NCBI GenBank assembly: GCA_022701275.1
Contig: CP031740.1
Span: 6,399,001 to 6,463,000, forward strand
DNA length: 64,000 nucleotides
Source: Microcoleus vaginatus PCC 9802
Lineage (GTDB): Bacteria > Cyanobacteriota > Cyanobacteriia > Cyanobacteriales > Microcoleaceae
Direction of reading: 5' to 3'
Part shown: positions 1 through 64,000 of the stretch, piece by piece
Layout of the letters: each line of letters opens with the position of its first letter
Position numbering within the stretch: the first letter of the stretch is position 1
Translations under genes and position numbers: made by a program
Notes under the pieces: generated by a model
What the model saw: the letters and a program-made list of their open reading frames with translations, nothing else
What the model was told of the DNA's origin: nothing
Database searches by the model: none

Positions 1-2
1 TA

Positions 3-223
3 ATAATAGAAGTGAGAAAACAAGAAAATATCTCAATAAGAAAACTAGCAGAACGTTTTAAGGTAGCCAAGAGCTTTGTTCAAAAATTACTAAAAAGATC
101 TCAAGAGACACGAGATATAAGTCCTATTGCTAAAGTCGGAAGTCAACCACACAATTAAATAGCGAACAATTAGTGACTTTAGTGGAAATAATAGAAGACA
201 ATAATGATGCAAATTTAAAATAA
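3..223 (+). pseudogene. IS630-type transposase, N-terminal remnant
   Basis: The frame from base 3 to 158 encodes a helix-turn-helix segment containing IRKLAERFKVAKSFVQKLLK, which resembles the DNA-binding N-terminus of IS630-family transposases common in cyanobacteria. It stops, and the expected continuation (LNSEQLVTLVEIIE) resumes in another frame at about 155-223, so one frameshift has broken it. No DDE catalytic part follows. The 5' end runs off the window. This is a dead fragment of a mobile element next to the NOS gene. The family call is from recalled similarity only. Confidence 0.6.
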
Positions 224-676
224 TTAACTTAATTGCTTGAGTCAAAATTGGCAACAATCCGCAGAGGAAATCAAACAACCCGTGATTGCAGATGTCCGCG
301 AATTTATAGATGGAAAAAAGCAGTTTTATGCTATCAGTTTTCTTATCCTCAAGCAGCAAAAATAGCGTGCTGTTTTAGGATTTAACTTAACGCTTATCGC
401 AATGTGTATAAAAATCAAAATTTGTCATTAATTATGTAGGTAATTATCGACCGTCGTCAATATGTCTTAAACTATTTTTCTATTAATTCTTATGTATAAA
501 TTAATTTATCGACTGTGTTTGGTTCTTATGGGTATAAGTAGATAACTAAGACTTATATCACTGAAAACATGAGGTTTCCAGTTGCTCAAGTACCATGTTT
601 TCTGTCTTAAGCTACTTTTTTACCATAAACTCAGAAGAACTATCTATTTAACATCTACTTGGGAAATTCTATTTGT
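224..676. other. Gene-poor region with decayed coding fragments
   Basis: An AT-rich stretch between the transposase remnant and the NOS upstream region. A frame at 228-367 (plus) encodes about 45 residues containing ADVREFIDGKKQFYAI, with no recognisable family and no good start. Nothing intact is supported here; the region reads as degraded mobile-element or accessory DNA. Confidence 0.4.
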
Positions 677-840
677 ATGGATTTGAACCAAATTGTAGTG
701 CATTATACAGAAACAATTCCCCAATCGACAGATAATACAGGGAGGAAAAAGAGTTGATAAAGTAATTAGTAAAAAGTGGCACAAATTTGACCAAAATATT
801 AAGGATTCAGCAATAGTATTTATGGTCAGTAAAATGTTCT
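677..840 (+). pseudogene. Short decayed ORF pair, unknown
   Basis: ATG at 677 opens a 26-codon frame (MDLNQIVVHYTETIPQ...) ending at about 754. Its coding sense seems to continue in the next frame (VDKVISKKWHKFDQNIKDSA) to a TAG near 840, as if a single-base frameshift split a protein of about 54 residues. I do not recognise it. It overlaps the NtcA-like site and -10 box proposed for the downstream NOS gene, so either reading may be accidental. Confidence 0.25.
695..736 (+). promoter_or_regulatory. NtcA-like site and -10 box upstream of NOS
   Basis: GTA-N8-TAC occurs at 695-708 (GTAGTGCATTATAC), the consensus of the nitrogen regulator NtcA. Exactly 22 bases later lies GATAAT at 731-736, a good -10 hexamer at the spacing typical of NtcA-activated promoters. 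The site is about 190 bp upstream of the NOS start. A bare GTA-N8-TAC is expected by chance roughly every 4 kb, so the spacing to the -10 carries most of the weight. ntcA itself lies in this window. Confidence 0.45.
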
Positions 841-896
841 AGCTGGTCTCTTATATTAGTAATTTTTTTTGACAATAGTCACGCTTTTGAAAGCAA

Positions 897-3800
897 TTGG
901 ATGTAATAAAACAGACATTTAAAAAATACACAGTCTACAGGACACAAGCGAAAGTGACTAACTCTACATTCAATAATTTACCAGCGGACGCTGCAACTAT
1001 TCTGGTTTTGACATCCGATATTCACTATTTACCGGCAAAGCAATTTGTTAGTTTGGCGGTAACTTCAGAGCGCTTTCAGGTTTGTGGATTAAAACGCTTT
1101 GGGGCGATCGCTGCTGCAACCAATTTAGTTAGTAGCGAGTGGTTGAATCTGGGCTTAAATTCTCAAAATATTTTACCCGAAGAATTTGATAGTGCAGAAG
1201 CGGCAGTAATTTTTATCATGCCGACAGACTTATCTGAGGTGGTAGCCCTCACTCGTTCCTTTATAGATATAGCTAAAAAAAAGGGAATTCGGCGTTTAGC
1301 TTGGGTTGCACCTGCTTGTCTGAACGGAAAAGTAGCCGATCGCTTGGCTACAGCAGAAAGTCTGGTGCGCGACTTAAATATAGAAACTCTCATCTTGCGT
1401 CATGCGCCTTTATTTTCCCATCTGTTGATGCAGAAAAAGGAATTGAGGTTTCGCCGTACTTTGTCGTTACCGCTTGGGACTAGCACTATACCTTGGTTAG
1501 ATCCTTCAGCGCTCGCGGAAGGGTTATCGAAATGGCTGCATGGAGAGATAAACAACCAACCTCCAGAAATCTTGACAGGTTCCAATTTGCTTAGTGGTGC
1601 TGATATTGCGCTCGAACTATCGGCAATGCTGCGGCAAACTATGTCGGCTCAACAATTTGCTCGGTTGCGATTTGAAGCGATCGACATTGATAAAAGCGGG
1701 CAAATTGAGGCTCAAGAGTTGTTTCCCTACCTATTAGATTTGGGATATAGCAACGATGAATCTGAGTCTATTTTAGAGCAGGCTGACAAAGACAAGAACG
1801 GCACGATTGATTTTGACGAATTTGTCTATGGTTTAGAAGCTCATTTAAACCGCATTCTAGCCGATGTGCCGACAGAAGTTCGCTATTTTGATCTGCCAAC
1901 CTCCGCAGCGCTGCACGATGCAATGGCAGGGGGAATGAATGAAAAAGCAGCCCAATCTCAACTAGATTGGCTGGTGGGATTAAGTAAATCTGGATTAACC
2001 GAGCATGGAGTTGCAACAGCCCAATGGTTAGGGCGAAAAACTCTTGGTTTGAGCGATTGGATTGCTCAACATATTCTGGAACTTATTAACGTTTATATTC
2101 TGCCTGGACGCGGTATTTTAACTATTAGTGAGGGGTTTTTAGCAGGACGACCAGCACTAATTACACGGCTGCTACAAGCAAATGACCGGATGTTGATTGG
2201 AGAGCGATCGCTAGATGGCGAAGTGCTGGAGTGGTATTGGGCTGATGAAGATACAAATAATTTAGAAGAAATTCGCTATACTTCCGAAAGCGGTGGCGAA
2301 CGAGTCCTGAGATTAAAGGATGGCAAGATTGCCAGTTTATCGGCACGCGGACGCTGGATGGGGCGGCGATTAGCAATTCAGTTATTTTTTGAATATCGAG
2401 TCCTTCCCCGTTGGCAAGTAGCATTATTCCGCGAGTTAGGAGAACTGCAAATTGAGGAAGCAACCACATCGGGAGCCGATAGCGATATCGTTTGCAACTG
2501 TACGAAAACCACCTGTGGCAAACTCCGAGAACTGATAGATATAGGTGTTGATTCCCTAGAGGGAATTGTGGAACAAACACAGGTGACAATGATCTGCGGT
2601 AGCTGCCAACCTTTAGTCGAAGAAATGCTAGGTTCGGCCAATCTGGCTGTTGCTGAACTCGTTGCTAAAGAAGATTTGGGGCGAGGGATGATGCGCTTCC
2701 ACTTCCGCCCAGTGTACGAACAAGTCTTTGCTTCCAAACCAGGACAACATATCCTGATTCAAGGACGGGTGAATGGTTCTTGGGTAACTCGCGCTTACAC
2801 TTTGAGTTCGCCAGCCGACCAAACCGAGCAATACGAAATCACGGTTAAACGAGAACAATTGGGTTTATTTTCTGGTTGGTTGTGCGATCGGGCAGATAAA
2901 GATGCGTTGTTACGCATTTCTCAACCAAGAGGTGAGTTTTTCTTAGAAGATGAAACTCCTGTAGTGTTTTTTGCTGGAGGGATTGGCATAACTCCAGCGA
3001 TCGCCATGATGCGAACTTTAGCTAACCGAGGAGATACCCGCAAATTTCACCTCGATTTCTCTGCTCCCCATGCCGAAGATTTAGTCTTTCACCAAGAACT
3101 AGAGCAACTGGTAAGCACTCATCCTAATTTAAGCTTTACAGTTCGGGCAACTCGTTCAACAGGCAGACTCACCCCTGAAATTGTGCAAAGTTTGTATCCC
3201 TACACGGAAGCAACCGTTGCTTTTATGTGCGGGCCCCAACCTTTTATGGATGCGGTGCGCGGCTATTTACAGACCGCAGATTGGCAGGATCATGCCATTC
3301 GCCAAGAATTATTCTCCTCCAAGCTAAATGAGGACGGTAACGCTCAAACTCTCACCTCGCAACGTCCGGCGGTGCAACTAGCAGGAGGAATTACCCCCAT
3401 CGAACAGACCAGCATTTACCTCCAACCGATTAACTCCGTCGCCAAAGAAGCAGAAGTTTTCCTCAAACAATGCTATCTCGAACAAGGTTTACCAGAAGTT
3501 TTCCTTCCCCGTTGGCAAGAAGTCAAGGAATCAATTGAGCGCACAGGCACTTACGAACATACCTATGATGAACTAGCTTACGGCACAAAGCTGTCATGGC
3601 GTAACAGTAACCGATGTCTGGGACGCAATTTTTGGCGTAGTTTGCAATTGCGGGATATGCGGCATCTGCAAACAGAGGAGGAGATTTTTGAAACATTAGT
3701 TGAACACATCAACTTTGCTACTAATAACGGCAATTTGCGATCGACAATTACGATATTGAATCCAAATTTGCAGATACGAATTTGGAGCAGTTTAATGCTG

Positions 3801-4541
3801 CGTTATGCAGGCTACCGTCAACCCGATGGCAGCATTCTCGGCGATCCTGCTAATGTGGAGTTAACAGATCAGGCAATCAAGTTAGGGTGGTCGCAAGAGT
3901 CTAAAACCCGCTTTGATGTATTGCCTTTTATTATCCAAATAGGGGAAGGGGAACCCAAATGGTTTGAAATTCCGCCAGAAGTTATTTTAGAAGTTCCCAT
4001 TTCCCACCCTCGCGATCAGTGGTTTGCAGAATTGGGGCTGAAATGGTTTGCGCTCCCTGCTGTTTCTAACATGATGTTGGATATGGGAGGTATTCAATAC
4101 CCCACACCATTTAACGGCTTTTACATGGGCGCGGAAATTGGCGGGCGGAATTTTAGCGACACTTATCGCTACAATCTGCTGCCAATTGTTGCGGAAAAGA
4201 TGGGTTTAGATTGCAGTGACAATATGACACTGTGGAAGGATGCAGCGTTAGTAGAAATCAATGTAGCTGTGCTGCATTCTTACAAGCTGCATGGGGTAAG
4301 GATGCTGGATCATCATACCTTGAGCAATTCCTTTATGCAATTTGTGGATGAAGAGCAACAATGCGATCGCCACGTTTATGGAGATTGGCGTTGGCTGATC
4401 CCGCCGCTATCGGGTTCAACCGTACCAGTTTACCCCTTAGAGTTTGAAAATCGTCTGCTTAAACCGAACTATTTTTATCTACCCGATCCTTGGGAGGAGA
4501 AATCAGAGTCTGGTAAATGTCCATTCCACCATCAGTCCTAG
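897..4541 (+). CDS. nos: Nitric oxide synthase, reductase-first fusion with in-cis EF-hands
   Basis: Predicted self-sufficient NOS making NO and citrulline from L-arginine with NAD(P)H and O2. Domains: NmrA-like Rossmann part (about 1-245 and 325-395) interrupted by two canonical EF-hands (loops 263-274 and 297-308); an unassigned stretch (395-525); a BFD-type [2Fe-2S] domain (C533, C535, C567, C570; extra C540); ferredoxin-reductase FAD/NAD modules (RAYTLS at 632, GGIGITPA, CGPQPFM); and a NOS oxygenase domain (about 845-1205). The oxygenase has WRNSNRCLGR with heme-ligand C907, substrate Glu1080 in MGAEIG, and DWRW at 1163-1166 in the pterin region. There is no flavodoxin/FMN module. Reductase-before-oxygenase with Fe2S2 recalls the Sorangium cellulosum enzyme rather than animal NOS. 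The start is TTG 897 (in-frame stop at 888); GTG 954 is an alternative. A bestrophin-like gene follows. Confidence 0.93.
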   Translation: MDVIKQTFKKYTVYRTQAKVTNSTFNNLPADAATILVLTSDIHYLPAKQFVSLAVTSERFQVCGLKRFGAIAAATNLVSSEWLNLGLNSQNILPEEFDSAEAAVIFIMPTDLSEVVALTRSFIDIAKKKGIRRLAWVAPACLNGKVADRLATAESLVRDLNIETLILRHAPLFSHLLMQKKELRFRRTLSLPLGTSTIPWLDPSALAEGLSKWLHGEINNQPPEILTGSNLLSGADIALELSAMLRQTMSAQQFARLRFEAIDIDKSGQIEAQELFPYLLDLGYSNDESESILEQADKDKNGTIDFDEFVYGLEAHLNRILADVPTEVRYFDLPTSAALHDAMAGGMNEKAAQSQLDWLVGLSKSGLTEHGVATAQWLGRKTLGLSDWIAQHILELINVYILPGRGILTISEGFLAGRPALITRLLQANDRMLIGERSLDGEVLEWYWADEDTNNLEEIRYTSESGGERVLRLKDGKIASLSARGRWMGRRLAIQLFFEYRVLPRWQVALFRELGELQIEEATTSGADSDIVCNCTKTTCGKLRELIDIGVDSLEGIVEQTQVTMICGSCQPLVEEMLGSANLAVAELVAKEDLGRGMMRFHFRPVYEQVFASKPGQHILIQGRVNGSWVTRAYTLSSPADQTEQYEITVKREQLGLFSGWLCDRADKDALLRISQPRGEFFLEDETPVVFFAGGIGITPAIAMMRTLANRGDTRKFHLDFSAPHAEDLVFHQELEQLVSTHPNLSFTVRATRSTGRLTPEIVQSLYPYTEATVAFMCGPQPFMDAVRGYLQTADWQDHAIRQELFSSKLNEDGNAQTLTSQRPAVQLAGGITPIEQTSIYLQPINSVAKEAEVFLKQCYLEQGLPEVFLPRWQEVKESIERTGTYEHTYDELAYGTKLSWRNSNRCLGRNFWRSLQLRDMRHLQTEEEIFETLVEHINFATNNGNLRSTITILNPNLQIRIWSSLMLRYAGYRQPDGSILGDPANVELTDQAIKLGWSQESKTRFDVLPFIIQIGEGEPKWFEIPPEVILEVPISHPRDQWFAELGLKWFALPAVSNMMLDMGGIQYPTPFNGFYMGAEIGGRNFSDTYRYNLLPIVAEKMGLDCSDNMTLWKDAALVEINVAVLHSYKLHGVRMLDHHTLSNSFMQFVDEEQQCDRHVYGDWRWLIPPLSGSTVPVYPLEFENRLLKPNYFYLPDPWEEKSESGKCPFHHQS

Positions 4542-4567
4542 GTTCCATTCTAATTGAGGCGATTTGT

Positions 4568-5494
4568 ATGAATTATGACCGGAATAATTGGTTTAAGCTA
4601 GCTCTTGATTTAAAAAGTTCCGTTATTCGGGATATCACAACCCAGGTGCTTTTGAGCATGGTAATGGCTTCGATCATTACCATCGTTTACAAAAATGGCT
4701 ATTTAGGTTTTAGCCAACCAATCTTAGCTGGATTAATTCCAGGAATTATATTAGGGTTGCTATTAGTTTTTCGTACTAATACAGCCTATGAAAGATTTTG
4801 GGAAGGCTGGCAAATTGCTGGTATGACTATATTTACGGGTCGCAATATTTCGAGACCAATGTGGCTAACAATCCCTACTAATACTTTAGCACAGAGTCAA
4901 GAAAAAGCTGCTTTTGTGCGCTTAATTCCCGCTTTTTTTATGGCAATGAAACAGCATTTAAGACACGCGGGAGTTGACCAGTCCTTAAAATCAGTGCTTT
5001 CTCCTGAACAATGTTTAGAGTTGCAATATGTCACTAATATGCCATTAAAAGTGACGCAATGGATTGGGGGATATTTAACTAAACAATATACCCAGCAGCA
5101 TATTGATAGTATCCAATTTGCTGCCATCAATCGCTTGTTGGATCAATTAGTTGAATGTCTGTCACGCTGCGAACGCATTTTAGCGGCACCGATGCCAAAA
5201 GCTTATTCGATTCACTTACGGCATCTGTTACTTTTGTATTGTTTGGCACTGCCTTTTCAGATGGTGAAAGATTTGCAATGGTGCACAATTCCCGTTGTTG
5301 GGGTAGTGGCTTTTGCGTTGTTTGGCATTGAGGCAATCGGTTTAGAAATTGAAAATCCCTTTGGATATGATGCTAATGATATACCCCTCGATCGACTTTG
5401 CCAAAAGTTGCACAACGATATCGAAGAATTAATTGCTGCTGGAACAAAGGAAGACAGCATTGAAACATCACCAGGGCAAACGCATATTAAATGA
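4568..5494 (+). CDS. Bestrophin-like (RFP-TM/UPF0187) anion channel
   Basis: 308 residues from ATG 4568, which has GAGG 8 bases upstream. The frame also opens at ATG 4517 inside the NOS gene, but that start lacks a comparable ribosome site. Hydrophobic segments lie near residues 25-70 and again around 220-260, and the bestrophin-family signature RTNTAYERFWEGW follows the second helix. Bacterial bestrophins form pentameric ion channels in the membrane; whether this one conducts anions or cations cannot be read from sequence. It begins 26 bp after the NOS stop on the same strand, so the two are probably co-transcribed, which hints at a link between NO or Ca2+ signalling and ion flux (inference). 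Confidence 0.85.
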   Translation: MNYDRNNWFKLALDLKSSVIRDITTQVLLSMVMASIITIVYKNGYLGFSQPILAGLIPGIILGLLLVFRTNTAYERFWEGWQIAGMTIFTGRNISRPMWLTIPTNTLAQSQEKAAFVRLIPAFFMAMKQHLRHAGVDQSLKSVLSPEQCLELQYVTNMPLKVTQWIGGYLTKQYTQQHIDSIQFAAINRLLDQLVECLSRCERILAAPMPKAYSIHLRHLLLLYCLALPFQMVKDLQWCTIPVVGVVAFALFGIEAIGLEIENPFGYDANDIPLDRLCQKLHNDIEELIAAGTKEDSIETSPGQTHIK

Positions 5495-5827
5495 GCAGAG
5501 CGGTTGTGTAGGAGTTTGGCTCCACCTAAAAAAGACAGGTTTTTTTTGATAAGTAAGATAGTACCTAAAAAGATACTAGAAGAACTAAGAGCGATCGCGC
5601 TTCCAAAATTTATCAACTGTCTTTAAAACCTGCAATAAGTAGCTTTGATAGCTAAAAGACAGAAGTCTGAATGCTGAAAGGCCGGAACTGCTATAAAATA
5701 TGAGACTTGTAAAGAATTATTTTTGCTAGCTCGATCGACTCCAGCTAGCGACTCTAGGCTCTTATCATACAAAAGCCGGAAAGTCAACCCAAAAACCACA
5801 AGCCACCAAGAGAGAGGATTGAACACA
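5495..5827. other. Intergenic, sodB leader
   Basis: No gene seen. It holds the weak terminator-like element at 5524-5547. An open frame from 5723 runs in phase into sodB, but it has no family resemblance before the sodB ATG. The ribosome site AGAGAGAGGA lies at 5811-5820. Confidence 0.5.
5524..5547 (+). terminator. Weak terminator after the NOS-bestrophin pair
   Basis: ACCT (5524-5527) can pair with AGGT (5537-5540), followed by an eight-T run. The stem is only 4 bp, so this is a weak candidate. Confidence 0.3.
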
Positions 5828-6430
5828 ATGGCATTTGAACTCGCACCATTACCCTTCGCCGCTGACGCCCTAGAGTCAGGTCATATGTCGGCCCACACTT
5901 TTTCGTTCCACCACGACAAGCACCACGCTGCTTACGTGACCAACCTCAACAAGCTGATTGAAGGCACTGAACTTGCCAGCAAATCTCTTGAAGAAATTGT
6001 CAAGGAATCTGCTAAAGATCCATCCAAAGCCGGCATTTTCAACAATGCAGGTCAAGTTTGGAACCACAATTTTTTCTGGAATTCCCTCGCACCGGGCGGC
6101 GGTGGCGCTCCGACAGGAGCTTTAGCTGAGAAAATCAACGCCGACTTCGGCAGCTTCGACAAATTCAAAGAAGAATTCAAGACGGCTGCGACAACTCAGT
6201 TCGGTAGCGGCTGGGCTTGGCTGGTTGTGGACAACGGTACTTTGAAAGTTACCAAAACAGCTAACGCCGACACCCCGCTAGCACACGGCCAAACTCCGTT
6301 GCTGACTTTGGATGTGTGGGAACACGCTTATTATTTGGATTTCCAAAACCGCCGTCCCGACTACATTACTAATTTCTTGGATAATTTGGCTAACTGGGAT
6401 TTCGCAGCCACCAATTTGGCTGCGGCTTAG
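5828..6430 (+). CDS. sodB: Iron superoxide dismutase
   Basis: 200 residues, typical length. It dismutates superoxide to O2 and H2O2 in the cytosol. The Fe/Mn-SOD fold is complete: the N-terminal helical hairpin has [15 protein letters not shown], metal ligands lie in NHNFFW and in [19 protein letters not shown], and the Gln in AGQVWNH favours iron over manganese. ATG 5828 is chosen because it begins the conserved N-terminus ([10 protein letters not shown]) and has AGAGAGAGGA upstream; the longer in-frame extension from 5723 is not conserved. It lies downstream of the NOS-bestrophin pair; superoxide removal limits peroxynitrite formation, but no operon link is visible. Confidence 0.96.
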
Positions 6431-6439
6431 TAGCATTGG

Positions 6440-6525
6440 ACTTTGAGGACTTTAGTCCTTCTTGGTTTGAGGACTTTAGTCCTCACTACAAACTTTATAG
6501 GTTGGTAGTGAGGACTTTAGTCCTT
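6440..6525. repeat. Dispersed GAGGACTTTAGTCCTC hairpin repeats
   Basis: Three copies of a palindromic core (AGGACTTTAGTCCT) lie just after sodB and can form hairpins. Related, more diverged copies occur near 25629-25672 and 50140-50200, so this is a dispersed intergenic family. It may also act as a transcription terminator for sodB. Confidence 0.7.
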
Positions 6526-6644
6526 CTTGAGAGATGGCGAAGCCGATCGAACTACTTAGTAGTAGTTAAAAAATTCTGAAATTGTGTTATAGTGGGCTCG
6601 GTAACTATTTTACAAATCTTGTAGTTTCAGTGGCTGTTCGCGCG

Positions 6645-6938
6645 ATGACCTCTTCACCAACCATAGCACCCGTTCGATCGAGTCAAGTTACCCGCAAACC
6701 TTATCCCAACTATCGGGTAATAGTCCTCAACGACGATTTCAACACATTTCAGCACGTTGTGGAATGTTTGACCAAATACATTCCAGGGATGACGAGCGAT
6801 CAAGCTTGGAAACTCGCCAACCAAATCCACCACGAAGGCCAGGCCACCGTCTGGGTTGGCCCGCAAGAGCAAGCAGAACTTTATCATATGCAATTGAGCC
6901 GTGCGGGACTGACAATGGCTCCGCTAGAGTCTACGTGA
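6645..6938 (+). CDS. clpS: ATP-dependent Clp protease adaptor ClpS
   Basis: 97 residues from ATG 6645, close to the usual ClpS length. ClpS binds the N-domain of ClpC/ClpA and delivers N-degron substrates to the Clp protease. The conserved core is visible: YRVIVLNDDFNTF with the acidic pair that contacts the substrate N-terminus, then the helical part ending in GPQEQAELYHMQL. The frame is open further upstream to 6582 but without conservation. Cyanobacteria carry two ClpS paralogues; the NDDFNTFQHV and GQATVWVGPQEQ text fits my memory of the second (ClpS2-like) type, though I am not certain of that. Confidence 0.9.
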   Translation: MTSSPTIAPVRSSQVTRKPYPNYRVIVLNDDFNTFQHVVECLTKYIPGMTSDQAWKLANQIHHEGQATVWVGPQEQAELYHMQLSRAGLTMAPLEST

Positions 6939-7027
6939 AAAGTGTCTAGAGGGCCGAAAGTTCGATCGTTTTTCGGTAATTAATGTGAAATTGATAGGAT
7001 GTCCGGTGAGGCGACGGAGATAGGGAT

Positions 7028-7453
7028 TTAAGAGGCGATCGTAATTTTGCCAATCATTCCCGCCTCTGTATGTCCGGCTAACGTACAGCGCAGGTTGTAC
7101 GTTGCCGATTTCATGGGTACAAACACCCATTCTGCCATAGCGCCCGGTTTAAGTTCCAATTCGTGAATCGCTCCTTTAATTTCCACCTTACCCGCTTCAA
7201 CTTTTTGAGTCCAACTCGCATCAGCAAAGTTTTTGGCAGTGAAATAATGTTTCTGCGAACTGGGATTTTTTAGCACTAATTTATAGCGCTTGCCCGATTC
7301 AAATTCTAGCAGATTGGGAAAAAATTTGAGTTCCCCAGCTTCGTTACCTAAACTAACAGTAATTTCGGTGACAGGTGGCCGAGACAAATCACCGGCAGCA
7401 CTAGCAATTGCCGCCGGCCTCAAGATTGTGCTCCCACATAAAATTAGTCCCAA
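7028..7453 (-). CDS. Cupredoxin-like type 1 copper protein
   Basis: A plastocyanin/azurin-fold protein with a complete type 1 copper site: His69 (QKHYF), Cys123, His128 and Met133 in the segment NLRCTLAGHTEAGM. A hydrophobic N-terminus ending in AIASAAG suggests export to the periplasm or thylakoid lumen. Probable role: small electron carrier or copper-binding protein; the partner is unknown. The start is uncertain. The first standard start is TTG at 7453, yet the frame stays open upstream to about 7535 and encodes the basic stretch GKFYRSQRLQQALKVI, which would make a better signal-peptide n-region but has no ATG, GTG or TTG. It is convergent with clpS. Confidence 0.82.
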   Translation of the reverse strand: MGLILCGSTILRPAAIASAAGDLSRPPVTEITVSLGNEAGELKFFPNLLEFESGKRYKLVLKNPSSQKHYFTAKNFADASWTQKVEAGKVEIKGAIHELELKPGAMAEWVFVPMKSATYNLRCTLAGHTEAGMIGKITIAS

Positions 7454-7561
7454 AATAACCTTGAGAGCTTGTTGTAACCGCTGGCTGCGGTAGAATTTGC
7501 CTAATTGCCAACCGAGTAAATTGATCGTGGCTGTTATGACTACTGACTAATGACTGCTGAC

Positions 7562-9388
<1,827 letters not shown>

Positions 9389-9463
9389 AAAATTAAAGTG
9401 AAAAATTAAAAATTAAAAATTAAAAACAGAGATTGGGATTTTTAACTTTTAATTTTTCACTCC

Positions 9464-10261
9464 TCAGATGCCGGTGCCGTCAAAAAACTCTTGAATTGCT
9501 TTATCTTTTAACTGACAAGTGGTGGCAACAGCTAATTGGGTTTTTTCAGCTACAGCTACATTGCTGGTTTGATTTAAAGTTGGGAATGCTGAAGGCGAAT
9601 TGGGAACAGAATTTAAGGAGACAGATGCTTGAGGAAGCAAACTTTTTACTTGCTGTTCGAGGGATTCGATACGATCGAGCAAAGAGCGAATTACCACAGC
9701 TTCCGAATCCGGCAAACTGCCGTGTTCTAGGGGATTGACGCGCACTCCCGATCGATAGACGATGCGGCCGGGAATCCCTACCACTGTACAGTCAGATGGT
9801 ACGTCGCGGAGCACGACGGAACCGGCGCCGATGCGGACGTTATTGCCAATTTGCAGATTGCCGAGTACCTTGGCGCCGGCACCTACAACTACGTTTTCGC
9901 CGACGGTAGGGTGACGCTTGCCGCTTTGTTTGCCAGTACCGCCAAGGGTGACACCTTGGTAAATTAGGGCAAAATCGCCGATAATTGCTGTTTCGCCGAT
10001 CACAACCCCCATACCGTGGTCGATGAATACGCTTTTGCCGATGGTTGCCCCTGGGTGGATTTCAATTCCGGTCAAAAAGCGAGCAATGTGGGAAATCAAG
10101 CGGGGGATGAAGGGAAGTCCCAACACATAAAGCCAGTGTGCGAGGCGGTGCAGCACTAGGGCCTGAAGACCGGGGTAGCAAAATAAAACTTCCAGCCAGT
10201 TGCGAGCGGCAGGGTCGCGATCGAAAATTATACTGAAGTCAGCTCTAAGAGTCTTTAGCAC
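9464..10261 (-). CDS. cysE: Serine O-acetyltransferase
   Basis: 265 residues. It transfers acetyl from acetyl-CoA to L-serine, the first step of cysteine synthesis. The N-terminal helical part begins [19 protein letters not shown], followed by left-handed beta-helix hexapeptide repeats (about 65-175) with the catalytic [11 protein letters not shown] and [17 protein letters not shown]. After [11 protein letters not shown] there is a Ser/Pro-rich C-terminal tail of about 85 residues, which is variable in cyanobacteria and includes a short helical segment ([16 protein letters not shown]). It is convergent with the gene at 8807. Confidence 0.95.
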
Positions 10262-10408
10262 TTTCGGAGTTACCTATTTTGGTTAAACACGCCACTTTCG
10301 ATTTTACATTTTACTGGATGGGGGAAGTGAGCGGTCGATCGGGAGGGGGGAGAGTGGGGTAGAATTTGACGACATTTTATTGCCGCCATCCAACAGCGCC
10401 GCTGTGTT

Positions 10409-10891
10409 TTATTCCTGTACTGAGATTGTATAGTTAGACTTGACTCCGGGTTCGACAGTACCTACCCAAAGCCTGTAAGAGCCTGCTTGCCAGTCAGAAT
10501 CAAGTATGCCAGCATCTTTATTCTGACCTATATCGTCTCCGCAGCGCACCGCATTACCGGGGCCTTGTACGAGTAAGGTTGTGTCCTTGCCTCCGGTGTT
10601 GACTTGGAGTGTGAGTTTTGAAAAGTTTTCCTGCAAGACTATGATGTGGTCGGGAGTTGGGGTGGCAAAACCTAAACATTTGTTTTTGTGGCGATCGGCG
10701 TTTGCTACGGCAGATAGAGAGTACGATCCGCCTGTGGAACCTCTCAAAACTGCTGTTGGGGCTGCAAAACCTCGCGATAAAGTTAAAGTGCCGAAATTGG
10801 CTGTTTCTGCTAAAACTGGTAGGGCGACGATCGCGGCGATCGCAGCCAAGAGCGCACCGTTTTTGAAATTGGCTGGCTGATTAAACAACAT
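10409..10891 (-). CDS. Secreted protein of unknown function
   Basis: 160 residues with a clear Sec signal peptide (hydrophobic AALLAAIAAIVALPVLAETA, cleavage probably after LAE or similar near residue 29). The mature part is beta-rich and ends in SYRLWVGTVEPGVKSNYTI, which recalls bacterial pre-peptidase C-terminal (PPC-like) or lectin-like beta sandwiches. Two cysteines (CLGFATP, VRCGDD) could form a disulfide in the periplasm. I do not recognise a function. It is transcribed away from the mrdA region. Confidence 0.75.
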   Translation of the reverse strand: MLFNQPANFKNGALLAAIAAIVALPVLAETANFGTLTLSRGFAAPTAVLRGSTGGSYSLSAVANADRHKNKCLGFATPTPDHIIVLQENFSKLTLQVNTGGKDTTLLVQGPGNAVRCGDDIGQNKDAGILDSDWQAGSYRLWVGTVEPGVKSNYTISVQE

Positions 10892-11119
10892 GGCAATACT
10901 CCTCGGTCACAACTTAAAACCACAACTCAGAATTTACCCATCGCAGCCCCTAGAATCCAAACTCGGGAGGAAGAATAATTTTTTTTAAATTAGTTCAAAA
11001 CCTCCTGGCTTCTCTTTCTTATGTCTATCAGGACAATCCCTGTACGATCGCGCTCGCTTGTGCCACTCGGATTTCTGCCACAGGCGAGCGACTCATGTCC
11101 GAAATTCTACGGTGTCAAG

Positions 11120-11281
11120 ATGATAAATTTGATACTCCTAGCCTTGCTGTTGGCGATCGGTTCCCTATTGACACAGACCTTGGTATTGTTACCTATAGGC
11201 CTATCTGGCTGGCTCCACCTCCCTAATTGGCTGAGCCTGACCTTGATTTTTCTGGCTATTTCTTGGTGCTTGGGGGATTAG
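11120..11281 (+). CDS. Small hydrophobic membrane protein
   Basis: 53 residues from ATG 11120, made almost entirely of two hydrophobic stretches (LILLALLLAIGSLL and LSLTLIFLAISW) separated by GLSGWLHLPNW. The frame opens earlier at 11021 but the upstream part is not protein-like. It precedes mrdA on the same strand. I recall similar small membrane proteins in cyanobacteria but no function. Assigned from its hydrophobic pattern and position only. Confidence 0.55.
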   Translation: MINLILLALLLAIGSLLTQTLVLLPIGLSGWLHLPNWLSLTLIFLAISWCLGD

Positions 11282-11438
11282 TTAGCAGTCATGAGTTATT
11301 AATGATTAGTCAAAAGTTAACGATCAATTATTACCCTTCCCCCAAGAGTCAAGGCGCGATTGTCCCCGGTTTGATGATGTATACTTCACAATTGACAATC
11401 AGCAATCTAAAATCTAGGATTTGACATCTACCTATAGA

Positions 11439-13265
11439 ATGATGCAACGACAAGTTTATTCGATCTCAGCATTTCACTCTTCAGACAAAACCCTAGCGGA
11501 AACTCCTAAGAAACAGGAGCGTCCGATACACCGGGCGATCCTGTTAATGCTGGTGGCAACCGGTTTGCTGGGCCTGCACGCTAGTCGGCTGGTGGAATTG
11601 CAACTGGTACAAGGGAAGCAAAACCGGGAACGAGCCGAAAACAATCGCGTTCGCCTAGTGCCAATGCCAGCGAATCGCGGACACATTGTCGATCGCAAAG
11701 GCAAGCTGCTAGCGGCCAACAATTTAGCTCGATCGGTATATTTGTGGCCGAAAGAACAAACAGCGGAAGAGTGGAAAGCGACAGCAGAGAAGTTGAGTCC
11801 GCTGGTTAAAATCCCGGTCGAAGAAATTTTACAAAAATTAGAAGAGGTCGATCCTCTATCCTACAGACCGGTGCGGATTAAGCAAGCCATGCCGCCAGAG
11901 GTGTTTGTGCCCCTAGCAGAAGAGGTGGGACAAATACGCGGAGTGGAAGTGCGGCCAGAAGCGAAGCGCTATTATCCCGAAGGCAGTTTGGCGGCTCATG
12001 TTCTCGGATATATTGGCGAAGCTACCGCAACAGACTTGGCAGCTCACCCGGAATATCCGATGGGGATGATTGTCGGTCAGATGGGCATAGAAGCGAGTTC
12101 TAACAAGAAGATTGCGGGAGTTTGGGGCGATCGGCTGATCGAGGTAAATGCCAACAATCAAGAATTGCGGCTGATGGGAGAGACACCGCCCAAACCGGGC
12201 GAGGCGGTGCAACTAACCATAGACTTGGAAATGCAAAAAGCAGGCGAAAAAGCCCTGGGGAACCGCCGGGGGGCAGTAGTGGCCCTGGATGTCAAAACTG
12301 GCGCGGTATTAGTTCTGGCCAGCCACCCGACTTTTGACCCCAATCTGTTTACTCGAAAAATGACTAAGGATGACTGGGCAACTCTTCAAGACCCGGAAAA
12401 TTCATTTTTGAATCGTGCTATGCAAGGCTATCCCCCCGGCAGCACTTTTAAAATTGTGACTTCCGTCGCGGGTCTGGAGTCGGGCAAATTTTCGCCGGAC
12501 TCAATTCTCGGTACTTCGTCTTACATTACTGTGGGGGGAATTGATTTTAACGAACACAGCGGCGGTTTCGGCGACATCGGCTTTCGGGATGCTTTGGCTT
12601 TCAGCAGCAATACATTTTTTTATCAAGTGGGGATTAGTACGGGGCCGGAGCAAATTTCTAAGTGGGGAAAACGCTTGGGAATTGGCAAGGATACGGATTT
12701 GAATCTTTTGGGGCTAGGCGGCGGCACTCACGGTCAAATGCCGACACCGGAGGAGAAGGAGAAAATTTATAAAGAACCTTGGTATGCGGGTGATACGGTA
12801 ACGATGTCGATCGGTCAGGGGTTGGTGTTGGTGACTCCTTTGGAGGCGGCGGTGATGGTGAGTTCGATCGCTAACGGCGGCTATCGGGTGAAGCCCCATC
12901 TTTTGACTTCTATGACCGGCACACCGGAGACTCAACGGGTACATACGGGGATGAAACCTTCAACAATTCAGGTGGTTAAGGAAGGACTGATCGCGGTGGT
13001 TGCCCAGGGTACGGGACAGGGGATGAATGACGGTACGATTCCACTAACGGCGGGCAAAACAGGGACTTCGGAGGTTATTGGACAGGAGGATCACTCTTTG
13101 TATGTGGCCTTCGGGCCTGCTGAGAAGCCGGAAATTGCGATCGCCGTGGTTGTGGAAAATGGGGGTTATGGTTCTGTTGCCGCGGCCCCGATCGCTAAGG
13201 AGGTGTTTCAAGCTTATTTTGGGAAACCGAAAAAGGTGAAGGAGTCAGTAGTGATTGCTCCTTAG
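11439..13265 (+). CDS. mrdA: Penicillin-binding protein 2 (peptidoglycan transpeptidase)
   Basis: 608 residues from ATG 11439 (a TTG at 11421 and ATG 11442 are alternatives). Class B PBP of the elongation machinery, cross-linking septum-independent peptidoglycan in the periplasm. One N-terminal transmembrane helix (AILLMLVATGLLGLHA) is followed by the PBP dimer domain (RGHIVDRKGKLLAAN) and the transpeptidase domain with all three catalytic motifs: active-site Ser in GSTFK, SSN in FSSNTFF, and KTGT in AGKTGTSE. The extended GYPPGSTFKI context is typical of PBP2. A heptamer repeat array follows. Confidence 0.93.
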   Translation: MMQRQVYSISAFHSSDKTLAETPKKQERPIHRAILLMLVATGLLGLHASRLVELQLVQGKQNRERAENNRVRLVPMPANRGHIVDRKGKLLAANNLARSVYLWPKEQTAEEWKATAEKLSPLVKIPVEEILQKLEEVDPLSYRPVRIKQAMPPEVFVPLAEEVGQIRGVEVRPEAKRYYPEGSLAAHVLGYIGEATATDLAAHPEYPMGMIVGQMGIEASSNKKIAGVWGDRLIEVNANNQELRLMGETPPKPGEAVQLTIDLEMQKAGEKALGNRRGAVVALDVKTGAVLVLASHPTFDPNLFTRKMTKDDWATLQDPENSFLNRAMQGYPPGSTFKIVTSVAGLESGKFSPDSILGTSSYITVGGIDFNEHSGGFGDIGFRDALAFSSNTFFYQVGISTGPEQISKWGKRLGIGKDTDLNLLGLGGGTHGQMPTPEEKEKIYKEPWYAGDTVTMSIGQGLVLVTPLEAAVMVSSIANGGYRVKPHLLTSMTGTPETQRVHTGMKPSTIQVVKEGLIAVVAQGTGQGMNDGTIPLTAGKTGTSEVIGQEDHSLYVAFGPAEKPEIAIAVVVENGGYGSVAAAPIAKEVFQAYFGKPKKVKESVVIAP

Positions 13266-13314
13266 TTATTGGGGATTGGGCATTGGGAATTGGGCATTGG
13301 GAATTGGGCATAGT

Positions 13315-13388
13315 TTCTTCCTTCTTCCTTCTTCCTTCTTCCTTCTTCCTTCCTTCTTCCTTCTTCCTTCTTCCTTCTTCCTTCCTTC
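13315..13388. repeat. Tandem heptanucleotide array, unit CTTCCTT
   Basis: A second array of the CTTCCTT 7-mer, about ten copies with one shortened unit, between the convergent mrdA and DUF3352 genes. It is preceded by a short tandem block of GGGCATTGGGAATT-type units at 13270-13310. Confidence 0.9.
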
Positions 13389-13391
13389 TGA

Positions 13392-15125
13392 CTAATTCAG
13401 CCGCATAAATATTGTAGCTTTGCGAATTCCTGTTATTTCTCCCGTACTGGTGACGGTGAGCGATCGCAAGTGGTCGAACAATGGTCTTGCCGAAAGTTCA
13501 ATTAACCTCAACAGCGGGATTTGTTTTTCCCAAATTGCCCTGCTGGAGGGCCAGTCTAAATAAAAATAGCCGTCGTTAGATGGCGGTAGCGGTTCAATGC
13601 TGGTTTGAAAATCTTGATTAGCAACTAAAGAGCCTGTTTCGGCTGCTTCTAGTGCTGCGTCCATTGCTTCTACTGAGGTGGTGAAAATTTCGTATTTGCC
13701 GACGCTGGCTCGGACTCCTTTTGCCTCGGTTTCGAGCGCACTTTTTCTCTTATTTTCTCTATCATAATTTTGACTCGTTGTCAACTGCGTCCAAGCGGTA
13801 ATTTTCTGGTTTCTGAGAGTGAAGCTGCCGATGCTGTATTCTTTGCTGCGGGCAATTTCATCGAGTTTGTCGATCGCCTTTTGGGAATCAGCAGATTTTT
13901 CGGCGGCAAAAATCCAGTCAGCACTATTTGACGAATTCGGAAGCACTGCTAAAGCGTATTCTCCTTGTACCCAGTTAAATATATCCTGCAGCAGGTTGAC
14001 GCCCCAAACTTGCTGAATATCTGCGAGAGTGCGATCGACTAATTTTGAGACTTCTGCATTAGTGGACACCGCAGATGACAAATCAGCCCAAAAATTCCTT
14101 AAATCGGTGCTGGCGATCGCGAAAGGACTGGCTGAGGGAATATACTGCAAAGCTTGCACAGGTTCCGAGAGTGTTGGAGAAGCTGTGTTTTCTCGCGATG
14201 TCACTAAAGCAGTTTGAGCCAGCAATCCCCGTCGGTTGACTCCGACAGCAACTGCGAGAGAATTAAGAGAAACTTGGGGATTTTGCTCGGTTGCTGACTT
14301 CGGGAGATTGACAAATGCGAAAGCAATTCTGCCTTGAGTTAGCTGCTGCAAAGCTTTTTGATATTCCGGGGTATTATTGAGATTTAGAGTTGCTGCTTCA
14401 ACGTTATTAATTGCATCTCGAATCACATTCGGACTGTTGGCAAATAAAACAAAACTGGGGTTATTTCCCGAATTTGAACTGCCGCCGATTGCCGCTGTTG
14501 CGAAGCTACGCGGCAAAGTTGACTTCGGCAGGGAAAACGGGTTGAAAGGCGAAATTGTAGCGGATTTTTTGTTAGCTGTAAGTGATTTTTTGTAATTTAG
14601 TTGGATGCCTTTATAGAGTTCCGACTGCACTGTTTTATCTGCCCGAGATTGTTTTCGCCAGTAGGAGTCGAGAAATTGTTGGCTGCGATCGATATTTTGG
14701 GAAGAAACTGCCAGCAAAAACCCAGTTTCTTTGCCGTTGCTGCTGTCGCCATCCAAATCGGGCGTTGTGACGGCGAGAGTAATTTCGTCACCTATCCAAG
14801 GTTGGATATCTCGACTGTAATCCAGACCTGTATTGGCCAGAAAACTTTTTTTGATTTGCTCAAATTCTGCGTGCGATCGACTTCTTTCTTCGGGAGTGGC
14901 AAAAACTTGTCGCAATGCTTCGAGGCGATCGGGATTTACTAGCATTGAAGCTAACAAAGGTGCTTGTTTCGAGACAAACACAGCCGCAGCCGGAGTAGTT
15001 GTCGGCCCGCCAGCGAGCAAATTCAGGGGAGTTTGAGTTGTCAGCCAGTAAAAACCACCGGTACTCAAGCCTAAGAGTGCCAAGACGCCAGCAATGAGGA
15101 AAGAAAAGAACGATCGCAGCTTCAT
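13392..15125 (-). CDS. DUF3352 membrane-anchored protein
   Basis: 577 residues matching the cyanobacterial DUF3352 family of unknown function. An N-terminal signal anchor (FFSFLIAGVLALLGLSTGGF) is followed by a long extracytoplasmic part opening with TPAAAVFVSKQAPLLASMLV, a segment typical of the family. The rest is mixed alpha/beta with several FxLAVSSQN and FAFVNLP-like strands and a C-terminal domain that repeats the N-terminal pattern. Probably periplasmic or lumenal facing. No catalytic motif is visible. It is convergent with mrdA. Confidence 0.85.
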   Translation of the reverse strand: MKLRSFFSFLIAGVLALLGLSTGGFYWLTTQTPLNLLAGGPTTTPAAAVFVSKQAPLLASMLVNPDRLEALRQVFATPEERSRSHAEFEQIKKSFLANTGLDYSRDIQPWIGDEITLAVTTPDLDGDSSNGKETGFLLAVSSQNIDRSQQFLDSYWRKQSRADKTVQSELYKGIQLNYKKSLTANKKSATISPFNPFSLPKSTLPRSFATAAIGGSSNSGNNPSFVLFANSPNVIRDAINNVEAATLNLNNTPEYQKALQQLTQGRIAFAFVNLPKSATEQNPQVSLNSLAVAVGVNRRGLLAQTALVTSRENTASPTLSEPVQALQYIPSASPFAIASTDLRNFWADLSSAVSTNAEVSKLVDRTLADIQQVWGVNLLQDIFNWVQGEYALAVLPNSSNSADWIFAAEKSADSQKAIDKLDEIARSKEYSIGSFTLRNQKITAWTQLTTSQNYDRENKRKSALETEAKGVRASVGKYEIFTTSVEAMDAALEAAETGSLVANQDFQTSIEPLPPSNDGYFYLDWPSSRAIWEKQIPLLRLIELSARPLFDHLRSLTVTSTGEITGIRKATIFMRLN

Positions 15126-15255
15126 ACAACAATGACCACAGTCTATTATTAACTAGAGTAGCGCATGACCGTAGCTGTCTGCAGATACTTTTTGTGCGGT
15201 TCGCAAAAAAAAAAGGATAAACTAAAATATTCTCAAGCTCTAAAACCCAAGTAAA

Positions 15256-15882
15256 ATGCTAACAATATCAACGCCCGCCGAACAGCGAGTTTTACTGCAA
15301 AATATCAGTTGGCAGTTATATGAAATCCTGCTAGCGGAACTGGGCAACAAACGTTCCACCCGAATTGCTTATCATCAAGGTCAATTAGAAATTATGGTGC
15401 CGCTACCGGAACATGAAAATCGCAACAGGCTGATCGATCGGTTAATTGTAACTCTCATAGAAGAACTCAATCTTGAGTACAACCCCTTTGGGTCGATGAC
15501 TATTAAAAAACGAAAAAAAGCAGCGGGTAAAGAACCAGATTCATGCTATTATATCCAAAATGAAGCACTGGTCAGAGGGAGAACAGAATTAGACTTTGCT
15601 CAAGATCCGCCGCCCGATTTAGCACTGGAAATTGATATTACCAGCAGTTCCTTAAATCAATTCGATTTATATGCAGATTTAGGGGTACCAGAAATTTGGC
15701 GGTACGACGGACGAAGCATCAAGTTTTATCAATTGCAAAATGGCGAATATGCGGAGTGCAATTTTTCCCGGGCTTTCCCGATGCTACCGACTGCAAAAGT
15801 TGACGAATTTATCGATCGCTGTCAAACTACAGGCGCAACCGCAGCAGTGCGAGAATTCCGGGAATGGGTAAAAAATCAGTAA
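15256..15882 (+). CDS. Uma2 family protein (DUF820, putative PD-(D/E)XK nuclease)
   Basis: 208 residues of the large cyanobacterial Uma2/DUF820 family, which has a restriction-endonuclease-like fold. Visible motifs: RIAYHQGQLEIMVPLPEHE near the N-terminus, then LALEIDITSSSLNQFDLYAD and GVPEIWRYDG, which carry the acidic residues of the predicted active site. These genes are present in dozens of copies in filamentous cyanobacteria; the biological role is unknown and may involve mobile elements. A run of A residues precedes the gene; the start ATG 15256 is the first in frame. Confidence 0.9.
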   Translation: MLTISTPAEQRVLLQNISWQLYEILLAELGNKRSTRIAYHQGQLEIMVPLPEHENRNRLIDRLIVTLIEELNLEYNPFGSMTIKKRKKAAGKEPDSCYYIQNEALVRGRTELDFAQDPPPDLALEIDITSSSLNQFDLYADLGVPEIWRYDGRSIKFYQLQNGEYAECNFSRAFPMLPTAKVDEFIDRCQTTGATAAVREFREWVKNQ

Positions 15883-15891
15883 TTGTGTAGT

Positions 15892-16497
15892 CTACCACGG
15901 CACTCCTCGCGCATCGGAAAAATCGGCATCTAGAACCGCCCCCGGATCGAATACAGCATCAGTTAAATCAGCTTTTCTAAACGACGTTATCGACAATTTT
16001 TCTATTTCTTCAACAGCGATAAAAAAGCCGATCGCAGTTAACCCAAGAATTACCCCAGAAACCAAAAATAAGACAATTCCCCTGATAGTATCTCCGCCCA
16101 AAAATGTCACAATACCGCTAGCCCCGATCGCAGCAGCAGCCCCAGCCACAGCCCCCGCCACAATTCCCGCCTCGCCCCGAGTCGCAGCAATCGCCGTAGC
16201 AGCCGTTCCAGCCACCGCCACAGCCCCCGCATCTGCCCCGGCAATCAGTCCTGTCAAAGCGCCAGCCGCCGTCACTGTCACCGCAGTTACCCCAGCCCTA
16301 GCAATCAAATTTCTCACCCGCCTGCGGCTTTGTCCGGTTCTGACACCCTGAAAATTTGCCCCCCTCAAAATCGCCCCGGTGAAATTGCAGCCTCGAATGT
16401 CGCAACCGCTGAAATTCGCCCCTGACAAGTCAAGCCCTTTAAAAGAACGGTTCCGCAAGTTTTGGTTAGCAAAATTGAGATTTCGAGGTTGAGTCAT
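15892..16497 (-). CDS. Pentapeptide-repeat protein with membrane domain
   Basis: 201 residues. N-terminal pentapeptide repeats (about residues 5-50; LDLSGANFSGCDIRGCNF) form a short right-handed beta-helix. An Ala/Gly-rich hydrophobic middle (about 60-165) contains three or four probable transmembrane segments, and a second short pentapeptide block closes the protein (FRKADLTDAVFDPGAV). Such bipartite pentapeptide membrane proteins are common in cyanobacteria with unknown function. It is convergent with the Uma2 gene (gap 9 bp). Confidence 0.85.
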   Translation of the reverse strand: MTQPRNLNFANQNLRNRSFKGLDLSGANFSGCDIRGCNFTGAILRGANFQGVRTGQSRRRVRNLIARAGVTAVTVTAAGALTGLIAGADAGAVAVAGTAATAIAATRGEAGIVAGAVAGAAAAIGASGIVTFLGGDTIRGIVLFLVSGVILGLTAIGFFIAVEEIEKLSITSFRKADLTDAVFDPGAVLDADFSDARGVPW

Positions 16498-16498
16498 T

Positions 16499-16582
16499 CG
16501 ATTTTAGATTTTAGATTTTAGATTTTAGATTCACAACCCAAAGACCTAGGATTGTAGATTTTAGATTATAGATTTTAGATTA
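16499..16582. repeat. ATTTTAG heptamer arrays
   Basis: Two short runs of the 7-mer ATTTTAG (16502-16531 and 16557-16581) separate the pentapeptide gene from purL. The same family occurs near 24127-24160 and 32104-32164. Confidence 0.8.
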
Positions 16583-16632
16583 ACCAACCACAGGGCATTT
16601 AGAATAAAGCCTGTGGTTTATAACGACTTTCC

Positions 16633-19194
16633 ATGTCTCCCATCTCCGAATCCCCATTTTCCCCCGCACAAATTGCCGGTGAAAGACTCACACCTGAAGA
16701 ATATGAAGAAATCGTTCAGCGTCTAGGTCGCCATCCTAATAAAGCTGAATTGGGAATGTTCGGCGTTATGTGGAGCGAACACTGCTGTTACAAAAATTCG
16801 CGGCCACTATTAAAACAGTTTCCCACAGAGGGCGATCGAATTCTAGTCGGGCCCGGAGAAAATGCCGGCGTCGTAGACTTGGGAGAAGGCTTGCAACTCG
16901 CCTTCAAAATTGAATCGCACAACCACCCGTCTGCAGTCGAACCTTTCCAAGGTGCAGCAACCGGTGTCGGGGGGATTCTCCGCGATATCTTCACAATGGG
17001 TGCACGCCCGATCGCACTTTTAAATTCCCTGCGTTTTGGCAACTTAGACGATGCTAAAACTCAGAGATTGTTCAAAGGCGTAGTATCGGGAATTTCTCAT
17101 TATGGAAATTGCATCGGAGTACCCACAGTTGGCGGCGAAGTTTACTTCGATCCTGCTTATTCCGGCAACCCGCTAGTTAACGTCATGGCCTTGGGTTTAA
17201 TGGAAACTCAAGAAATCGTCAAATCCGGCGCTTCTGGCATCGGAAATCCCGTGCTTTACGTCGGTTCAACTACCGGGCGAGATGGCATGGGAGGAGCAAG
17301 TTTTGCCAGTGCCGAATTGACGGACAAATCAATGGACGATCGCCCCGCAGTCCAAGTAGGAGATCCATTTTTAGAAAAATCCTTAATTGAAGCTTGTTTA
17401 GAAGCATTCAAAACCGGTGCAGTCGTCGCCGCCCAAGATATGGGTGCGGCAGGAATCACCTGTTCTACATCAGAAATGGCAGCCAAAGGTGGCGTCGGCA
17501 TTGAGTTTGATTTAGACAAAGTTCCCGTTCGAGAAAGCGGCATGATTCCCTACGAATACCTGCTTTCAGAATCCCAAGAACGGATGTTGTTTGTTGCCCA
17601 AAAAGGACGGGAACAGGAATTAATCGATATTTTCCACCGCTGGGAATTGCACGCCGTAGTAGCGGGGACAGTCATCGAAGAGCCGATCGTGCGAATTCTA
17701 TTTAAAGGCGAAATCGCGGCGGAAATTACCGCGACTGCTTTGGCAGATAACACGCCCATTTATCACCGAGAACTGTTGACCGAGCCGCCCGAATATGCTA
17801 AAAAAGCATGGGAATGGACGGCGGATTCCCTGCCACAATCCACAGTTACAGGTATCGAAATTAACGGCAATTTCCAAACTTGGAGTCAGATTTTGCTGAC
17901 ACTTTTAGATACTCCCACCATCGCTTCTAAACGCTGGGTTTATCGCCAATACGACCATCAAGTGCAAAACAATACTGTTGTTTTACCCGGAGGCGCTGAT
18001 GCTGCGGTTGTCAGATTGCGTCCGCTAGAACCTTGCCAATCTTCCCTTGGTAACGGGCTAGAAGTACACCCCCTTGCTAAGGGGGATCTACAGAGAGGAA
18101 ATGCTGTTTCTCTAGCTTCCGAAAGCAAACAAGAAGAAGAAGTAATTCCTCTATTTACAAAGGCACAAGGTAGGGAAACTCCAAAAGTTTCTCCCCCCCT
18201 TAGCAAGAAGGAAGCGCCCCTGGGAATTATTCCTGGAGTTGCTGCAACGGTTGATTGCAATTCTCGTTATGTTTATCTCGATCCTTATGAAGGTGCAAAA
18301 GCAGTCGTAGCGGAAGCAGCGAGAAATTTAAGTTGTGTGGGTGCTGAACCTCTCGCAGTTACTGATAATTTGAATTTTGGCAGTCCTGAAAAGCCTATCG
18401 GATATTGGCAGTTAGCGTCAGCTTGTCGCGGGATTGCTGATGCTTGTCGCGAGTTGGGAACGCCTGTTACTGGCGGCAATGTTTCTCTTTACAATGAAAC
18501 TGTTGATGCTGAGGGAAATCCTCAACCAATTTATCCGACTCCGGTAATCGGAATGGTGGGGTTAATCCCCGATTTGACCAAGATTTCTGGCCAAGCTTGG
18601 CTAAAGAAAGGTGATTTAATTTATGTGCTGGGAATGGGGGAATCATCCCAAAATCCAGAACTTTCATCGGAAAGCTCAAAAATCGAAACTTCTCCTACTT
18701 TGGGAGGTTCGGAATATTTAGCGGCAATTCACGGGATTGTAGCTGGGAAACCGCCAAGGATAGATTTTGAGTTGGAAAGAAAAGTGCAATCGGTTTGCCG
18801 CGAGGGAATTCGGCAAGGTTGGGTAGGTTCTGCCCATGATTGTGCGGAAGGTGGAATTGCGATCGCCCTCGCGGAATGCTGTATCTCTGCTAAAATGGGT
18901 GCGGAAATTCATCTCAGTTTCAATTCGGCCAATGTCGGCCGCTGGGATGAAATTTTGTTTGGTGAAATGGGCAACTGCATTGTAGTTTCAGTGGCACCGA
19001 AAAATCAAGAAATTTGGGAGTCTTACCTGCAAGAACATTTGACCAAAATGTGGCAGAAGATTGGTTTAGTTTGCTGTGCTGAATCACCTTTGCGGGTTGT
19101 GAGTGCTGACAATCAAGTGTTAATTGAGGTGGCGATGGGTGAGATGGGCGATCGATTCTATAATGCGATCGAGCGTCGGATTGCATCTGTCTGA
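16633..19194 (+). CDS. purL: Phosphoribosylformylglycinamidine synthase subunit PurL (with insertion)
   Basis: Converts FGAR to FGAM with ATP and glutamine-derived ammonia in purine synthesis. The small-type PurL used with PurS and PurQ. Both AIRS-like halves are complete, with [63 protein letters not shown] and [12 protein letters not shown]. At 853 residues it is about 70-100 longer than usual. The excess lies mainly at about residues 467-533, between RLRPLE and GVAATVDCN. This stretch carries a 13-bp inverted repeat (18073-18085 and 18195-18207) that matches dispersed intergenic repeats, so it seems to be a repeat element inserted in frame. A second smaller loop ([20 protein letters not shown]) may also be lineage-specific. 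purF lies downstream beyond a kinase gene. Confidence 0.95.
18031..18231 (+). repeat. Dispersed inverted-repeat element inserted inside purL
   Basis: CTTGCTAAGGGGG at 18073-18085 and its exact reverse complement at 18195-18207 bound about 110 bp of low-complexity sequence rich in GAA/GAAG. The open reading frame passes through. The same C/G-run palindrome family is present in the intergenic DNA after purL (19208-19285). Confidence 0.7.
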
Positions 19195-19204
19195 CAACTT
19201 GAAG

Positions 19205-19287
19205 TTTCGATCCCCCTAAATCCCCCTTAAAAAGGGGGACTTTGAATACTCTTGCCCCCCCCTTCTTAAGGGGGGCTAGGGGGGATC
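19205..19287. repeat. Intergenic CCCCCTTAA-type palindromic repeat
   Basis: Contains CCCCCTTAAAAAGGGGG and CCCCCCTTCTTAAGGGGGG palindromes immediately after purL. It may double as the purL terminator. It belongs to the same family as the element inside purL. Confidence 0.75.
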
Positions 19288-19413
19288 TCGGGGTTTAAAA
19301 ACACGCCCAAGAACCCCGACTTCTTACAAAATTCACGATTTTGGCAAAAACTTATTACAGAACTCGGGGTTCTTAGACACTATACAATATAAACAGTATC
19401 ATTCATAAAATAA

Positions 19414-21150
19414 ATGGTTTGCTGTATCAATCCCGACTGCGCCAATCCTCAAAACCCCGACGGGCAAACATATTGCATCAGTTGTGGCGTTAAACTCGTC
19501 CCCATCTTGCGAAACCGTTACCGCATGATAGGATTCCTCGGTAAAGGCGGCTTCGGCAGAACCTATTTAGCAGAAGATATTGACAAACTAAATCAACGCT
19601 GTGTCGTTAAACAATTAGCACCAAATTTCCAGGGGACTTGGGAGAGTAGCAAAGCGGTAGAATTATTTCAGCAAGAAGCCAGACAACTGCAACAGCTAGG
19701 ACAACATCCCCAAATTCCATCACTAGATGCCTATTTTGAAGACAACAAATATTTGTATCTCGTACAGCAGTTTGTGGAGGGGGATAATTTGTTGACGCTT
19801 TTGCAAGATGGGGGAATTTGGCAAGAAAGCCAAGTTAAGCAACTATTACTCGAACTTCTACCTGTTCTCAAGTTTATTCACGAACAAAAAATCATTCACC
19901 GAGATATCAAGCCTGAGAATATTATGCGCCGTCGCAGCGACGGTGTATTAATGCTGATTGATTTCGGAGTTTCCAAACAGTTGTCGGGAACAGTGATGTC
20001 GAGACTAGGAACGCAAATTGGTACGCCTGGTTATTCACCATTTGAACAAATGAAAGGGGGTGAAGCTTATCCAGCCAGCGATTTGTTTAGCTTGGGGGCG
20101 ACGGCTTTTCATCTAATGACGGGCGTACATCCTTCTGATTTGTTGCTAGAAAAAGGTTATAGTTGGACTGCAAATTGGCAGCAACATTTGAAGACTCCCA
20201 TAGATCAGCGATTGGAATTGATTTTATCTAAGTTGTTGGCAAAAGATATCCAGCAGCGCTATCAATCAGCAGAGGAAGTTTTAATAGATTTTCAACGTCA
20301 GTCAACGCCAAATTTTATACAGACTTTAAAAAAGTTTGACTTTGACACGGTGACAGTTGATGTGCGGGGTAATATAACTAGCCATCAACACCGTCAAGCA
20401 CAATTTTTTAGGGAAAATTTAGGTAGCGGTGCAACCTTAGACATGGTAGCAATTCCTGGTGGCCGTTTCGTGATGGGTTCTCCCAATACGGAAGCAAGGC
20501 GAAGTAACAATGAAGGGCCGCAGCGTACTGTTAATATCTCTCCTTTTTTTATGGGTAAATATCCCATTACTCAAGAACAGTGGGAAGTAGTGATGGGGAA
20601 TAACCCTTCTCATATCAAAGGTTTGAAACGTCCTGTAGAACAAGTAAGCTGGAATAATGCTCTGGAATTCTGCCAGAAAATTTCTCAAAAAACCGGCAAG
20701 ATTTATCGCTTACCTTCGGAAGCCGAATGGGAATATGCTTGTCGCGCCGGAACTACAACGCCTTTCTATTTTGGCGAGACAATTACCCCGGATTTAGTTA
20801 ATTATGATGGCAATCATCCCTACGGTTCTGCGCCGAAGGGACTTTACCGCAAACAAACAACGGATGTGGGGAGTTTTGGGCCGAATCCGTTTGGTTTGTA
20901 TGATATGCACGGGACTGTTTGGGAATGGTGCAGCGATAAATGGCACGATAATTATAGTGGCGCGCCGACTGACGGAAGTTCTTGGGAAACTGGAACAGAT
21001 AATAACCGAGTGCTGCGTGGTGGTGGCTGGAACTGCAATACGGTCTATTGCCGTAGTGCCTATCGTGGCAGGCATTGGGCGGGGGCGGTCCATCGCAGCA
21101 GGCACCTCGGTTTTCGCGTGGTGGTAGCTTCGGTTTCTTCCTCGTCCTAG
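19414..21150 (+). CDS. Ser/Thr kinase fused to FGE-sulfatase (CLec-type) domain; candidate DGR target
   Basis: 578 residues. Order: N-terminal zinc-ribbon-like Cys motif (CCINPDCANP...CISCG, about 3-25); Ser/Thr kinase (about 35-300) with GKGGFGRTYLAE, catalytic HRDIKPEN and DFG; then a formylglycine-generating-enzyme-like domain (about 340-572) with AIPGGRFVMGS and LPSEAEWEYACRAGT. The last part, residues 539-564, runs WNCNTVYCRSAYRGRH... to LGFRVV. Here positions that are normally Asn in this family are replaced by diverse residues whose codons all end in C or T, as expected if AAC/AAT template codons had been mutated at adenines. This is the pattern of a diversity-generating retroelement variable region. 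A hairpin follows the stop. Probably a cytosolic signalling protein with a binding face that can vary. No transmembrane helix. Confidence 0.9.
   Translation: MVCCINPDCANPQNPDGQTYCISCGVKLVPILRNRYRMIGFLGKGGFGRTYLAEDIDKLNQRCVVKQLAPNFQGTWESSKAVELFQQEARQLQQLGQHPQIPSLDAYFEDNKYLYLVQQFVEGDNLLTLLQDGGIWQESQVKQLLLELLPVLKFIHEQKIIHRDIKPENIMRRRSDGVLMLIDFGVSKQLSGTVMSRLGTQIGTPGYSPFEQMKGGEAYPASDLFSLGATAFHLMTGVHPSDLLLEKGYSWTANWQQHLKTPIDQRLELILSKLLAKDIQQRYQSAEEVLIDFQRQSTPNFIQTLKKFDFDTVTVDVRGNITSHQHRQAQFFRENLGSGATLDMVAIPGGRFVMGSPNTEARRSNNEGPQRTVNISPFFMGKYPITQEQWEVVMGNNPSHIKGLKRPVEQVSWNNALEFCQKISQKTGKIYRLPSEAEWEYACRAGTTTPFYFGETITPDLVNYDGNHPYGSAPKGLYRKQTTDVGSFGPNPFGLYDMHGTVWEWCSDKWHDNYSGAPTDGSSWETGTDNNRVLRGGGWNCNTVYCRSAYRGRHWAGAVHRSRHLGFRVVVASVSSSS
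21027..21107 (+). other. Candidate DGR variable region
   Basis: Codons for residues 539-564 of the kinase-FGE protein. Ten substituted positions (C541, V544, Y545, Y550, G552, H554, V559, H560, S562, H564) all use NNC/NNT codons. The flanks (CTCGGTTTTCGCGTGG at the 3' side) look like the constant end of such regions. Confidence 0.6.
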
Positions 21151-21153
21151 TTT

Positions 21154-21168
21154 CCGCGTAGTGCGCGG
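21154..21168. other. Hairpin after the variable region
   Basis: CCGCG (21154-21158), loop TAGTG, CGCGG (21164-21168), four bases after the stop codon. DGR targets often carry a stem-loop or cruciform just downstream of the variable region; this one has a short 5-bp stem. Confidence 0.45.
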
Positions 21169-21177
21169 GTTGAAGCC

Positions 21178-21309
21178 GTAGGGTGCGTCGCCCGAAACAA
21201 TCTGCAAGTTCGATCTACAATTTCACAGGGACGCACCACAAATTTGTAAGATCCGTCGCCTGAAACAATCTGCAAGTTCGATCGACAATTTCACAGCGAC
21301 GCACCCTAC
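21178..21309. repeat. 132-bp element with perfect 14-bp terminal inverted repeats
   Basis: GTAGGGTGCGTCGC (21178-21191) is exactly inverted at 21296-21309. Inside are two 52-bp direct copies (21186-21237 and 21254-21305) with three mismatches. The GTAGGGTGCG motif recurs in partial form near 29200 and 60670, so this is a dispersed non-coding (MITE-like) repeat. Confidence 0.75.
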
Positions 21310-22018
21310 AAATTAAACTGAAAAACTTATCTGCTCCGTGCTATTGCCATAACTGGCTGCGCCAAAATAGACTTTACATGGCGGCACAGATTCCCATGAT
21401 GATATACTAGGTCAATTTTATGAATAAGTCAAGCTCGATCGCGCTTAAATTCTAATATTTCAAAAAGCCAGTGAAGCAATTTTATAATTGATTTTCCATT
21501 ACACGATCGCCTATTTCTTAGTCCCCCTCTGCTGGGACGAGAGTTTGACTCTTAAGCGATTTCAATAGACTGTTGGTGCCTTAAAAAATGCTTTCACCCC
21601 TCACCCCTAAAAATAGTGGAGCGGGAGTAAGTATTTAATTAACCATATAGCTATTAACTACCAATAACGAACCCAAATGCTGCATTCCAGATGTGAGGGG
21701 TAACACCCTCCGCGATATTCGCCAACAATCTCTTTTAATCGCCTAATCGAGCGCCCGAGCGCGCCCCATCGATCGCGCCCCATCGATCGCCCGACCGCCC
21801 GCAATTAATCAAGGTTAATATAGGATCAGGGGGCGATCGATACTACAATGCCATTAAACGCCCCATCGCTTCTGTCTGAAATGCTACACGAGTTGGAAAT
21901 AATGACAGATACGTGGCAAGATTAAGGGAATGTTAAGTTATGCGACGCTTTCGCAAACAAGATTTCCCGCTGAAACTGTCCCCCTAACCCACCTTCCCCA
22001 TTAGGAACCCACCCATCT
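21310..22018. other. Long purF upstream region without a gene
   Basis: Gene-free stretch after the MITE-like element. It contains tandem copies of a GATCGCGCCCCATC-type unit at 21763-21800. A 25-codon frame (ATG 21848 to TAA 21925) exists, but nothing supports it as a gene. Confidence 0.4.
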
Positions 22019-23485
22019 ATGATTCCCAACCATTCCTTCGCGGCTGACGAGCATTCTAACAAACCCGACAAGCCAGAGGAAGCTTGTGGCGTTTTCGGTA
22101 TCTACGCACCGGGTGAAGATGTCGCCAAGTTGACCTACTTCGGTTTGTATGCTTTGCAGCACCGCGGTCAGGAATCAGCAGGAATTGCCACCTTTGAAGG
22201 TGAAAAAGTCCACCTTCACAAAGATATGGGACTGGTTTCCCAAGTCTTTAACGAATCGAGTTTAGGTCACTTGCCCGGTAACTTAGCCGTAGGCCACACT
22301 CGCTACTCTACTACCGGCTCGTCGCGGGTGGTCAACGCTCAACCTGTTGTCGTCGAAACCCGTTTGGGAAGTCTCGCATTAGCACATAACGGGAATCTTG
22401 TCAATACCAAAGAATTGCGGGAAGAATTGCTGTCTCGGAAGTGCGAATTTGTCAGCACGACGGATTCAGAGGCGATCGCAGTGGCGATCGGTTCCGAGGT
22501 AGACAAGGGCAAAGACTGGCTCGAAGCAGCGATCAGTGCCTTTGGTATGTGCCAAGGAGCCTTTAGTTTGACGATCGCCACCCCCAAAGGCGTGATGGGA
22601 GTTCGCGACCCCCAGGGCGTCCGCCCGCTGGTAATTGGCATCCTCCCCACAACTCCGGTACGATACGTTTTAGCATCGGAAACTTGTGGCTTGGATATTA
22701 TCGGTGCTGAATTTTTGCGGGACGTAGAACCGGGGGAATTAGTTTGGATTACAGAGGAAGGTATGGCTTCCTTCCACTGGAGTCAGCAGCAGAAGCGCAA
22801 ACTTTGTATCTTTGAAATGATCTATTTTGCTCGCCCGGACAGCCAGATGGAAGGTGAAAGTTTGTACAGCTACCGGCTGCGGATCGGGCGTTTGTTGGCA
22901 GCAGAATCTCCGGCTGATGCGGATATAGTCATCGGCGTTCCCGATTCTGGAATCCCGGCAGCTATCGGCTTTTCTCAAGCTTCCGGCATTCCTTACGCCG
23001 AAGGATTAATTAAAAACCGCTACGTCGGGCGCACTTTTATTCAACCGACTCAGACAATGCGGGAGTCAGGAATCCGCATGAAACTCAACCCTCTCAAAGA
23101 TGTGTTGGAAGGGAAGCGAGTAATTATTATCGACGATTCGATCGTGCGCGGCACAACCAGCCGCAAAATAGTCAAAGCCTTGCGGGATGCGGGCGCAACG
23201 GCCGTTCACATGAGAATTTCTTCGCCACCGGTGACTCATCCTTGTTTCTACGGGATCGACACCGACAATCAAGATCAGTTGATTGCAGCTACTAAGTCAG
23301 TCGCAGAAATCGGCGCCCAAATAGGGGTTGATTCTTTGGCTTTCTTGAGTTGGGATGGAATGCTGAGGGCGACTAACGAAGACCCGATGAGTTTTTGTTC
23401 GGCCTGTTTCACTGGTGATTATCCGATCGACGTTCCAGAAGTGGTAAAACGGTCTAAGCTCATATTAGAAAAAGCTGGAACCTAG
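22019..23485 (+). CDS. purF: Amidophosphoribosyltransferase
   Basis: 488 residues. First committed step of purine synthesis: PRPP plus glutamine gives phosphoribosylamine. A short propeptide of about 22 residues precedes the N-terminal nucleophile Cys in EACGVFGIYAPGED; removal exposes the glutaminase Cys. The Ntn domain (GHTRYSTTGSS, LAHNGNLVNT) is followed by the PRTase domain with the PRPP loop VIIIDDSIVRGTTSRK. The C-terminal region has CSACFTGDYP, where Cys residues may bind an iron-sulfur cluster as in related enzymes. purL and purF are adjacent in many cyanobacteria; here a kinase gene and repeats lie between them. Confidence 0.96.
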   Translation: MIPNHSFAADEHSNKPDKPEEACGVFGIYAPGEDVAKLTYFGLYALQHRGQESAGIATFEGEKVHLHKDMGLVSQVFNESSLGHLPGNLAVGHTRYSTTGSSRVVNAQPVVVETRLGSLALAHNGNLVNTKELREELLSRKCEFVSTTDSEAIAVAIGSEVDKGKDWLEAAISAFGMCQGAFSLTIATPKGVMGVRDPQGVRPLVIGILPTTPVRYVLASETCGLDIIGAEFLRDVEPGELVWITEEGMASFHWSQQQKRKLCIFEMIYFARPDSQMEGESLYSYRLRIGRLLAAESPADADIVIGVPDSGIPAAIGFSQASGIPYAEGLIKNRYVGRTFIQPTQTMRESGIRMKLNPLKDVLEGKRVIIIDDSIVRGTTSRKIVKALRDAGATAVHMRISSPPVTHPCFYGIDTDNQDQLIAATKSVAEIGAQIGVDSLAFLSWDGMLRATNEDPMSFCSACFTGDYPIDVPEVVKRSKLILEKAGT

Positions 23486-24216
23486 AAAATCCAAAATAGA
23501 GAAAGTGATCGCCCGTCACTTTCCCCAATTTATGGATTTTCAAGTTTTTCCGGTAAGTCATTGCCAGAATGTGTGTAGAAATGTTACATTAACTTAGCTT
23601 TAGCAATTCTTGCAGAATTTGTGAACTGTAGTAAACAGTCGCTTGGGTAAAACTTGTGTGAAAGCCAACCCTCGGATTGGAGATGGGAGATTGGAGATTT
23701 GAGATTTGTGCTTGAATCTACAATCGCCAATCTAAAATCGATGGTTTTTCCCTACACTCTCGTTCACAATTTCTGCTCGAAAGGCTGTATGCTACCTGCA
23801 GACTGGAGGTAGTTCCTCCAGATGTCCACTCTCAGATGGAAGTCGCATTTCGCACCAACAACGGGCACATGAGATTTTTTCAGATAACAGGGTCGATCGC
23901 ACTAATTTTTCCCACACAAGTATTCCACAAGCCAACTTGCTTGAGAATCGCGGACGGGCTGTTCATGCGAACTAAAGAACTTTAGGAACCCTTGCAGAGT
24001 AAAAATATGGCTCCTTGCAGTTTGAAGCAGTGATTTCACCTGCATAGGGATACAACCCCCCGACTCCTGTCCGGGAGAGCCAAAAAATTTAGATCTTAGT
24101 TAAGCCCCCAGATTCATCTGTGGAGTGAATCTAAAATCTAAAATCTAAAATCTAAAATCGATTGACTGTTACAAGGCGGAATGCGGTTTCTCAAGTCAGC
24201 TTAAATCGGAAACTTC
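23486..24216. other. Long intergenic region between purF and desB
   Basis: No protein gene seen. It contains a 7-bp stem hairpin (CTGGAGG at 23803-23809, CCTCCAG at 23815-23821) that could belong to a small RNA, and an AATCTAA-type heptamer array at 24127-24160. No riboswitch or tRNA is recognised. Confidence 0.45.
24127..24160. repeat. AATCTAA heptamer array
   Basis: About four to five tandem copies of the 7-mer AATCTAA upstream of desB, the complementary form of the ATTTTAG arrays seen elsewhere. Confidence 0.8.
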
Positions 24217-25302
24217 GTGCAATCAAATACTGTTCTCAATCCCCCGAGCAATCAAGACTCGTCCTCTCGTACAACAGAGTTACCTTTTACTCTTCAAGAT
24301 ATCAAGGCAGCCATTCCAGCCCACTGTTTTGAGCCCTCGGCATGGAAATCTCTGGCTTATTTCTTTTTAGATATTGGCATCATCGCCGGTTTGTATGCGA
24401 TCGCCTACACCGTCGATTCCTGGCTGTTTTACCCAATCTTTTGGTTGATGCAGGGAACAATGTTCTGGGCATTGTTTGTAGTGGGCCATGACTGCGGACA
24501 CGGTTCATTTTCTAAGAGCAAATGGCTCAACAACCTGATAGGACACCTCTCCCACGCTCCAATTCTCGTGCCCTTCCACGGTTGGCGGATTAGTCACAGA
24601 ACCCACCACGCAAATACAGGCAGCTTAGATAACGATGAAAGCTGGTATCCGGTATCGGAGAGCAAATACAATCAAATGCCTTGGTACGAAAAGCTGGGAC
24701 GCTTTTATTTGATGTTATTTGCCTATCCAATTTATCTATTTCGGCGATCGCCCGATCGGGAAGGTTCTCACTTCATGCCCGGTAGCTCGATTTTCCGTCC
24801 GTCCGAAAAATGGGATGTGTTGACGAGTTCCGCATCCTTGGTACTGATGGTAGCCTTTTTAGGCGCCCTAACCTATCAGTTTGGTTGGCTGTTTTTACTC
24901 AAGTTCTACTTGGTTCCCTATGTAGTGTTCGTGATGTGGCTGGATTTGGTAACATTCCTGCACCACACAGAAGCCGATATTCCTTGGTATCGGGGTAAAG
25001 ATTGGTCTTTCTTGAAAGGTGCATTGTCTACGATCGATCGCGACTACGGCATCATCAATTCCATCCATCACGATATCGGCACCCACGTAGCCCACCACAT
25101 TTTCTCGACAATGCCGCACTATCACTTGAAGGAAGCAACGGAAGCCATCAAGCCAGTGTTGGGCGATTATTATCGCAAGTCAACTGAGCCAATTTGGAAG
25201 AGTTTTATTCGCTCTTACTGGGATTGTCATTTTGTCTCGGATACAGGTTCTGGAGTTTACTACGAATCACCTCACAGTCGGCGATCGGCTGAAGTTAAGT
25301 AG
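24217..25302 (+). CDS. desB: Omega-3 (delta-15) acyl-lipid desaturase
   Basis: 361 residues, GTG start. Introduces the omega-3 double bond into membrane-lipid acyl chains, using ferredoxin, and is important at low temperature. It resembles plant FAD3/FAD7: an N-terminal FTLQDIKAAIPAHCF segment and the three histidine boxes HDCGH, HRTHH and the C-terminal HIGTH/HVAHH-type box (HDIGTHVAHHIF). Hydrophobic segments around residues 45-110 and 210-250 form the membrane-spanning part. GTG 24217 is taken because no ATG precedes the conserved region. A strong hairpin terminator follows at 25326. Confidence 0.93.
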   Translation: MQSNTVLNPPSNQDSSSRTTELPFTLQDIKAAIPAHCFEPSAWKSLAYFFLDIGIIAGLYAIAYTVDSWLFYPIFWLMQGTMFWALFVVGHDCGHGSFSKSKWLNNLIGHLSHAPILVPFHGWRISHRTHHANTGSLDNDESWYPVSESKYNQMPWYEKLGRFYLMLFAYPIYLFRRSPDREGSHFMPGSSIFRPSEKWDVLTSSASLVLMVAFLGALTYQFGWLFLLKFYLVPYVVFVMWLDLVTFLHHTEADIPWYRGKDWSFLKGALSTIDRDYGIINSIHHDIGTHVAHHIFSTMPHYHLKEATEAIKPVLGDYYRKSTEPIWKSFIRSYWDCHFVSDTGSGVYYESPHSRRSAEVK

Positions 25303-25325
25303 CTTAAATAAACAATAGAATACGT

Positions 25326-25358
25326 AAAAACCCGGCTTCTTAAAGAAACCGGGTTTTT
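25326..25358 (+). terminator. Terminator after desB
   Basis: AAAAACCCGG...CCGGGTTTTT stem with an AAGAA/TTCTT inner part, followed by TCTTTTTT. A good Rho-independent terminator. Confidence 0.8.
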
Positions 25359-25708
25359 CTTTTTTGCGCGTGTTTGATAATAAGATGTTCCACATTTAAC
25401 CTGGATAGGGCGGGCAAGATGCCCACCCCACAATAAATTTAAGAGTTTTAAAAATGCAAACTAACTAAATGTTTTTTAGCTAAGCGTATCCGCTGAAAAG
25501 AACACAATCAAAGAGGTTTTTAAGTTGTCACACGTTTAATCTATATACTTATTTTGATGGCAACTTTTGTGAGCCGTTGCTTCTAGCCCGCCCCAAAGAT
25601 AAAAACTAAATGTAGTACAGCTTAGTTAGGACTTCAGTCCGAGCAAGTTTTATGAGGACTGAAATCCTCAGTACAAACTTGATAACGGTTATTCTACCGG
25701 ACATAATA
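25359..25708. other. Intergenic with diverged dispersed repeats
   Basis: No gene recognised. A diverged copy of the AGGACTTTAGTCCT repeat family lies at about 25629-25672. The gene on the minus strand ends at 25709. Confidence 0.5.
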
Positions 25709-26299
25709 TTACAGATTGCCTTTAAGCCCGATCGCCGTGACAATCGTCCACGCATCTACCAACAGCAACAGCAGCGTACAGAAGAGCAAAATAAGATACA
25801 TCCAAGGCTGCGACAAAGGGCGGACATCTCTAGTATCAATACCTGTTTTTGCTTCCACCAAACCGACTAATTTACCAAACCCAGCCACTCGCATTGGCAA
25901 CAAATAGCCTTCACCCGAATGACTCAAAAAATAGTAAACTAAACCTCCTTGACCGGTCGATCGAGGTTTGAGAGCTTTCACCTCAGTCCAAGGTAGCGAC
26001 CAACCCTTGCGAAACAAACGCGGAAACCATTTGGGATACGTGACTTCAATCCCTTCTTCGCTCAAAATTACCCTTTCACTGAGCACGCCGTACAGGCCCA
26101 CAGCCCCGACAAAAATTGCCACCCAGAGTGCGGCGGGGGGAACTGGCGCTTTGGTTACTTCCGACAAAAAGGGCAAGGGAATTGTCAGGGCTGCGTACAA
26201 GCTCAACAGCGTGATTCTAATCAGGGGAGAAAGCCGGAATATCGCCGGCTCAAATACTGGGGCAGAAGATGGGGAAGAGGCGATCGGTTGTGCTGACAT
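25709..26299 (-). CDS. Conserved cyanobacterial membrane protein, unknown function
   Basis: 196 residues. Two hydrophobic helices near the N-terminus (LIRITLLSLYAALTIPLPFL and AALWVAIFVGAVGLYGVL), a soluble middle (about 85-155) with ILSEEGIEVTYPKWF and LPWTEVKALKPRS that looks like a bacterial PH-like fold, and a C-terminal helix (YLILLFCTLLLLLVDAWTIV). This arrangement of two helices, PH-like domain and C-terminal helix recurs in cyanobacterial proteins of unknown function. The Pro/Ser-rich N-terminus has no signal peptide. Confidence 0.75.
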   Translation of the reverse strand: MSAQPIASSPSSAPVFEPAIFRLSPLIRITLLSLYAALTIPLPFLSEVTKAPVPPAALWVAIFVGAVGLYGVLSERVILSEEGIEVTYPKWFPRLFRKGWSLPWTEVKALKPRSTGQGGLVYYFLSHSGEGYLLPMRVAGFGKLVGLVEAKTGIDTRDVRPLSQPWMYLILLFCTLLLLLVDAWTIVTAIGLKGNL

Positions 26300-26535
26300 G
26301 GCTGAAATTCGAGAAGCTGTTTAATGATATTTTTGCACAGCTTTCGGGCCCGCAAGAAAACTCAGGGAAATACGAAAAACCGGACAATATTTGCAGTTGT
26401 GAGTCTTGATCTAAAATTCATTCCAGAAACTTTGATTCTTAACTGTTGAGTTTTTACCGCTTTGGAGAAGTTGGAATTTTGAGCGCGGAGTTATCAATTA
26501 ACTGACAATTTATAACTCAAAACTCACAACTGCGA

Positions 26536-26925
26536 TTAATCGACGGCGGTTAGTGCCGGGACAGTCAAAGGTTCTGAGATTTCTCGGGATTTGGGGCGGC
26601 CGACCATTACTGCTCGATCGCCCTGAACTGCCTCTGGCGATCTGCTAGGATTGACGTTTGAATAGGGGCCTTCGTTAATCTGCAAGCGATCGCAAGGAAT
26701 TTTATCCGACAAAATTGCACTGGCCATCATCCCGGTGTGAATTTCCAATGCTGCCGCCGGCATCGCTTCAAACACTAAGCGCTGTCCGGGAAACACCACT
26801 CGTTCAAAGTACCAGTTAGGAATGTTGGCGATGCGAGCAATCTGAATCTGACTGGTGGCGTTGACGTAGCAGCACAGAATTTTGCTGTCGGCGTCTGAGG
26901 GTACGGGGTCAAGAATTTGAGCCAT
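26536..26925 (-). CDS. DUF1830 domain-containing protein
   Basis: 129 residues. The DUF1830 core is readable: KILCCYVNATSQIQIARI, then IPNWYFERVVFPGQRLVFEA, a segment that is strongly conserved in cyanobacteria. Function unknown. The C-terminal tail of about 45 residues (after NEGPYSN) is Pro/Ser-rich and probably disordered. Transcribed away from the radical SAM gene. Confidence 0.85.
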   Translation of the reverse strand: MAQILDPVPSDADSKILCCYVNATSQIQIARIANIPNWYFERVVFPGQRLVFEAMPAAALEIHTGMMASAILSDKIPCDRLQINEGPYSNVNPSRSPEAVQGDRAVMVGRPKSREISEPLTVPALTAVD

Positions 26926-27291
26926 AAATGCTGAGGGAGCCTTGCCTAAAAGTTTTAGTTATCTTCTCAGGCTAACACTAGGCGATCCCAGCCTACTGTA
27001 AAGCCGACTACCAACTCCCTTACACATTAGAGACCGATCGTACCTAACTTAAAATTTAACCGGATAAATATCTGGTTTTTAACTCCCCGCTGGGATTTTC
27101 TGTCAAAATACGCTGTATTGACTTAAAAATTAGCTTTTTTCTACTGCTGTCGCCGATCGACACCAACAAGCTCGGCCTTAATCCCAATAGAAAAATTTAA
27201 GAATATTTAATGTCAAATTGCGAAAATTAGACAGATTGTAAAGTTATATTAAAAGAATATTAACATAGCTGAAAAAGTTCCACTTTAGGAT
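26926..27291. other. Divergent intergenic region
   Basis: Between the minus-strand DUF1830 gene and the plus-strand radical SAM gene; it must hold both promoters. It is AT-rich near 27185-27270. I see no clear operator and no gene. Confidence 0.4.
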
Positions 27292-28881
27292 ATGGCAATC
27301 ATGGAAAACCGAGAAAACCGAGTCCTGTACGTTCGCCTCCCTTGCAATCCTATTTTCCCGATCGGAGTTGTGTATCTTTCGGATCACGTACACAAGCTGT
27401 TTCCCGATGTCGAACAGCGCATTTTCGATTTAGGTGCGGTGCCCCCCCTGGATTTCGCTAAAGCTTTGGATGCCAGCATAGACGAGTTTAAGCCGACTCT
27501 GCTGGTTTTCTCTTGGCGGGACATTCAAATTTATGCGCCCGTGGGCGGCAGGGGCGGCAATCCGCTGCAAAATGCCTTCGAGTTTTACTACGCCAAAAAT
27601 CTGCTGATCAAGTTCCGGGGAGCACTCGGAGGACTGCGTTTAGCAGCGTCTTACTACACCGAACTCTGGCGCAATTTGGGACTGATTAAGCGCGGATTGA
27701 AGCGGGCCCGGAAATACCGCCCCGAAGCTCGTGCAGTGGTCGGCGGCGGTGCTGTGAGCGTCTTTTACGAGCAGTTGGGCCGCAGTTTGCCGGCGGGAAC
27801 TGTGGTTTCGGTGGGGGAAGGCGAAGCTTTGCTGGAGAAGTTGATTAAGGGCGAAGATTTGGCCGAGGAAAGATGTTATGTGGTGGGAGAAACCGTGCCG
27901 CGCGCGAAGCTAATTCACGAAAAGCCAGCCAACATCGAGAAAACTGCCTGCAATTATAACTACATCGAAACGATTTGGCCGGAGTTTTCCTATTATCTAC
28001 AGGATATGGACTTCTACGTCGGAGTCCAAACCAAGCGCGGCTGTCCTCATAATTGCTGTTACTGCATTTATACGGTGATTGAAGGGAAACAAGTGCGGAT
28101 CAATCCGGCGGATGAGGTGGTGGCCGAGATTCGGCAATTGTACGATCGAGGTATTCGCAATTTCTGGTTTACCGACGCTCAATTTATCCCAGCACGCAAA
28201 TTCATCGACGATGCAGTTGAATTATTGCAAAAAATCATCGCCGCTGGCATGGACGACATACACTGGGCCGCTTACATCCGTGCGGACAATCTCACACCCG
28301 AGTTGTGCGATTTGATGGTAAAAACGGGGATGAATTACTTTGAAATCGGCATCACCAGCGGTTCTCAGGAACTGGTTCGGAAAATGCGGATGGGCTACAA
28401 CTTGCGAGTAGTTTTGGAAAATTGTCGCGATTTAAAAGCAGCAGGTTACAACGATGTGGTTTCCGTTAATTACTCGTTTAATGTCATTGACGAAACCTTT
28501 GAAACTATCCGGCAAACTATTGCTTATCACCGAGAATTAGAGCGTATTTTTGGAGCCGATAAAGTAGAACCAGCGATTTTCTTTATCGGGTTGCAGCCGC
28601 ACACAATTTTGGAAGAATACGCCTTTAAAAAGGAGATTCTGCAACCTGGTTACGATCCCATGAGTTTGATGCCTTGGACTGCGCGCAAATTGCTTTGGAA
28701 TCCAGAGCCTTTGGGTTCGTTTTTCGGGCAAATTTGTTTAGAAGCTTGGCAGCGTAATTCCAATGATTTCGGCCGCGAAGTGATGGCTATTTTGGAGGAA
28801 AAACTCGGCTGTGCGGATTTGGAAGAGGCATTAACCGCGCCTGTGGAACTCAAAGACAAACAGTTGGCAGCAGTTAATTAA
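27292..28881 (+). CDS. B12-binding radical SAM protein (PSII high-light acclimation type)
   Basis: 529 residues. N-terminal cobalamin-binding-like domain (about 1-190), then a radical SAM domain with the 4Fe-4S motif CPHNCCYC (CX3CX2C) after VQTKRG, and SAM-binding glycine-rich strands (IGITSGSQE). This closely resembles a cyanobacterial radical SAM family that is annotated as involved in photosystem II high-light acclimation; I rely on recalled similarity for that label. The chemistry is unknown, and the cobalamin domain lacks an obvious DXHXXG motif, so B12 binding may be base-off or lost. Start ATG 27292; ATG 27301 is an alternative. Confidence 0.85.
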   Translation: MAIMENRENRVLYVRLPCNPIFPIGVVYLSDHVHKLFPDVEQRIFDLGAVPPLDFAKALDASIDEFKPTLLVFSWRDIQIYAPVGGRGGNPLQNAFEFYYAKNLLIKFRGALGGLRLAASYYTELWRNLGLIKRGLKRARKYRPEARAVVGGGAVSVFYEQLGRSLPAGTVVSVGEGEALLEKLIKGEDLAEERCYVVGETVPRAKLIHEKPANIEKTACNYNYIETIWPEFSYYLQDMDFYVGVQTKRGCPHNCCYCIYTVIEGKQVRINPADEVVAEIRQLYDRGIRNFWFTDAQFIPARKFIDDAVELLQKIIAAGMDDIHWAAYIRADNLTPELCDLMVKTGMNYFEIGITSGSQELVRKMRMGYNLRVVLENCRDLKAAGYNDVVSVNYSFNVIDETFETIRQTIAYHRELERIFGADKVEPAIFFIGLQPHTILEEYAFKKEILQPGYDPMSLMPWTARKLLWNPEPLGSFFGQICLEAWQRNSNDFGREVMAILEEKLGCADLEEALTAPVELKDKQLAAVN

Positions 28882-29340
28882 TTACCAGGTTCGCAGTCAG
28901 GACGAGGGTTATTTAAGAAATGGGAAATGGGAGAAAAAATGTTTCTTCTGTTTCCCTTTTTATTATTCACTAAATAGCTAACTGCAAATAAACATTACCC
29001 TGTAACTGAGTCAGTTCGCGATCGCATGGGAGGCGAGAAACCCGGTTTATAGGAAAATCAAAGGTTTAGTAACGAGAAATATATGAAGAAACCCGGTTTC
29101 TCAGATCAGCGTGAACAAGTCATAAAATCTTAAAAATGTCATAAATGCAAGAGATTGCTTTCCTTCGATCGCATTGACATACTTATGTATTTTCACGGGT
29201 GTAGGGTGCACAGTTCGCACCTTACTTAAACCGACGGTGTACCGTGTTCCTGCACCTTTCACCTCTGCTATTAAATATTATTAATATCCAGCAAAGATCG
29301 CTTAAGATGTAATTATATAGTTAAAACCAGGAGTGACAAG
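28882..29340. other. Intergenic with dispersed AAACCCGGTTT repeats
   Basis: No gene seen. Two copies of a GAAACCCGGTTT motif (29037-29048 and about 29091-29101) and a partial GTAGGGTGCA repeat near 29202 are present. A good ribosome site (AGGAGTGA) precedes ATG 29341. Confidence 0.5.
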
Positions 29341-29811
29341 ATGTTTTATAAAGATAGGGTTAAGGGCATTAAAGGAGTAGGTCTAGTTATGGCGGGCATT
29401 AGTGCGATTCCCTTCGGGATAGCTTCGCTTCACGGCTTTTTGACAGCCTCAGCAAAAGCAACTCCACTAAATCAACCGATTGGCAAAGTTCGGGCGATCG
29501 CACCCAACACTTTGGGCAATAATCAACCGCTGCAAATTGCTCAAGTTGAGGGATGTCCGAGGGCCCAAATGGTGCACTTTTTCGCAACGCCCAACTTTTC
29601 TATATACATTTGCAAAACCCAGGAAGGCGAAATTTTTTACCGCGGCCTGAGCAAAATAAATGGCAGCCAAATCAATGTCATGCAAGTAAGGACAGGTGAC
29701 GACGGAACTTATGAAGCGACTAACGGCAATATTATCTATTCGATTAACCCGGAACGCCTACAAGTCCGGCAGAATGGTAAGGTAATTTTGACCGAAGCTG
29801 TCATCAAGTAA
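29341..29811 (+). CDS. Secreted protein of unknown function
   Basis: 156 residues with an N-terminal signal peptide (basic DRVKGIKG then hydrophobic VGLVMAGISAIPFGIASLHG, likely cleavage after ASAKA). The mature part has two cysteines (EGCPRAQ and YICKTQ) about 20 residues apart, compatible with a disulfide, and a beta-rich end (YEATNGNIIYSINPERLQV). I do not recognise a family. A strong AGGAG ribosome site sits 8 bases before the ATG. Confidence 0.75.
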   Translation: MFYKDRVKGIKGVGLVMAGISAIPFGIASLHGFLTASAKATPLNQPIGKVRAIAPNTLGNNQPLQIAQVEGCPRAQMVHFFATPNFSIYICKTQEGEIFYRGLSKINGSQINVMQVRTGDDGTYEATNGNIIYSINPERLQVRQNGKVILTEAVIK

Positions 29812-29944
29812 CACTAACTGTTATTTAATGATAAATTCACTAAATTTAGGGTGTATTTTATTTACGTTAAAAAGTCAAGAGCCACCCAAACACATTGATT
29901 CCTTAATCATCAAAGAGAATCAGTGGTAACGCTTATAAAATTGA

Positions 29945-30340
29945 CTAACTTTTGTTTAAATACCTCTGAATTAGGACGATCGCCACAATATCGTCCACCG
30001 GTCTCGGCGGCGTCCGCATTCCCTTCGGAATCAAGCGGTCGAGTCCCGTCGGAGGGTACATTTGCCAGTAGCGTTCCCTTGCTTCTAAACTGCTGTACCT
30101 CTCGTCCACCTGAACAATTTTGAGCGCAGGCGACACACTCTGCGTCAGTTTTTGTTTCCAACTCTTAGAAGTCGTTTGATCTCCGATCACCACTAAATCA
30201 ATGGGAAACTGTTCGCACAAAGATTGAATAGTAGATATCGCTGCTTCCGACAGCACAACTTGATGGTAGCAGACCTTCTTATCTCTACCCATTACAGCTA
30301 TGCCACACTTGTCTTTACCTGGATCGAAACCTAAAATCAT
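29945..30340 (-). CDS. YqgF/RuvX-like RNase H-fold nuclease
   Basis: 131 residues. RNase H-fold protein related to RuvX/YqgF, the family that matures 16S rRNA or resolves DNA junctions. Visible: GFDPGKDKCGIAVMG with the first catalytic Asp, LVVIGDQTTS, DERYSSLEARERYWQ, and the last acidic pair in PVDDIVAIVL. It is somewhat shorter and more diverged than standard RuvX, so it is likely the second cyanobacterial paralogue. It starts 28 bp downstream of the DUF3084 gene on the same strand and may be co-transcribed with it. Confidence 0.85.
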   Translation of the reverse strand: MILGFDPGKDKCGIAVMGRDKKVCYHQVVLSEAAISTIQSLCEQFPIDLVVIGDQTTSKSWKQKLTQSVSPALKIVQVDERYSSLEARERYWQMYPPTGLDRLIPKGMRTPPRPVDDIVAIVLIQRYLNKS

Positions 30341-30369
30341 AGCCAGTTACCCATTATTAATTACCAAAT

Positions 30370-32103
30370 TTATTTTTTAATTTTCACGTCTCCTGGGCCT
30401 TGTGTTTGTTGTCCGGTGCGGAAAACAACGGCTCCGTTTTCAAGAGCCACTAAATCTATTTTAAGCGGGCCGGCGATGTAAGTGACATCTGCAGCGATCG
30501 CCTGAACGTCCAGCGGTTTCTCGTACTGCTGCAACTGCTCGATAAAACCAGCTAAAGTTTCAATCTGACTGTCGGCAACTTGGACTCTACCGCCGACAAC
30601 ACCGATCAGGCGAGCGCGAAATTGACAAGCTTCTATCAATTGCAGCAACTGCTGTCGCACCTGTTCGTCGGTCAAAGTCACCGGATCGACAGCAACCCCT
30701 GCAATTACATCTCCAGCGCGGAAAACCACTCGATTGATTTCTGCTTCTGCAAATACCTTAATTACCTTTTCTTCCCGCAGGTAATTAGCGCCGGCGACAA
30801 TTCGCACCACGTAGTCTTGACCGTCTTTAATCTGACTAATTAGTTGATCGATTTCTGCTTTAGTAATTTGAATAACCTGGTCTCTAACCTTCCTATTTTC
30901 CGGCTGCATGAGTCCCACGGTGGTTTTATTTGCTTCTTGCAAAAGCCGATCGATCGCGCGGCTCGCCATACCGGGTTCGATAATGCGAACGACGCCAGCA
31001 GCTAAAATTTGACCGCGCCTGATGGCAACTGTACCCTCGCGGATTGCCTGAAAGTCGCGTTCCAAAACTTGCACTTGCTGCTGCAAGACAGTTTGTTGCT
31101 GTTCGAGTTGAGCTTGTTGCTGTGCCAAGGTTTCTAATAGTGCTTCCCTCTCGGCAATTACTTTGTCGCGCTCGACAATAGTTCGATCGCGCTCGGCGAG
31201 ATTTTGCACCCGCTGAGCAATTTCCTTGTCTCGTTGGGCAATTAGTTCGTTGCGATCAACAATTGCTGCGTCTCGCTTAACAATTTCTCCCTCTCGCTGG
31301 GCAATTTCCTTGTCCCGCTGGGCAATTTCTGCGTCTCGCTTGGCAATTTCTCGATCGCGCTGGGCAATTTGAGTTTTTACCTGCTCTCGCTGCTCGATTA
31401 ACTGTTGGCGTTCCTCTTGGAGTTGGGCGATTTCCGATCCTAAAGTCGTTTTTTGAGCAGAAACTGTTTTCAATTGGTTCTCAGTGCGATCGAGCTGAGC
31501 TTGTGTAGTCGATCGGATCGTTTCAACCAGTTTCAATTGTTCTTCGGTGCGGGATTTAGCTGCTTCCACGCTGCTGAGCTGTTCTTCTGTCTTAGATTTA
31601 GCCGCTTCTACCTGACTTAACTGCTGTTCAGTTTTAGACTTGGCTGCTTGCACGCTGTTGAGCTGGGCCCGCAGCGAGTTTAATTTTGTTTGCGTCCGAG
31701 CTTGCTCGGCATTAGCTGCTTGGAGCGATTGATTAATTTGCTCTAAATTGGCTCTAGCTTGCGCTTGAGCGGCTCTGGCTTGAGCTAATTCACTTTCAAC
31801 TCGATTTTTTTCTTGAGTGGCAAGGTTGATTTCTCTGCGGGCGTTGTTGAGCCTTTTTTGAATCTCGTCTATTCTAAAAACTCCTGTTCGCAGCGGCTTG
31901 CTAGTAGCAAACAAAATGGCCAGAGTAATTGCTGACAGGATGCTGCCGGCCATCACTGTCACAACAACAGCAGTATCGCGGGGGCGAAGCTTGAATAAGC
32001 TCAACCTTGCCTTGCCGACTTTCGTCCCAAGGCGATCGCTGACAGTGGCGATCACACCCCCCAACACTAACATTACAAATACCAGGATGTATCCAGCAGT
32101 CAT
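30370..32103 (-). CDS. DUF3084 membrane coiled-coil protein
   Basis: 577 residues of the cyanobacterial DUF3084 family, unknown function. Two N-terminal transmembrane helices (YILVFVMLVLGGVIATVS and AVVVTVMAGSILSAITLAIL) flank the short KARLSLFKLRPRDT segment. A long coiled coil follows (about 80-350) containing striking 7-residue repeats of the IAQRDKE type. The C-terminal globular DUF3084 domain (about 355-577) has GQILAAGVVRIIEPGM and ends with a charged tail. Could organise the envelope or cell interior. The next upstream gene on the strand is ntcA. Confidence 0.9.
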   Translation of the reverse strand: MTAGYILVFVMLVLGGVIATVSDRLGTKVGKARLSLFKLRPRDTAVVVTVMAGSILSAITLAILFATSKPLRTGVFRIDEIQKRLNNARREINLATQEKNRVESELAQARAAQAQARANLEQINQSLQAANAEQARTQTKLNSLRAQLNSVQAAKSKTEQQLSQVEAAKSKTEEQLSSVEAAKSRTEEQLKLVETIRSTTQAQLDRTENQLKTVSAQKTTLGSEIAQLQEERQQLIEQREQVKTQIAQRDREIAKRDAEIAQRDKEIAQREGEIVKRDAAIVDRNELIAQRDKEIAQRVQNLAERDRTIVERDKVIAEREALLETLAQQQAQLEQQQTVLQQQVQVLERDFQAIREGTVAIRRGQILAAGVVRIIEPGMASRAIDRLLQEANKTTVGLMQPENRKVRDQVIQITKAEIDQLISQIKDGQDYVVRIVAGANYLREEKVIKVFAEAEINRVVFRAGDVIAGVAVDPVTLTDEQVRQQLLQLIEACQFRARLIGVVGGRVQVADSQIETLAGFIEQLQQYEKPLDVQAIAADVTYIAGPLKIDLVALENGAVVFRTGQQTQGPGDVKIKK

Positions 32104-32164
32104 TCCGATTTTAGATTTTGGATTTTGGATTTTGGATTGAATCTAAAATCCAAAATCCAAAATC
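32104..32164. repeat. Inverted heptamer arrays (ATTTTGG/CCAAAAT)
   Basis: Runs of ATTTTGG-type 7-mers followed by their reverse complements (AATCTAAAATCC...) between ntcA and the DUF3084 gene. The two arms can form a long hairpin that may act as the ntcA terminator. Confidence 0.8.
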
Positions 32165-32180
32165 CTATACTTTCTCGGCA

Positions 32181-32846
32181 TCAAGTGAATTGCTGGCTTA
32201 AAGCCACCGGGTTGTGGACTGTGATCTTTTTCTTGTGGATCGAGATCATTGTTTCTTGCCTGAGATCCCCCAGCAAACGAGTCACCGTTACCCGAGTCGA
32301 GCCGATCGCTTCGGCGATCGCCTGGTGGGACAGCTTCAAATCAATCGTAATCCCCTCTGTACCGGGCACGCCAAAATCCCGGCACAGAATCAGCAAAAAG
32401 CTGACCAGTCTCGAACCCATATCTCGGTGGGCCAGCGTTTCAATCATCATCTCGGTTTGCAAAATCCGAGACGACAGTCCCCGCAGCATCACCATCGACA
32501 GTTCCGGGTCTTCCTTGAGCGCTTTCTCGACTTGTTCGATCGGCAACGAGATCAACTCTACCGGCGTAAAGGCTACCGCGTGGTAAAACCTGTCCGATCG
32601 GTGTCCCGTAATCAGAGACAGCACCCCAAATACGCTATTTTCGCGCAGGAGGGCGACTGTAATTTCTTCCCCTGCTTCGTACACCCTGGAGAGCTTCACA
32701 GCACCTCTAATGAGAACGTAGACGCGCTCAGCCGGGTCTCCAGGGAAAAAAATTGTCTTGCCCCGTTCAAAGGTTTCCACAATGGGTGGAAACGCCCCGC
32801 CGCTGATTTGGCGGAACACGGCTGCTAGCGGTCTATCATGCGTCAC
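32181..32846 (-). CDS. ntcA: Global nitrogen regulator NtcA
   Basis: 221 residues, typical. CRP-family activator of nitrogen-assimilation genes that senses 2-oxoglutarate with PipX and binds GTA-N8-TAC. The cyclic-nucleotide-like domain ([20 protein letters not shown], about 35-110) is followed by a dimer helix and a C-terminal winged helix ([20 protein letters not shown], about 174-195). The sequence is nearly that of other cyanobacterial NtcA proteins. A GTA-N8-TAC site lies 15-28 bp upstream of the ATG, consistent with autoregulation. A second such site is found upstream of the NOS gene. Confidence 0.97.
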
Positions 32847-32860
32847 GACTAGATCCTTCT

Positions 32861-32874
32861 GTACTAATCAATAC
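32861..32874 (-). promoter_or_regulatory. GTA-N8-TAC NtcA-type site near ntcA
   Basis: GTACTAATCAATAC, palindromic ends matching the NtcA consensus, 15-28 bp before the ntcA ATG. The close position does not leave room for a standard -10 at 22 bp before the start, so it may repress or act from an alternative promoter. Confidence 0.45.
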
Positions 32875-33049
32875 TTTATAACTTGCCGATTAACCTTATT
32901 GAGTAAATATACTGCCCAACCTCCCATATCCAAGGATTCGGTTACTTCCATCTAATGTTAAGGTAAACACGCACTGTATGATTAAATCTAGCCCTTCTCT
33001 TAACTTTTTCAATTCCGCCCCCATGTAGCTCCACAGCAAAATTAATATA

Positions 33050-33093
33050 ATTGTGTCTCAATTGTGTCTCAATTGTGTCTCAATTGTGTCTCA
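33050..33093. repeat. Four tandem copies of an 11-bp unit
   Basis: ATTGTGTCTCA repeated four times without a mismatch, about 95-135 bp before the fabI ATG. Confidence 0.9.
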
Positions 33094-33186
33094 ATCAGTT
33101 AAAGCTGAATCAGTTGTGTCTAAACTGGCGGGGTTGTCGCACAGAGCCAATGAGAACGGTGCTAGTTGCTTCTAGAAGAAATACAG

Positions 33187-33963
33187 ATGATAGATTTGAC
33201 CGGAAAAAATGCTCTTGTTACGGGCATTGCCAACAATCGCTCGATCGCCTGGGGCATCGCTCAGCAGCTCCACAAAGCTGGGGCCAACCTCGGCATAACT
33301 TATTTGAAGGACGAGAAAGGCAAGCACGAGCGCAAAGTCGCTGAACTGGTGGAACCGCTCAATCCCAGTCTGTATTTGCCCTGCAATGTCCAAGACGAGA
33401 GCGAAATTGAGTCTACTTTTCAAACCATCGCCGACAAGTGGGGCAAGTTAGATGTCCTGATCCACTGTTTGGCTTTTGCTGGCAAGGACGAACTTTCGGG
33501 AGATTTCACCAACACTTCGCGCCAAGGTTTCTCCAATGCTTTGGATATTAGCGCTTACTCGCTGGTACGGCTTTGTGCAGCAGCTAAACCGCTGATGGCC
33601 GAGGGTGGCAGTATTGTGACGCTGACTTATTTGGGCGGCGTCCGGGTAGTTCCTAATTATAATGTGATGGGAATTGCTAAGGCGGCTTTGGAAATGAATG
33701 TTCGTTATCTGGCTGCTGAACTGGGCCCGTTAAATATTCGGGTAAATGCGATTTCTTCTGGCCCGATTCGGACTCTGGCTTCGTCAGCAGTTGGCGGTAT
33801 TCTTGACATGATCCACCACGTTGAGGAAGTGGCGCCGCTGCGGCGGACGGTGACTCAGCAGGAAGTGGGAAATGCTGCGGCTTTTCTGTGCAGCAATCTC
33901 GCTAGCGGAATTACGGGTCAAGTTTTGTATGTCGATGCCGGTTACGAAATCATGGGAATGTAA
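33187..33963 (+). CDS. fabI: Enoyl-[acyl-carrier-protein] reductase (NADH)
   Basis: 258 residues from ATG 33187, which begins the conserved MIDLTGKNALVTGIAN; a longer in-frame opening at 33166 is not conserved. Reduces enoyl-ACP in the last step of fatty acid elongation. A short-chain dehydrogenase-type Rossmann fold with the FabI spacing of catalytic residues in YNVMGIAKAALE (Tyr-x6-Lys) and a C-terminal GQVLYVDAGYEIMGM. hisB follows on the same strand, an arrangement I recall from other cyanobacteria. Confidence 0.95.
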   Translation: MIDLTGKNALVTGIANNRSIAWGIAQQLHKAGANLGITYLKDEKGKHERKVAELVEPLNPSLYLPCNVQDESEIESTFQTIADKWGKLDVLIHCLAFAGKDELSGDFTNTSRQGFSNALDISAYSLVRLCAAAKPLMAEGGSIVTLTYLGGVRVVPNYNVMGIAKAALEMNVRYLAAELGPLNIRVNAISSGPIRTLASSAVGGILDMIHHVEEVAPLRRTVTQQEVGNAAAFLCSNLASGITGQVLYVDAGYEIMGM

Positions 33964-34149
33964 CAGTTGTCGAGAATTTTGAGTTATGTAGGGGCGGGTT
34001 GAGACAATAAACTTTAACTTTAACAAGTAAGTTTTATGCAAAAGCCGCCCCTTTCGAGAGTTTTGAGTTGTGCATAATTCTCTTAACTAAACACTTGAGA
34101 ATCAGCGCTGCTCAATCTGTAATCTTCAATTACTAATTATCAATAACTA

Positions 34150-34809
34150 ATGAATGACCCATTGCGAATTATGGAGATAATAGATCGCCCTTCTGTACCT
34201 CCTGCAACTTCAGTTCAACCAGCTAGGGCCGCCTTGGTGAAACGCACGACACTGGAAACGGATGTCACGGCCAGCCTCAATCTCGACGGTGTGGGAACTT
34301 GCAAGGCGTCTACGGGGATTCCGTTTTTAGACCATATGTTGCACCAGATTGCTTCTCACGGATTGATCGATTTGGACGTGCAGGCGATCGGGGATTTGGA
34401 GATTGACGACCACCACACGAACGAAGATGTGGGAATTACCTTAGGTCAAGCGCTAGCAAAAGCTGTCGGCGATCGATCGGGCATTTCTCGCTTCGGGCAT
34501 TTCATCGCACCTTTGGATGAAGCTTTAATTGAAGTAGTGCTCGACTTTTCGGGACGGCCTCACTTAAGTTACAGCTTGGAAATTCCCAACCAGCGGATCG
34601 GCACTTACGATACTGAATTAGTCAAAGAGTTTTTTGCGGCGGTGGTGAACCACACTCAAATGACACTGCACATTCGCCAGTTGCAGGGGGGAAATTCTCA
34701 TCACATTGTGGAAGCGGCGTTTAAAGCATTTGCGCGAGCTCTGCGGATGGCGGTAGAAATCGATCCGCGGCGCGCCAGTCGGATTCCGAGTTCTAAAGGG
34801 GTTTTGTAG
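34150..34809 (+). CDS. hisB: Imidazoleglycerol-phosphate dehydratase
   Basis: 219 residues. Histidine biosynthesis, dehydrating imidazoleglycerol phosphate. Family motifs: [18 protein letters not shown], the metal-binding [11 protein letters not shown] near residue 85, and the matching C-terminal half with [14 protein letters not shown] and [16 protein letters not shown]. An N-terminal extension of about 30 residues precedes [11 protein letters not shown] 34171 is an alternative start. Confidence 0.95.
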
Positions 34810-35502
34810 TATGGGGTTTGCAGTAGCGCTTCTGGGCTACTGCAAAGCTGTCACTCAAAATATATCTGCTATAGATAGCCTTTCTCACGTTTCTGGAGGT
34901 ACAAAATGACTAACCCTCCTTGGCTGGAAAATATCAAATAACAAAAATCAGTTCGCTATAATTCAATCGAGGAGTATGCGCCCCACGCCGACAATGGGAA
35001 CCAGGGTTGACCTGCAGTCGCCTATTTTTTTGATACATTTTTGATACAACAGATGGGGGAAATGGAGCATCTGAATAAATCGGGAAACATCTACCGTTAT
35101 TTGCTGCTAAAGCAATGTCTCTAGCCTTAAATTGCGAGTGTTCTGACGGGTGCCCTAAATGCTTGATTCAGCTTGGCTTTCCCCAACAAAACCAGGGATG
35201 GCACAAGAAAGTTGGTGTGTTTCGGGTTGAAGCAATAGTAGCTAGTTCTCCAAATTAACAGTCTATAAAGTAGCATTGCACCTACCAACTCGTGAAACTT
35301 AAACAAAAATACCAGATTTTCTCCGCAACTGCGAACACTAAGCGCTGGAAGACTGTAAAGCTACTTTTAAACTAATTAAGCCGGACGAGCTTTGGTGAGG
35401 AAACTTGACAAGCAGCGGCTCCACAACTTTTTTTAAGCTGGCTAGATTGGGGAGTAGTTGAAAAAATTAACCCTATGGATTCACTAACTTTTTTGCAGAA
35501 GA
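34810..35502. other. Long intergenic region, nothing recognised
   Basis: About 690 bp between the convergent hisB and histidine kinase genes. I see no protein gene, tRNA or clear repeat; the frames are broken throughout. It may include decayed sequence. Confidence 0.4.
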
Positions 35503-37002
35503 TCAAGCTGACAGCGACAAGACAGGAGACTCCTGCCGAATCGGAATCTCAATAGTAAACTCTGTTCCCCCGCCTGGTGCAGAAATACACCCCAAGCTTC
35601 CCCGGTGTTTTTCCACTACAATTTGCCAGCTAATCGATAGCCCAATCCCTGTGCCCTTACCGGGGGGTTTTGTCGTAAAAAACGGGTTAAATACGTGGCG
35701 ACGAACCTCTTCCGAAATCCCTGGCCCATTGTCCACAATTCGGACAGCTACCCAATTGCTGCTTGTTACTTCTGTGCTAATCCGAATCACGCTAGGATTC
35801 GCTTTAATTTCTTCTAGCGATCTCTGCGTATTCCACTCGTCAATAGCATCGATCGCATTTGCAAGTACATTCATAAATACCTGATTCATTTCTCCCCCAT
35901 AACAGTCCACTTCGGGCAGGTTTGGGCAATAGTCCCGCACCACTTCAATCGAGGGGCGCTCTGAGTTAAATTTTAGTCGGCTCTGTAAAATCATCAGCGT
36001 GCTGTCCATGCCTTCGTGAAGGTTGACCGATCTCATTTCATATCCTTCTTGCCGTGCGAAAAGGCGCAAAGATAAAACGATTTCGCGGATGCGATCGGCT
36101 CCTAAGTACATGGATTTGAACATTTTAGGCAAGTCGTCTTTGAGATAATCTAGCTCGCTGGCTGCGATTTCTGCTTGTATATCTGGAGCCGGATTAGGAT
36201 AGTGCTTTTCGTAGAGGTCAAGGATAGTGACCAAAGTTTTTGAATATTCCAGAGCATAGGAAAGATTTCCATAAATAAAATTAATTGGATTATTGATTTC
36301 ATGGGCTACGCCAGCTACGAGCTGACCTAGCCCGGACATTTTTTCGCTCTGAATGAGCTGGCTTTGCACCTGCTTGAGTTCGTGCAGGGAATTTTCGAGC
36401 TCTAGGGCTTTGTGCCGCTCTCGCGCTTCCGATGCTTGCAAAGCTACTTCTGCAAGCTTGCGTTCAGCAGCCTCCTGCTTGAGGCGTTCATTCGTTTGGG
36501 AAAGTTCAGCGGTGCGCTCTTCTACTCGCCTCTCGAGCTCTTGTGTCAAAACTTGTAGGTCGGCTTGCGCTCGCTCGCGCTCGATAATTTGCGCCTGAAG
36601 CTTTTTAGTTAGATTTCGCAGATTCAGGTGCGTGATAGCCCGAGCTAAAACTTCTTCCTGTTGAAGGGGCTTAGTGATATAATCAACTCCCCCCACATTA
36701 AAGCCTTGGACTTTGCTTTCTGTATCGTCCAGCGCGGTCATAAAAATGACTGGGATATCTTTAGTTAAGTCATTCGCTTTCAGATGTTGACAGGTTTTAA
36801 ATCCGTTCATCTCTGGCATCAGAATATCCAACAAAATTAAATCCGGCTGGGAATATTGCACTTTTTTGAGAGCGCTAGACCCACTGCGAGCTACCCAAAC
36901 AGTGAAGCCAGATGCGGTCAAAAAATCCAATACTGAGCCCAGATTAGTGGGCGTATCATCCACAATTAAAATGGTGCCTCTGTCTAAAGATTCGCTAGTC
37001 AT
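35503..37002 (-). CDS. REC-histidine kinase signalling protein
   Basis: 499 residues. N-terminal receiver domain (1-120) with phosphoacceptor Asp59 in LILLDILMPEMNG and Lys in TKPL; a coiled-coil linker (130-215); a histidine kinase module with phosphorylated His234 in GVAHEINNPINF, and an ATPase domain with N box NVLANAIDAI, DNGPGI and GKGTGIGLSI. No transmembrane segment, so cytosolic. The receiver-first order is typical of cyanobacterial kinases that sit next to large hybrid kinases and take a phosphoryl group from them. It lies 9 bp after the 2014-residue kinase on the same strand, so they are almost certainly one operon. Confidence 0.92.
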   Translation of the reverse strand: MTSESLDRGTILIVDDTPTNLGSVLDFLTASGFTVWVARSGSSALKKVQYSQPDLILLDILMPEMNGFKTCQHLKANDLTKDIPVIFMTALDDTESKVQGFNVGGVDYITKPLQQEEVLARAITHLNLRNLTKKLQAQIIERERAQADLQVLTQELERRVEERTAELSQTNERLKQEAAERKLAEVALQASEARERHKALELENSLHELKQVQSQLIQSEKMSGLGQLVAGVAHEINNPINFIYGNLSYALEYSKTLVTILDLYEKHYPNPAPDIQAEIAASELDYLKDDLPKMFKSMYLGADRIREIVLSLRLFARQEGYEMRSVNLHEGMDSTLMILQSRLKFNSERPSIEVVRDYCPNLPEVDCYGGEMNQVFMNVLANAIDAIDEWNTQRSLEEIKANPSVIRISTEVTSSNWVAVRIVDNGPGISEEVRRHVFNPFFTTKPPGKGTGIGLSISWQIVVEKHRGSLGCISAPGGGTEFTIEIPIRQESPVLSLSA

Positions 37003-37011
37003 TTTTAGTCC

Positions 37012-40000
37012 TCATCTAAACTGTTGAACAAATTCTACTAATTTGTCTTCTTCAAAGTTTTTGGTTAATTCAAGTAACTGATTGGCAAAAGGTGCATAAC
37101 GCATATCTATTGCCTTCAGGTTGCTGGCTCGCTGCTCAATACTGAGGAGTTCACCTTTCATGGCTAAATCGAACAGGACTGCAACTTCTTCCGAAGGGGG
37201 AGCAATCATTTGTTGGTCTTGGATTTGGGAAGAGGGATCGGTAAATATACCTTCTGAACTGAAAGTTGTTCGCTCCTCATAAACCCATTGTAAACCTAAA
37301 TGGTTGCCCAAGCATTCTAATAACTTTTCTGCCCGAATTGGTTTGAGGAGAAAAGCGTTGCAACCATCCTGGAAAATGCTGTGGGGATCACCGGATAAAA
37401 TGCTAGCAGAAGTTCCGATCGCGATGACATCTTTCAATGGAGGGATTTTTCTGATCCGCCTCACCGCTTCAAAGCCGTCCATGACTGGCATTACTAAGTC
37501 AATTATAATACAGTCGGGTTGAAATAACAGCGCTTTATTCAAGCAGTCTTGACCGTCCGTTGCCTCCATTAATTCAAACCCGATAGGACCTAAAAGATTA
37601 ACTAAGACAGAGCGATTTTGCCAGCGATCGTCAACAACTAAAATTTTCCGCCGATCGCCTGAGAAACCCCTGATAATTTTTTCAGTTTCTTTTTGATACC
37701 CTTCCCAGTTTTCGGTAATAGGCAACTCTAACTCAAACGAGAAAATACTGCCTTTACCTAAAGAGCTTTGTACTTTCAGTTCGCCGCCCATCATCTCCAC
37801 TAATTGGCGACTAATTGGCAGCCCTAATCCTGTCCCCTCTATCTGGCTAACTGAACCGCTGGCTTGCTCGAAGGGCAAAAATATTTTTGAGAGTTCCTCC
37901 GGCGCGATGCCAATGCCTGTATCTTCTACTTGGAAAATAAATTTCGCTGTTAGGGATTGGGGATTGGCGATTGGTGATGACAAAGATTGCTGAGTCTCCA
38001 GCCTGTCTACTTTAAAACTAACGCCTCCTTTTTCGGTGAATTTTATGGCATTACCGAGTAAGTTGATGAGAATTTGCCGCAACCTTTTTTCATCGGCTTG
38101 GACGCAAGTGGGAAGTGGAGTTAGCGGTTCGTAAATCAAAGAGATTCCCTTCTGTTGGGCGCGAATCTGGCAGATTTCAGTAATGCCTTGGAGAAAGTCT
38201 GACAGGTGAAACTCGGTGAGATAGAGTTCCATTTTTCCGGCTTCGATTTTGGACAGGTCTAGAACGTCATTGATCAGAGTTAGGAGGTGTTCGCCACACT
38301 GATGAATGATGTTAATACCAGAATTTTGCTGACTGGTTAAACCTGTGTCTCGTTTGAGGATTTGGGTATAACCTAAAATGCCGTTGAGCGGTGTGCGAAG
38401 TTCGTGGCTCATGTTGGCGAGAAATTGGCTCTTGGCGCGGTTTGCGGCTTCGGCCGCTTGCTCGGCTCGCTGTCGCTCTTGAATTTCCACTTCTAGGCTC
38501 GTATTTTTGGCTTTTAATTCCTCGGTTCGCTCTTCTACTTTGACTTCTAAAGTGTGATAGAGGTTGGCATTTTCTAAGGCGATCGCAGCTTGTCCCGATA
38601 GCATCCGCAACACTTCTACCCGCTTCGGCGTGAAAGCGCCATCAATCACGTTGTTTTCTAGGTACAGGATGGCACTTAACTTACCTTGAGATAGGATAGG
38701 CGCACACAAAATTGATTTTGGTTTGTGTTGGGCAATGTAGGGGTCGGCGTTAAAAATTTCCTCGCGGCTGGAATCATTTAAAACGACATCTTTCTGAGTT
38801 CTGGTGACGTAATTAAGTACCGAGATAGGCACTTGCCCATAAGTTGATACTGGTAAAGATTCCAGCACTCGGACTTGATCTTTAGTCCCCGCCGCTTCTA
38901 TAACAAGTTGACCCTCTTTTGAGAGAATAAGCGATCCAGTTTCAGCGCCGGCGTTTTCTATCAAAATTTTCATTAACTTGGTGAGCAAGTTAGGTAGAAC
39001 AATTTCGCTAGAAATGGCAATAGATGCTTTCATTACAGTTGCCAAGTCTAGCAACTCTGTTTGAGCGCCTGTAATGGTCAAAGGAGCCATTGTCATCGTA
39101 GGATCGAAAGGGGTTTCGCTGACCGCAGGCGATCGCGCTATTAATTGCGGGTAATTTTCTTCTAGATGTTTAACTTTAGCTAAAGCTCCCCAGCGCATAT
39201 AGGCATAATAAGCATCGGTCATGTAGGTGCGGGCAATCTTTTCTTTACCCCAGGAAAAATAGAATTTAGCAGCGAGTTCGTGAGCTAGTGCTTCTTCGTT
39301 GATGTACTCGTTTTCTTTGGCAAGAGCGATCGCTTTGTCGTACATTTCGATCGCTTCTACTGTTTCGCCTAAAACATGATGTTTTTCGGCCTCTACTAAA
39401 TAGAATTTATGTAGATGATTCATTGGGGCATAATGGGCCCAGTTTTGCAATTTTTCTTGATTAGCTTGTACTCGGTTAAGAATGTCCTGTTGGTCGGAAT
39501 GCGAAGTTTCAGGATACACAGCTAGCCGTACTAGAGAATCGTAGAAATAGAAGATAACAACAGTTAGCTGCCCTGTAGATGATCCGAAAGAACTTTCTAC
39601 TTGAGGGATATTTTTTAACGCTTCCGCGTAATTGTCAAACACATAGCAAAGCGCAAGTTTTTGCAAGTATAAGTAATGAATTGCCAGTTGGTTGTTGGTT
39701 TGCTGATATAGCGGCAGCATTTTCTCTTCGTCGTATACTTCCCCCTTTAACTGGCATAGATTTTCGCTTCTTCCCACCATGTTTAAGACGGCTTGCCAAC
39801 AGATTTTTGTATTATTAAGCGCTGTTTCTTGGCTGATTTTATGAATTGCATCTGTGTAAGTTGCTATCTCTTGTTCGAGTTGCATTAGTTGCTTCCCAAC
39901 AAAAAACGAGTAATGACTCCAAACCATGACGGCATAGCCAGCATATTCTAAATCTCCAGTTTCCAGCCCAGTAGAGAAAGCCGACAGGAAAGGTTCTAAG

Positions 40001-43000
40001 GTATTCCGGACGTGTTCTTTCCAATGTTGAACGGCAGCATACACTAAGTGGCAAGTCTTGACTTCGATTTCTTTGGCATTTAACTTTGACACTAGACGTA
40101 AAGCTAATTGGCCCAACTCATAGCCCCGCTCAATATCTCCTACCGCCCCGCAAAGAAGAAGACTATATACCGCATATGCAAAGGGAGACACAGAAGCATT
40201 GCCATATTGAACGGATAAATCGACCTGTTTGCACACTGTTAAAGGCACGAGTGCGGGCATCCCAGAATAGCAAGCAGAAAATATACTTGACAAAATCCTG
40301 ATCGCTGCTAATTGATAAGGATCGGTCATTTCAGGGAGATCGATTAAGTCCTCAATTCGGGTTCCGCTCAAAATTGCCGCAGTTTCCCCCAGCGCCTGGC
40401 CAATATCAGATGGGTTTGGCGAGTCGGGAAACTCTACCTCCAACTGCTTTAAGACTTGCAGCCCCGTATTCAATGCTTCGAGCAGCTTGTTCTGCGCCAT
40501 ATAAGCTTGAATCTGGACTTCGTACACTTTTACTATGTCCAATAGCGTTTTGGCGCAGTTTTGTACTATCTCAACGAATCTCTGCATTCGGCCAAAATCA
40601 CCACTCAAATATGCTGACTCTGCTGCTTCCTCATGCAGCCTTAATGTCAGTTCATATTGATTGTCCCAACTATCTACCGCTAGCAGAGATAAACCCACTT
40701 GCAAATATTTGACGGCGGAATCGTGGGCTGTAGCAGCTTTCGCTTTCTGACCTGCAATCAGATTCAATTGGGCTAGTTCATATTTTTGGGATTCAGTGGT
40801 AAGTAAGTCAGTACCATAATTGAGTTGGTTAACTAAAGCGAAAATATTTTCTTTTCGGTCTTCGGGCGTTGTACTTTGCAGCAGCAGTTGACCGATTTTT
40901 AAGTGGGTTTCTTTTTTCTGCTCATCTGGAATCAAAGAATAGGCAGCTTGCTGCACTCGGTCATGTAAAAACTTGTAGTCAACCTTCACATCAGTTAAGG
41001 TAAAACCGCCCGATTCTTCCTGACTAAATACGAGGGGAATTTTGTATTCATTGCTCAAAGGTAAAATCAACCCAGCTTGAAGTGCTGCCCACAATTGCGC
41101 CGCCGTGACTAAGGATGATTCCTGATTGACAATCGCCAAAACTTCTAAGTTAAAAGTGTTGCCAATACAAGCAGCAAATTTTAATACTTTTTGGGTATCT
41201 TCTGGCAATTTGCGTATGTTTCTAGCAATCAGTTCTACAACATTGTAATCGGTGATGCCGATCGCTTGAATTTGCTCGATATTCCATTGCCAGACACCAG
41301 AATATAAATCATAAGTCAACAAATCTTCTTGATAGAGAGTTTTGAGGAGTTGACTTAAGAAGAAAGGATTGCCCTGCGTTTTATTAAAAAGTAGAGACGC
41401 GAAATTTCGCGTCTTTACAGACAGGGATTCCGAACCGCCCGATTCATTTAAAGTATCCGCAATTAATTCTTCGACATGAACTAGGTGTAATGGTTGAAGG
41501 ACAATATTATTCACCGTCGCACCACTTTGGCGAATCTTGTCAAGTGTTTGAATCGTGGGATGAGTTGGAGAAACTTCGTTATCTCGATATGCCCCAATCA
41601 GCAACAAATACTTGCTATCAGAATCAGTTATTAGCAATTCTATTAATTTCAACGATGCCGAATCCGCCCACTGCAAGTCATCGAGGAAGATAACTAAGGG
41701 ATGGTCAATAGTCGTAAATACGCCAATGAATTGTTTAAAGACGCGACTGAAACGGTTTTGAGCTTCAGTTGCCCCTAGTTCTGCTACGGGGGGCTGTTTG
41801 CCAATAATCAGTTCAACTTCAGGAATCACCTCTGCGATCACTTGCCCGTTAACGCCTAAAGCACCTAATAGTTTCTCTTTCCAAATTTGAATTTCTGCTT
41901 CGCCTTCGGTTAGAAGTTGCTGAGTTAAGGATTGGAATGCTTGAATCAGGGAAGCATAAGGAATATTGCGCTTGAACTGGTCAAATTTCCCCGCAATAAA
42001 ATAGCCTCGTTGCCGCACAATGGGTTTGTGAACTTCATTGACCAAAACTGTTTTGCCTATCCCGGAATAACCGGAAACCAGCATTAATTCGCTGGTGCCA
42101 CTGGCAACGCGATCGAAAGTTTCTAGAATTTTTTCAATTTCTTGGTCGCGACCGTAGAGCTTTTGCGGTATATTTAATTGCCCTGCTTTATCCGCACTTC
42201 CAACAACAAAGTTGGAAATATCTCCGCTAGCCTGTAGTTGGATAAAACAAGTTTCTAAGTCAAATTTTAGTCCTTCAGTGCTTTGGTAGCGGTCTTCAGC
42301 ATTTTTAGCTAATAACTTCATCGCAATCGCTGAAATTTGTGGTGGGATTTCAGGATTTAGCTGCTGAGGGGGAATGGGAGTTTTGGCAATATGGCTGTGT
42401 ACCAATTCCAGCGGGTCTGTGGAATTAAAGGGCAACTCGCCTGTGAGCATTTCATAGAAGGTAACGCCTAGTGAATAAAAATCAGTGCGGTAGTCAATTG
42501 ACCGATTCATCCGGCCAGTTTGTTCGGGCGACATATAGGCGAGTGTGCCTTCGAGCAAATCGGGATGGCTGAGCGTCGAATTTTCTCGCTCCAGGCGCGA
42601 AGCGATGCTAAAATCAATAATTTTAACTTTTTCAGTGGCTGGGTTGATGATAATATTTTGTGGCTTTACATCTTTATGAATAATGTTATGTTTATGGAGT
42701 TCTGCTAAGGCAGAGACAAGCTGGAGAGCCAAAGAAAGAAATTGAATGATTGAGACTTTTTTACCCTTCATCCAATCGTTGAGAGACTCGGAGCCGGAAT
42801 CTTCTAATATCAGTGCTAAACCGTTTTTATAGCTTTCTAAACTAATGGCTTTGATAATCGATTCTACGTTCAAGCTGTGCAGGATTTGATATTCGTGTCG
42901 CAAGCGGGTGATGTCCGAAAGAGTGGGATACTCAGCCTTTAGCCTTTTGACGATCACGCTGGAAAAGTCTGCATCCTTCCGAGCGCGATCGACTGAAGTT

Positions 43001-43056
43001 CTTATCCCGCTGTGGAGGGTTTCAACGAATTGATAGCCAGCTAAGTTGATAGTCAT
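37012..43056 (-). CDS. Ser/Thr kinase-AAA-GAF-histidine kinase-REC hybrid
   Basis: 2014 residues. Order: Ser/Thr kinase (about 1-265; catalytic Asp129 in [10 protein letters not shown]), AAA-type ATPase (about 290-600; Walker [14 protein letters not shown] near 333), a long helical repeat region (600-1340), GAF (about 1365-1520), histidine kinase (His1551 in [12 protein letters not shown]; ATPase GTGLGLPI), receiver (phosphoacceptor near 1853 in [12 protein letters not shown]) and a short helical tail. This multi-domain type is a cyanobacterial speciality and usually senses an unknown cytosolic signal. A 28-bp palindrome is read through in frame at about residues 547-556, between the ATPase core and [15 protein letters not shown]. 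It heads an operon with the REC-kinase at 35503. Confidence 0.94.
41391..41418. repeat. 28-bp palindrome (GTAGAGACGCGAAA...) inside the kinase gene
   Basis: A near-perfect 28-bp palindrome with one mismatched pair, GTAGAGACGCGAAA followed by its complement. This is a dispersed palindrome known from cyanobacterial intergenic DNA. Here it lies in the reading frame and encodes [11 protein letters not shown] just before [11 protein letters not shown]. Confidence 0.8.
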
Positions 43057-44364
43057 TGTTATTCTACCGATCGCAAGGGAATTGAGTGTGAGGTTAAGGC
43101 CGGTTTTAAAACTTAATTATTATTGGAGCTGATCGTAACATAGTAATTTACTCAACCAAAGTGAGCTCATGTTTCGCTTCTGGCAATCATGGCCTCATGA
43201 GATTGTGTTGTTAACTGTGCTGCCTCAAGGCGCGTTTTGGGTGTTTGTTGGGGGATTAGTTGGCTGCACTTTCAAGGGTGGTGTCGATCGAGTGTTTCCC
43301 CGTTGCTGATAATTATCGTTGTCAACCATCACCTCAAACCGAATCATCTATCCATCCGCAAGCCGAACAATCCTAATGAACAGGCGGCGTTTCATACTGG
43401 GGGTAAGTCATTTCACATTGGGGACACCGGTCAGTAAACAGTGGGTGGGTATCCAAAAGTTCTAACTGTTTTTCTTTCTGGTGTCCACCCCTGCCTCGGT
43501 TGCAGAATCAATTCGCCACCATTGTAGCTTGCCCCTTCGGGTTCCCACAGTTCATCGGGTTCAGCGTTGGGGGTCTGCTCAAAAGTCGGGGCAAGTGTCG
43601 GTGTCTGAGCCTGTGGGATGAACTGCACAGACTAAGTGTGGGTTGCGGGCGAGCCAGGAGACAGCGATGGCTCCGCCCCGGCTTACGCCTACGCATTCGG
43701 GAAGTTTGGGCATGGCGGGCGTGTTGGGGTTTTGGTTTGGGTTTAGTTTCCCAAAAATTGGGGTGTTGATGGCGATGATCGTACTCGCGTCAAAACATTC
43801 CTGCCTTACCGTTATCAAGGATATTGGGCAAAAACTGGGCTAGCTATCGCGACTGCGAGTTACTTGAAAACGCATGAGAGTGAGCTTACCGCCAACTGTC
43901 ATGCTTTTTGTCAAATTCTAAATTAACGGCATCACTCCTCAGGTTAATTCGTTTAGCGGTCACACAACCACCAAACGTTGTCCAAAAACCAGGGCGTGTA
44001 CCCGCACAGCGAAACGTGGACGCAGGCTGTTAATCCCTCACCATCTTACCAACGTCCCATGTGCTCACGCCCTTGGGTATGAAACAAAATATGCCTCCCT
44101 CGGTTGGATTGCTGTTTTTTAGCGGGCGTTAAAATTGATAGTTAAAATTGACGATAAAATTCAAGCAATGACCGTAGCTTTCATTGACATTGAACACATT
44201 CACAGTTTACAGTGTAAAATTACAGCCAAAAGTTTAGGTTAATTGGACTAGCAATACGACTGTGCAAATGGTAGCTCCAAAATTTAAAATAGAAAGGAGA
44301 GCGATCGCAGAGTTGGCAAAACTTGGGGAATAGGTGGAATTAGCTGTATTTTGCAATACTAACT
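43057..44364. other. Gene-poor region, probably decayed
   Basis: About 1.3 kb with no gene I can support. A 46-codon hydrophobic frame (ATG 43169, MFRFWQSWPHE) has no family. Minus-strand frames around 43431-43818 include GVSRGGAIAVSWLARNP, which looks like a hydrolase elbow, but they are broken and overlap. Probably remnants of lost genes. Confidence 0.4.
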
Positions 44365-44529
44365 ATCCTTGCCAATAAGATTGCACTTGTCACAGGTAGC
44401 TCGAAAGGAATTAGTGCTGGCATCGCCCTTGAATTAGCAAAATTTGGTGCCAATATTTGTGTCAACTATTGCGATTCTCCAAAATCTGCACTCGAAGTAG
44501 TCAACCAGATTCGCTACACCTATAGGTAG
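44365..44529 (+). pseudogene. Short-chain dehydrogenase remnant
   Basis: About 54 codons encode the N-terminal SDR nucleotide-binding core, LANKIALVTGSSKGISAGIA, then LELAKFGANICVNY and a stop at 44527. SDR proteins need about 245 residues, so this is a truncated 5' fragment of a glucose-dehydrogenase or oxoacyl-reductase-like gene. No downstream part remains. Confidence 0.75.
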
Positions 44530-44712
44530 CTTTTCTAAGGCTTTCCCAAATAAAGAATACCGAGAGCAATTGTAGCTCCCGGTATGAGTTTTTCCAATTC
44601 CGTTGTTGTTAGGTAAATCCAATCAGGCTCAATTTGGGAAAATTTGCCTCACTCAATTAAGCACAGCCTTCTGCGTACTGAGTTCACCATTCGTTACACC
44701 AAACGCCGATCG

Positions 44713-45195
44713 TTATTGGTTAGCCTGTTCCAGGGTCGGATTCGCTGTAGTTCCAGCAACTTGAGCCAAATTAATCTTGACGACTTTATTGCGAGCTTTA
44801 GTCACTTTGGGCAGGGTTAGCGTTAGAATGCCATCTTTGTATTCAGCTTGCACAGAGTCGTTTTCAATGTGTGCGGGCAAGGGAAGCACCCGGTGGAATT
44901 TGCCATAGCGGAATTCAGAGCGGACGTAGCGGGGTTTTTCGTCTGTGTTTTCGTAGCGGCGTTCGCCAGAGATAGAAATTGCTTCGCGAGTGACTTGAAC
45001 GTCAATGTCTTTGGGGTCAATTCCAGGCAGTTGCGCTTTTAATACGAAGTTGTCCCCAGCATCAGCCAATTCCAGAGCGGGCATCCAAGTGGCTTCTGAG
45101 TTATCTCTCGTTGTTGCCCGTTGGTCAAAAACTTTATCGAGTTGCTCGCGGATGGTTTCTATTTCCGTGAAGGGTTGCCAATAGCGCATCAACAT
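44713..45195 (-). CDS. Hsp20-family small heat shock protein
   Basis: 160 residues. ATP-independent chaperone that binds unfolding proteins in large oligomers. The alpha-crystallin domain (about 45-135) is clear: LKAQLPGIDPKDIDVQVT, ISISGERRYENTDEK, YGKFHRVLPLP and the end motif YKDGILTLTLPK. The N-terminal arm begins MLMRYWQPFTEIE, as in other cyanobacterial HspA proteins, and the C-terminal tail holds a VVKINL (IXI-like) motif. No clear CIRCE element is present in the 60 bp upstream. Confidence 0.93.
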   Translation of the reverse strand: MLMRYWQPFTEIETIREQLDKVFDQRATTRDNSEATWMPALELADAGDNFVLKAQLPGIDPKDIDVQVTREAISISGERRYENTDEKPRYVRSEFRYGKFHRVLPLPAHIENDSVQAEYKDGILTLTLPKVTKARNKVVKINLAQVAGTTANPTLEQANQ

Positions 45196-45719
45196 AATCT
45201 GTCACCTCAAAGATGGGTAAAGCGTTATAAGGAAAGTTTGGGTTGAAGCTCATTGCTTACAGTTATTATGATGCCGCTTTATAAGTGGGAGCAACAGTCA
45301 GGAAAACCCAACTCAGTTAGTCGTATTTGCCAGAATAAGTGCGAAAAGCTCAGGGGCAATTGCTATGGAAGAAAACCGTACAAAGCTATTCCTAGAAACC
45401 GAAAAGGCTGTAGCAACGCCATGATGAGCCAGCCTCAGAACTCTGCACGGCGCGAGCGTCGCCCGAAGGATCGCCGGTGTTGCCAACCGTACCAAAAATG
45501 CGGTGCGGGTGATGTGTAGCAGGGTAAGGACGTGCAGAGCGGGCCTGAGCTGCTTTCTAATAGCCATCGATCACTCTATGAGGGATCTCGCATAATCCCG
45601 CTCAAGCTTAAATATCTCCCTTATTTCTTAGTCTGCAGAGGCGGACTTAGTTTCTGTAGTTGCGGTTTCCACCGCCGAACTATCGAGGGGGTAGCTTGTA
45701 TTAACCACCCGCACTCAAT
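45196..45719. other. Intergenic region, nothing recognised
   Basis: About 520 bp between the minus-strand hsp20 and GH15-like genes. Open frames exist on both strands (for instance 45253-45519 plus), but they have unusual composition and no recognisable family. No structural RNA is identified. Confidence 0.4.
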
Positions 45720-48700
45720 CTATCCAAACTTCGTCAAGAATCGGAAAGCATCGAGTACGTGACTCGCGCAAACGTAAGGCGAAGTATTGTAAAAAGCTTG
45801 CCAAGCCGCCGCTTTATCTTCGTCGTATTTATCGGCTCTTTCCGGGTATTTTCCTTGCCAATTCAGCCGGACTGCGTGACCGACTAATACATCTAAAACG
45901 ATGTATTCTTCTACTTGCAATTCTGGGTTGCGCTGGGCAATCGCCGCCAACTCCATCAGCGCCTCAATATTGACTTGTCGGTATTCCGGCGCCACAATCT
46001 TATTCAGCAAATGCTCGATTTGTAGCGCGAAATTCTTTTCACCCGGTGTCATTTCCGATAATATAATATGGCTATCTAACCGATTGCGCCGCTCTAATTT
46101 GTCGCCAATTATCAAGCCTTTGCAGTGCCGCAGGAGTCCCCAAACACTCGGATAAAAATCCTTCGGTACGCGATTGACAGTACCTTCCATCTGCCGCTTC
46201 CGCCGCCATCCTCCCGCAGCCATTTGCGGTTCTTCGGAAACTGGCGCTACTACCCATTTAATATCTTTTTCCGCCTGTTTGACCCGCAGGGATTCTTGCT
46301 GTTTGAGGATTTGATTCATTTCCTCGTATTCTGTCAACACTTGGCGCAGGCGATTTTTGATTTCAAAGGGACTTAGCTGCATTAAATGTTCGTAAGCTTC
46401 ATTTTGCGTAACTCCCAATTCGCGGGCTAATTCGCTTGTTAACAGCAGAATAAAGTAGCTAACTCTCAGTGTCAGCAGACCTTTAAATAATTGCGGTTCT
46501 GCTTTAATTAGGACGCTGAGGTAAATTAGAATTTCTTGGGTGAGAACTCGATCGCGAATATCTTCTCCGCAGAATTGGCGAATTTTGTCCATCACTTCCG
46601 TGTAAGATCCGGGTCGCGAAATTATTGAATCTTCGCTGTAGGCTTTCCCCACAGCAATCTGTTTTTGCCGCACCAAAATGTCTGTCACCGCATCGGACAA
46701 GCTGATATCAACTTTGTCCAGCAAACCTGCGACATGGCGGATGACGGCCCATTGGATTTTTGATTGCGAGCTTTCTCCAGCTTTTGTATAAACTTCGTTA
46801 AGCAAATCCACAACTTGTACCGTGGCTTCCGCGCCTCCAAATCCTGTATCAAAATTTAATCCTTTGAGACGAACTAAGGTGTGCAATAACTCAATTTGTT
46901 CGTACAAATTTTCTGAATCTCGCAGGCTACTTAGCAAGAATTGAGTATTAGTTTCGCACTCTAATTTAAATTCTTGCGTGTGACCCAAAGGCCAAGTTTT
47001 TTCGGGAGTGTAAGTTAGATAGCTGCGCGTTTCTACTGCACCTGTCACCGGAGATTCGGTAAATTCAAAATCCTGCATGATATCAATTCTTTCGGTACCA
47101 GCAGTCAGCATTAACTGCTTAAGATTTCCGAGTTTAACGGGCGTGTTGTTACAGTGTCCATCCCGGAATTCCTTCATTAATTCTAACAACGCTTCCCGGC
47201 CGGTTTCCAGCATCGTGTGAGTCAGCATCAGCGTTACCGTAGGGCGTCCCAACTGATACCAGTGGCGGTGAATGTGAGAAATTTCGCTCTTGATTTGAGC
47301 TACTAAAAAATGGTAATCTAAAGTTAAGTAAAACTCTTGTCTGTTCAAAAAGGAGGGGAGAAATACGATCGCCTCTTCGCGAATTTTAAACACTCGAGAA
47401 GTTGTTAAACTCCGCAGACGGCGCACGGGGCGCCCGGTTAAGCCTAATTGGTCGTTTCGTCCAATTTGCGTGTAAATAGCTGATAATTCTTTAGTCTGGC
47501 GGACTTGAATTGGTTCTACCTGTTTTGGGGTTTGGGCGGCAATGCCGTTAGCGGCTAATTCTGCTTGCAAATCTTCGTCTTCAGCTAACAGTGCAATTTG
47601 CACTAAAGGTTCTCTGTGTTGGCCCACTGATAGGTGCCTTCCCAGCGGGTCGATGTCGCCAACTGCGATTAATTCTTCGTTCAGCAATTGACCGAGAAAA
47701 TACAGACTTTGCGCCCAAACTAGGGGAATATTTTCATTCGGTAAGCGCTGCTGGCTGCTGGGATTTAGCTTTTCTGCTTCTATATTTTCGGCGGGGACGT
47801 AGTACAATTCGGGTAGCAGCGGCAAACCAGAGCGATCGACTGCTAGAGATTCCAAACGCTGCTGGTACTCTTGCACTTGGGCTTGATTTCCCTGAAATAT
47901 GCCGTCCAAGAGCAAATAAGTGAAAAATAGCGGCCACTCGCATTCAATGTGCTCGAACTGCCTTAATTCTGTGGGTTCGTAGTGCAGTCGATCGGCATCT
48001 TCCAACACTGTTTGGTGTCCGTCCCGCAGAAACCGCTTGCAGCCGTATTTTCCTTGCAATTTGTCAATAATCTTATTTCGAGTCCGTTCTATTAATTCTC
48101 GGTCTTCCACAGCAAAAGCCGGAAAACTAATCACGCTCAATAAAGCAGCATCTACTTCTTTTGAACTAGATTCGCGAGGCAAAAGCGATTCCAAAGTTAT
48201 GCGGCTTCTGGCAATTTCGTCTGGCAAAACGTGAATAACCGATGCTTGAGAGCCTTTAATCCCAAACAAATCTAACCCATTTATTGCTTCCAGCGCTGCT
48301 TTTGCCATGCCAACTGAACTGGCATTCAATTCTGCATTGCCACGATTGATTTTATGGCCTCTTTCCCAAATTCCGTAATCCGGCGTGCGGTAGGCTCTAC
48401 CGATGTAGTAAACTAAATTTTGCACGAAATTGACTTCATCTATTGTAAAAATTACGTGCAGCCCGGAAGCCGTCATTTGAGCAAGAATTAATAAGAATAT
48501 AGATGTAGCGTCTAACTGTAAATGGCCCCACTTGTCATCACCGACAACAATACTTCCAGTTTGAGTGTTGTATTTAGCGTGCAGGGCATCTAGGGGCGAC
48601 TGAGTATTTTTAAAATGTTCTACTTTGCTCGATTGCTGCATCATCGCAAACAGCAATCCGCGCATCAGTTTGACTGTGCTGTGTTCAAGTTCAAATGTCC

Positions 48701-48929
48701 TGCCCTGATCACCATCAATTTTGCGGTAAGCTAAACCCAAACCCCAAACCGCGAGAATGCTATACACGTTGTCACGCACCCAGGCATCGGTGTAGTCGCC
48801 GTGGGCGTTAACGGCGGTACTCGCCGGCAGCAAACCAGTAATTGGGTTCTGGCGCTTGAGGATGATGTTTTTGATTTGCTGGTAGTAATAATCTAACCTG
48901 GTTTGCCGCTGGGTTTTTGCGATCGCCAT
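45720..48929 (-). CDS. GH15/phosphorylase b kinase alpha-like protein
   Basis: 1069 residues. The N-terminal part (about 1-450) matches the glucoamylase-type GH15 fold shared with the phosphorylase kinase alpha/beta subunits: ITGLLPASTAVNAHGDYTDA, WVRDNVYSILAVWGLGLAYR and ECEWPLFFTYLLLDG. The remaining parts (450-1069) follow the eukaryotic PHKA/B layout. Cyanobacteria carry these proteins without known partners; enzymatic hydrolysis of glucans or a regulatory role in glycogen metabolism are both possible. No signal peptide, so probably cytosolic. ATG 48929; the gene is divergent from a 45-residue ORF at 49041. Confidence 0.88.
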   Translation of the reverse strand: MAIAKTQRQTRLDYYYQQIKNIILKRQNPITGLLPASTAVNAHGDYTDAWVRDNVYSILAVWGLGLAYRKIDGDQGRTFELEHSTVKLMRGLLFAMMQQSSKVEHFKNTQSPLDALHAKYNTQTGSIVVGDDKWGHLQLDATSIFLLILAQMTASGLHVIFTIDEVNFVQNLVYYIGRAYRTPDYGIWERGHKINRGNAELNASSVGMAKAALEAINGLDLFGIKGSQASVIHVLPDEIARSRITLESLLPRESSSKEVDAALLSVISFPAFAVEDRELIERTRNKIIDKLQGKYGCKRFLRDGHQTVLEDADRLHYEPTELRQFEHIECEWPLFFTYLLLDGIFQGNQAQVQEYQQRLESLAVDRSGLPLLPELYYVPAENIEAEKLNPSSQQRLPNENIPLVWAQSLYFLGQLLNEELIAVGDIDPLGRHLSVGQHREPLVQIALLAEDEDLQAELAANGIAAQTPKQVEPIQVRQTKELSAIYTQIGRNDQLGLTGRPVRRLRSLTTSRVFKIREEAIVFLPSFLNRQEFYLTLDYHFLVAQIKSEISHIHRHWYQLGRPTVTLMLTHTMLETGREALLELMKEFRDGHCNNTPVKLGNLKQLMLTAGTERIDIMQDFEFTESPVTGAVETRSYLTYTPEKTWPLGHTQEFKLECETNTQFLLSSLRDSENLYEQIELLHTLVRLKGLNFDTGFGGAEATVQVVDLLNEVYTKAGESSQSKIQWAVIRHVAGLLDKVDISLSDAVTDILVRQKQIAVGKAYSEDSIISRPGSYTEVMDKIRQFCGEDIRDRVLTQEILIYLSVLIKAEPQLFKGLLTLRVSYFILLLTSELARELGVTQNEAYEHLMQLSPFEIKNRLRQVLTEYEEMNQILKQQESLRVKQAEKDIKWVVAPVSEEPQMAAGGWRRKRQMEGTVNRVPKDFYPSVWGLLRHCKGLIIGDKLERRNRLDSHIILSEMTPGEKNFALQIEHLLNKIVAPEYRQVNIEALMELAAIAQRNPELQVEEYIVLDVLVGHAVRLNWQGKYPERADKYDEDKAAAWQAFYNTSPYVCASHVLDAFRFLTKFG

Positions 48930-49040
48930 TTCGTTTTCCTTCTTTTTCCTGATGCGAATAGATTTGCGGTGAATAGACTTTTAAATATATCAGATATTAG
49001 ATCATTTCTCAAGTTATCCAAACACAAAAAGGTAATTGCC

Positions 49041-49178
49041 ATGTCTACCCAAAACCACAATAACAACAGCATTCCTTTCGTGAAAGTTGTCTACTCTACA
49101 GTGAAAATTAATGGTAAAATTGAGCTAGTACCGATGGAATGGTACGCTGACGGGTCTGTCAAAAAAATCGAACACTAA
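49041..49178 (+). CDS. Small conserved-looking protein, 45 residues
   Basis: From ATG 49041 (MSTQNHNNNSIPFVKVVYST...) to 49178. AAAAGGTAA provides a ribosome site 9 bases upstream. The sequence has alternating hydrophobic and charged residues (VKVVYSTVKINGKIELVPME), consistent with a small beta-sheet. The frame is also open from 48903 but that part overlaps the divergent GH15 gene. I know no family; assigned from the good ribosome site, composition and position. Confidence 0.55.
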   Translation: MSTQNHNNNSIPFVKVVYSTVKINGKIELVPMEWYADGSVKKIEH

Positions 49179-49235
49179 TGCTCGATCGCACTTGGCTGGC
49201 AAACTCTAAGGAACTTGCGCGACCCGTCGCTTACA

Positions 49236-49304
49236 AAAAAACCGGTTTCTGGGCCACCGAACGATGACTTAACAGACTTTTGGTGGCACAAACCGGGTTT
49301 TTTG
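49236..49304. terminator. Long hairpin between small ORF and glycosyltransferase
   Basis: AAAAAACCGGTTTCTGGGCCACC pairs with GGTGGCACAAACCGGGTTTTTT around a loop of about 24 bases. It ends in a T-run. It works as a terminator candidate in either direction and belongs to the dispersed AAACCGGTTT repeat family. Confidence 0.65.
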
Positions 49305-49385
49305 CGACCAAAACTGCTCTAGCGTCGATCGCCAATCTCAGCTAATTTAAATAACTAGGTGTGTAGGAATCTCAAAGAAAAAAAT

Positions 49386-50117
49386 ATGGATCGATCGCAG
49401 CCGCAATTTTCAGTGCTGGGACTACCAGTTCACATATTAGATGATTATGCAGGTTGGCTGATGCAGCGCCTGCATCAAGGGTTAGGAAGTCACGTCGTGA
49501 CTTTGAATGCTGAAATGGCGATGCAAGCCGAGCAAAATCCGGCTTTAGCAGATGTAATCCGCAAAGCAGAACTGGTGATTCCCGACGGTTCGGGAGTGGT
49601 GCTGTACTTGCGGATGCGTGGCAAACCGGCGCAGCGCTATCCGGGGATTGAATTAGCAGAATCGCTGCTGCAACAAGCTGGAAAATTGCCGGATTCGGAA
49701 CCACTATTTTTCTTTGGAGGTTCCCCAGGAGTAGCGGCTGCTGCGGCAGAAACTTGGCAGCAAAAAGTTAACGGATTGTCGATTGCTTCTCAACACGGTT
49801 ATCTTTCCGCAGATGAAGAAAAAGACTTCCGTGAAAGCCTCAAAAAAATGCAGCCAAAACTGATTTTTGTAGGATTGGGAGTGCCGCGCCAAGAATTTTG
49901 GATTGCCGAACACCGACACCTTTGCCCTCAGTCAATTTGGGTGGGAGTAGGCGGCAGTTTCGATATTTGGGCGGGAACAAAAACCCGCGCGCCGGCTTGG
50001 TTTTGCGACAATCATTTAGAATGGCTGTACCGGCTTTATCAAGAACCTTGGCGGTGGCGCCGGATGTTGGCTTTGCCACAGTTTGCATTGAAAGCTTTGG
50101 GGGATTTTAGAGCTTAA
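49386..50117 (+). CDS. WecG/TagA/CpsF-family glycosyltransferase
   Basis: 243 residues from ATG 49386 (GTG 49359 opens the frame earlier). Adds an N-acetylmannosamine-type or related sugar to a lipid-linked precursor for envelope polysaccharide. Family motifs: HVVTLNAEMAMQAEQNP, VIPDGSGVVLYLRMRGK, FFFGGSPGVA, and KLIFVGLGVPRQEFWIAEHR, with a C-terminal EWLYRLYQEPWRWRRM. No membrane helix is obvious; these enzymes act at the cytoplasmic face of the membrane. Confidence 0.93.
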   Translation: MDRSQPQFSVLGLPVHILDDYAGWLMQRLHQGLGSHVVTLNAEMAMQAEQNPALADVIRKAELVIPDGSGVVLYLRMRGKPAQRYPGIELAESLLQQAGKLPDSEPLFFFGGSPGVAAAAAETWQQKVNGLSIASQHGYLSADEEKDFRESLKKMQPKLIFVGLGVPRQEFWIAEHRHLCPQSIWVGVGGSFDIWAGTKTRAPAWFCDNHLEWLYRLYQEPWRWRRMLALPQFALKALGDFRA

Positions 50118-50119
50118 AA

Positions 50120-50205
50120 GCTGCCAGCACAAAATAGGTTTGTAGTGAGTTCTTTAGTCCTCATAAAATTCTGCGAACTTCAGTCCTCACTACGAACCAA
50201 TTGCC
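50120..50205. repeat. Diverged GGACTTTAGTCC-type repeats
   Basis: TTTAGTCCTCA and AACTTCAGTCCTCACTAC segments between the convergent glycosyltransferase and subtilase genes; degenerate members of the family found after sodB. Confidence 0.5.
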
Positions 50206-50206
50206 A

Positions 50207-52534
50207 TTAGACAATGTAAGGAGAATCGATCGCCTTTGCCCGATTAATCGCCACCAAAGTCTGGTAAATCAAAGCCGAAATCTCAGCGCGGGTAATATCC
50301 CGCTGCGGCGAAAGCCAATCGCGGGAAGGATAATTAACCACAATCTTCAAGCTAGTTGCGGTGGCCATCGCACTTAAAGCAAAATTAGGAATTTGAGAAC
50401 GATCGTTGTAAACTTTCAAAGAATCAGGATTGCCGCCCTTGAGTTCCAAACCGTTAACCAAAGACACGATCGCCTCACTCTTAGTCAAATTCTGATTCGG
50501 GCCGAACTTCAACCCCGGAAAACCCGCCAAAAACCCCCCCCGATTTGCCCGTTCGATCGCACTTCTCGCCCAAAAAGTAGCAGAAACATCAATAAAATTT
50601 GTAGCCGGCACCCTCGGAATCGGACTAAACGCACTCACCAACAGCGCCGCATATTGAGCACGATTTAAACTGTCATCAGGCCTAAAAGAACCGTCAGGAA
50701 AACCGCTAATTATATTCGCCGCAGCCAAAGCTTCAATAAACTTCTGTGCCCAATGTCCAGAAATATCGCTGAACACCGCACCCCCGATATTCGGATTGCC
50801 GCCGCCCTTTCTCACCGCAGCTTGCACAGCTTTCAAAGCATTCACTTTCCCGTAACCAAACCAATCGCTGCGGCCGTTGTTAGGATCGTAATTTCCCATG
50901 CGATTGCCCAACTGGGGATCGGGATCGGGATCGACAATTTTCTCAGCAGTTTGTTCGAGAATTCCCCGCACTTCCCGCGCCGTCAAACGGGGGTTAGCCG
51001 AAAGTATCAACCCTGCAACCCCAGCGACTACTGGAGTGGCGCTGGAAGTACCGCCAAAAGTATCAGTATAGTCCCCCCAGTCGTAGCCCCGATCGCCCAC
51101 TCGATCGGCAGTAAACACCCCCAAACCCGGCAAATACTGCGTCACCTCCGGCGGCGTGGCGATAAATCCAGTTTCGGGCAACCAAGTTCCCGGTGGCGCG
51201 TTGTTGCTGGGGGCGCAAACCGAGATGCTGCTGCCCCAATTGCTGTAGGCTGCTTTTTTGTTGAGGGAAGTGGAAGCGCTGACGGCAATTACGTCGGGGT
51301 GAACGGCAAATCCGTTTAGCCATCTAGTTTGACCCTCCACGACGTTGTTGGGCCAGCCTTTCTCGTTAACAGTACCGTTGACTGGGCGGTTGGCATTCCC
51401 CGCAGCGAACAGAATAACGCAGCCTCTGCCGCCCCGCCCTTGGGTTGCTGCTTTGGTGATAACGGCACTCTGCCGCAGGGAAAGGGGATAGTAAACTGCA
51501 GCAGGCCCCCAACTGCAAGAAATGACGGCGGCACCTTTTTCGATCGCCCAATTAAATATTTTTTCGACAGAATTGTCATCGAGAAAACCACTGGCACGGA
51601 TGGGCATCAGGGCGCATCCGGGGGCGACGCCGACAATGCCTTTGCCGTTTTCTTCAGCAATGGCGACGCCGGCACAACTTGTGCCGTGGTTGTCTGAGTC
51701 GGCGACTGGCATCGGGGAGGTGTCGCCGTCTTTGAAATCGATGGGTGAGACAATTTTGCCTTGGCCTTGAAAATCTGGGTGGGTGATGTCAACTGAATCG
51801 TCGGCGATTGCAATTACGATCGATCGAACTCCACGAGTCATGTCCCAAGCTGGTTCGGCATAAATTTGAGCACCGCCGACAAGTTGGTTGCCGCCTTTGT
51901 TATTGAGATACCACTGTTTGGGATAAAGCGGATCGCGGGGCGTGTAATGCTGCTGCGTCTCTACTAAAATGTTGGGTTCCGCTACGAGAACTTCTGGATA
52001 TCTTGTCAGGCGGTTGGCAATTTTGACCGGGTTTTCTGTTGCTTGTTTTGTGACTTCGCAGACGAAGGTGTTGGGAATTCCTTCTACTGGCCGGACTATT
52101 TTTAAAGCTGCTGCATTGGCGATCGCATTTCGCGATTGTTCGTCTACTTGTTCGCCAAATTGAATGGTAATTTGCTCGGTTAAATAAAAGAATGTACTCG
52201 GATTGTTGGCGGGGCAATAGACGTGGCTGGCAAAAGCTACGGCATCACTGGCGCGGGCTGCTTGCATTGCTGCTTCTAGGCTAGAGGGCGCAACGAGATA
52301 TTCTTCGAGATTGAAGAGGCCGACGCGACGGTTGAGTTTTGCCCCAGTTGTGGCAGCCCAATCGTTTGAGGCTGAGGCTGTTGATGAGGGGCGGACTGTA
52401 AAGCGATCGTCCGCTTTTGACAGCAGCAATTCGTCGCCGCCGCGCTGCAAAATCACTGCCAGACTTTCTTCTGGAACTCCGATACCTTGATAATTTTGGA
52501 GAGTGTCGGAGGTCGGTTTGCTGGGTTGTACCAT
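50207..52534 (-). CDS. Subtilisin-like (S8) protease with C-terminal SLH domains
   Basis: 775 residues from ATG 52534, which has AGGA upstream (TTG 52573 would add 13). N-terminal domain of about 200 residues, then an S8 catalytic domain with the triad in AIADDSVDITHPDF, SDNHGTSCAGVAI and GGTSSATPVVAGVAGL, then three SLH repeats (about 595-775; SDISGHWAQKFIEALAAANI). SLH domains bind envelope polymers. Yet no signal peptide is visible at either start (MVQPSKPTSDTLQNYQG is hydrophilic), so export would need another route. The N-terminal domain is not recognised. It may act on exported or fusion-protein substrates. Confidence 0.88.
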   Translation of the reverse strand: MVQPSKPTSDTLQNYQGIGVPEESLAVILQRGGDELLLSKADDRFTVRPSSTASASNDWAATTGAKLNRRVGLFNLEEYLVAPSSLEAAMQAARASDAVAFASHVYCPANNPSTFFYLTEQITIQFGEQVDEQSRNAIANAAALKIVRPVEGIPNTFVCEVTKQATENPVKIANRLTRYPEVLVAEPNILVETQQHYTPRDPLYPKQWYLNNKGGNQLVGGAQIYAEPAWDMTRGVRSIVIAIADDSVDITHPDFQGQGKIVSPIDFKDGDTSPMPVADSDNHGTSCAGVAIAEENGKGIVGVAPGCALMPIRASGFLDDNSVEKIFNWAIEKGAAVISCSWGPAAVYYPLSLRQSAVITKAATQGRGGRGCVILFAAGNANRPVNGTVNEKGWPNNVVEGQTRWLNGFAVHPDVIAVSASTSLNKKAAYSNWGSSISVCAPSNNAPPGTWLPETGFIATPPEVTQYLPGLGVFTADRVGDRGYDWGDYTDTFGGTSSATPVVAGVAGLILSANPRLTAREVRGILEQTAEKIVDPDPDPQLGNRMGNYDPNNGRSDWFGYGKVNALKAVQAAVRKGGGNPNIGGAVFSDISGHWAQKFIEALAAANIISGFPDGSFRPDDSLNRAQYAALLVSAFSPIPRVPATNFIDVSATFWARSAIERANRGGFLAGFPGLKFGPNQNLTKSEAIVSLVNGLELKGGNPDSLKVYNDRSQIPNFALSAMATATSLKIVVNYPSRDWLSPQRDITRAEISALIYQTLVAINRAKAIDSPYIV

Positions 52535-52744
52535 CAGAAATGTTCCTGTTTGACTTTGATGTCTATTTATCAAACATATTTATAAGGCGTCAGGGATGTT
52601 TTTACCATGAGGGGTTTGAAACTGTAACTAACAGCGGTAGTTTTTCCATCAGTCCGCGTCGGACTTAGTTTGTGCTATCGCGTTGCTAGCGGTTTCAACC
52701 GCCGAGTCTTTTTCGATATCAGCGAGTTTTTCAGATAAACACGC

Positions 52745-53143
52745 TCAAATAAACACGCTAGGATTAACATTAAAAAATTCTCCCAGGGCCTTAGCTTGCG
52801 CCTTGCTAATCGCCCGTTTCCCATTAACCACCTCAGAGACTACTCCTTTGGAACCAATCACGCCCACTAAATCGGCTTGTTTGAGTTCGCGCACTTCCAT
52901 GAAATGCAATAGAACATCCCGGGGAGTCACTTCCGGATCTGGGTAATACTTTGATTCGTATTCTTCGATCAACAGCCCCCAGAGACTCAGTAAAGTTTCT
53001 TCTTCTACTGTTAATTCTTCCTTAGACATCAGAAAATCGACTTCTGCGAGGGCAAGATCATTATCTTCTTCGTTCAGGATTGGCTTAGGCTGAGATTTAG
53101 CCAGCAGTTGACCGTAAGCTGTTTTTTCAATTGTGATGTTCAT
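52745..53143 (-). CDS. HigA-like antitoxin (XRE-type HTH)
   Basis: 132 residues. The C-terminal half (about 75-130) is a helix-turn-helix of the HigA type: PRDVLLHFMEVRELKQADLV, then GSKGVVSEVVNGKRAISKAQ. The N-terminal half is acidic and probably binds the toxin (LTVEEETLLSLWGLLIEEYE). A good ribosome site (AAGGA) precedes ATG 53143. The toxin gene lies upstream on the same strand, separated by 156 bp, longer than in most higBA operons. Confidence 0.88.
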   Translation of the reverse strand: MNITIEKTAYGQLLAKSQPKPILNEEDNDLALAEVDFLMSKEELTVEEETLLSLWGLLIEEYESKYYPDPEVTPRDVLLHFMEVRELKQADLVGVIGSKGVVSEVVNGKRAISKAQAKALGEFFNVNPSVFI

Positions 53144-53299
53144 TTCTCATTCCTTTGCTTGCTTACTTAGACATGGTTCTCAAGTAGAAGGTGGGTGTTT
53201 GTTTCTCGCTATCATGATTTTGACGTTGGGAGTAAATGTTTTCGAGTGATTGAATACATCAGGGAATCTGTAATGTTTCCCCGATAATTTTAGTGGGAC

Positions 53300-53620
53300 T
53301 TAACCTATTTTATGTTTGACTTCATCTTCATCATTCCACTTGATATTGTCATATTCGGTATGGGTTATAAATTTTTTAAAATATATAATTTTGGCGGTAT
53401 AGTTGATTTTTACGATTAATCTATACTGATTACCTTTAATATTAAATATAGTATATCCACAGACTTGATCGACCGATTTGGAATATCCCTGTCGAATCTC
53501 TTCTAGTGATTCCCAATCGTTGTCTTTGATGGCCTTGCGCCAGACTGCGATCGCAGCCTTGGCATCGTCGGAGTAGGATTCGATCGCACTCTCCAGATTT
53601 TTCTTGGAAATTAGTCTCAT
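53300..53620 (-). CDS. HigB-family mRNA interferase toxin
   Basis: 106 residues of the RelE/HigB fold that cleaves mRNA at the ribosome. Family features: WRKAIKDNDWESLEEIRQGY near the N-terminus, GNQYRLIVKINYTAKIIYFK as the core beta-strands, and the characteristic end KFITHTEYDNIKWND with the catalytic-type His and Tyr. Toxin-first order with an XRE antitoxin downstream is typical of higBA. Confidence 0.9.
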   Translation of the reverse strand: MRLISKKNLESAIESYSDDAKAAIAVWRKAIKDNDWESLEEIRQGYSKSVDQVCGYTIFNIKGNQYRLIVKINYTAKIIYFKKFITHTEYDNIKWNDEDEVKHKIG

Positions 53621-53833
53621 TCCAGTACCGTTTTTTACACGACACCTCTATGTTCTCTTAATGAGAACCTCCTGTCAAGTCTCTACTTGAATTTTTCCTA
53701 AAAAGCCTTTTGCCCGATCGCACCCTTTGACATTTCAACAAATTTGGTTTACACTTAGCCGGTTGCGATCGCCAATGGTAAGATCGGCTCAAGCTAAATA
53801 TTTTTTTAAGGCGCACAGGCGCAAAGTAATTTC

Positions 53834-54457
53834 ATGGTATACTCTGGAACTGTTTGCTGGCTTCGCTCCACTGCCCGGATTACGATCGGGGCGATCGCAG
53901 CTTTTACCCTGTTGCAACCGCTCCCAGTCCAAGCACAACAACCTTCTGGGCCAGAGAATCAACCGCAAGTCGAACCCGCCGACGACCCCACAGACCCCAA
54001 CAATCTTCGCCCTCTGACGCAAGACAGCAGTCTGCTGAGCGTCCCAGGAGGCCAGCGTTTGATGACAGAAGCCAGCAGTGCTATTTCCAATCAGAATTAC
54101 ACACTCGCCAGTCAAAAACTCCAAGAGTCCCGCCAAATTTTCAATCAACTGTCCAACTTCTACCAACAACTGGGGAGCAGTTTTGCCGGAATTGACATCC
54201 GCTTGGCAGAAAGCCACCGCACCAAAGCTGTAGAAACAGCCCAAATGCGCGACGAAGCTACCTACCGACTGGCGTTGGTACACCGGGCGCAAAATAAACC
54301 GGAACTGGCTGTGCCCCTGCTGATTCAGATTATTCGATCGCAGCAGCCAACTCGCGACTTGGGCAAGAAAGCTTACCAGCAGTTACTGGAATTGGGTTTT
54401 GTGGATTCGCCCTTTCCCCGGCCTGCCAGCAGTCAACCGAGATCATCGACAAAATAG
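53834..54457 (+). CDS. Exported helical-repeat protein, unknown function
   Basis: 207 residues. The signal peptide (ITIGAIAAFTLLQPLPVQAQQ, cleavage after VQA) is followed by a Pro/Asp-rich linker and a helical domain (about 75-190) of a TPR-like type (YTLASQKLQESRQIFNQLSN, ATYRLALVHRAQNKPELAV). No function is known to me. It stands upstream of bolA on the same strand and may be in one transcription unit with it. Confidence 0.75.
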   Translation: MVYSGTVCWLRSTARITIGAIAAFTLLQPLPVQAQQPSGPENQPQVEPADDPTDPNNLRPLTQDSSLLSVPGGQRLMTEASSAISNQNYTLASQKLQESRQIFNQLSNFYQQLGSSFAGIDIRLAESHRTKAVETAQMRDEATYRLALVHRAQNKPELAVPLLIQIIRSQQPTRDLGKKAYQQLLELGFVDSPFPRPASSQPRSSTK

Positions 54458-54499
54458 TTCCACTAAAATCTAAATTACAGCCGTTTATCAGAGAAACCA

Positions 54500-54760
54500 A
54501 TGGTTACACCGTCTCAAGTAGCAGAAATGATTAAGGCAGGGTTGCCCGACGCTAAAATACAAGTTGACGATTTGACCGGCGGCGGCGACCACTATCAGGC
54601 CAGAGTCGTCTCTGCAGCCTTTGAAGGAAAAAGCCGAGTACAGCAGCACCAACTGGTCTACGGCGCTCTCAAACAGGCAATGGCTAGTGAAGCCATCCAC
54701 GCTTTGGGCTTGGAAACCTTAACTCCTGCAGAATGGGAAGCTAAGAATCAAGTTGCTTAA
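54500..54760 (+). CDS. bolA: BolA-family protein
   Basis: 86 residues with the BolA fold: [20 protein letters not shown], the conserved [14 protein letters not shown] with the His that ligands a shared [2Fe-2S] cluster, and [12 protein letters not shown]. BolA partners the CGFS monothiol glutaredoxin, and grxD follows at 54962, so the pair probably works together in Fe-S delivery or sensing of iron status. Confidence 0.93.
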
Positions 54761-54961
54761 TTGTTGAGTTGCAAGTGCCGGTCACAAGTTTGTGCAGGTG
54801 TCAAGAGTTGCTTGAAATACAACTGCTCCACTTACGCACAAAAACCCAAAAAATCCGGTTTTTTAACTGGAATCTATAGCTGTAACGAAAGATTTTCGTA
54901 AAAAACGCGGTTTCTGCGTCAGTCAACGTTTAAAAATTTTCAAACAATATTAGGGCCTACC

Positions 54962-55285
54962 ATGAGTACAACAGCACATCAAAGAATTGACGAGTTGGTT
55001 AAGCAAAACAAAATCATGGTGTTTATGAAGGGCAATAAGTTAATGCCCCAGTGTGGTTTTTCTAATACTGTGGTGCAAATTCTCAATACTTTGGGAGTGC
55101 CTTACGAAACAGTTGATGTTTTGGCAGACCAGGAAATTCGTCAAGGCGTTAAAGAGTATTCCCAATGGCCGACAATTCCCCAAGTTTATATCAACGGCGA
55201 GTTTATTGGTGGCTCGGATATTATGATCGAGATGTATCAAAAGGGCGAATTGCAAGAAGTTGTAGAAGTGGCTTTGGCTTCTTAA
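54962..55285 (+). CDS. grxD: Monothiol glutaredoxin, Grx4 type
   Basis: 107 residues. The CGFS active site (Cys31) carries a bridging [2Fe-2S] cluster with glutathione and transfers it to acceptor proteins or to BolA. Motifs: [39 protein letters not shown] and the glutathione-binding Asp near the end. Typical length for the family. A strong palindromic terminator follows at 55306. Confidence 0.96.
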
Positions 55286-55305
55286 ATTAGACAGAAAAAA
55301 CATAT

Positions 55306-55330
55306 CCCCGACTTCTTAAAGAAGTCGGGG
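55306..55330. terminator. Near-perfect terminator palindrome after grxD
   Basis: CCCCGACTTCTT, one base, then AAGAAGTCGGGG: a 12-bp stem with almost no loop. No T-run follows on the plus strand, so it may also be a dispersed repeat. Confidence 0.6.
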
Positions 55331-55489
55331 AAATAACAGCAATCGCGCTTTACGTGGAATTAGGTTGATTTACTTAATTATTCGTTATAGCAATACTAAA
55401 TCATTTGTGAATTTCTTACTCCCTCCCCGCGGGTTCGGGGAGGGTTGGGGTGGGGTAAAAAATTTACGACTCATTTAGGATTGCTATAC

Positions 55490-55590
55490 CAGGCTCTGCC
55501 TGGGAACGCAATGCGGCCGGCTCGGCATCGAATTTTTAGGCTCCCAAAGCGAGGCCGAGCCTCTGGACATCGGTTCCCAGGCAGAGCCAG
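55490..55590. repeat. Inverted-repeat dispersed element
   Basis: CAGGCTCTGCCTGGGAAC (about 55491-55508) is inverted as GTTCCCAGGCAGAGCC near 55572-55588, and each arm is itself palindromic. Typical of a small non-coding element of cyanobacteria. Confidence 0.65.
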
Positions 55591-55605
55591 GGAACCCGTT
55601 ACAAT

Positions 55606-55647
55606 TCCCAATTCCCAATTCCCAATTCCCAATTCCCAATTCCCAAA
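55606..55647. repeat. ATTCCCA heptamer array
   Basis: About six tandem copies of the 7-mer ATTCCCA. Confidence 0.85.
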
Positions 55648-55679
55648 TCATCAAGGGTTTATCCAACCGAATTTGCTAT

Positions 55680-55928
55680 TTAATAGTAGTCGGCTTCAGT
55701 TTGGGTCTGTGGCATTGCAAAATTGGAGGGGTCGTGAATGTAACGCGCTGCTTCTTCCTCTAGTCTGTGAATCAGATAGGGTTCCAGACCGTTGGAATGC
55801 CGCAGGGCTGCTAAATACCCGTCTAAGTAAAGCCGCAGGTCATCGAAGCGATAACCTCTATTCCACATTTCGACGAGGGCGTCGGTGAGTTTTTGGTAGT
55901 GCCGGATTGTTTGGGTGTCTTGTAGCAT
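55680..55928 (-). CDS. DUF6761-type small conserved protein
   Basis: 82 residues. The sequence beginning MLQDTQTIRHYQKLTDALVE and continuing NRGYRFDDLRLYLDGYLAAL is highly conserved across cyanobacteria; I recall the label DUF6761 for it. Helical, soluble, no known function. Confidence 0.82.
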   Translation of the reverse strand: MLQDTQTIRHYQKLTDALVEMWNRGYRFDDLRLYLDGYLAALRHSNGLEPYLIHRLEEEAARYIHDPSNFAMPQTQTEADYY

Positions 55929-56523
55929 GGTGTGAGGTTGAAATCCTTTGTGGTTTGTATAATGACGGCGGGATTTAGGAATGGCCTCGATTGATGCTGA
56001 GTGGCTCCGCTTGAGGCTATTTCTAAATAAAAGTTTTTACCCTGCTCAACAGGCTACCCTCCATAAAAAATTTCACTCGTTGCAATGCAGTTGCTCGACT
56101 TTTGGCGCGCACCTAGATAATTCGCTGTGCGTTTAATGGAGTCGGGATGTTGCTGAATTTGGCGGTCAAAGTGGGTTAGTGTTCCGGCTACCGAGCTAAC
56201 GGTTGGAGGAATTCTAGTTTCACTTGCGCGATTTGTCAACCTCCTGGCAGTGGGGGCTGGGTCGGGGGGTTCGCTTTTGGCAGGCGGTTGGGGCATGGGG
56301 TCGATCATCTTTACACTGTCTTATTTTCATTGTAAGCTTACCGCCAGAAGGATTTAACCTTTCTGCAGGCTGACCCTACCAAATTGACCCAATATTTAAA
56401 AGTCCTACCCTAGGTATGTCCGCTGCTTTAAACGCAGCTCATGCTTGAGTAGCGATGGTTACAAAAGCTTGACAAAAGCTCTGTTAACCTTGTAGCAATT
56501 AGTGATATGGGAAGCTCGCCTCT
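55929..56523. other. Intergenic, possible small ORF
   Basis: A minus-strand frame at 56054-56308 (84 codons; MIDPMPQPPAKSEPPDPAPT) is Pro/Ser-rich without known relatives, and I do not claim it as a gene. The rest is regulatory DNA for the response regulator at 56524. Confidence 0.4.
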
Positions 56524-57258
56524 GTGGAATCTGCAAGTATTTCAATTGTTGAAGGGAATCCGCACCTGCGATCGCTCTTGGGGTGGCATCTACAGCAAGT
56601 CGGTCACTGGGTGCACCAGTCAGCGGATATCAGTCACGCTAGGGAAATATTTTTCAGCCGTCAGCCAACTCTAGTCATTCTGGATGCCCAATTGCCGGAT
56701 GGGGACGGTTTGGAATTTTGCCACTGGCTGCAACAGCAGCAGCAGTCACTGATTTTGATGCTGTCGGCGCGGAATTCGGAATCGGATATTGTTGAAGGTT
56801 TGAAGGCGGGGGCAGACGATTACCTGACTAAACCCTTTGGGATGCAAGAATTTATGGCCAGGGTGGAAGCTCTGATGCGCCGCAACCGCACGATGGTACC
56901 GCCGGCGACGCTGGAGTGCGGGCTGCTGAAAATTGATTTGGTGCAGCGCCGAGTCAGGTTGTACGAGGAACATATTGAGCTGACTCCCCAGGAATTTAGC
57001 CTGCTGTACGTGCTAGCTCAAGCTGGAGGAGTGCCGCTGTCGCGCTCGGATTTGCTGCGGAGGGCGTGGCCCGATGCTATTGATAACCCCCGGACGATCG
57101 ACACTCACGTACTCTCTCTGCGTAAAAAAATCGAAATCGACCCGCGACAGCCGAGCCTGATTCAAACTGTACGGAATGTCGGCTACCGACTGAATCTGGA
57201 GTTGTTGAATGCGAATCAACGGCATTCACCGCTGGTACCCGGAGCTGTGAGTTCTTAG
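56524..57258 (+). CDS. OmpR-type response regulator with altered acidic pocket
   Basis: 244 residues, GTG start. Receiver domain (1-118) plus a winged-helix DNA-binding domain (about 135-230; LTPQEFSLLYVLAQAGGVPL and RTIDTHVLSLRKKIE). The phosphoacceptor Asp is present in LVILDAQLPDGDG and the Lys in YLTKPFG. However, the usual DD pair that holds Mg2+ is replaced by Glu-Gly in ISIVEGNPHL, so phosphorylation may be weak or absent. The C-terminal tail of about 20 residues is unstructured. No partner kinase is adjacent. Confidence 0.93.
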   Translation: MESASISIVEGNPHLRSLLGWHLQQVGHWVHQSADISHAREIFFSRQPTLVILDAQLPDGDGLEFCHWLQQQQQSLILMLSARNSESDIVEGLKAGADDYLTKPFGMQEFMARVEALMRRNRTMVPPATLECGLLKIDLVQRRVRLYEEHIELTPQEFSLLYVLAQAGGVPLSRSDLLRRAWPDAIDNPRTIDTHVLSLRKKIEIDPRQPSLIQTVRNVGYRLNLELLNANQRHSPLVPGAVSS

Positions 57259-57284
57259 ACTAGGATCGGGCTATAAGTCGGATT

Positions 57285-57635
57285 TTATTTTGGGAATTGA
57301 TTGGCGATCGCATCTGTTTTCGCCGCCATAATAAAGTCATTGCGGTGCAGTCCAGAAATCGCGTGAGTCCACCAAGTAACGGTAACTTTTCCCCACTCGG
57401 TTAACAGTGCGGGGTGATGTCCTTCGGTTTCTGCTGCTTCGCCGACGCTGTTTGTAAAGGCGATCGCACTTTTGAAATCCGGGAATTCGTAGGTGCGTTC
57501 TATTTGGGGAATGCCATTTTTTTCGATTAAATTCCAGTCGGGAATTTGAGGTTTTAGCTGGACAATTTCGTAAGCTGTGAGGCGGGGAGAGTTTGGGCGG
57601 CAGGCGGCACAGGGTTCTTTTGCTAAAGGTTCCAT
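57285..57635 (-). CDS. phhB: 4a-hydroxytetrahydrobiopterin dehydratase (PCD/DCoH)
   Basis: 116 residues. Dehydrates pterin-4a-carbinolamine, which recycles tetrahydrobiopterin-type cofactors. The active-site motif is complete: His73, His74 and His91 in ETEGHHPALLTEWG and VTVTWWTHAISGL. Many cyanobacteria carry this protein without an aromatic-amino-acid hydroxylase, so other roles are possible. In this genome a pterin-dependent NOS is encoded about 53 kb away. The N-terminal 20 residues carry a CAAC motif of unknown meaning. Confidence 0.92.
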   Translation of the reverse strand: MEPLAKEPCAACRPNSPRLTAYEIVQLKPQIPDWNLIEKNGIPQIERTYEFPDFKSAIAFTNSVGEAAETEGHHPALLTEWGKVTVTWWTHAISGLHRNDFIMAAKTDAIANQFPK

Positions 57636-57902
57636 AAATTGCGTGTTAGCGATCGGATGCTAAAAGATATTATAGACATTTCTAATGTGGATTATTTGGG
57701 ACGGGGCAACTGTCCTTTAGGAGTGACGTAGAGATTGTGATGGAAATGGCTCAAAAAACAGATGAGCAATCATTTAAAGTTTATGGAAATAATCGTTCAC
57801 CGTGGAATCGCTTAACCGATAATGTCAGGAAGGGGCGCGTTGATTTGGCTATCTCGCTTATATTGTCAACGTTGGTGAACCCGCCCCTGCAAGTGCGATC
57901 GA

Positions 57903-59270
57903 TCAACCGATAACTTTCTTAATCAAATCCAACTTACCTAGATAGGGAGCGTACCGCCATTTTAAGTCAACTAAAAATGACTTTTGCAGCACGCTTTTGT
58001 AATGAGAAAAAGTATCAAAAGTCGCTTTGCCGTGATAACTCCCAATCCCGCTGTCGCCAACTCCCCCAAAAGGTAAAGTTGTCACCGCGTATTGCATTAC
58101 AGTATCATTTATCGAAACTCCCCCAGAGGAAGTTTCCCGCAAGACTCGCTCTTGTTTTTCTTTATCCTTCGAGAACAAATACAAAGCTAAAGGTTTGGGA
58201 CGAGCGTTGATTTGGGCGATCGCCTCCCCGAAATCATCATACTCCAAAACTGGCAAAATCGGCCCAAAAATCTCATCTTGCATCACAGGCGAATCCCAGG
58301 AAACATTATCTATAACCGTCGGTGCAATATATCTATCTTCCGGCTTAACTTTCCCGCCGACGACAACTTCCCCGTCTTTAATAAACTCTGCCAAACGTCC
58401 TAAATGATGCTGATTGATAATTCGGGAATAGTCGGGACTTTTCTGCGGATCGTCGCCGTAAAATCCGTGAATTGCTGTTTTAATTGCCTGCATCAAATCA
58501 GGTTTAACTTTTTTATCAACTAACAGGTAATCGGGAGCCACACAAGTTTGACCGGCATTGATGAATTTGCCCCACGCAATGCGTTTAGCAGTGTATTCAA
58601 TTTGAATATCTGAGTCTACAATGCAAGGACTTTTGCCGCCCAATTCTAATGTGACAGGTGTCAGGTGTTTGGCCGCGGCTTCCATGACTATTTTACCGAT
58701 TTTTGTGCCTCCTGTAAAGAAGATGTGGTCGAATTTTTCGGCTAATAATTGTTGACTGATTTCGACTCCTCCTTCGAGGGCGGCTACGTAGGCGGGATCG
58801 AAGGTTTTGGTAATCAAGTCGGCGACAACTTCCGACGTGTGCGAGGCGATTTCAGAAGGTTTGAGGATGGCGCAGTTGCCGGCGGCGATCGCCCCGACCA
58901 AAGGTGATATCATTAGCTGAAATGGGTAATTCCAAGGCCCGATGATTAAAACAACGCCCAAAGGTTCTGGGTAAATGCGGGCCGATGCTGGGAATTGATC
59001 GATCGAAGCAGGCACTTTTTTCGGCTTTGCCCAGGATTTAACGTTTTTGATGGCATAATTAATGTCTGCGATCGTAGCAATTTCAAAATAAGCCTCGTAC
59101 TCCGGCTTGTTCAAATCAGCGTTGACAGCATCCACAATCCGTGATTCATTGGAAGCGATCGCACTTTTGAGATTTTTGAGTTGTTCGATCCGAAAATCCA
59201 CATCCTTAGTTTTCCCAGTCGCAAAAAATTGTCGCTGCTGCTGGATAATATCGCTGACTCTGATTACCAT
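57903..59270 (-). CDS. Aldehyde dehydrogenase (fatty/apocarotenal type)
   Basis: 455 residues of the short class 3-like ALDH group. Oxidises aldehydes to acids with NAD(P)+. The catalytic Cys is in NAGQTCVAPDYLLV and the general-base Glu in VTLELGGKSPCIVD; cofactor binding at GPWNYPFQL and FTGGTKIGKIV. A hydrophobic/basic C-terminus (RYAPYLGKLDLIKKVIG) suggests membrane contact. The Synechocystis relative (Slr0091) acts on alkanals and apocarotenals; the substrate here is inferred. Confidence 0.93.
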   Translation of the reverse strand: MVIRVSDIIQQQRQFFATGKTKDVDFRIEQLKNLKSAIASNESRIVDAVNADLNKPEYEAYFEIATIADINYAIKNVKSWAKPKKVPASIDQFPASARIYPEPLGVVLIIGPWNYPFQLMISPLVGAIAAGNCAILKPSEIASHTSEVVADLITKTFDPAYVAALEGGVEISQQLLAEKFDHIFFTGGTKIGKIVMEAAAKHLTPVTLELGGKSPCIVDSDIQIEYTAKRIAWGKFINAGQTCVAPDYLLVDKKVKPDLMQAIKTAIHGFYGDDPQKSPDYSRIINQHHLGRLAEFIKDGEVVVGGKVKPEDRYIAPTVIDNVSWDSPVMQDEIFGPILPVLEYDDFGEAIAQINARPKPLALYLFSKDKEKQERVLRETSSGGVSINDTVMQYAVTTLPFGGVGDSGIGSYHGKATFDTFSHYKSVLQKSFLVDLKWRYAPYLGKLDLIKKVIG

Positions 59271-59433
59271 ATTTATTCCTCCATGTCTATCAATAAATGT
59301 TACAACAGGAAAACGGAAGTTGGGTAAAGTGCGATCGGTGTTAGATTCCCGACTTATTGAATAACTTGGGAATCTTGGCTTTATGCTATAACTTATAAGG
59401 TATTAAGTGTAGATTTTTAATGTGAGTTAAGTC

Positions 59434-60354
59434 ATGAAAATCTCTAAGAACGATTTTTTTTTCTATTCCTGCTGGCTGCTTTGCTTGCTTGCAGTAGCAG
59501 GATGTACCTCTAAGCCCCAAAAGCAAGTTGTCATCTGCTCGAAAGACTTTACCGAACAAGTCATCCTCGCAGAAATTTTAGCACGCCATATCGAAGCTAA
59601 AACAGATATCAAAGTAGAACGAGAACTGAATCTCGGAGGCTCGCTTTGCCATCAATCCCTAACAACAGGTAAAATCGACTTGTACGTCGAATACACGGGC
59701 ACTGCTTACGCCAACCTGCTCAAACAGAAACCGATTTCTGATCCCAAAAAAGTCCTCGATTACCTCAAGCAAGAATATCCCAAACAGTTTAAAGCAGAAT
59801 GGACGGAACCGCTGGGATTCAATAACAGTTTTGCGATTATTGTGCGGGGAGAGGATGCCAAAAAACTCAATTTACAAACTCTCTCACAACTTGGGAAAGC
59901 TGCACCTAACCTCCGGGCTGGTTTCGGCCCAGAATTTAACGAGAGAGAAGATGGATTTCCCGGATTAGCTAAAACTTACGGGATTAAGTTTCGAGAAGAA
60001 CCGAAGGAGTTGCTGTTAGGATTGCTTTATCAAGCACTGCAACAAAAAGAAGTAGATGTGATTGCGGGTAATACGACGGACGGTTTGATTCAAAGTTTAG
60101 GTTTAGTAGTTCTCAAAGATGACAAGAACTATTTCCCGCCCTACGAAGCAGTTCCGGTTGTGCGATCGCAAGTTTTGGAAAAATACCCGGAATTGCGTCA
60201 AGTGATCGGAGAACTGGGTGGCAAAATCTCCGAGGAAGATATGCGGAAACTAAACTACCAAGTTGATAAACAACAGCAGGAAGCCGGACAAGTGGCGCGG
60301 GAGTTTTTGCAGCAAAAGTTGGGCGTGTCAAAGCCCGTCGCTCCGGCGAAATAA
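59434..60354 (+). CDS. Glycine betaine/choline-type ABC substrate-binding lipoprotein
   Basis: 306 residues. Signal peptide with lipobox LAVAGC (Cys24) for lipid attachment in the periplasm, then an OpuAC/OsmF-like binding fold: VVICSKDFTEQVILAEILA, GGSLCHQSLTTGKIDLYVEY and YTGTAYANLL, which recall osmoprotectant-binding proteins of the OsmF/YehZ group. The permease and ATPase genes are not adjacent, so it is an orphan binding protein or works with a distant transporter. Divergent from the aldehyde dehydrogenase. Confidence 0.9.
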   Translation: MKISKNDFFFYSCWLLCLLAVAGCTSKPQKQVVICSKDFTEQVILAEILARHIEAKTDIKVERELNLGGSLCHQSLTTGKIDLYVEYTGTAYANLLKQKPISDPKKVLDYLKQEYPKQFKAEWTEPLGFNNSFAIIVRGEDAKKLNLQTLSQLGKAAPNLRAGFGPEFNEREDGFPGLAKTYGIKFREEPKELLLGLLYQALQQKEVDVIAGNTTDGLIQSLGLVVLKDDKNYFPPYEAVPVVRSQVLEKYPELRQVIGELGGKISEEDMRKLNYQVDKQQQEAGQVAREFLQQKLGVSKPVAPAK

Positions 60355-60703
60355 AGGGTTTGAATTTTAGTATATTCCCACGTCAACTTAATTTGCCAAG
60401 CTGCAAAACAGAAGCTTTTATGGGATCAATTTGGGACTGGGCAACTTCAACTTTAATTGCTTCGACATTGAAACCCTCTAAGCTATAGCTGTCTTATTGA
60501 TTTTCCGGCATCGGTACTTCTCAACAATAGTGCCTGTAGCACCTTTTTTAAAATTGTATTTGGGGATGTTTTCGCGCAATGCTACCGGTGAAAACAGTGG
60601 AAATTTCATTGCGACTTAGACCATTTTAGATTTTAGATTAAAGAATTAGGAACAGAGGATAAGGTGCGCGGGGCGCACCCTACAATACAGTTAGGCTATC
60701 TTC
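60355..60703. other. Intergenic between converging genes
   Basis: No gene recognised. Partial GGGGCGCACCCTAC repeat (about 60670-60683) of the dispersed family. Confidence 0.45.
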
Positions 60704-62989
60704 TTAAGTCCCTTCACTCAGCCTCCGCAAATTCAAAATATCGCTCATCTTTTTAATTTGCATACAAGTGCGCTCGAACTGTTGTTTATCCTGGATATCC
60801 ATGCACAAGTCAATTAATGCAGGCAATCCGGGATATGTTTTGACTTGAGCGCTGCGGACGTTTACTTGGTTGTCCTTCAAATGCGATAAAACATCATTGA
60901 GAACTCCCACTCGATCGAGGGCTTCAATTTGAATGTTAACCGGATAAGTGTTGGGTCGAGATTCATTGCGGTTGCTGGAATTCCAACTCACAGGAACCAA
61001 CCGATCCCCAGGCACGCTCTCAACATTTGAACATCCTTGCCGGTGAATCGAAATTCCGCGAGTGCGAGTCACAACTCCAATAATTGATTCCCCAGGAATC
61101 GGACAGCAACAGCCGGATAAATGGTAGAGCAATCCCTCTACACCTGCGATCGGCGATTTGCTCGGAGACGAACTCGGTACTGGTTTCGGTGCCGTCGATG
61201 CAGGTATTAGCTGGGGCAATTCCTGTCCTCCTGCGGGAGCAGCTTCAATTTTTTGCTGCACTTTTACTAAATCTCGCAGTCGATTTACTACGAGATTTAG
61301 AGTCACTTCGCCATAGCCCAAACCGGCGATTAAATCTTCGACGCTGTGGTAGTTGCAGCGCTGAGCCACAGACTGCATGGGTTCAGATTTCAGCAAAGAT
61401 TCTAAGCCGTTTTTACCTAATTCTTTTTCCAGCAATTCCCGCCCGCGAGCAAGATTTTCATCTCGGTGCGATCGCTTCAACCACTGGCGAATTCGGTTTT
61501 TTGCTCCGTTTGTTTTGACAAAATTCAGCCAGTCGGAACTCGGATGACCATTTTTTTGGGTCAAGATTTCTACAATATCGCCGTTCTTTAAAACCTTATC
61601 TAGTGTTACCATTCGCCCGTTGACTCTGGCACCGGTGCAGCGATTGCCAATTTCTGTGTGAATGCGGTAAGCAAAATCTACGGGAGTTGATCCACTATTG
61701 AGAGCAATTACGTCTCCGTTAGGAGTAAAAACGTAAATATCTTCGTCGAATAAGTTGTCCTTAATGCTTTGTAAATATTCGCGATCGTCTTTCAGGTCGC
61801 TTTGCCATTCTAGAAGTTGTCGCAGCCAAGTAAATTTTTCGTCGTCGCCGGTGACTGTTGTGTTAGAACCGCCAGTTTCTTTGTATTTCCAGTGGGCGGC
61901 AATGCCGTATTCTGCAATGTGGTGCATTGCTACGGTGCGAATTTGCACTTCGATGGGGCGGCCGCTGGTTCCGATTACTCCGGTGTGTAAAGATTGATAG
62001 CGGTTGGCTTTTGGTAAACCGATATAATCTTTAAAGCGGCCGGGAATCGGGCGGAAAGAATCGTGGACGATCGCCAAAGCCCGATAACAGTCATCATTGC
62101 TTTCTACTATGATCCGCACCGCAGCAATATCGTACACTTGGTTAAACCCTTTTTGGCGGCGCTGCATCTTCCCATAAATCCCGTACAAATGTTTGGGACG
62201 GCCGCTAACTTCGTAGCATTTAATGCCTAAATTGTCAAGCCTTTCTCGCAAACAATCTGTGACTTCTGCGAGTTGAGTTTCTCGATCGGCCCGCTTCTCG
62301 GCCACCAATTCCTGAATTTCGCGGTAAGCTTCCGGTTCCAAGTATTTAAACGCTAAATCTTCCAATTCCCACTTAAAGCGCCCGATACCCAAACGGTTCG
62401 CCAGGGGAGCAAAAATATCTCGGGTTTCTAGGGCAATACTGCGCTGCTTTTCTTCGGACAAATGCTCCAAAGTCCTCATGTTGTGCAGCCGGTCTGCCAG
62501 TTTGACGACAATGACGCGAATATCTTTAGCCATTGCTAGGAACATTCGGCGGAAATTTTCAGCAAGGCGCTCTGTTTTGCTGGAAAAATTAAACTTAGAA
62601 AGCTTGGTGACACCTTCAACCAACTGTCGCACTTCCGCGCCGAACCGCTGTTCTATTTCTTCTAGAGTAATATCTGTATCTTCAACAATGTCGTGGAGGA
62701 AGCCGGCGGCAATCATGACGTTGTTGCCGCCCATATACCGGAGTATTCCAGCGACCGCTACCGGATGGCAAATGTAAGGTTCTCCTGATTTGCGGTATTG
62801 TCCTTCGTGCAAGTCGCGGGCAAATTCAAAGGCCCGACAAATTAAGCTGTCGTCCGTCGAGGAGCAATTCGGGTTAGGGCCCCCATCAGGCTGCGATCGA
62901 GTATTCAGGCATTCTTGCAGCCAATCGGGAACTACAGCAGGATCGATCGAATGAGAGGGAGTCAGAGTGTTCGCGTTCATGGGGTACAC
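60704..62989 (-). CDS. Bifunctional (p)ppGpp synthetase/hydrolase (RelA/SpoT)
   Basis: 761 residues. Controls the stringent response. The HD hydrolase domain is intact (GFLHDIVEDTD), as is the synthetase (RFKDYIGLPKANRYQSLHTG), so both activities are likely. Then come TGS (VFTPNGDVIALNSGSTPVDF), a linker with a Cys-rich zinc-finger-like part (LSGCCCPIPGESIIGVVT) and a C-terminal ACT domain (IEALDRVGVLNDVLSHLKDN). Cytosolic and ribosome-associated. Start ATG 62989; ATG 62980 is also possible. Confidence 0.95.
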   Translation of the reverse strand: MYPMNANTLTPSHSIDPAVVPDWLQECLNTRSQPDGGPNPNCSSTDDSLICRAFEFARDLHEGQYRKSGEPYICHPVAVAGILRYMGGNNVMIAAGFLHDIVEDTDITLEEIEQRFGAEVRQLVEGVTKLSKFNFSSKTERLAENFRRMFLAMAKDIRVIVVKLADRLHNMRTLEHLSEEKQRSIALETRDIFAPLANRLGIGRFKWELEDLAFKYLEPEAYREIQELVAEKRADRETQLAEVTDCLRERLDNLGIKCYEVSGRPKHLYGIYGKMQRRQKGFNQVYDIAAVRIIVESNDDCYRALAIVHDSFRPIPGRFKDYIGLPKANRYQSLHTGVIGTSGRPIEVQIRTVAMHHIAEYGIAAHWKYKETGGSNTTVTGDDEKFTWLRQLLEWQSDLKDDREYLQSIKDNLFDEDIYVFTPNGDVIALNSGSTPVDFAYRIHTEIGNRCTGARVNGRMVTLDKVLKNGDIVEILTQKNGHPSSDWLNFVKTNGAKNRIRQWLKRSHRDENLARGRELLEKELGKNGLESLLKSEPMQSVAQRCNYHSVEDLIAGLGYGEVTLNLVVNRLRDLVKVQQKIEAAPAGGQELPQLIPASTAPKPVPSSSPSKSPIAGVEGLLYHLSGCCCPIPGESIIGVVTRTRGISIHRQGCSNVESVPGDRLVPVSWNSSNRNESRPNTYPVNIQIEALDRVGVLNDVLSHLKDNQVNVRSAQVKTYPGLPALIDLCMDIQDKQQFERTCMQIKKMSDILNLRRLSEGT

Positions 62990-63443
62990 CTTTAAAACTT
63001 AGAAATACAAATGGTTAAAAGCCGGTTTCCGGTTGAATTGCCGAAATTATGTGTTTAGCTATACTAAACTAATTGAATGCCACAATTTGCAATTCAAAAA
63101 AATAGTCGATTTTTTTGTTAACTATACCTATGTAATCCCGAGTCGCCCCCCCTCGGAGGTAGGAAAATATAGTGACACCACTGCCGCCGCCGCAGTCTGT
63201 CGATCGGGGAAAATCGGGTAAAATAAGCATATTTTGGCGGTAGCGGTTGAGGTTGCGGGGGATCGGCATTTACCGGCAACGCTAAACTAACAGCAGCAGC
63301 CAGAAGGTTAGAGTCAGGGCAGAAAATCAAAAAAAGTTCTCACAAAACAGGGAATTGCTCCAAAAACGCACGGCTTCCCTCCATATGAGCAAACTTAAGT
63401 AAGTATCTACTTTGATTATAAATACAAATTTGTTTACAAAATC
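62990..63443. other. Divergent relA-patD intergenic region
   Basis: No gene seen. It contains GC-rich runs near 63140-63290, but no clear operator could be assigned. Confidence 0.4.
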
Positions 63444-63842
63444 ATGATATTGTCCGAAGACCGCCGCCAGTGCTACCAAGAATTACAGCAAGCACTAGAA
63501 CAACTACAAAGAACTGCTGCACAGGATAATCTGGATGGGGCCGCCCTGGCGATCGAATACAGAAAAGTGCAACAATTTTTCGGAAACCAAATTATGAGAG
63601 CCGAAAGCGATGAGTTAGAGGGCTCCGAAACACCCCCAGAGCAGTCCTATTTGACGGAAATTCACAAGCAACTGCGGTTGTTGGGGACAGATGTCACGTT
63701 TTTGCAAGCGTCGCGCCAGCCAGCGACAGCAAAGGCGAGGCAAACTGCGGCGATCGCGCGGCTCAACACGCTAATTGGCTACTGTGGAGCACTGCTACAA
63801 AAAAATTCTGGTTCTTCAGGGCCCGCCAAGATACAGAATTAA
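63444..63842 (+). CDS. patD: PatD-like heterocyst-frequency control protein
   Basis: 132 residues, all-helical. Resembles PatD of Anabaena, a small protein reported to limit heterocyst frequency. The best-matching stretch is SYLTEIHKQLRLLGTDVTFL and ASRQPATAKARQTAAIARL, close to family text I recall. PatD homologues are also found in non-heterocystous cyanobacteria, so this gene does not by itself indicate heterocysts. The ATG at 63444 has no strong ribosome site. Confidence 0.8.
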   Translation: MILSEDRRQCYQELQQALEQLQRTAAQDNLDGAALAIEYRKVQQFFGNQIMRAESDELEGSETPPEQSYLTEIHKQLRLLGTDVTFLQASRQPATAKARQTAAIARLNTLIGYCGALLQKNSGSSGPAKIQN

Positions 63843-63888
63843 TAATTGAATTAACAGGGAATTAAGAAGGCAAGGAGAAATAAAGCGG

Positions 63889-64000
63889 TGGAATGTCCAA
63901 AATGTAAACATCCCAACTTAGAAGGCGGTACCTTAGCCGGCCGTATGTCGGTGCAGTGGTGTCCCACCTGTTACGGTATCTGGATTCCAGGCAGAGAATA
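63889..64000 (+). CDS. zf-TFIIB zinc-ribbon protein (truncated by window end)
   Basis: GTG start at 63889 with AAGGAG upstream. Begins VECPKCKHPNLEGGTLAGRM and continues with WCPTCYGIWIPG, a four-Cys zinc-ribbon of the zf-TFIIB type. Only the first 37 codons are in the window, so the rest cannot be assessed. Confidence 0.75.

What the first reader, a model, noticed from the sequence alone, without database searches (positions are those of the whole stretch)
897..4541. Self-sufficient nitric oxide synthase with inverted domain order
Seen: NmrA-like Rossmann, EF-hands, [2Fe-2S] and FAD/NAD(P)H domains precede a complete NOS oxygenase with heme-ligand Cys907 (WRNSNRCLGR), Glu1080 and DWRW. Known: animal NOS and the Synechococcus PCC 7335 enzyme place the oxygenase before an FMN-containing reductase; a reductase-first NOS with an Fe2S2 cluster was described from Sorangium cellulosum. 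Inferred: electrons flow NAD(P)H to FAD to [2Fe-2S] to heme in one chain, without FMN or calmodulin.
Basis: partly seen in the sequence, partly recalled or inferred. Interest (0 to 1): 0.95.

Follow-up and report, generated by a model that had tools for sequence, protein, structure and literature searches.

The report
Reductase-first, calcium-motif nitric oxide synthase
A cyanobacterium carries an intact gene for a nitric oxide-making enzyme whose electron-supply half comes first and which bears its own calcium-binding motifs; this layout is already in print for related bacteria, but its electron-supply cassette turns up elsewhere with a different sensor or a different heme partner.

Summary
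One intact frame (897-4541; the real start is probably GTG 954, 1,195 aa) encodes a degenerate NmrA-like domain, a canonical EF-hand pair, an unnamed linker domain, a BFD-type [2Fe-2S] domain, FAD and NAD domains, and a complete NOS oxygenase (Pfam E 1.4e-155) with Cys907, Glu1080 and Trp1166. No FMN domain is found. The route NAD(P)H to FAD to [2Fe-2S] to heme rests on what is written of Sorangium NOS; calcium gating by the EF-hands is inference.

The design is not new: a 2013 paper names inverted NOS in Microcoleus and Crinalium, and a 2020 figure legend gives Microcoleus and Sorangium NOS reversed order and EF-hands, Sorangium also BFD.

Seen here and not met in the papers I saw: (i) versions with a cyclic-nucleotide-binding pair in place of NmrA/EF-hand, in one Planctomycetota genome and one deep relative of Cyanobacteria; (ii) the same cassette ending in a membrane domain with paired histidines; (iii) NirB-like linker and BFD; (iv) transfer between cyanobacterial families. 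Only (i) was searched for by its own terms. The enzyme looks like one output of a swappable sensor-reductase-heme system.

The parts
   Evidence: start by comparison with ortholog L158
993..1646 (+). degenerate NmrA-like Rossmann domain (residues about 33-250, numbered from TTG 897 here and below); no glycine-rich GxxGxxG motif seen
   Evidence: NCBIfam TIGR03649 E 1.3e-7 at residues 100-249; the missing motif judged by eye, motif recalled
1683..1718 (+). EF-hand loop 1, DIDKSGQIEAQE (residues 263-274)
   Evidence: Pfam EF-hand pair; both loops found in 9 of 9 proteins tested, window included
1785..1820 (+). EF-hand loop 2, DKDKNGTIDFDE (residues 297-308)
2052..2486 (+). linker domain with PGRG motif (residues about 386-530), no Pfam match; its second half resembles the part of NirB just before BFD
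   Evidence: no Pfam hit for the window piece at E up to 10; the NirB model spans this region plus BFD in 4 of 7 family members scanned, but not in the window protein itself
2487..2630 (+). BFD-like [2Fe-2S] domain; cysteines 533, 535, 567, 570
   Evidence: Pfam PF04324; 19 of 19 loci given to one search had a frame with the C-x-C ... C-x2-C pattern (frames were picked by that pattern)
2655..2939 (+). FAD-binding domain
   Evidence: PF00970, residues 587-681
2970..3260 (+). NAD(P)-binding domain; with the FAD domain closest to flavohemoprotein Hmp and NADH oxidoreductase models, all below their cut-offs
   Evidence: PF00175; NF009805 E 1.9e-34
3432..4496 (+). NOS oxygenase domain
   Evidence: PF02898 E 1.4e-155; best PDB match 2flq E 5.1e-123
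3615..3617 (+). Cys907, heme-ligand position
   Evidence: alignment to solved NOS; role recalled
4134..4136 (+). Glu1080, arginine-binding position
   Evidence: alignment to solved NOS; role recalled
4392..4394 (+). Trp1166, pterin-stacking position
   Evidence: alignment to solved NOS; role recalled
4568..5494 (+). bestrophin-family channel gene, 26 nt after the NOS stop (start 4568 chosen by comparison with L033; the longest frame starts at 4517); co-transcription is a guess
   Evidence: Pfam Bestrophin_2 E 6.7e-84; also directly downstream of NOS in L033 and L158

Best explanation
It is an intact, horizontally acquired gene for a Sorangium-type, reductase-first nitric oxide synthase. NAD(P)H reduces the FAD of an Hmp/BenC-like reductase. 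Electrons then pass one at a time through the BFD [2Fe-2S] cluster to the heme-thiolate of the C-terminal oxygenase, which turns arginine into citrulline and NO, probably as a dimer. The N-terminal NmrA/EF-hand unit is most likely the control element, with Ca2+ binding changing electron delivery, so that calcium control is built into the chain instead of lent by calmodulin. Shown here: domain order, conserved ligand positions, intact frame, family spread, cassette reuse, and a similarity pattern that points to transfer. Taken from what papers say of Sorangium NOS: self-sufficiency and the electron route. Inferred: calcium gating and dimer geometry.
For: Domain hits above cut-off. Active-site positions align with solved NOS. 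The BFD cysteine pattern is found in 19 of 19 cassette loci (frames picked by that pattern). Both EF loops are canonical in 9 of 9 proteins tested, although the NmrA region around them is the least conserved part (invariant fraction EF 0.34, NmrA 0.16, 7 members). The same cassette, with another sensor, ends elsewhere in a membrane-like domain with two pairs of invariant histidines 14 residues apart, so it seems to feed a C-terminal heme protein there too. [quoted passage not shown]
Against: I found no biochemistry for this protein or a cyanobacterial ortholog. The EF-bearing members are all related, and a kept binding site does not prove gating. Both AlphaFold models were unusable (mean pLDDT 33 and 42), so no contact between the EF unit and the reductase could be seen. 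In the arginine-site motif Trp is replaced by Phe in 11 of 11 rows of this clade; in the pterin motif the first Trp is lost in 3 of the 11 (Cylindrospermum, G174, G927) and G927 also lacks the second; effects on activity are unknown.
Confidence: 0.75

Rival explanations
1. Same enzyme, but the EF-hands are structural or serve targeting; activity is set by substrate, pterin and NAD(P)H supply and is calcium-independent.
For: Relatives with a cNMP pair and no EF-hand exist, and other cyanobacterial NOS forms have no EF loop, so the core does not need calcium.
Against: The calcium-ligating positions stay canonical in 9 of 9 proteins tested, window included; a purely structural hand would be freer to lose ligands.
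Confidence: 0.35
2. The [2Fe-2S] cluster is not on the main route: FAD reduces the heme directly, and the cluster senses NO or redox state or takes electrons from an outside ferredoxin.
For: In sequence the BFD lies on the far (N-terminal) side of the FAD domain from the oxygenase; flavohemoprotein, whose reductase is the best match, passes electrons from FAD to heme with no cluster (recalled).
Against: The cysteine pattern is kept across NOS and membrane-domain versions; a review says the 2Fe-2S subdomain of Sorangium NOS is involved in transfer from NADPH to heme (PMC9311577 passage).
Confidence: 0.15
3. The product in the cell is not free NO for signalling but nitrate, a nitrated metabolite, or superoxide from an uncoupled enzyme.
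For: Synechococcus NOS moves arginine nitrogen to nitrate (PMC6104048, title, abstract and passages); two relatives (G040, G024) have broken copies, so the function can be lost.
Against: No globin domain is found here; the position that gates NO release (PAV) is Val as in the animal NOS aligned (role recalled), which predicts fast NO release; ten downstream neighbours scanned show no natural-product cluster, though only about 900 nt upstream lie in the window.
Confidence: 0.15

Closest known systems
Sorangium cellulosum NOS (scNOS, Agapie et al. 2009; that paper not held, not read)
   Same: Reductase before oxygenase; 2Fe-2S, FAD and NAD domains; EF-hand motifs and BFD (PMC3701330 part 1 of 2 read; PMC7400543 legend; PMC9311577 passage)
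   Different: The host is a myxobacterium.
Inverted NOS of Microcoleus vaginatus (ZP_08493682) and Crinalium epipsammum (YP_007142230), PMC3701330
   Same: Cyanobacterial, inverted order; EF-hands noted for Microcoleus in PMC7400543
   Different: Named there without activity.
Synechococcus PCC 7335 NOS (SyNOS type) and animal NOS
   Same: Homologous oxygenase domain
   Different: Oxygenase first, FMN-containing diflavin reductase, globin in SyNOS; SyNOS-type rows form a separate group in the oxygenase tree (100/100)
NOX5/DUOX-type calcium-regulated oxidases (recalled)
   Same: Works like: EF-hands in the same chain as an FAD/NAD reductase feeding heme
   Different: Not homologous as a whole; heme is membrane-bound and the product is superoxide or peroxide

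Membership tests
Nitric oxide synthase | NOS oxygenase domain with heme-thiolate Cys, arginine Glu and pterin Trp | tested here: met
   PF02898 E 1.4e-155; positions aligned with solved NOS
Nitric oxide synthase | Arginine-dependent NO and citrulline formation | not testable with these tools
   needs purified protein
Sorangium-type reductase-first NOS | Reductase N-terminal to oxygenase in one open frame | tested here: met
Sorangium-type reductase-first NOS | 2Fe-2S plus FAD plus NAD domains, no FMN | tested here: met
   domains above cut-off, no flavodoxin hit at E up to 1
Sorangium-type reductase-first NOS | Sequence clade with scNOS itself | not tested
Sorangium-type reductase-first NOS | Catalytic self-sufficiency with NAD(P)H | not testable with these tools
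   reported for scNOS (title of the 2009 paper as cited in PMC9500659)
Animal/SyNOS diflavin NOS | FMN (flavodoxin) domain C-terminal to oxygenase | tested here: not met
Calcium-regulated enzyme | Canonical EF-hand loops | tested here: met
Calcium-regulated enzyme | Activity changes with Ca2+ | not testable with these tools
   needs an assay
NirB nitrite reductase | Match to the NirB models over their curated cut-off, siroheme domains included | tested here: not met
   only BFD, or linker plus BFD, matches NirB models, far below cut-off

The most novel reading that the evidence does not exclude
Bacteria own a swappable cassette, [second-messenger sensor]-[NirB-like linker+BFD]-[FAD]-[NAD]-[heme output], in which the sensor is a cNMP-binding pair or an NmrA/EF-hand unit and the output is NOS or a membrane cytochrome b. 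The window enzyme is the Ca2+-gated NOS form, which arose by replacing a cNMP sensor, so NOS control by calcium evolved in bacteria without calmodulin; cNMP-gated NOS enzymes exist beside it.
Probability: 0.4. Interest if true: 0.75.

Novelty: new member of a known kind. Interest (0 to 1): 0.45.

Why it matters
Animal NOS borrows calcium sensing from calmodulin. A NOS with its own EF-hands, and relatives with cyclic-nucleotide domains in the same place, would give a direct way to test how second messengers gate electron delivery to NOS heme, and whether calcium-NO coupling arose more than once. It also offers a single-gene NO source without FMN or calmodulin. For the window alone the interest is moderate, since the architecture was already noted in print.

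Tried and rejected

Name for the linker domain: Pfam at E up to 10 on four copies gave nothing useful. The NirB idea came from NCBIfam: of 7 proteins scanned, the NirB model spans linker and BFD in 4 (L058, L130, L127, L163) and BFD only in 3 (window, L160, L124).

Chance or pseudogene: rejected; the frame is intact and full-length orthologs exist.

Standalone NmrA/EF-hand protein as donor of the sensor: in the 59 genomes (the window's own included) no match at E 0.001 outside NOS covered the NmrA part; outside NOS that end met EF-hand matches only.

Prevalence in other phyla: in the phyla of G427 (an Ensifer genome) and G426 (a Rhodococcus genome), 2 of 229 and 5 of 222 genomes had any match at E 1e-40, none of them spanning reductase and oxygenase. 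Myxococcota could not be reached.
Full report
What is there. The frame at 897-4541 is open and intact. Pfam finds, in order, an EF-hand pair, Fer2_BFD, FAD_binding_6, NAD_binding_1 and NO_synthase, all above cut-off; a weak NmrA-type match precedes them. The best solved relative is 2flq (E 5.1e-123; a bacterial NOS, recalled), and the catalytic positions line up. An ortholog 92% identical places its ATG at the window's GTG 954, so the protein is probably 1,195 aa. A bestrophin gene follows after 26 nt.

Relatives. In a sample of 388 genomes of the window's order, 57 have a match to the cassette-plus-oxygenase profile at E 1e-30, and in 9 the match spans reductase and oxygenase: G000, G174, G733, G742, G761, G803, G871, G883 (two copies) and G927. 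Six of the nine read end to end in one frame (G000, G174, G733, G742, G803, one copy of G883); G761, G871 and the second G883 copy are split over frames and G927 runs off its contig. Of 28 other genomes of the window's genus only G024 has a copy, and there the middle of the gene is missing. G040 in another family has only a broken oxygenase part.

EF-hands. Two canonical loops occur in 9 of 9 proteins whose N-terminus the script could test: window, L032, L033, L158, L159, L160, L161, L163, L164. G927 has no N-terminus on its contig and G883b's N-terminal frame was not tested. The EF stretch is more conserved than the NmrA part before it (0.34 against 0.16 invariant, 7 members).

Sensor swap. 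G072 (same phylum, different class) has an intact 1,088-aa protein with two cNMP-binding stretches, then linker, BFD, FAD, NAD and NOS; it is the only one of 18 genomes of its class with a NOS match. In a sample of 294 Planctomycetota genomes, 10 matched at E 1e-40. One, G599, has the same core in a 987-aa frame; its cNMP pair lies in an overlapping upstream frame, so a frameshift or assembly error is possible, and Pfam did not list its NAD domain at E 0.01. Two have oxygenase matches only (G698; G493, a 118-aa fragment). Seven (G471, G511, G529, G605, G618, G630, G652) carry the cassette without NOS. Six of the seven have two cNMP stretches by Pfam; G605's frame shows none. All seven end in a 157-160 aa hydrophobic domain with five invariant histidines, two pairs 14 columns apart. 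Pfam gives only a very weak ferric-reductase hit for the one tested (E 0.86), so cytochrome b-like is my reading. One genome of the G427 phylum (G1107) has a similar protein cut by its contig end (its tail judged by eye).

Trees. The oxygenases of the 11 rows of the window's type group together (91/95, 89% of 200 bootstrap trees) apart from SyNOS types (100/100); the two cNMP-type rows pair at 84/82. G927 is placed in that type by its reductase and oxygenase only. In the reductase tree the NOS cassettes separate from the membrane-domain ones (100/100); if that branch is the root, G072 leaves first and G599 then joins the NmrA/EF clade (91/94). The two trees disagree on whether G072 and G599 are sisters (6% of bootstrap trees have them so), neither fork is starred, and the tool warns of long branches. 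That the cNMP sensor is the older one rests on its presence in both the outgroup and these two, not on a firm tree.

Origin of the cassette. The FAD/NAD part is closest to flavohemoprotein Hmp and other NADH-reductase models. The NirB model covers linker plus BFD in L058 (E 1.2e-13), L163 (2.2e-9), L127 (1.2e-8) and L130 (1.2e-6), but only BFD in the window protein, L160 and L124.

Transfer. Window NOS is 92% identical to that of G733, a genome of another family, while RelA/SpoT is 71%. Same-genus G024 is 98% in RelA/SpoT but only 76-79% (N-terminal part) to 86% (oxygenase part) in NOS. The PurL comparison is less sharp (87% and 71% in two pieces with G733; G024 gave no PurL match). Bestrophin follows NOS in window, L033 and L158 but was not found in the fetched flanks, of varying length, of L032, L159, L160, L161, L163 or L164.

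Active-site variants. All 11 rows of the clade have Phe in the NGFYMG-type motif where 15 of the other 17 rows have Trp (G698 also has Phe, Rhizobium Ile), and Val in the PAV motif, which SyNOS-type rows have as Ile. Their effect is recalled from work on other NOS, not tested.

Prior art. PMC3701330 (first of two parts of the text read) reports inverted NOS in Microcoleus vaginatus and Crinalium epipsammum. PMC7400543 (passages) says in a figure legend that Microcoleus and Sorangium NOS have reverse order and two EF-hand motifs, Sorangium also BFD. PMC6104048 (passages) gives cyanobacterial NOS two clusters, oxygenase-only and globin types. PMC9500659, PMC9311577, PMC12922734 and PMC8728061 were seen as passages. 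In the listings of searches (titles and abstract starts; 20 of 25 shown, 12 of 58) I saw no paper on a NOS with cNMP domains or on activity of a cyanobacterial reductase-first NOS; the library is open-access only. The membrane-domain cassette and the NirB likeness were not searched for by name.

Verdict. Real, intact and correctly read, but a new member of a known kind. The broader cassette is the part that would surprise a specialist.

Noticed in passing
L058:5358-8624; L124:6839-10050: Reductase-first NOS with two cNMP-binding domains in place of NmrA/EF-hand, in a deep relative of Cyanobacteria and (split over two frames) a Planctomycetota genome.
   Followed up: partly
L126, L127, L128, L129, L130, L131, L132; L173: The same BFD-FAD-NAD cassette (with a cNMP pair in six of the seven Planctomycetota ones) ends in a small hydrophobic domain with paired invariant histidines, perhaps a cytochrome b-type reductase.
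   Followed up: partly
L067, L068, L069 (genomes G008, G014, G017): SyNOS-type enzymes in the window's genus carry EF-hand loops ahead of the NOS domain (3 of 3 read: two loops by pattern in one, one in two, where Pfam shows a pair for G008); none in 11 of 11 rows from other genera. Calcium motifs may have joined NOS twice.
   Followed up: partly
L060, L059; L048, L050: Decayed NOS genes: same-genus G024 lacks the reductase middle, G040 has a broken oxygenase, and G123 and G324 show only fragments; NOS seems to be lost at times in cyanobacteria.
   Followed up: partly
window 3-158, upstream of the NOS gene: A short helix-turn-helix-like remnant, perhaps of an IS element (label recalled, no tool result).
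   Followed up: no
window 16633-19194: PurL here is 853 aa; residues about 471-533 are not covered by the matches in the 5 of 6 genomes that have a PurL match (their frames are 775-805 aa), so it may carry an insert.
   Followed up: no
L103:4891-8254: Conjugative plasmid of Nostoc sp. C052 has an oxygenase-only NOS between two SDR oxidoreductase genes in what looks like a biosynthetic operon.
   Followed up: no
window 37012-43056: 2,014-aa protein joining a Ser/Thr kinase-like start to a hybrid histidine kinase end.
   Followed up: no
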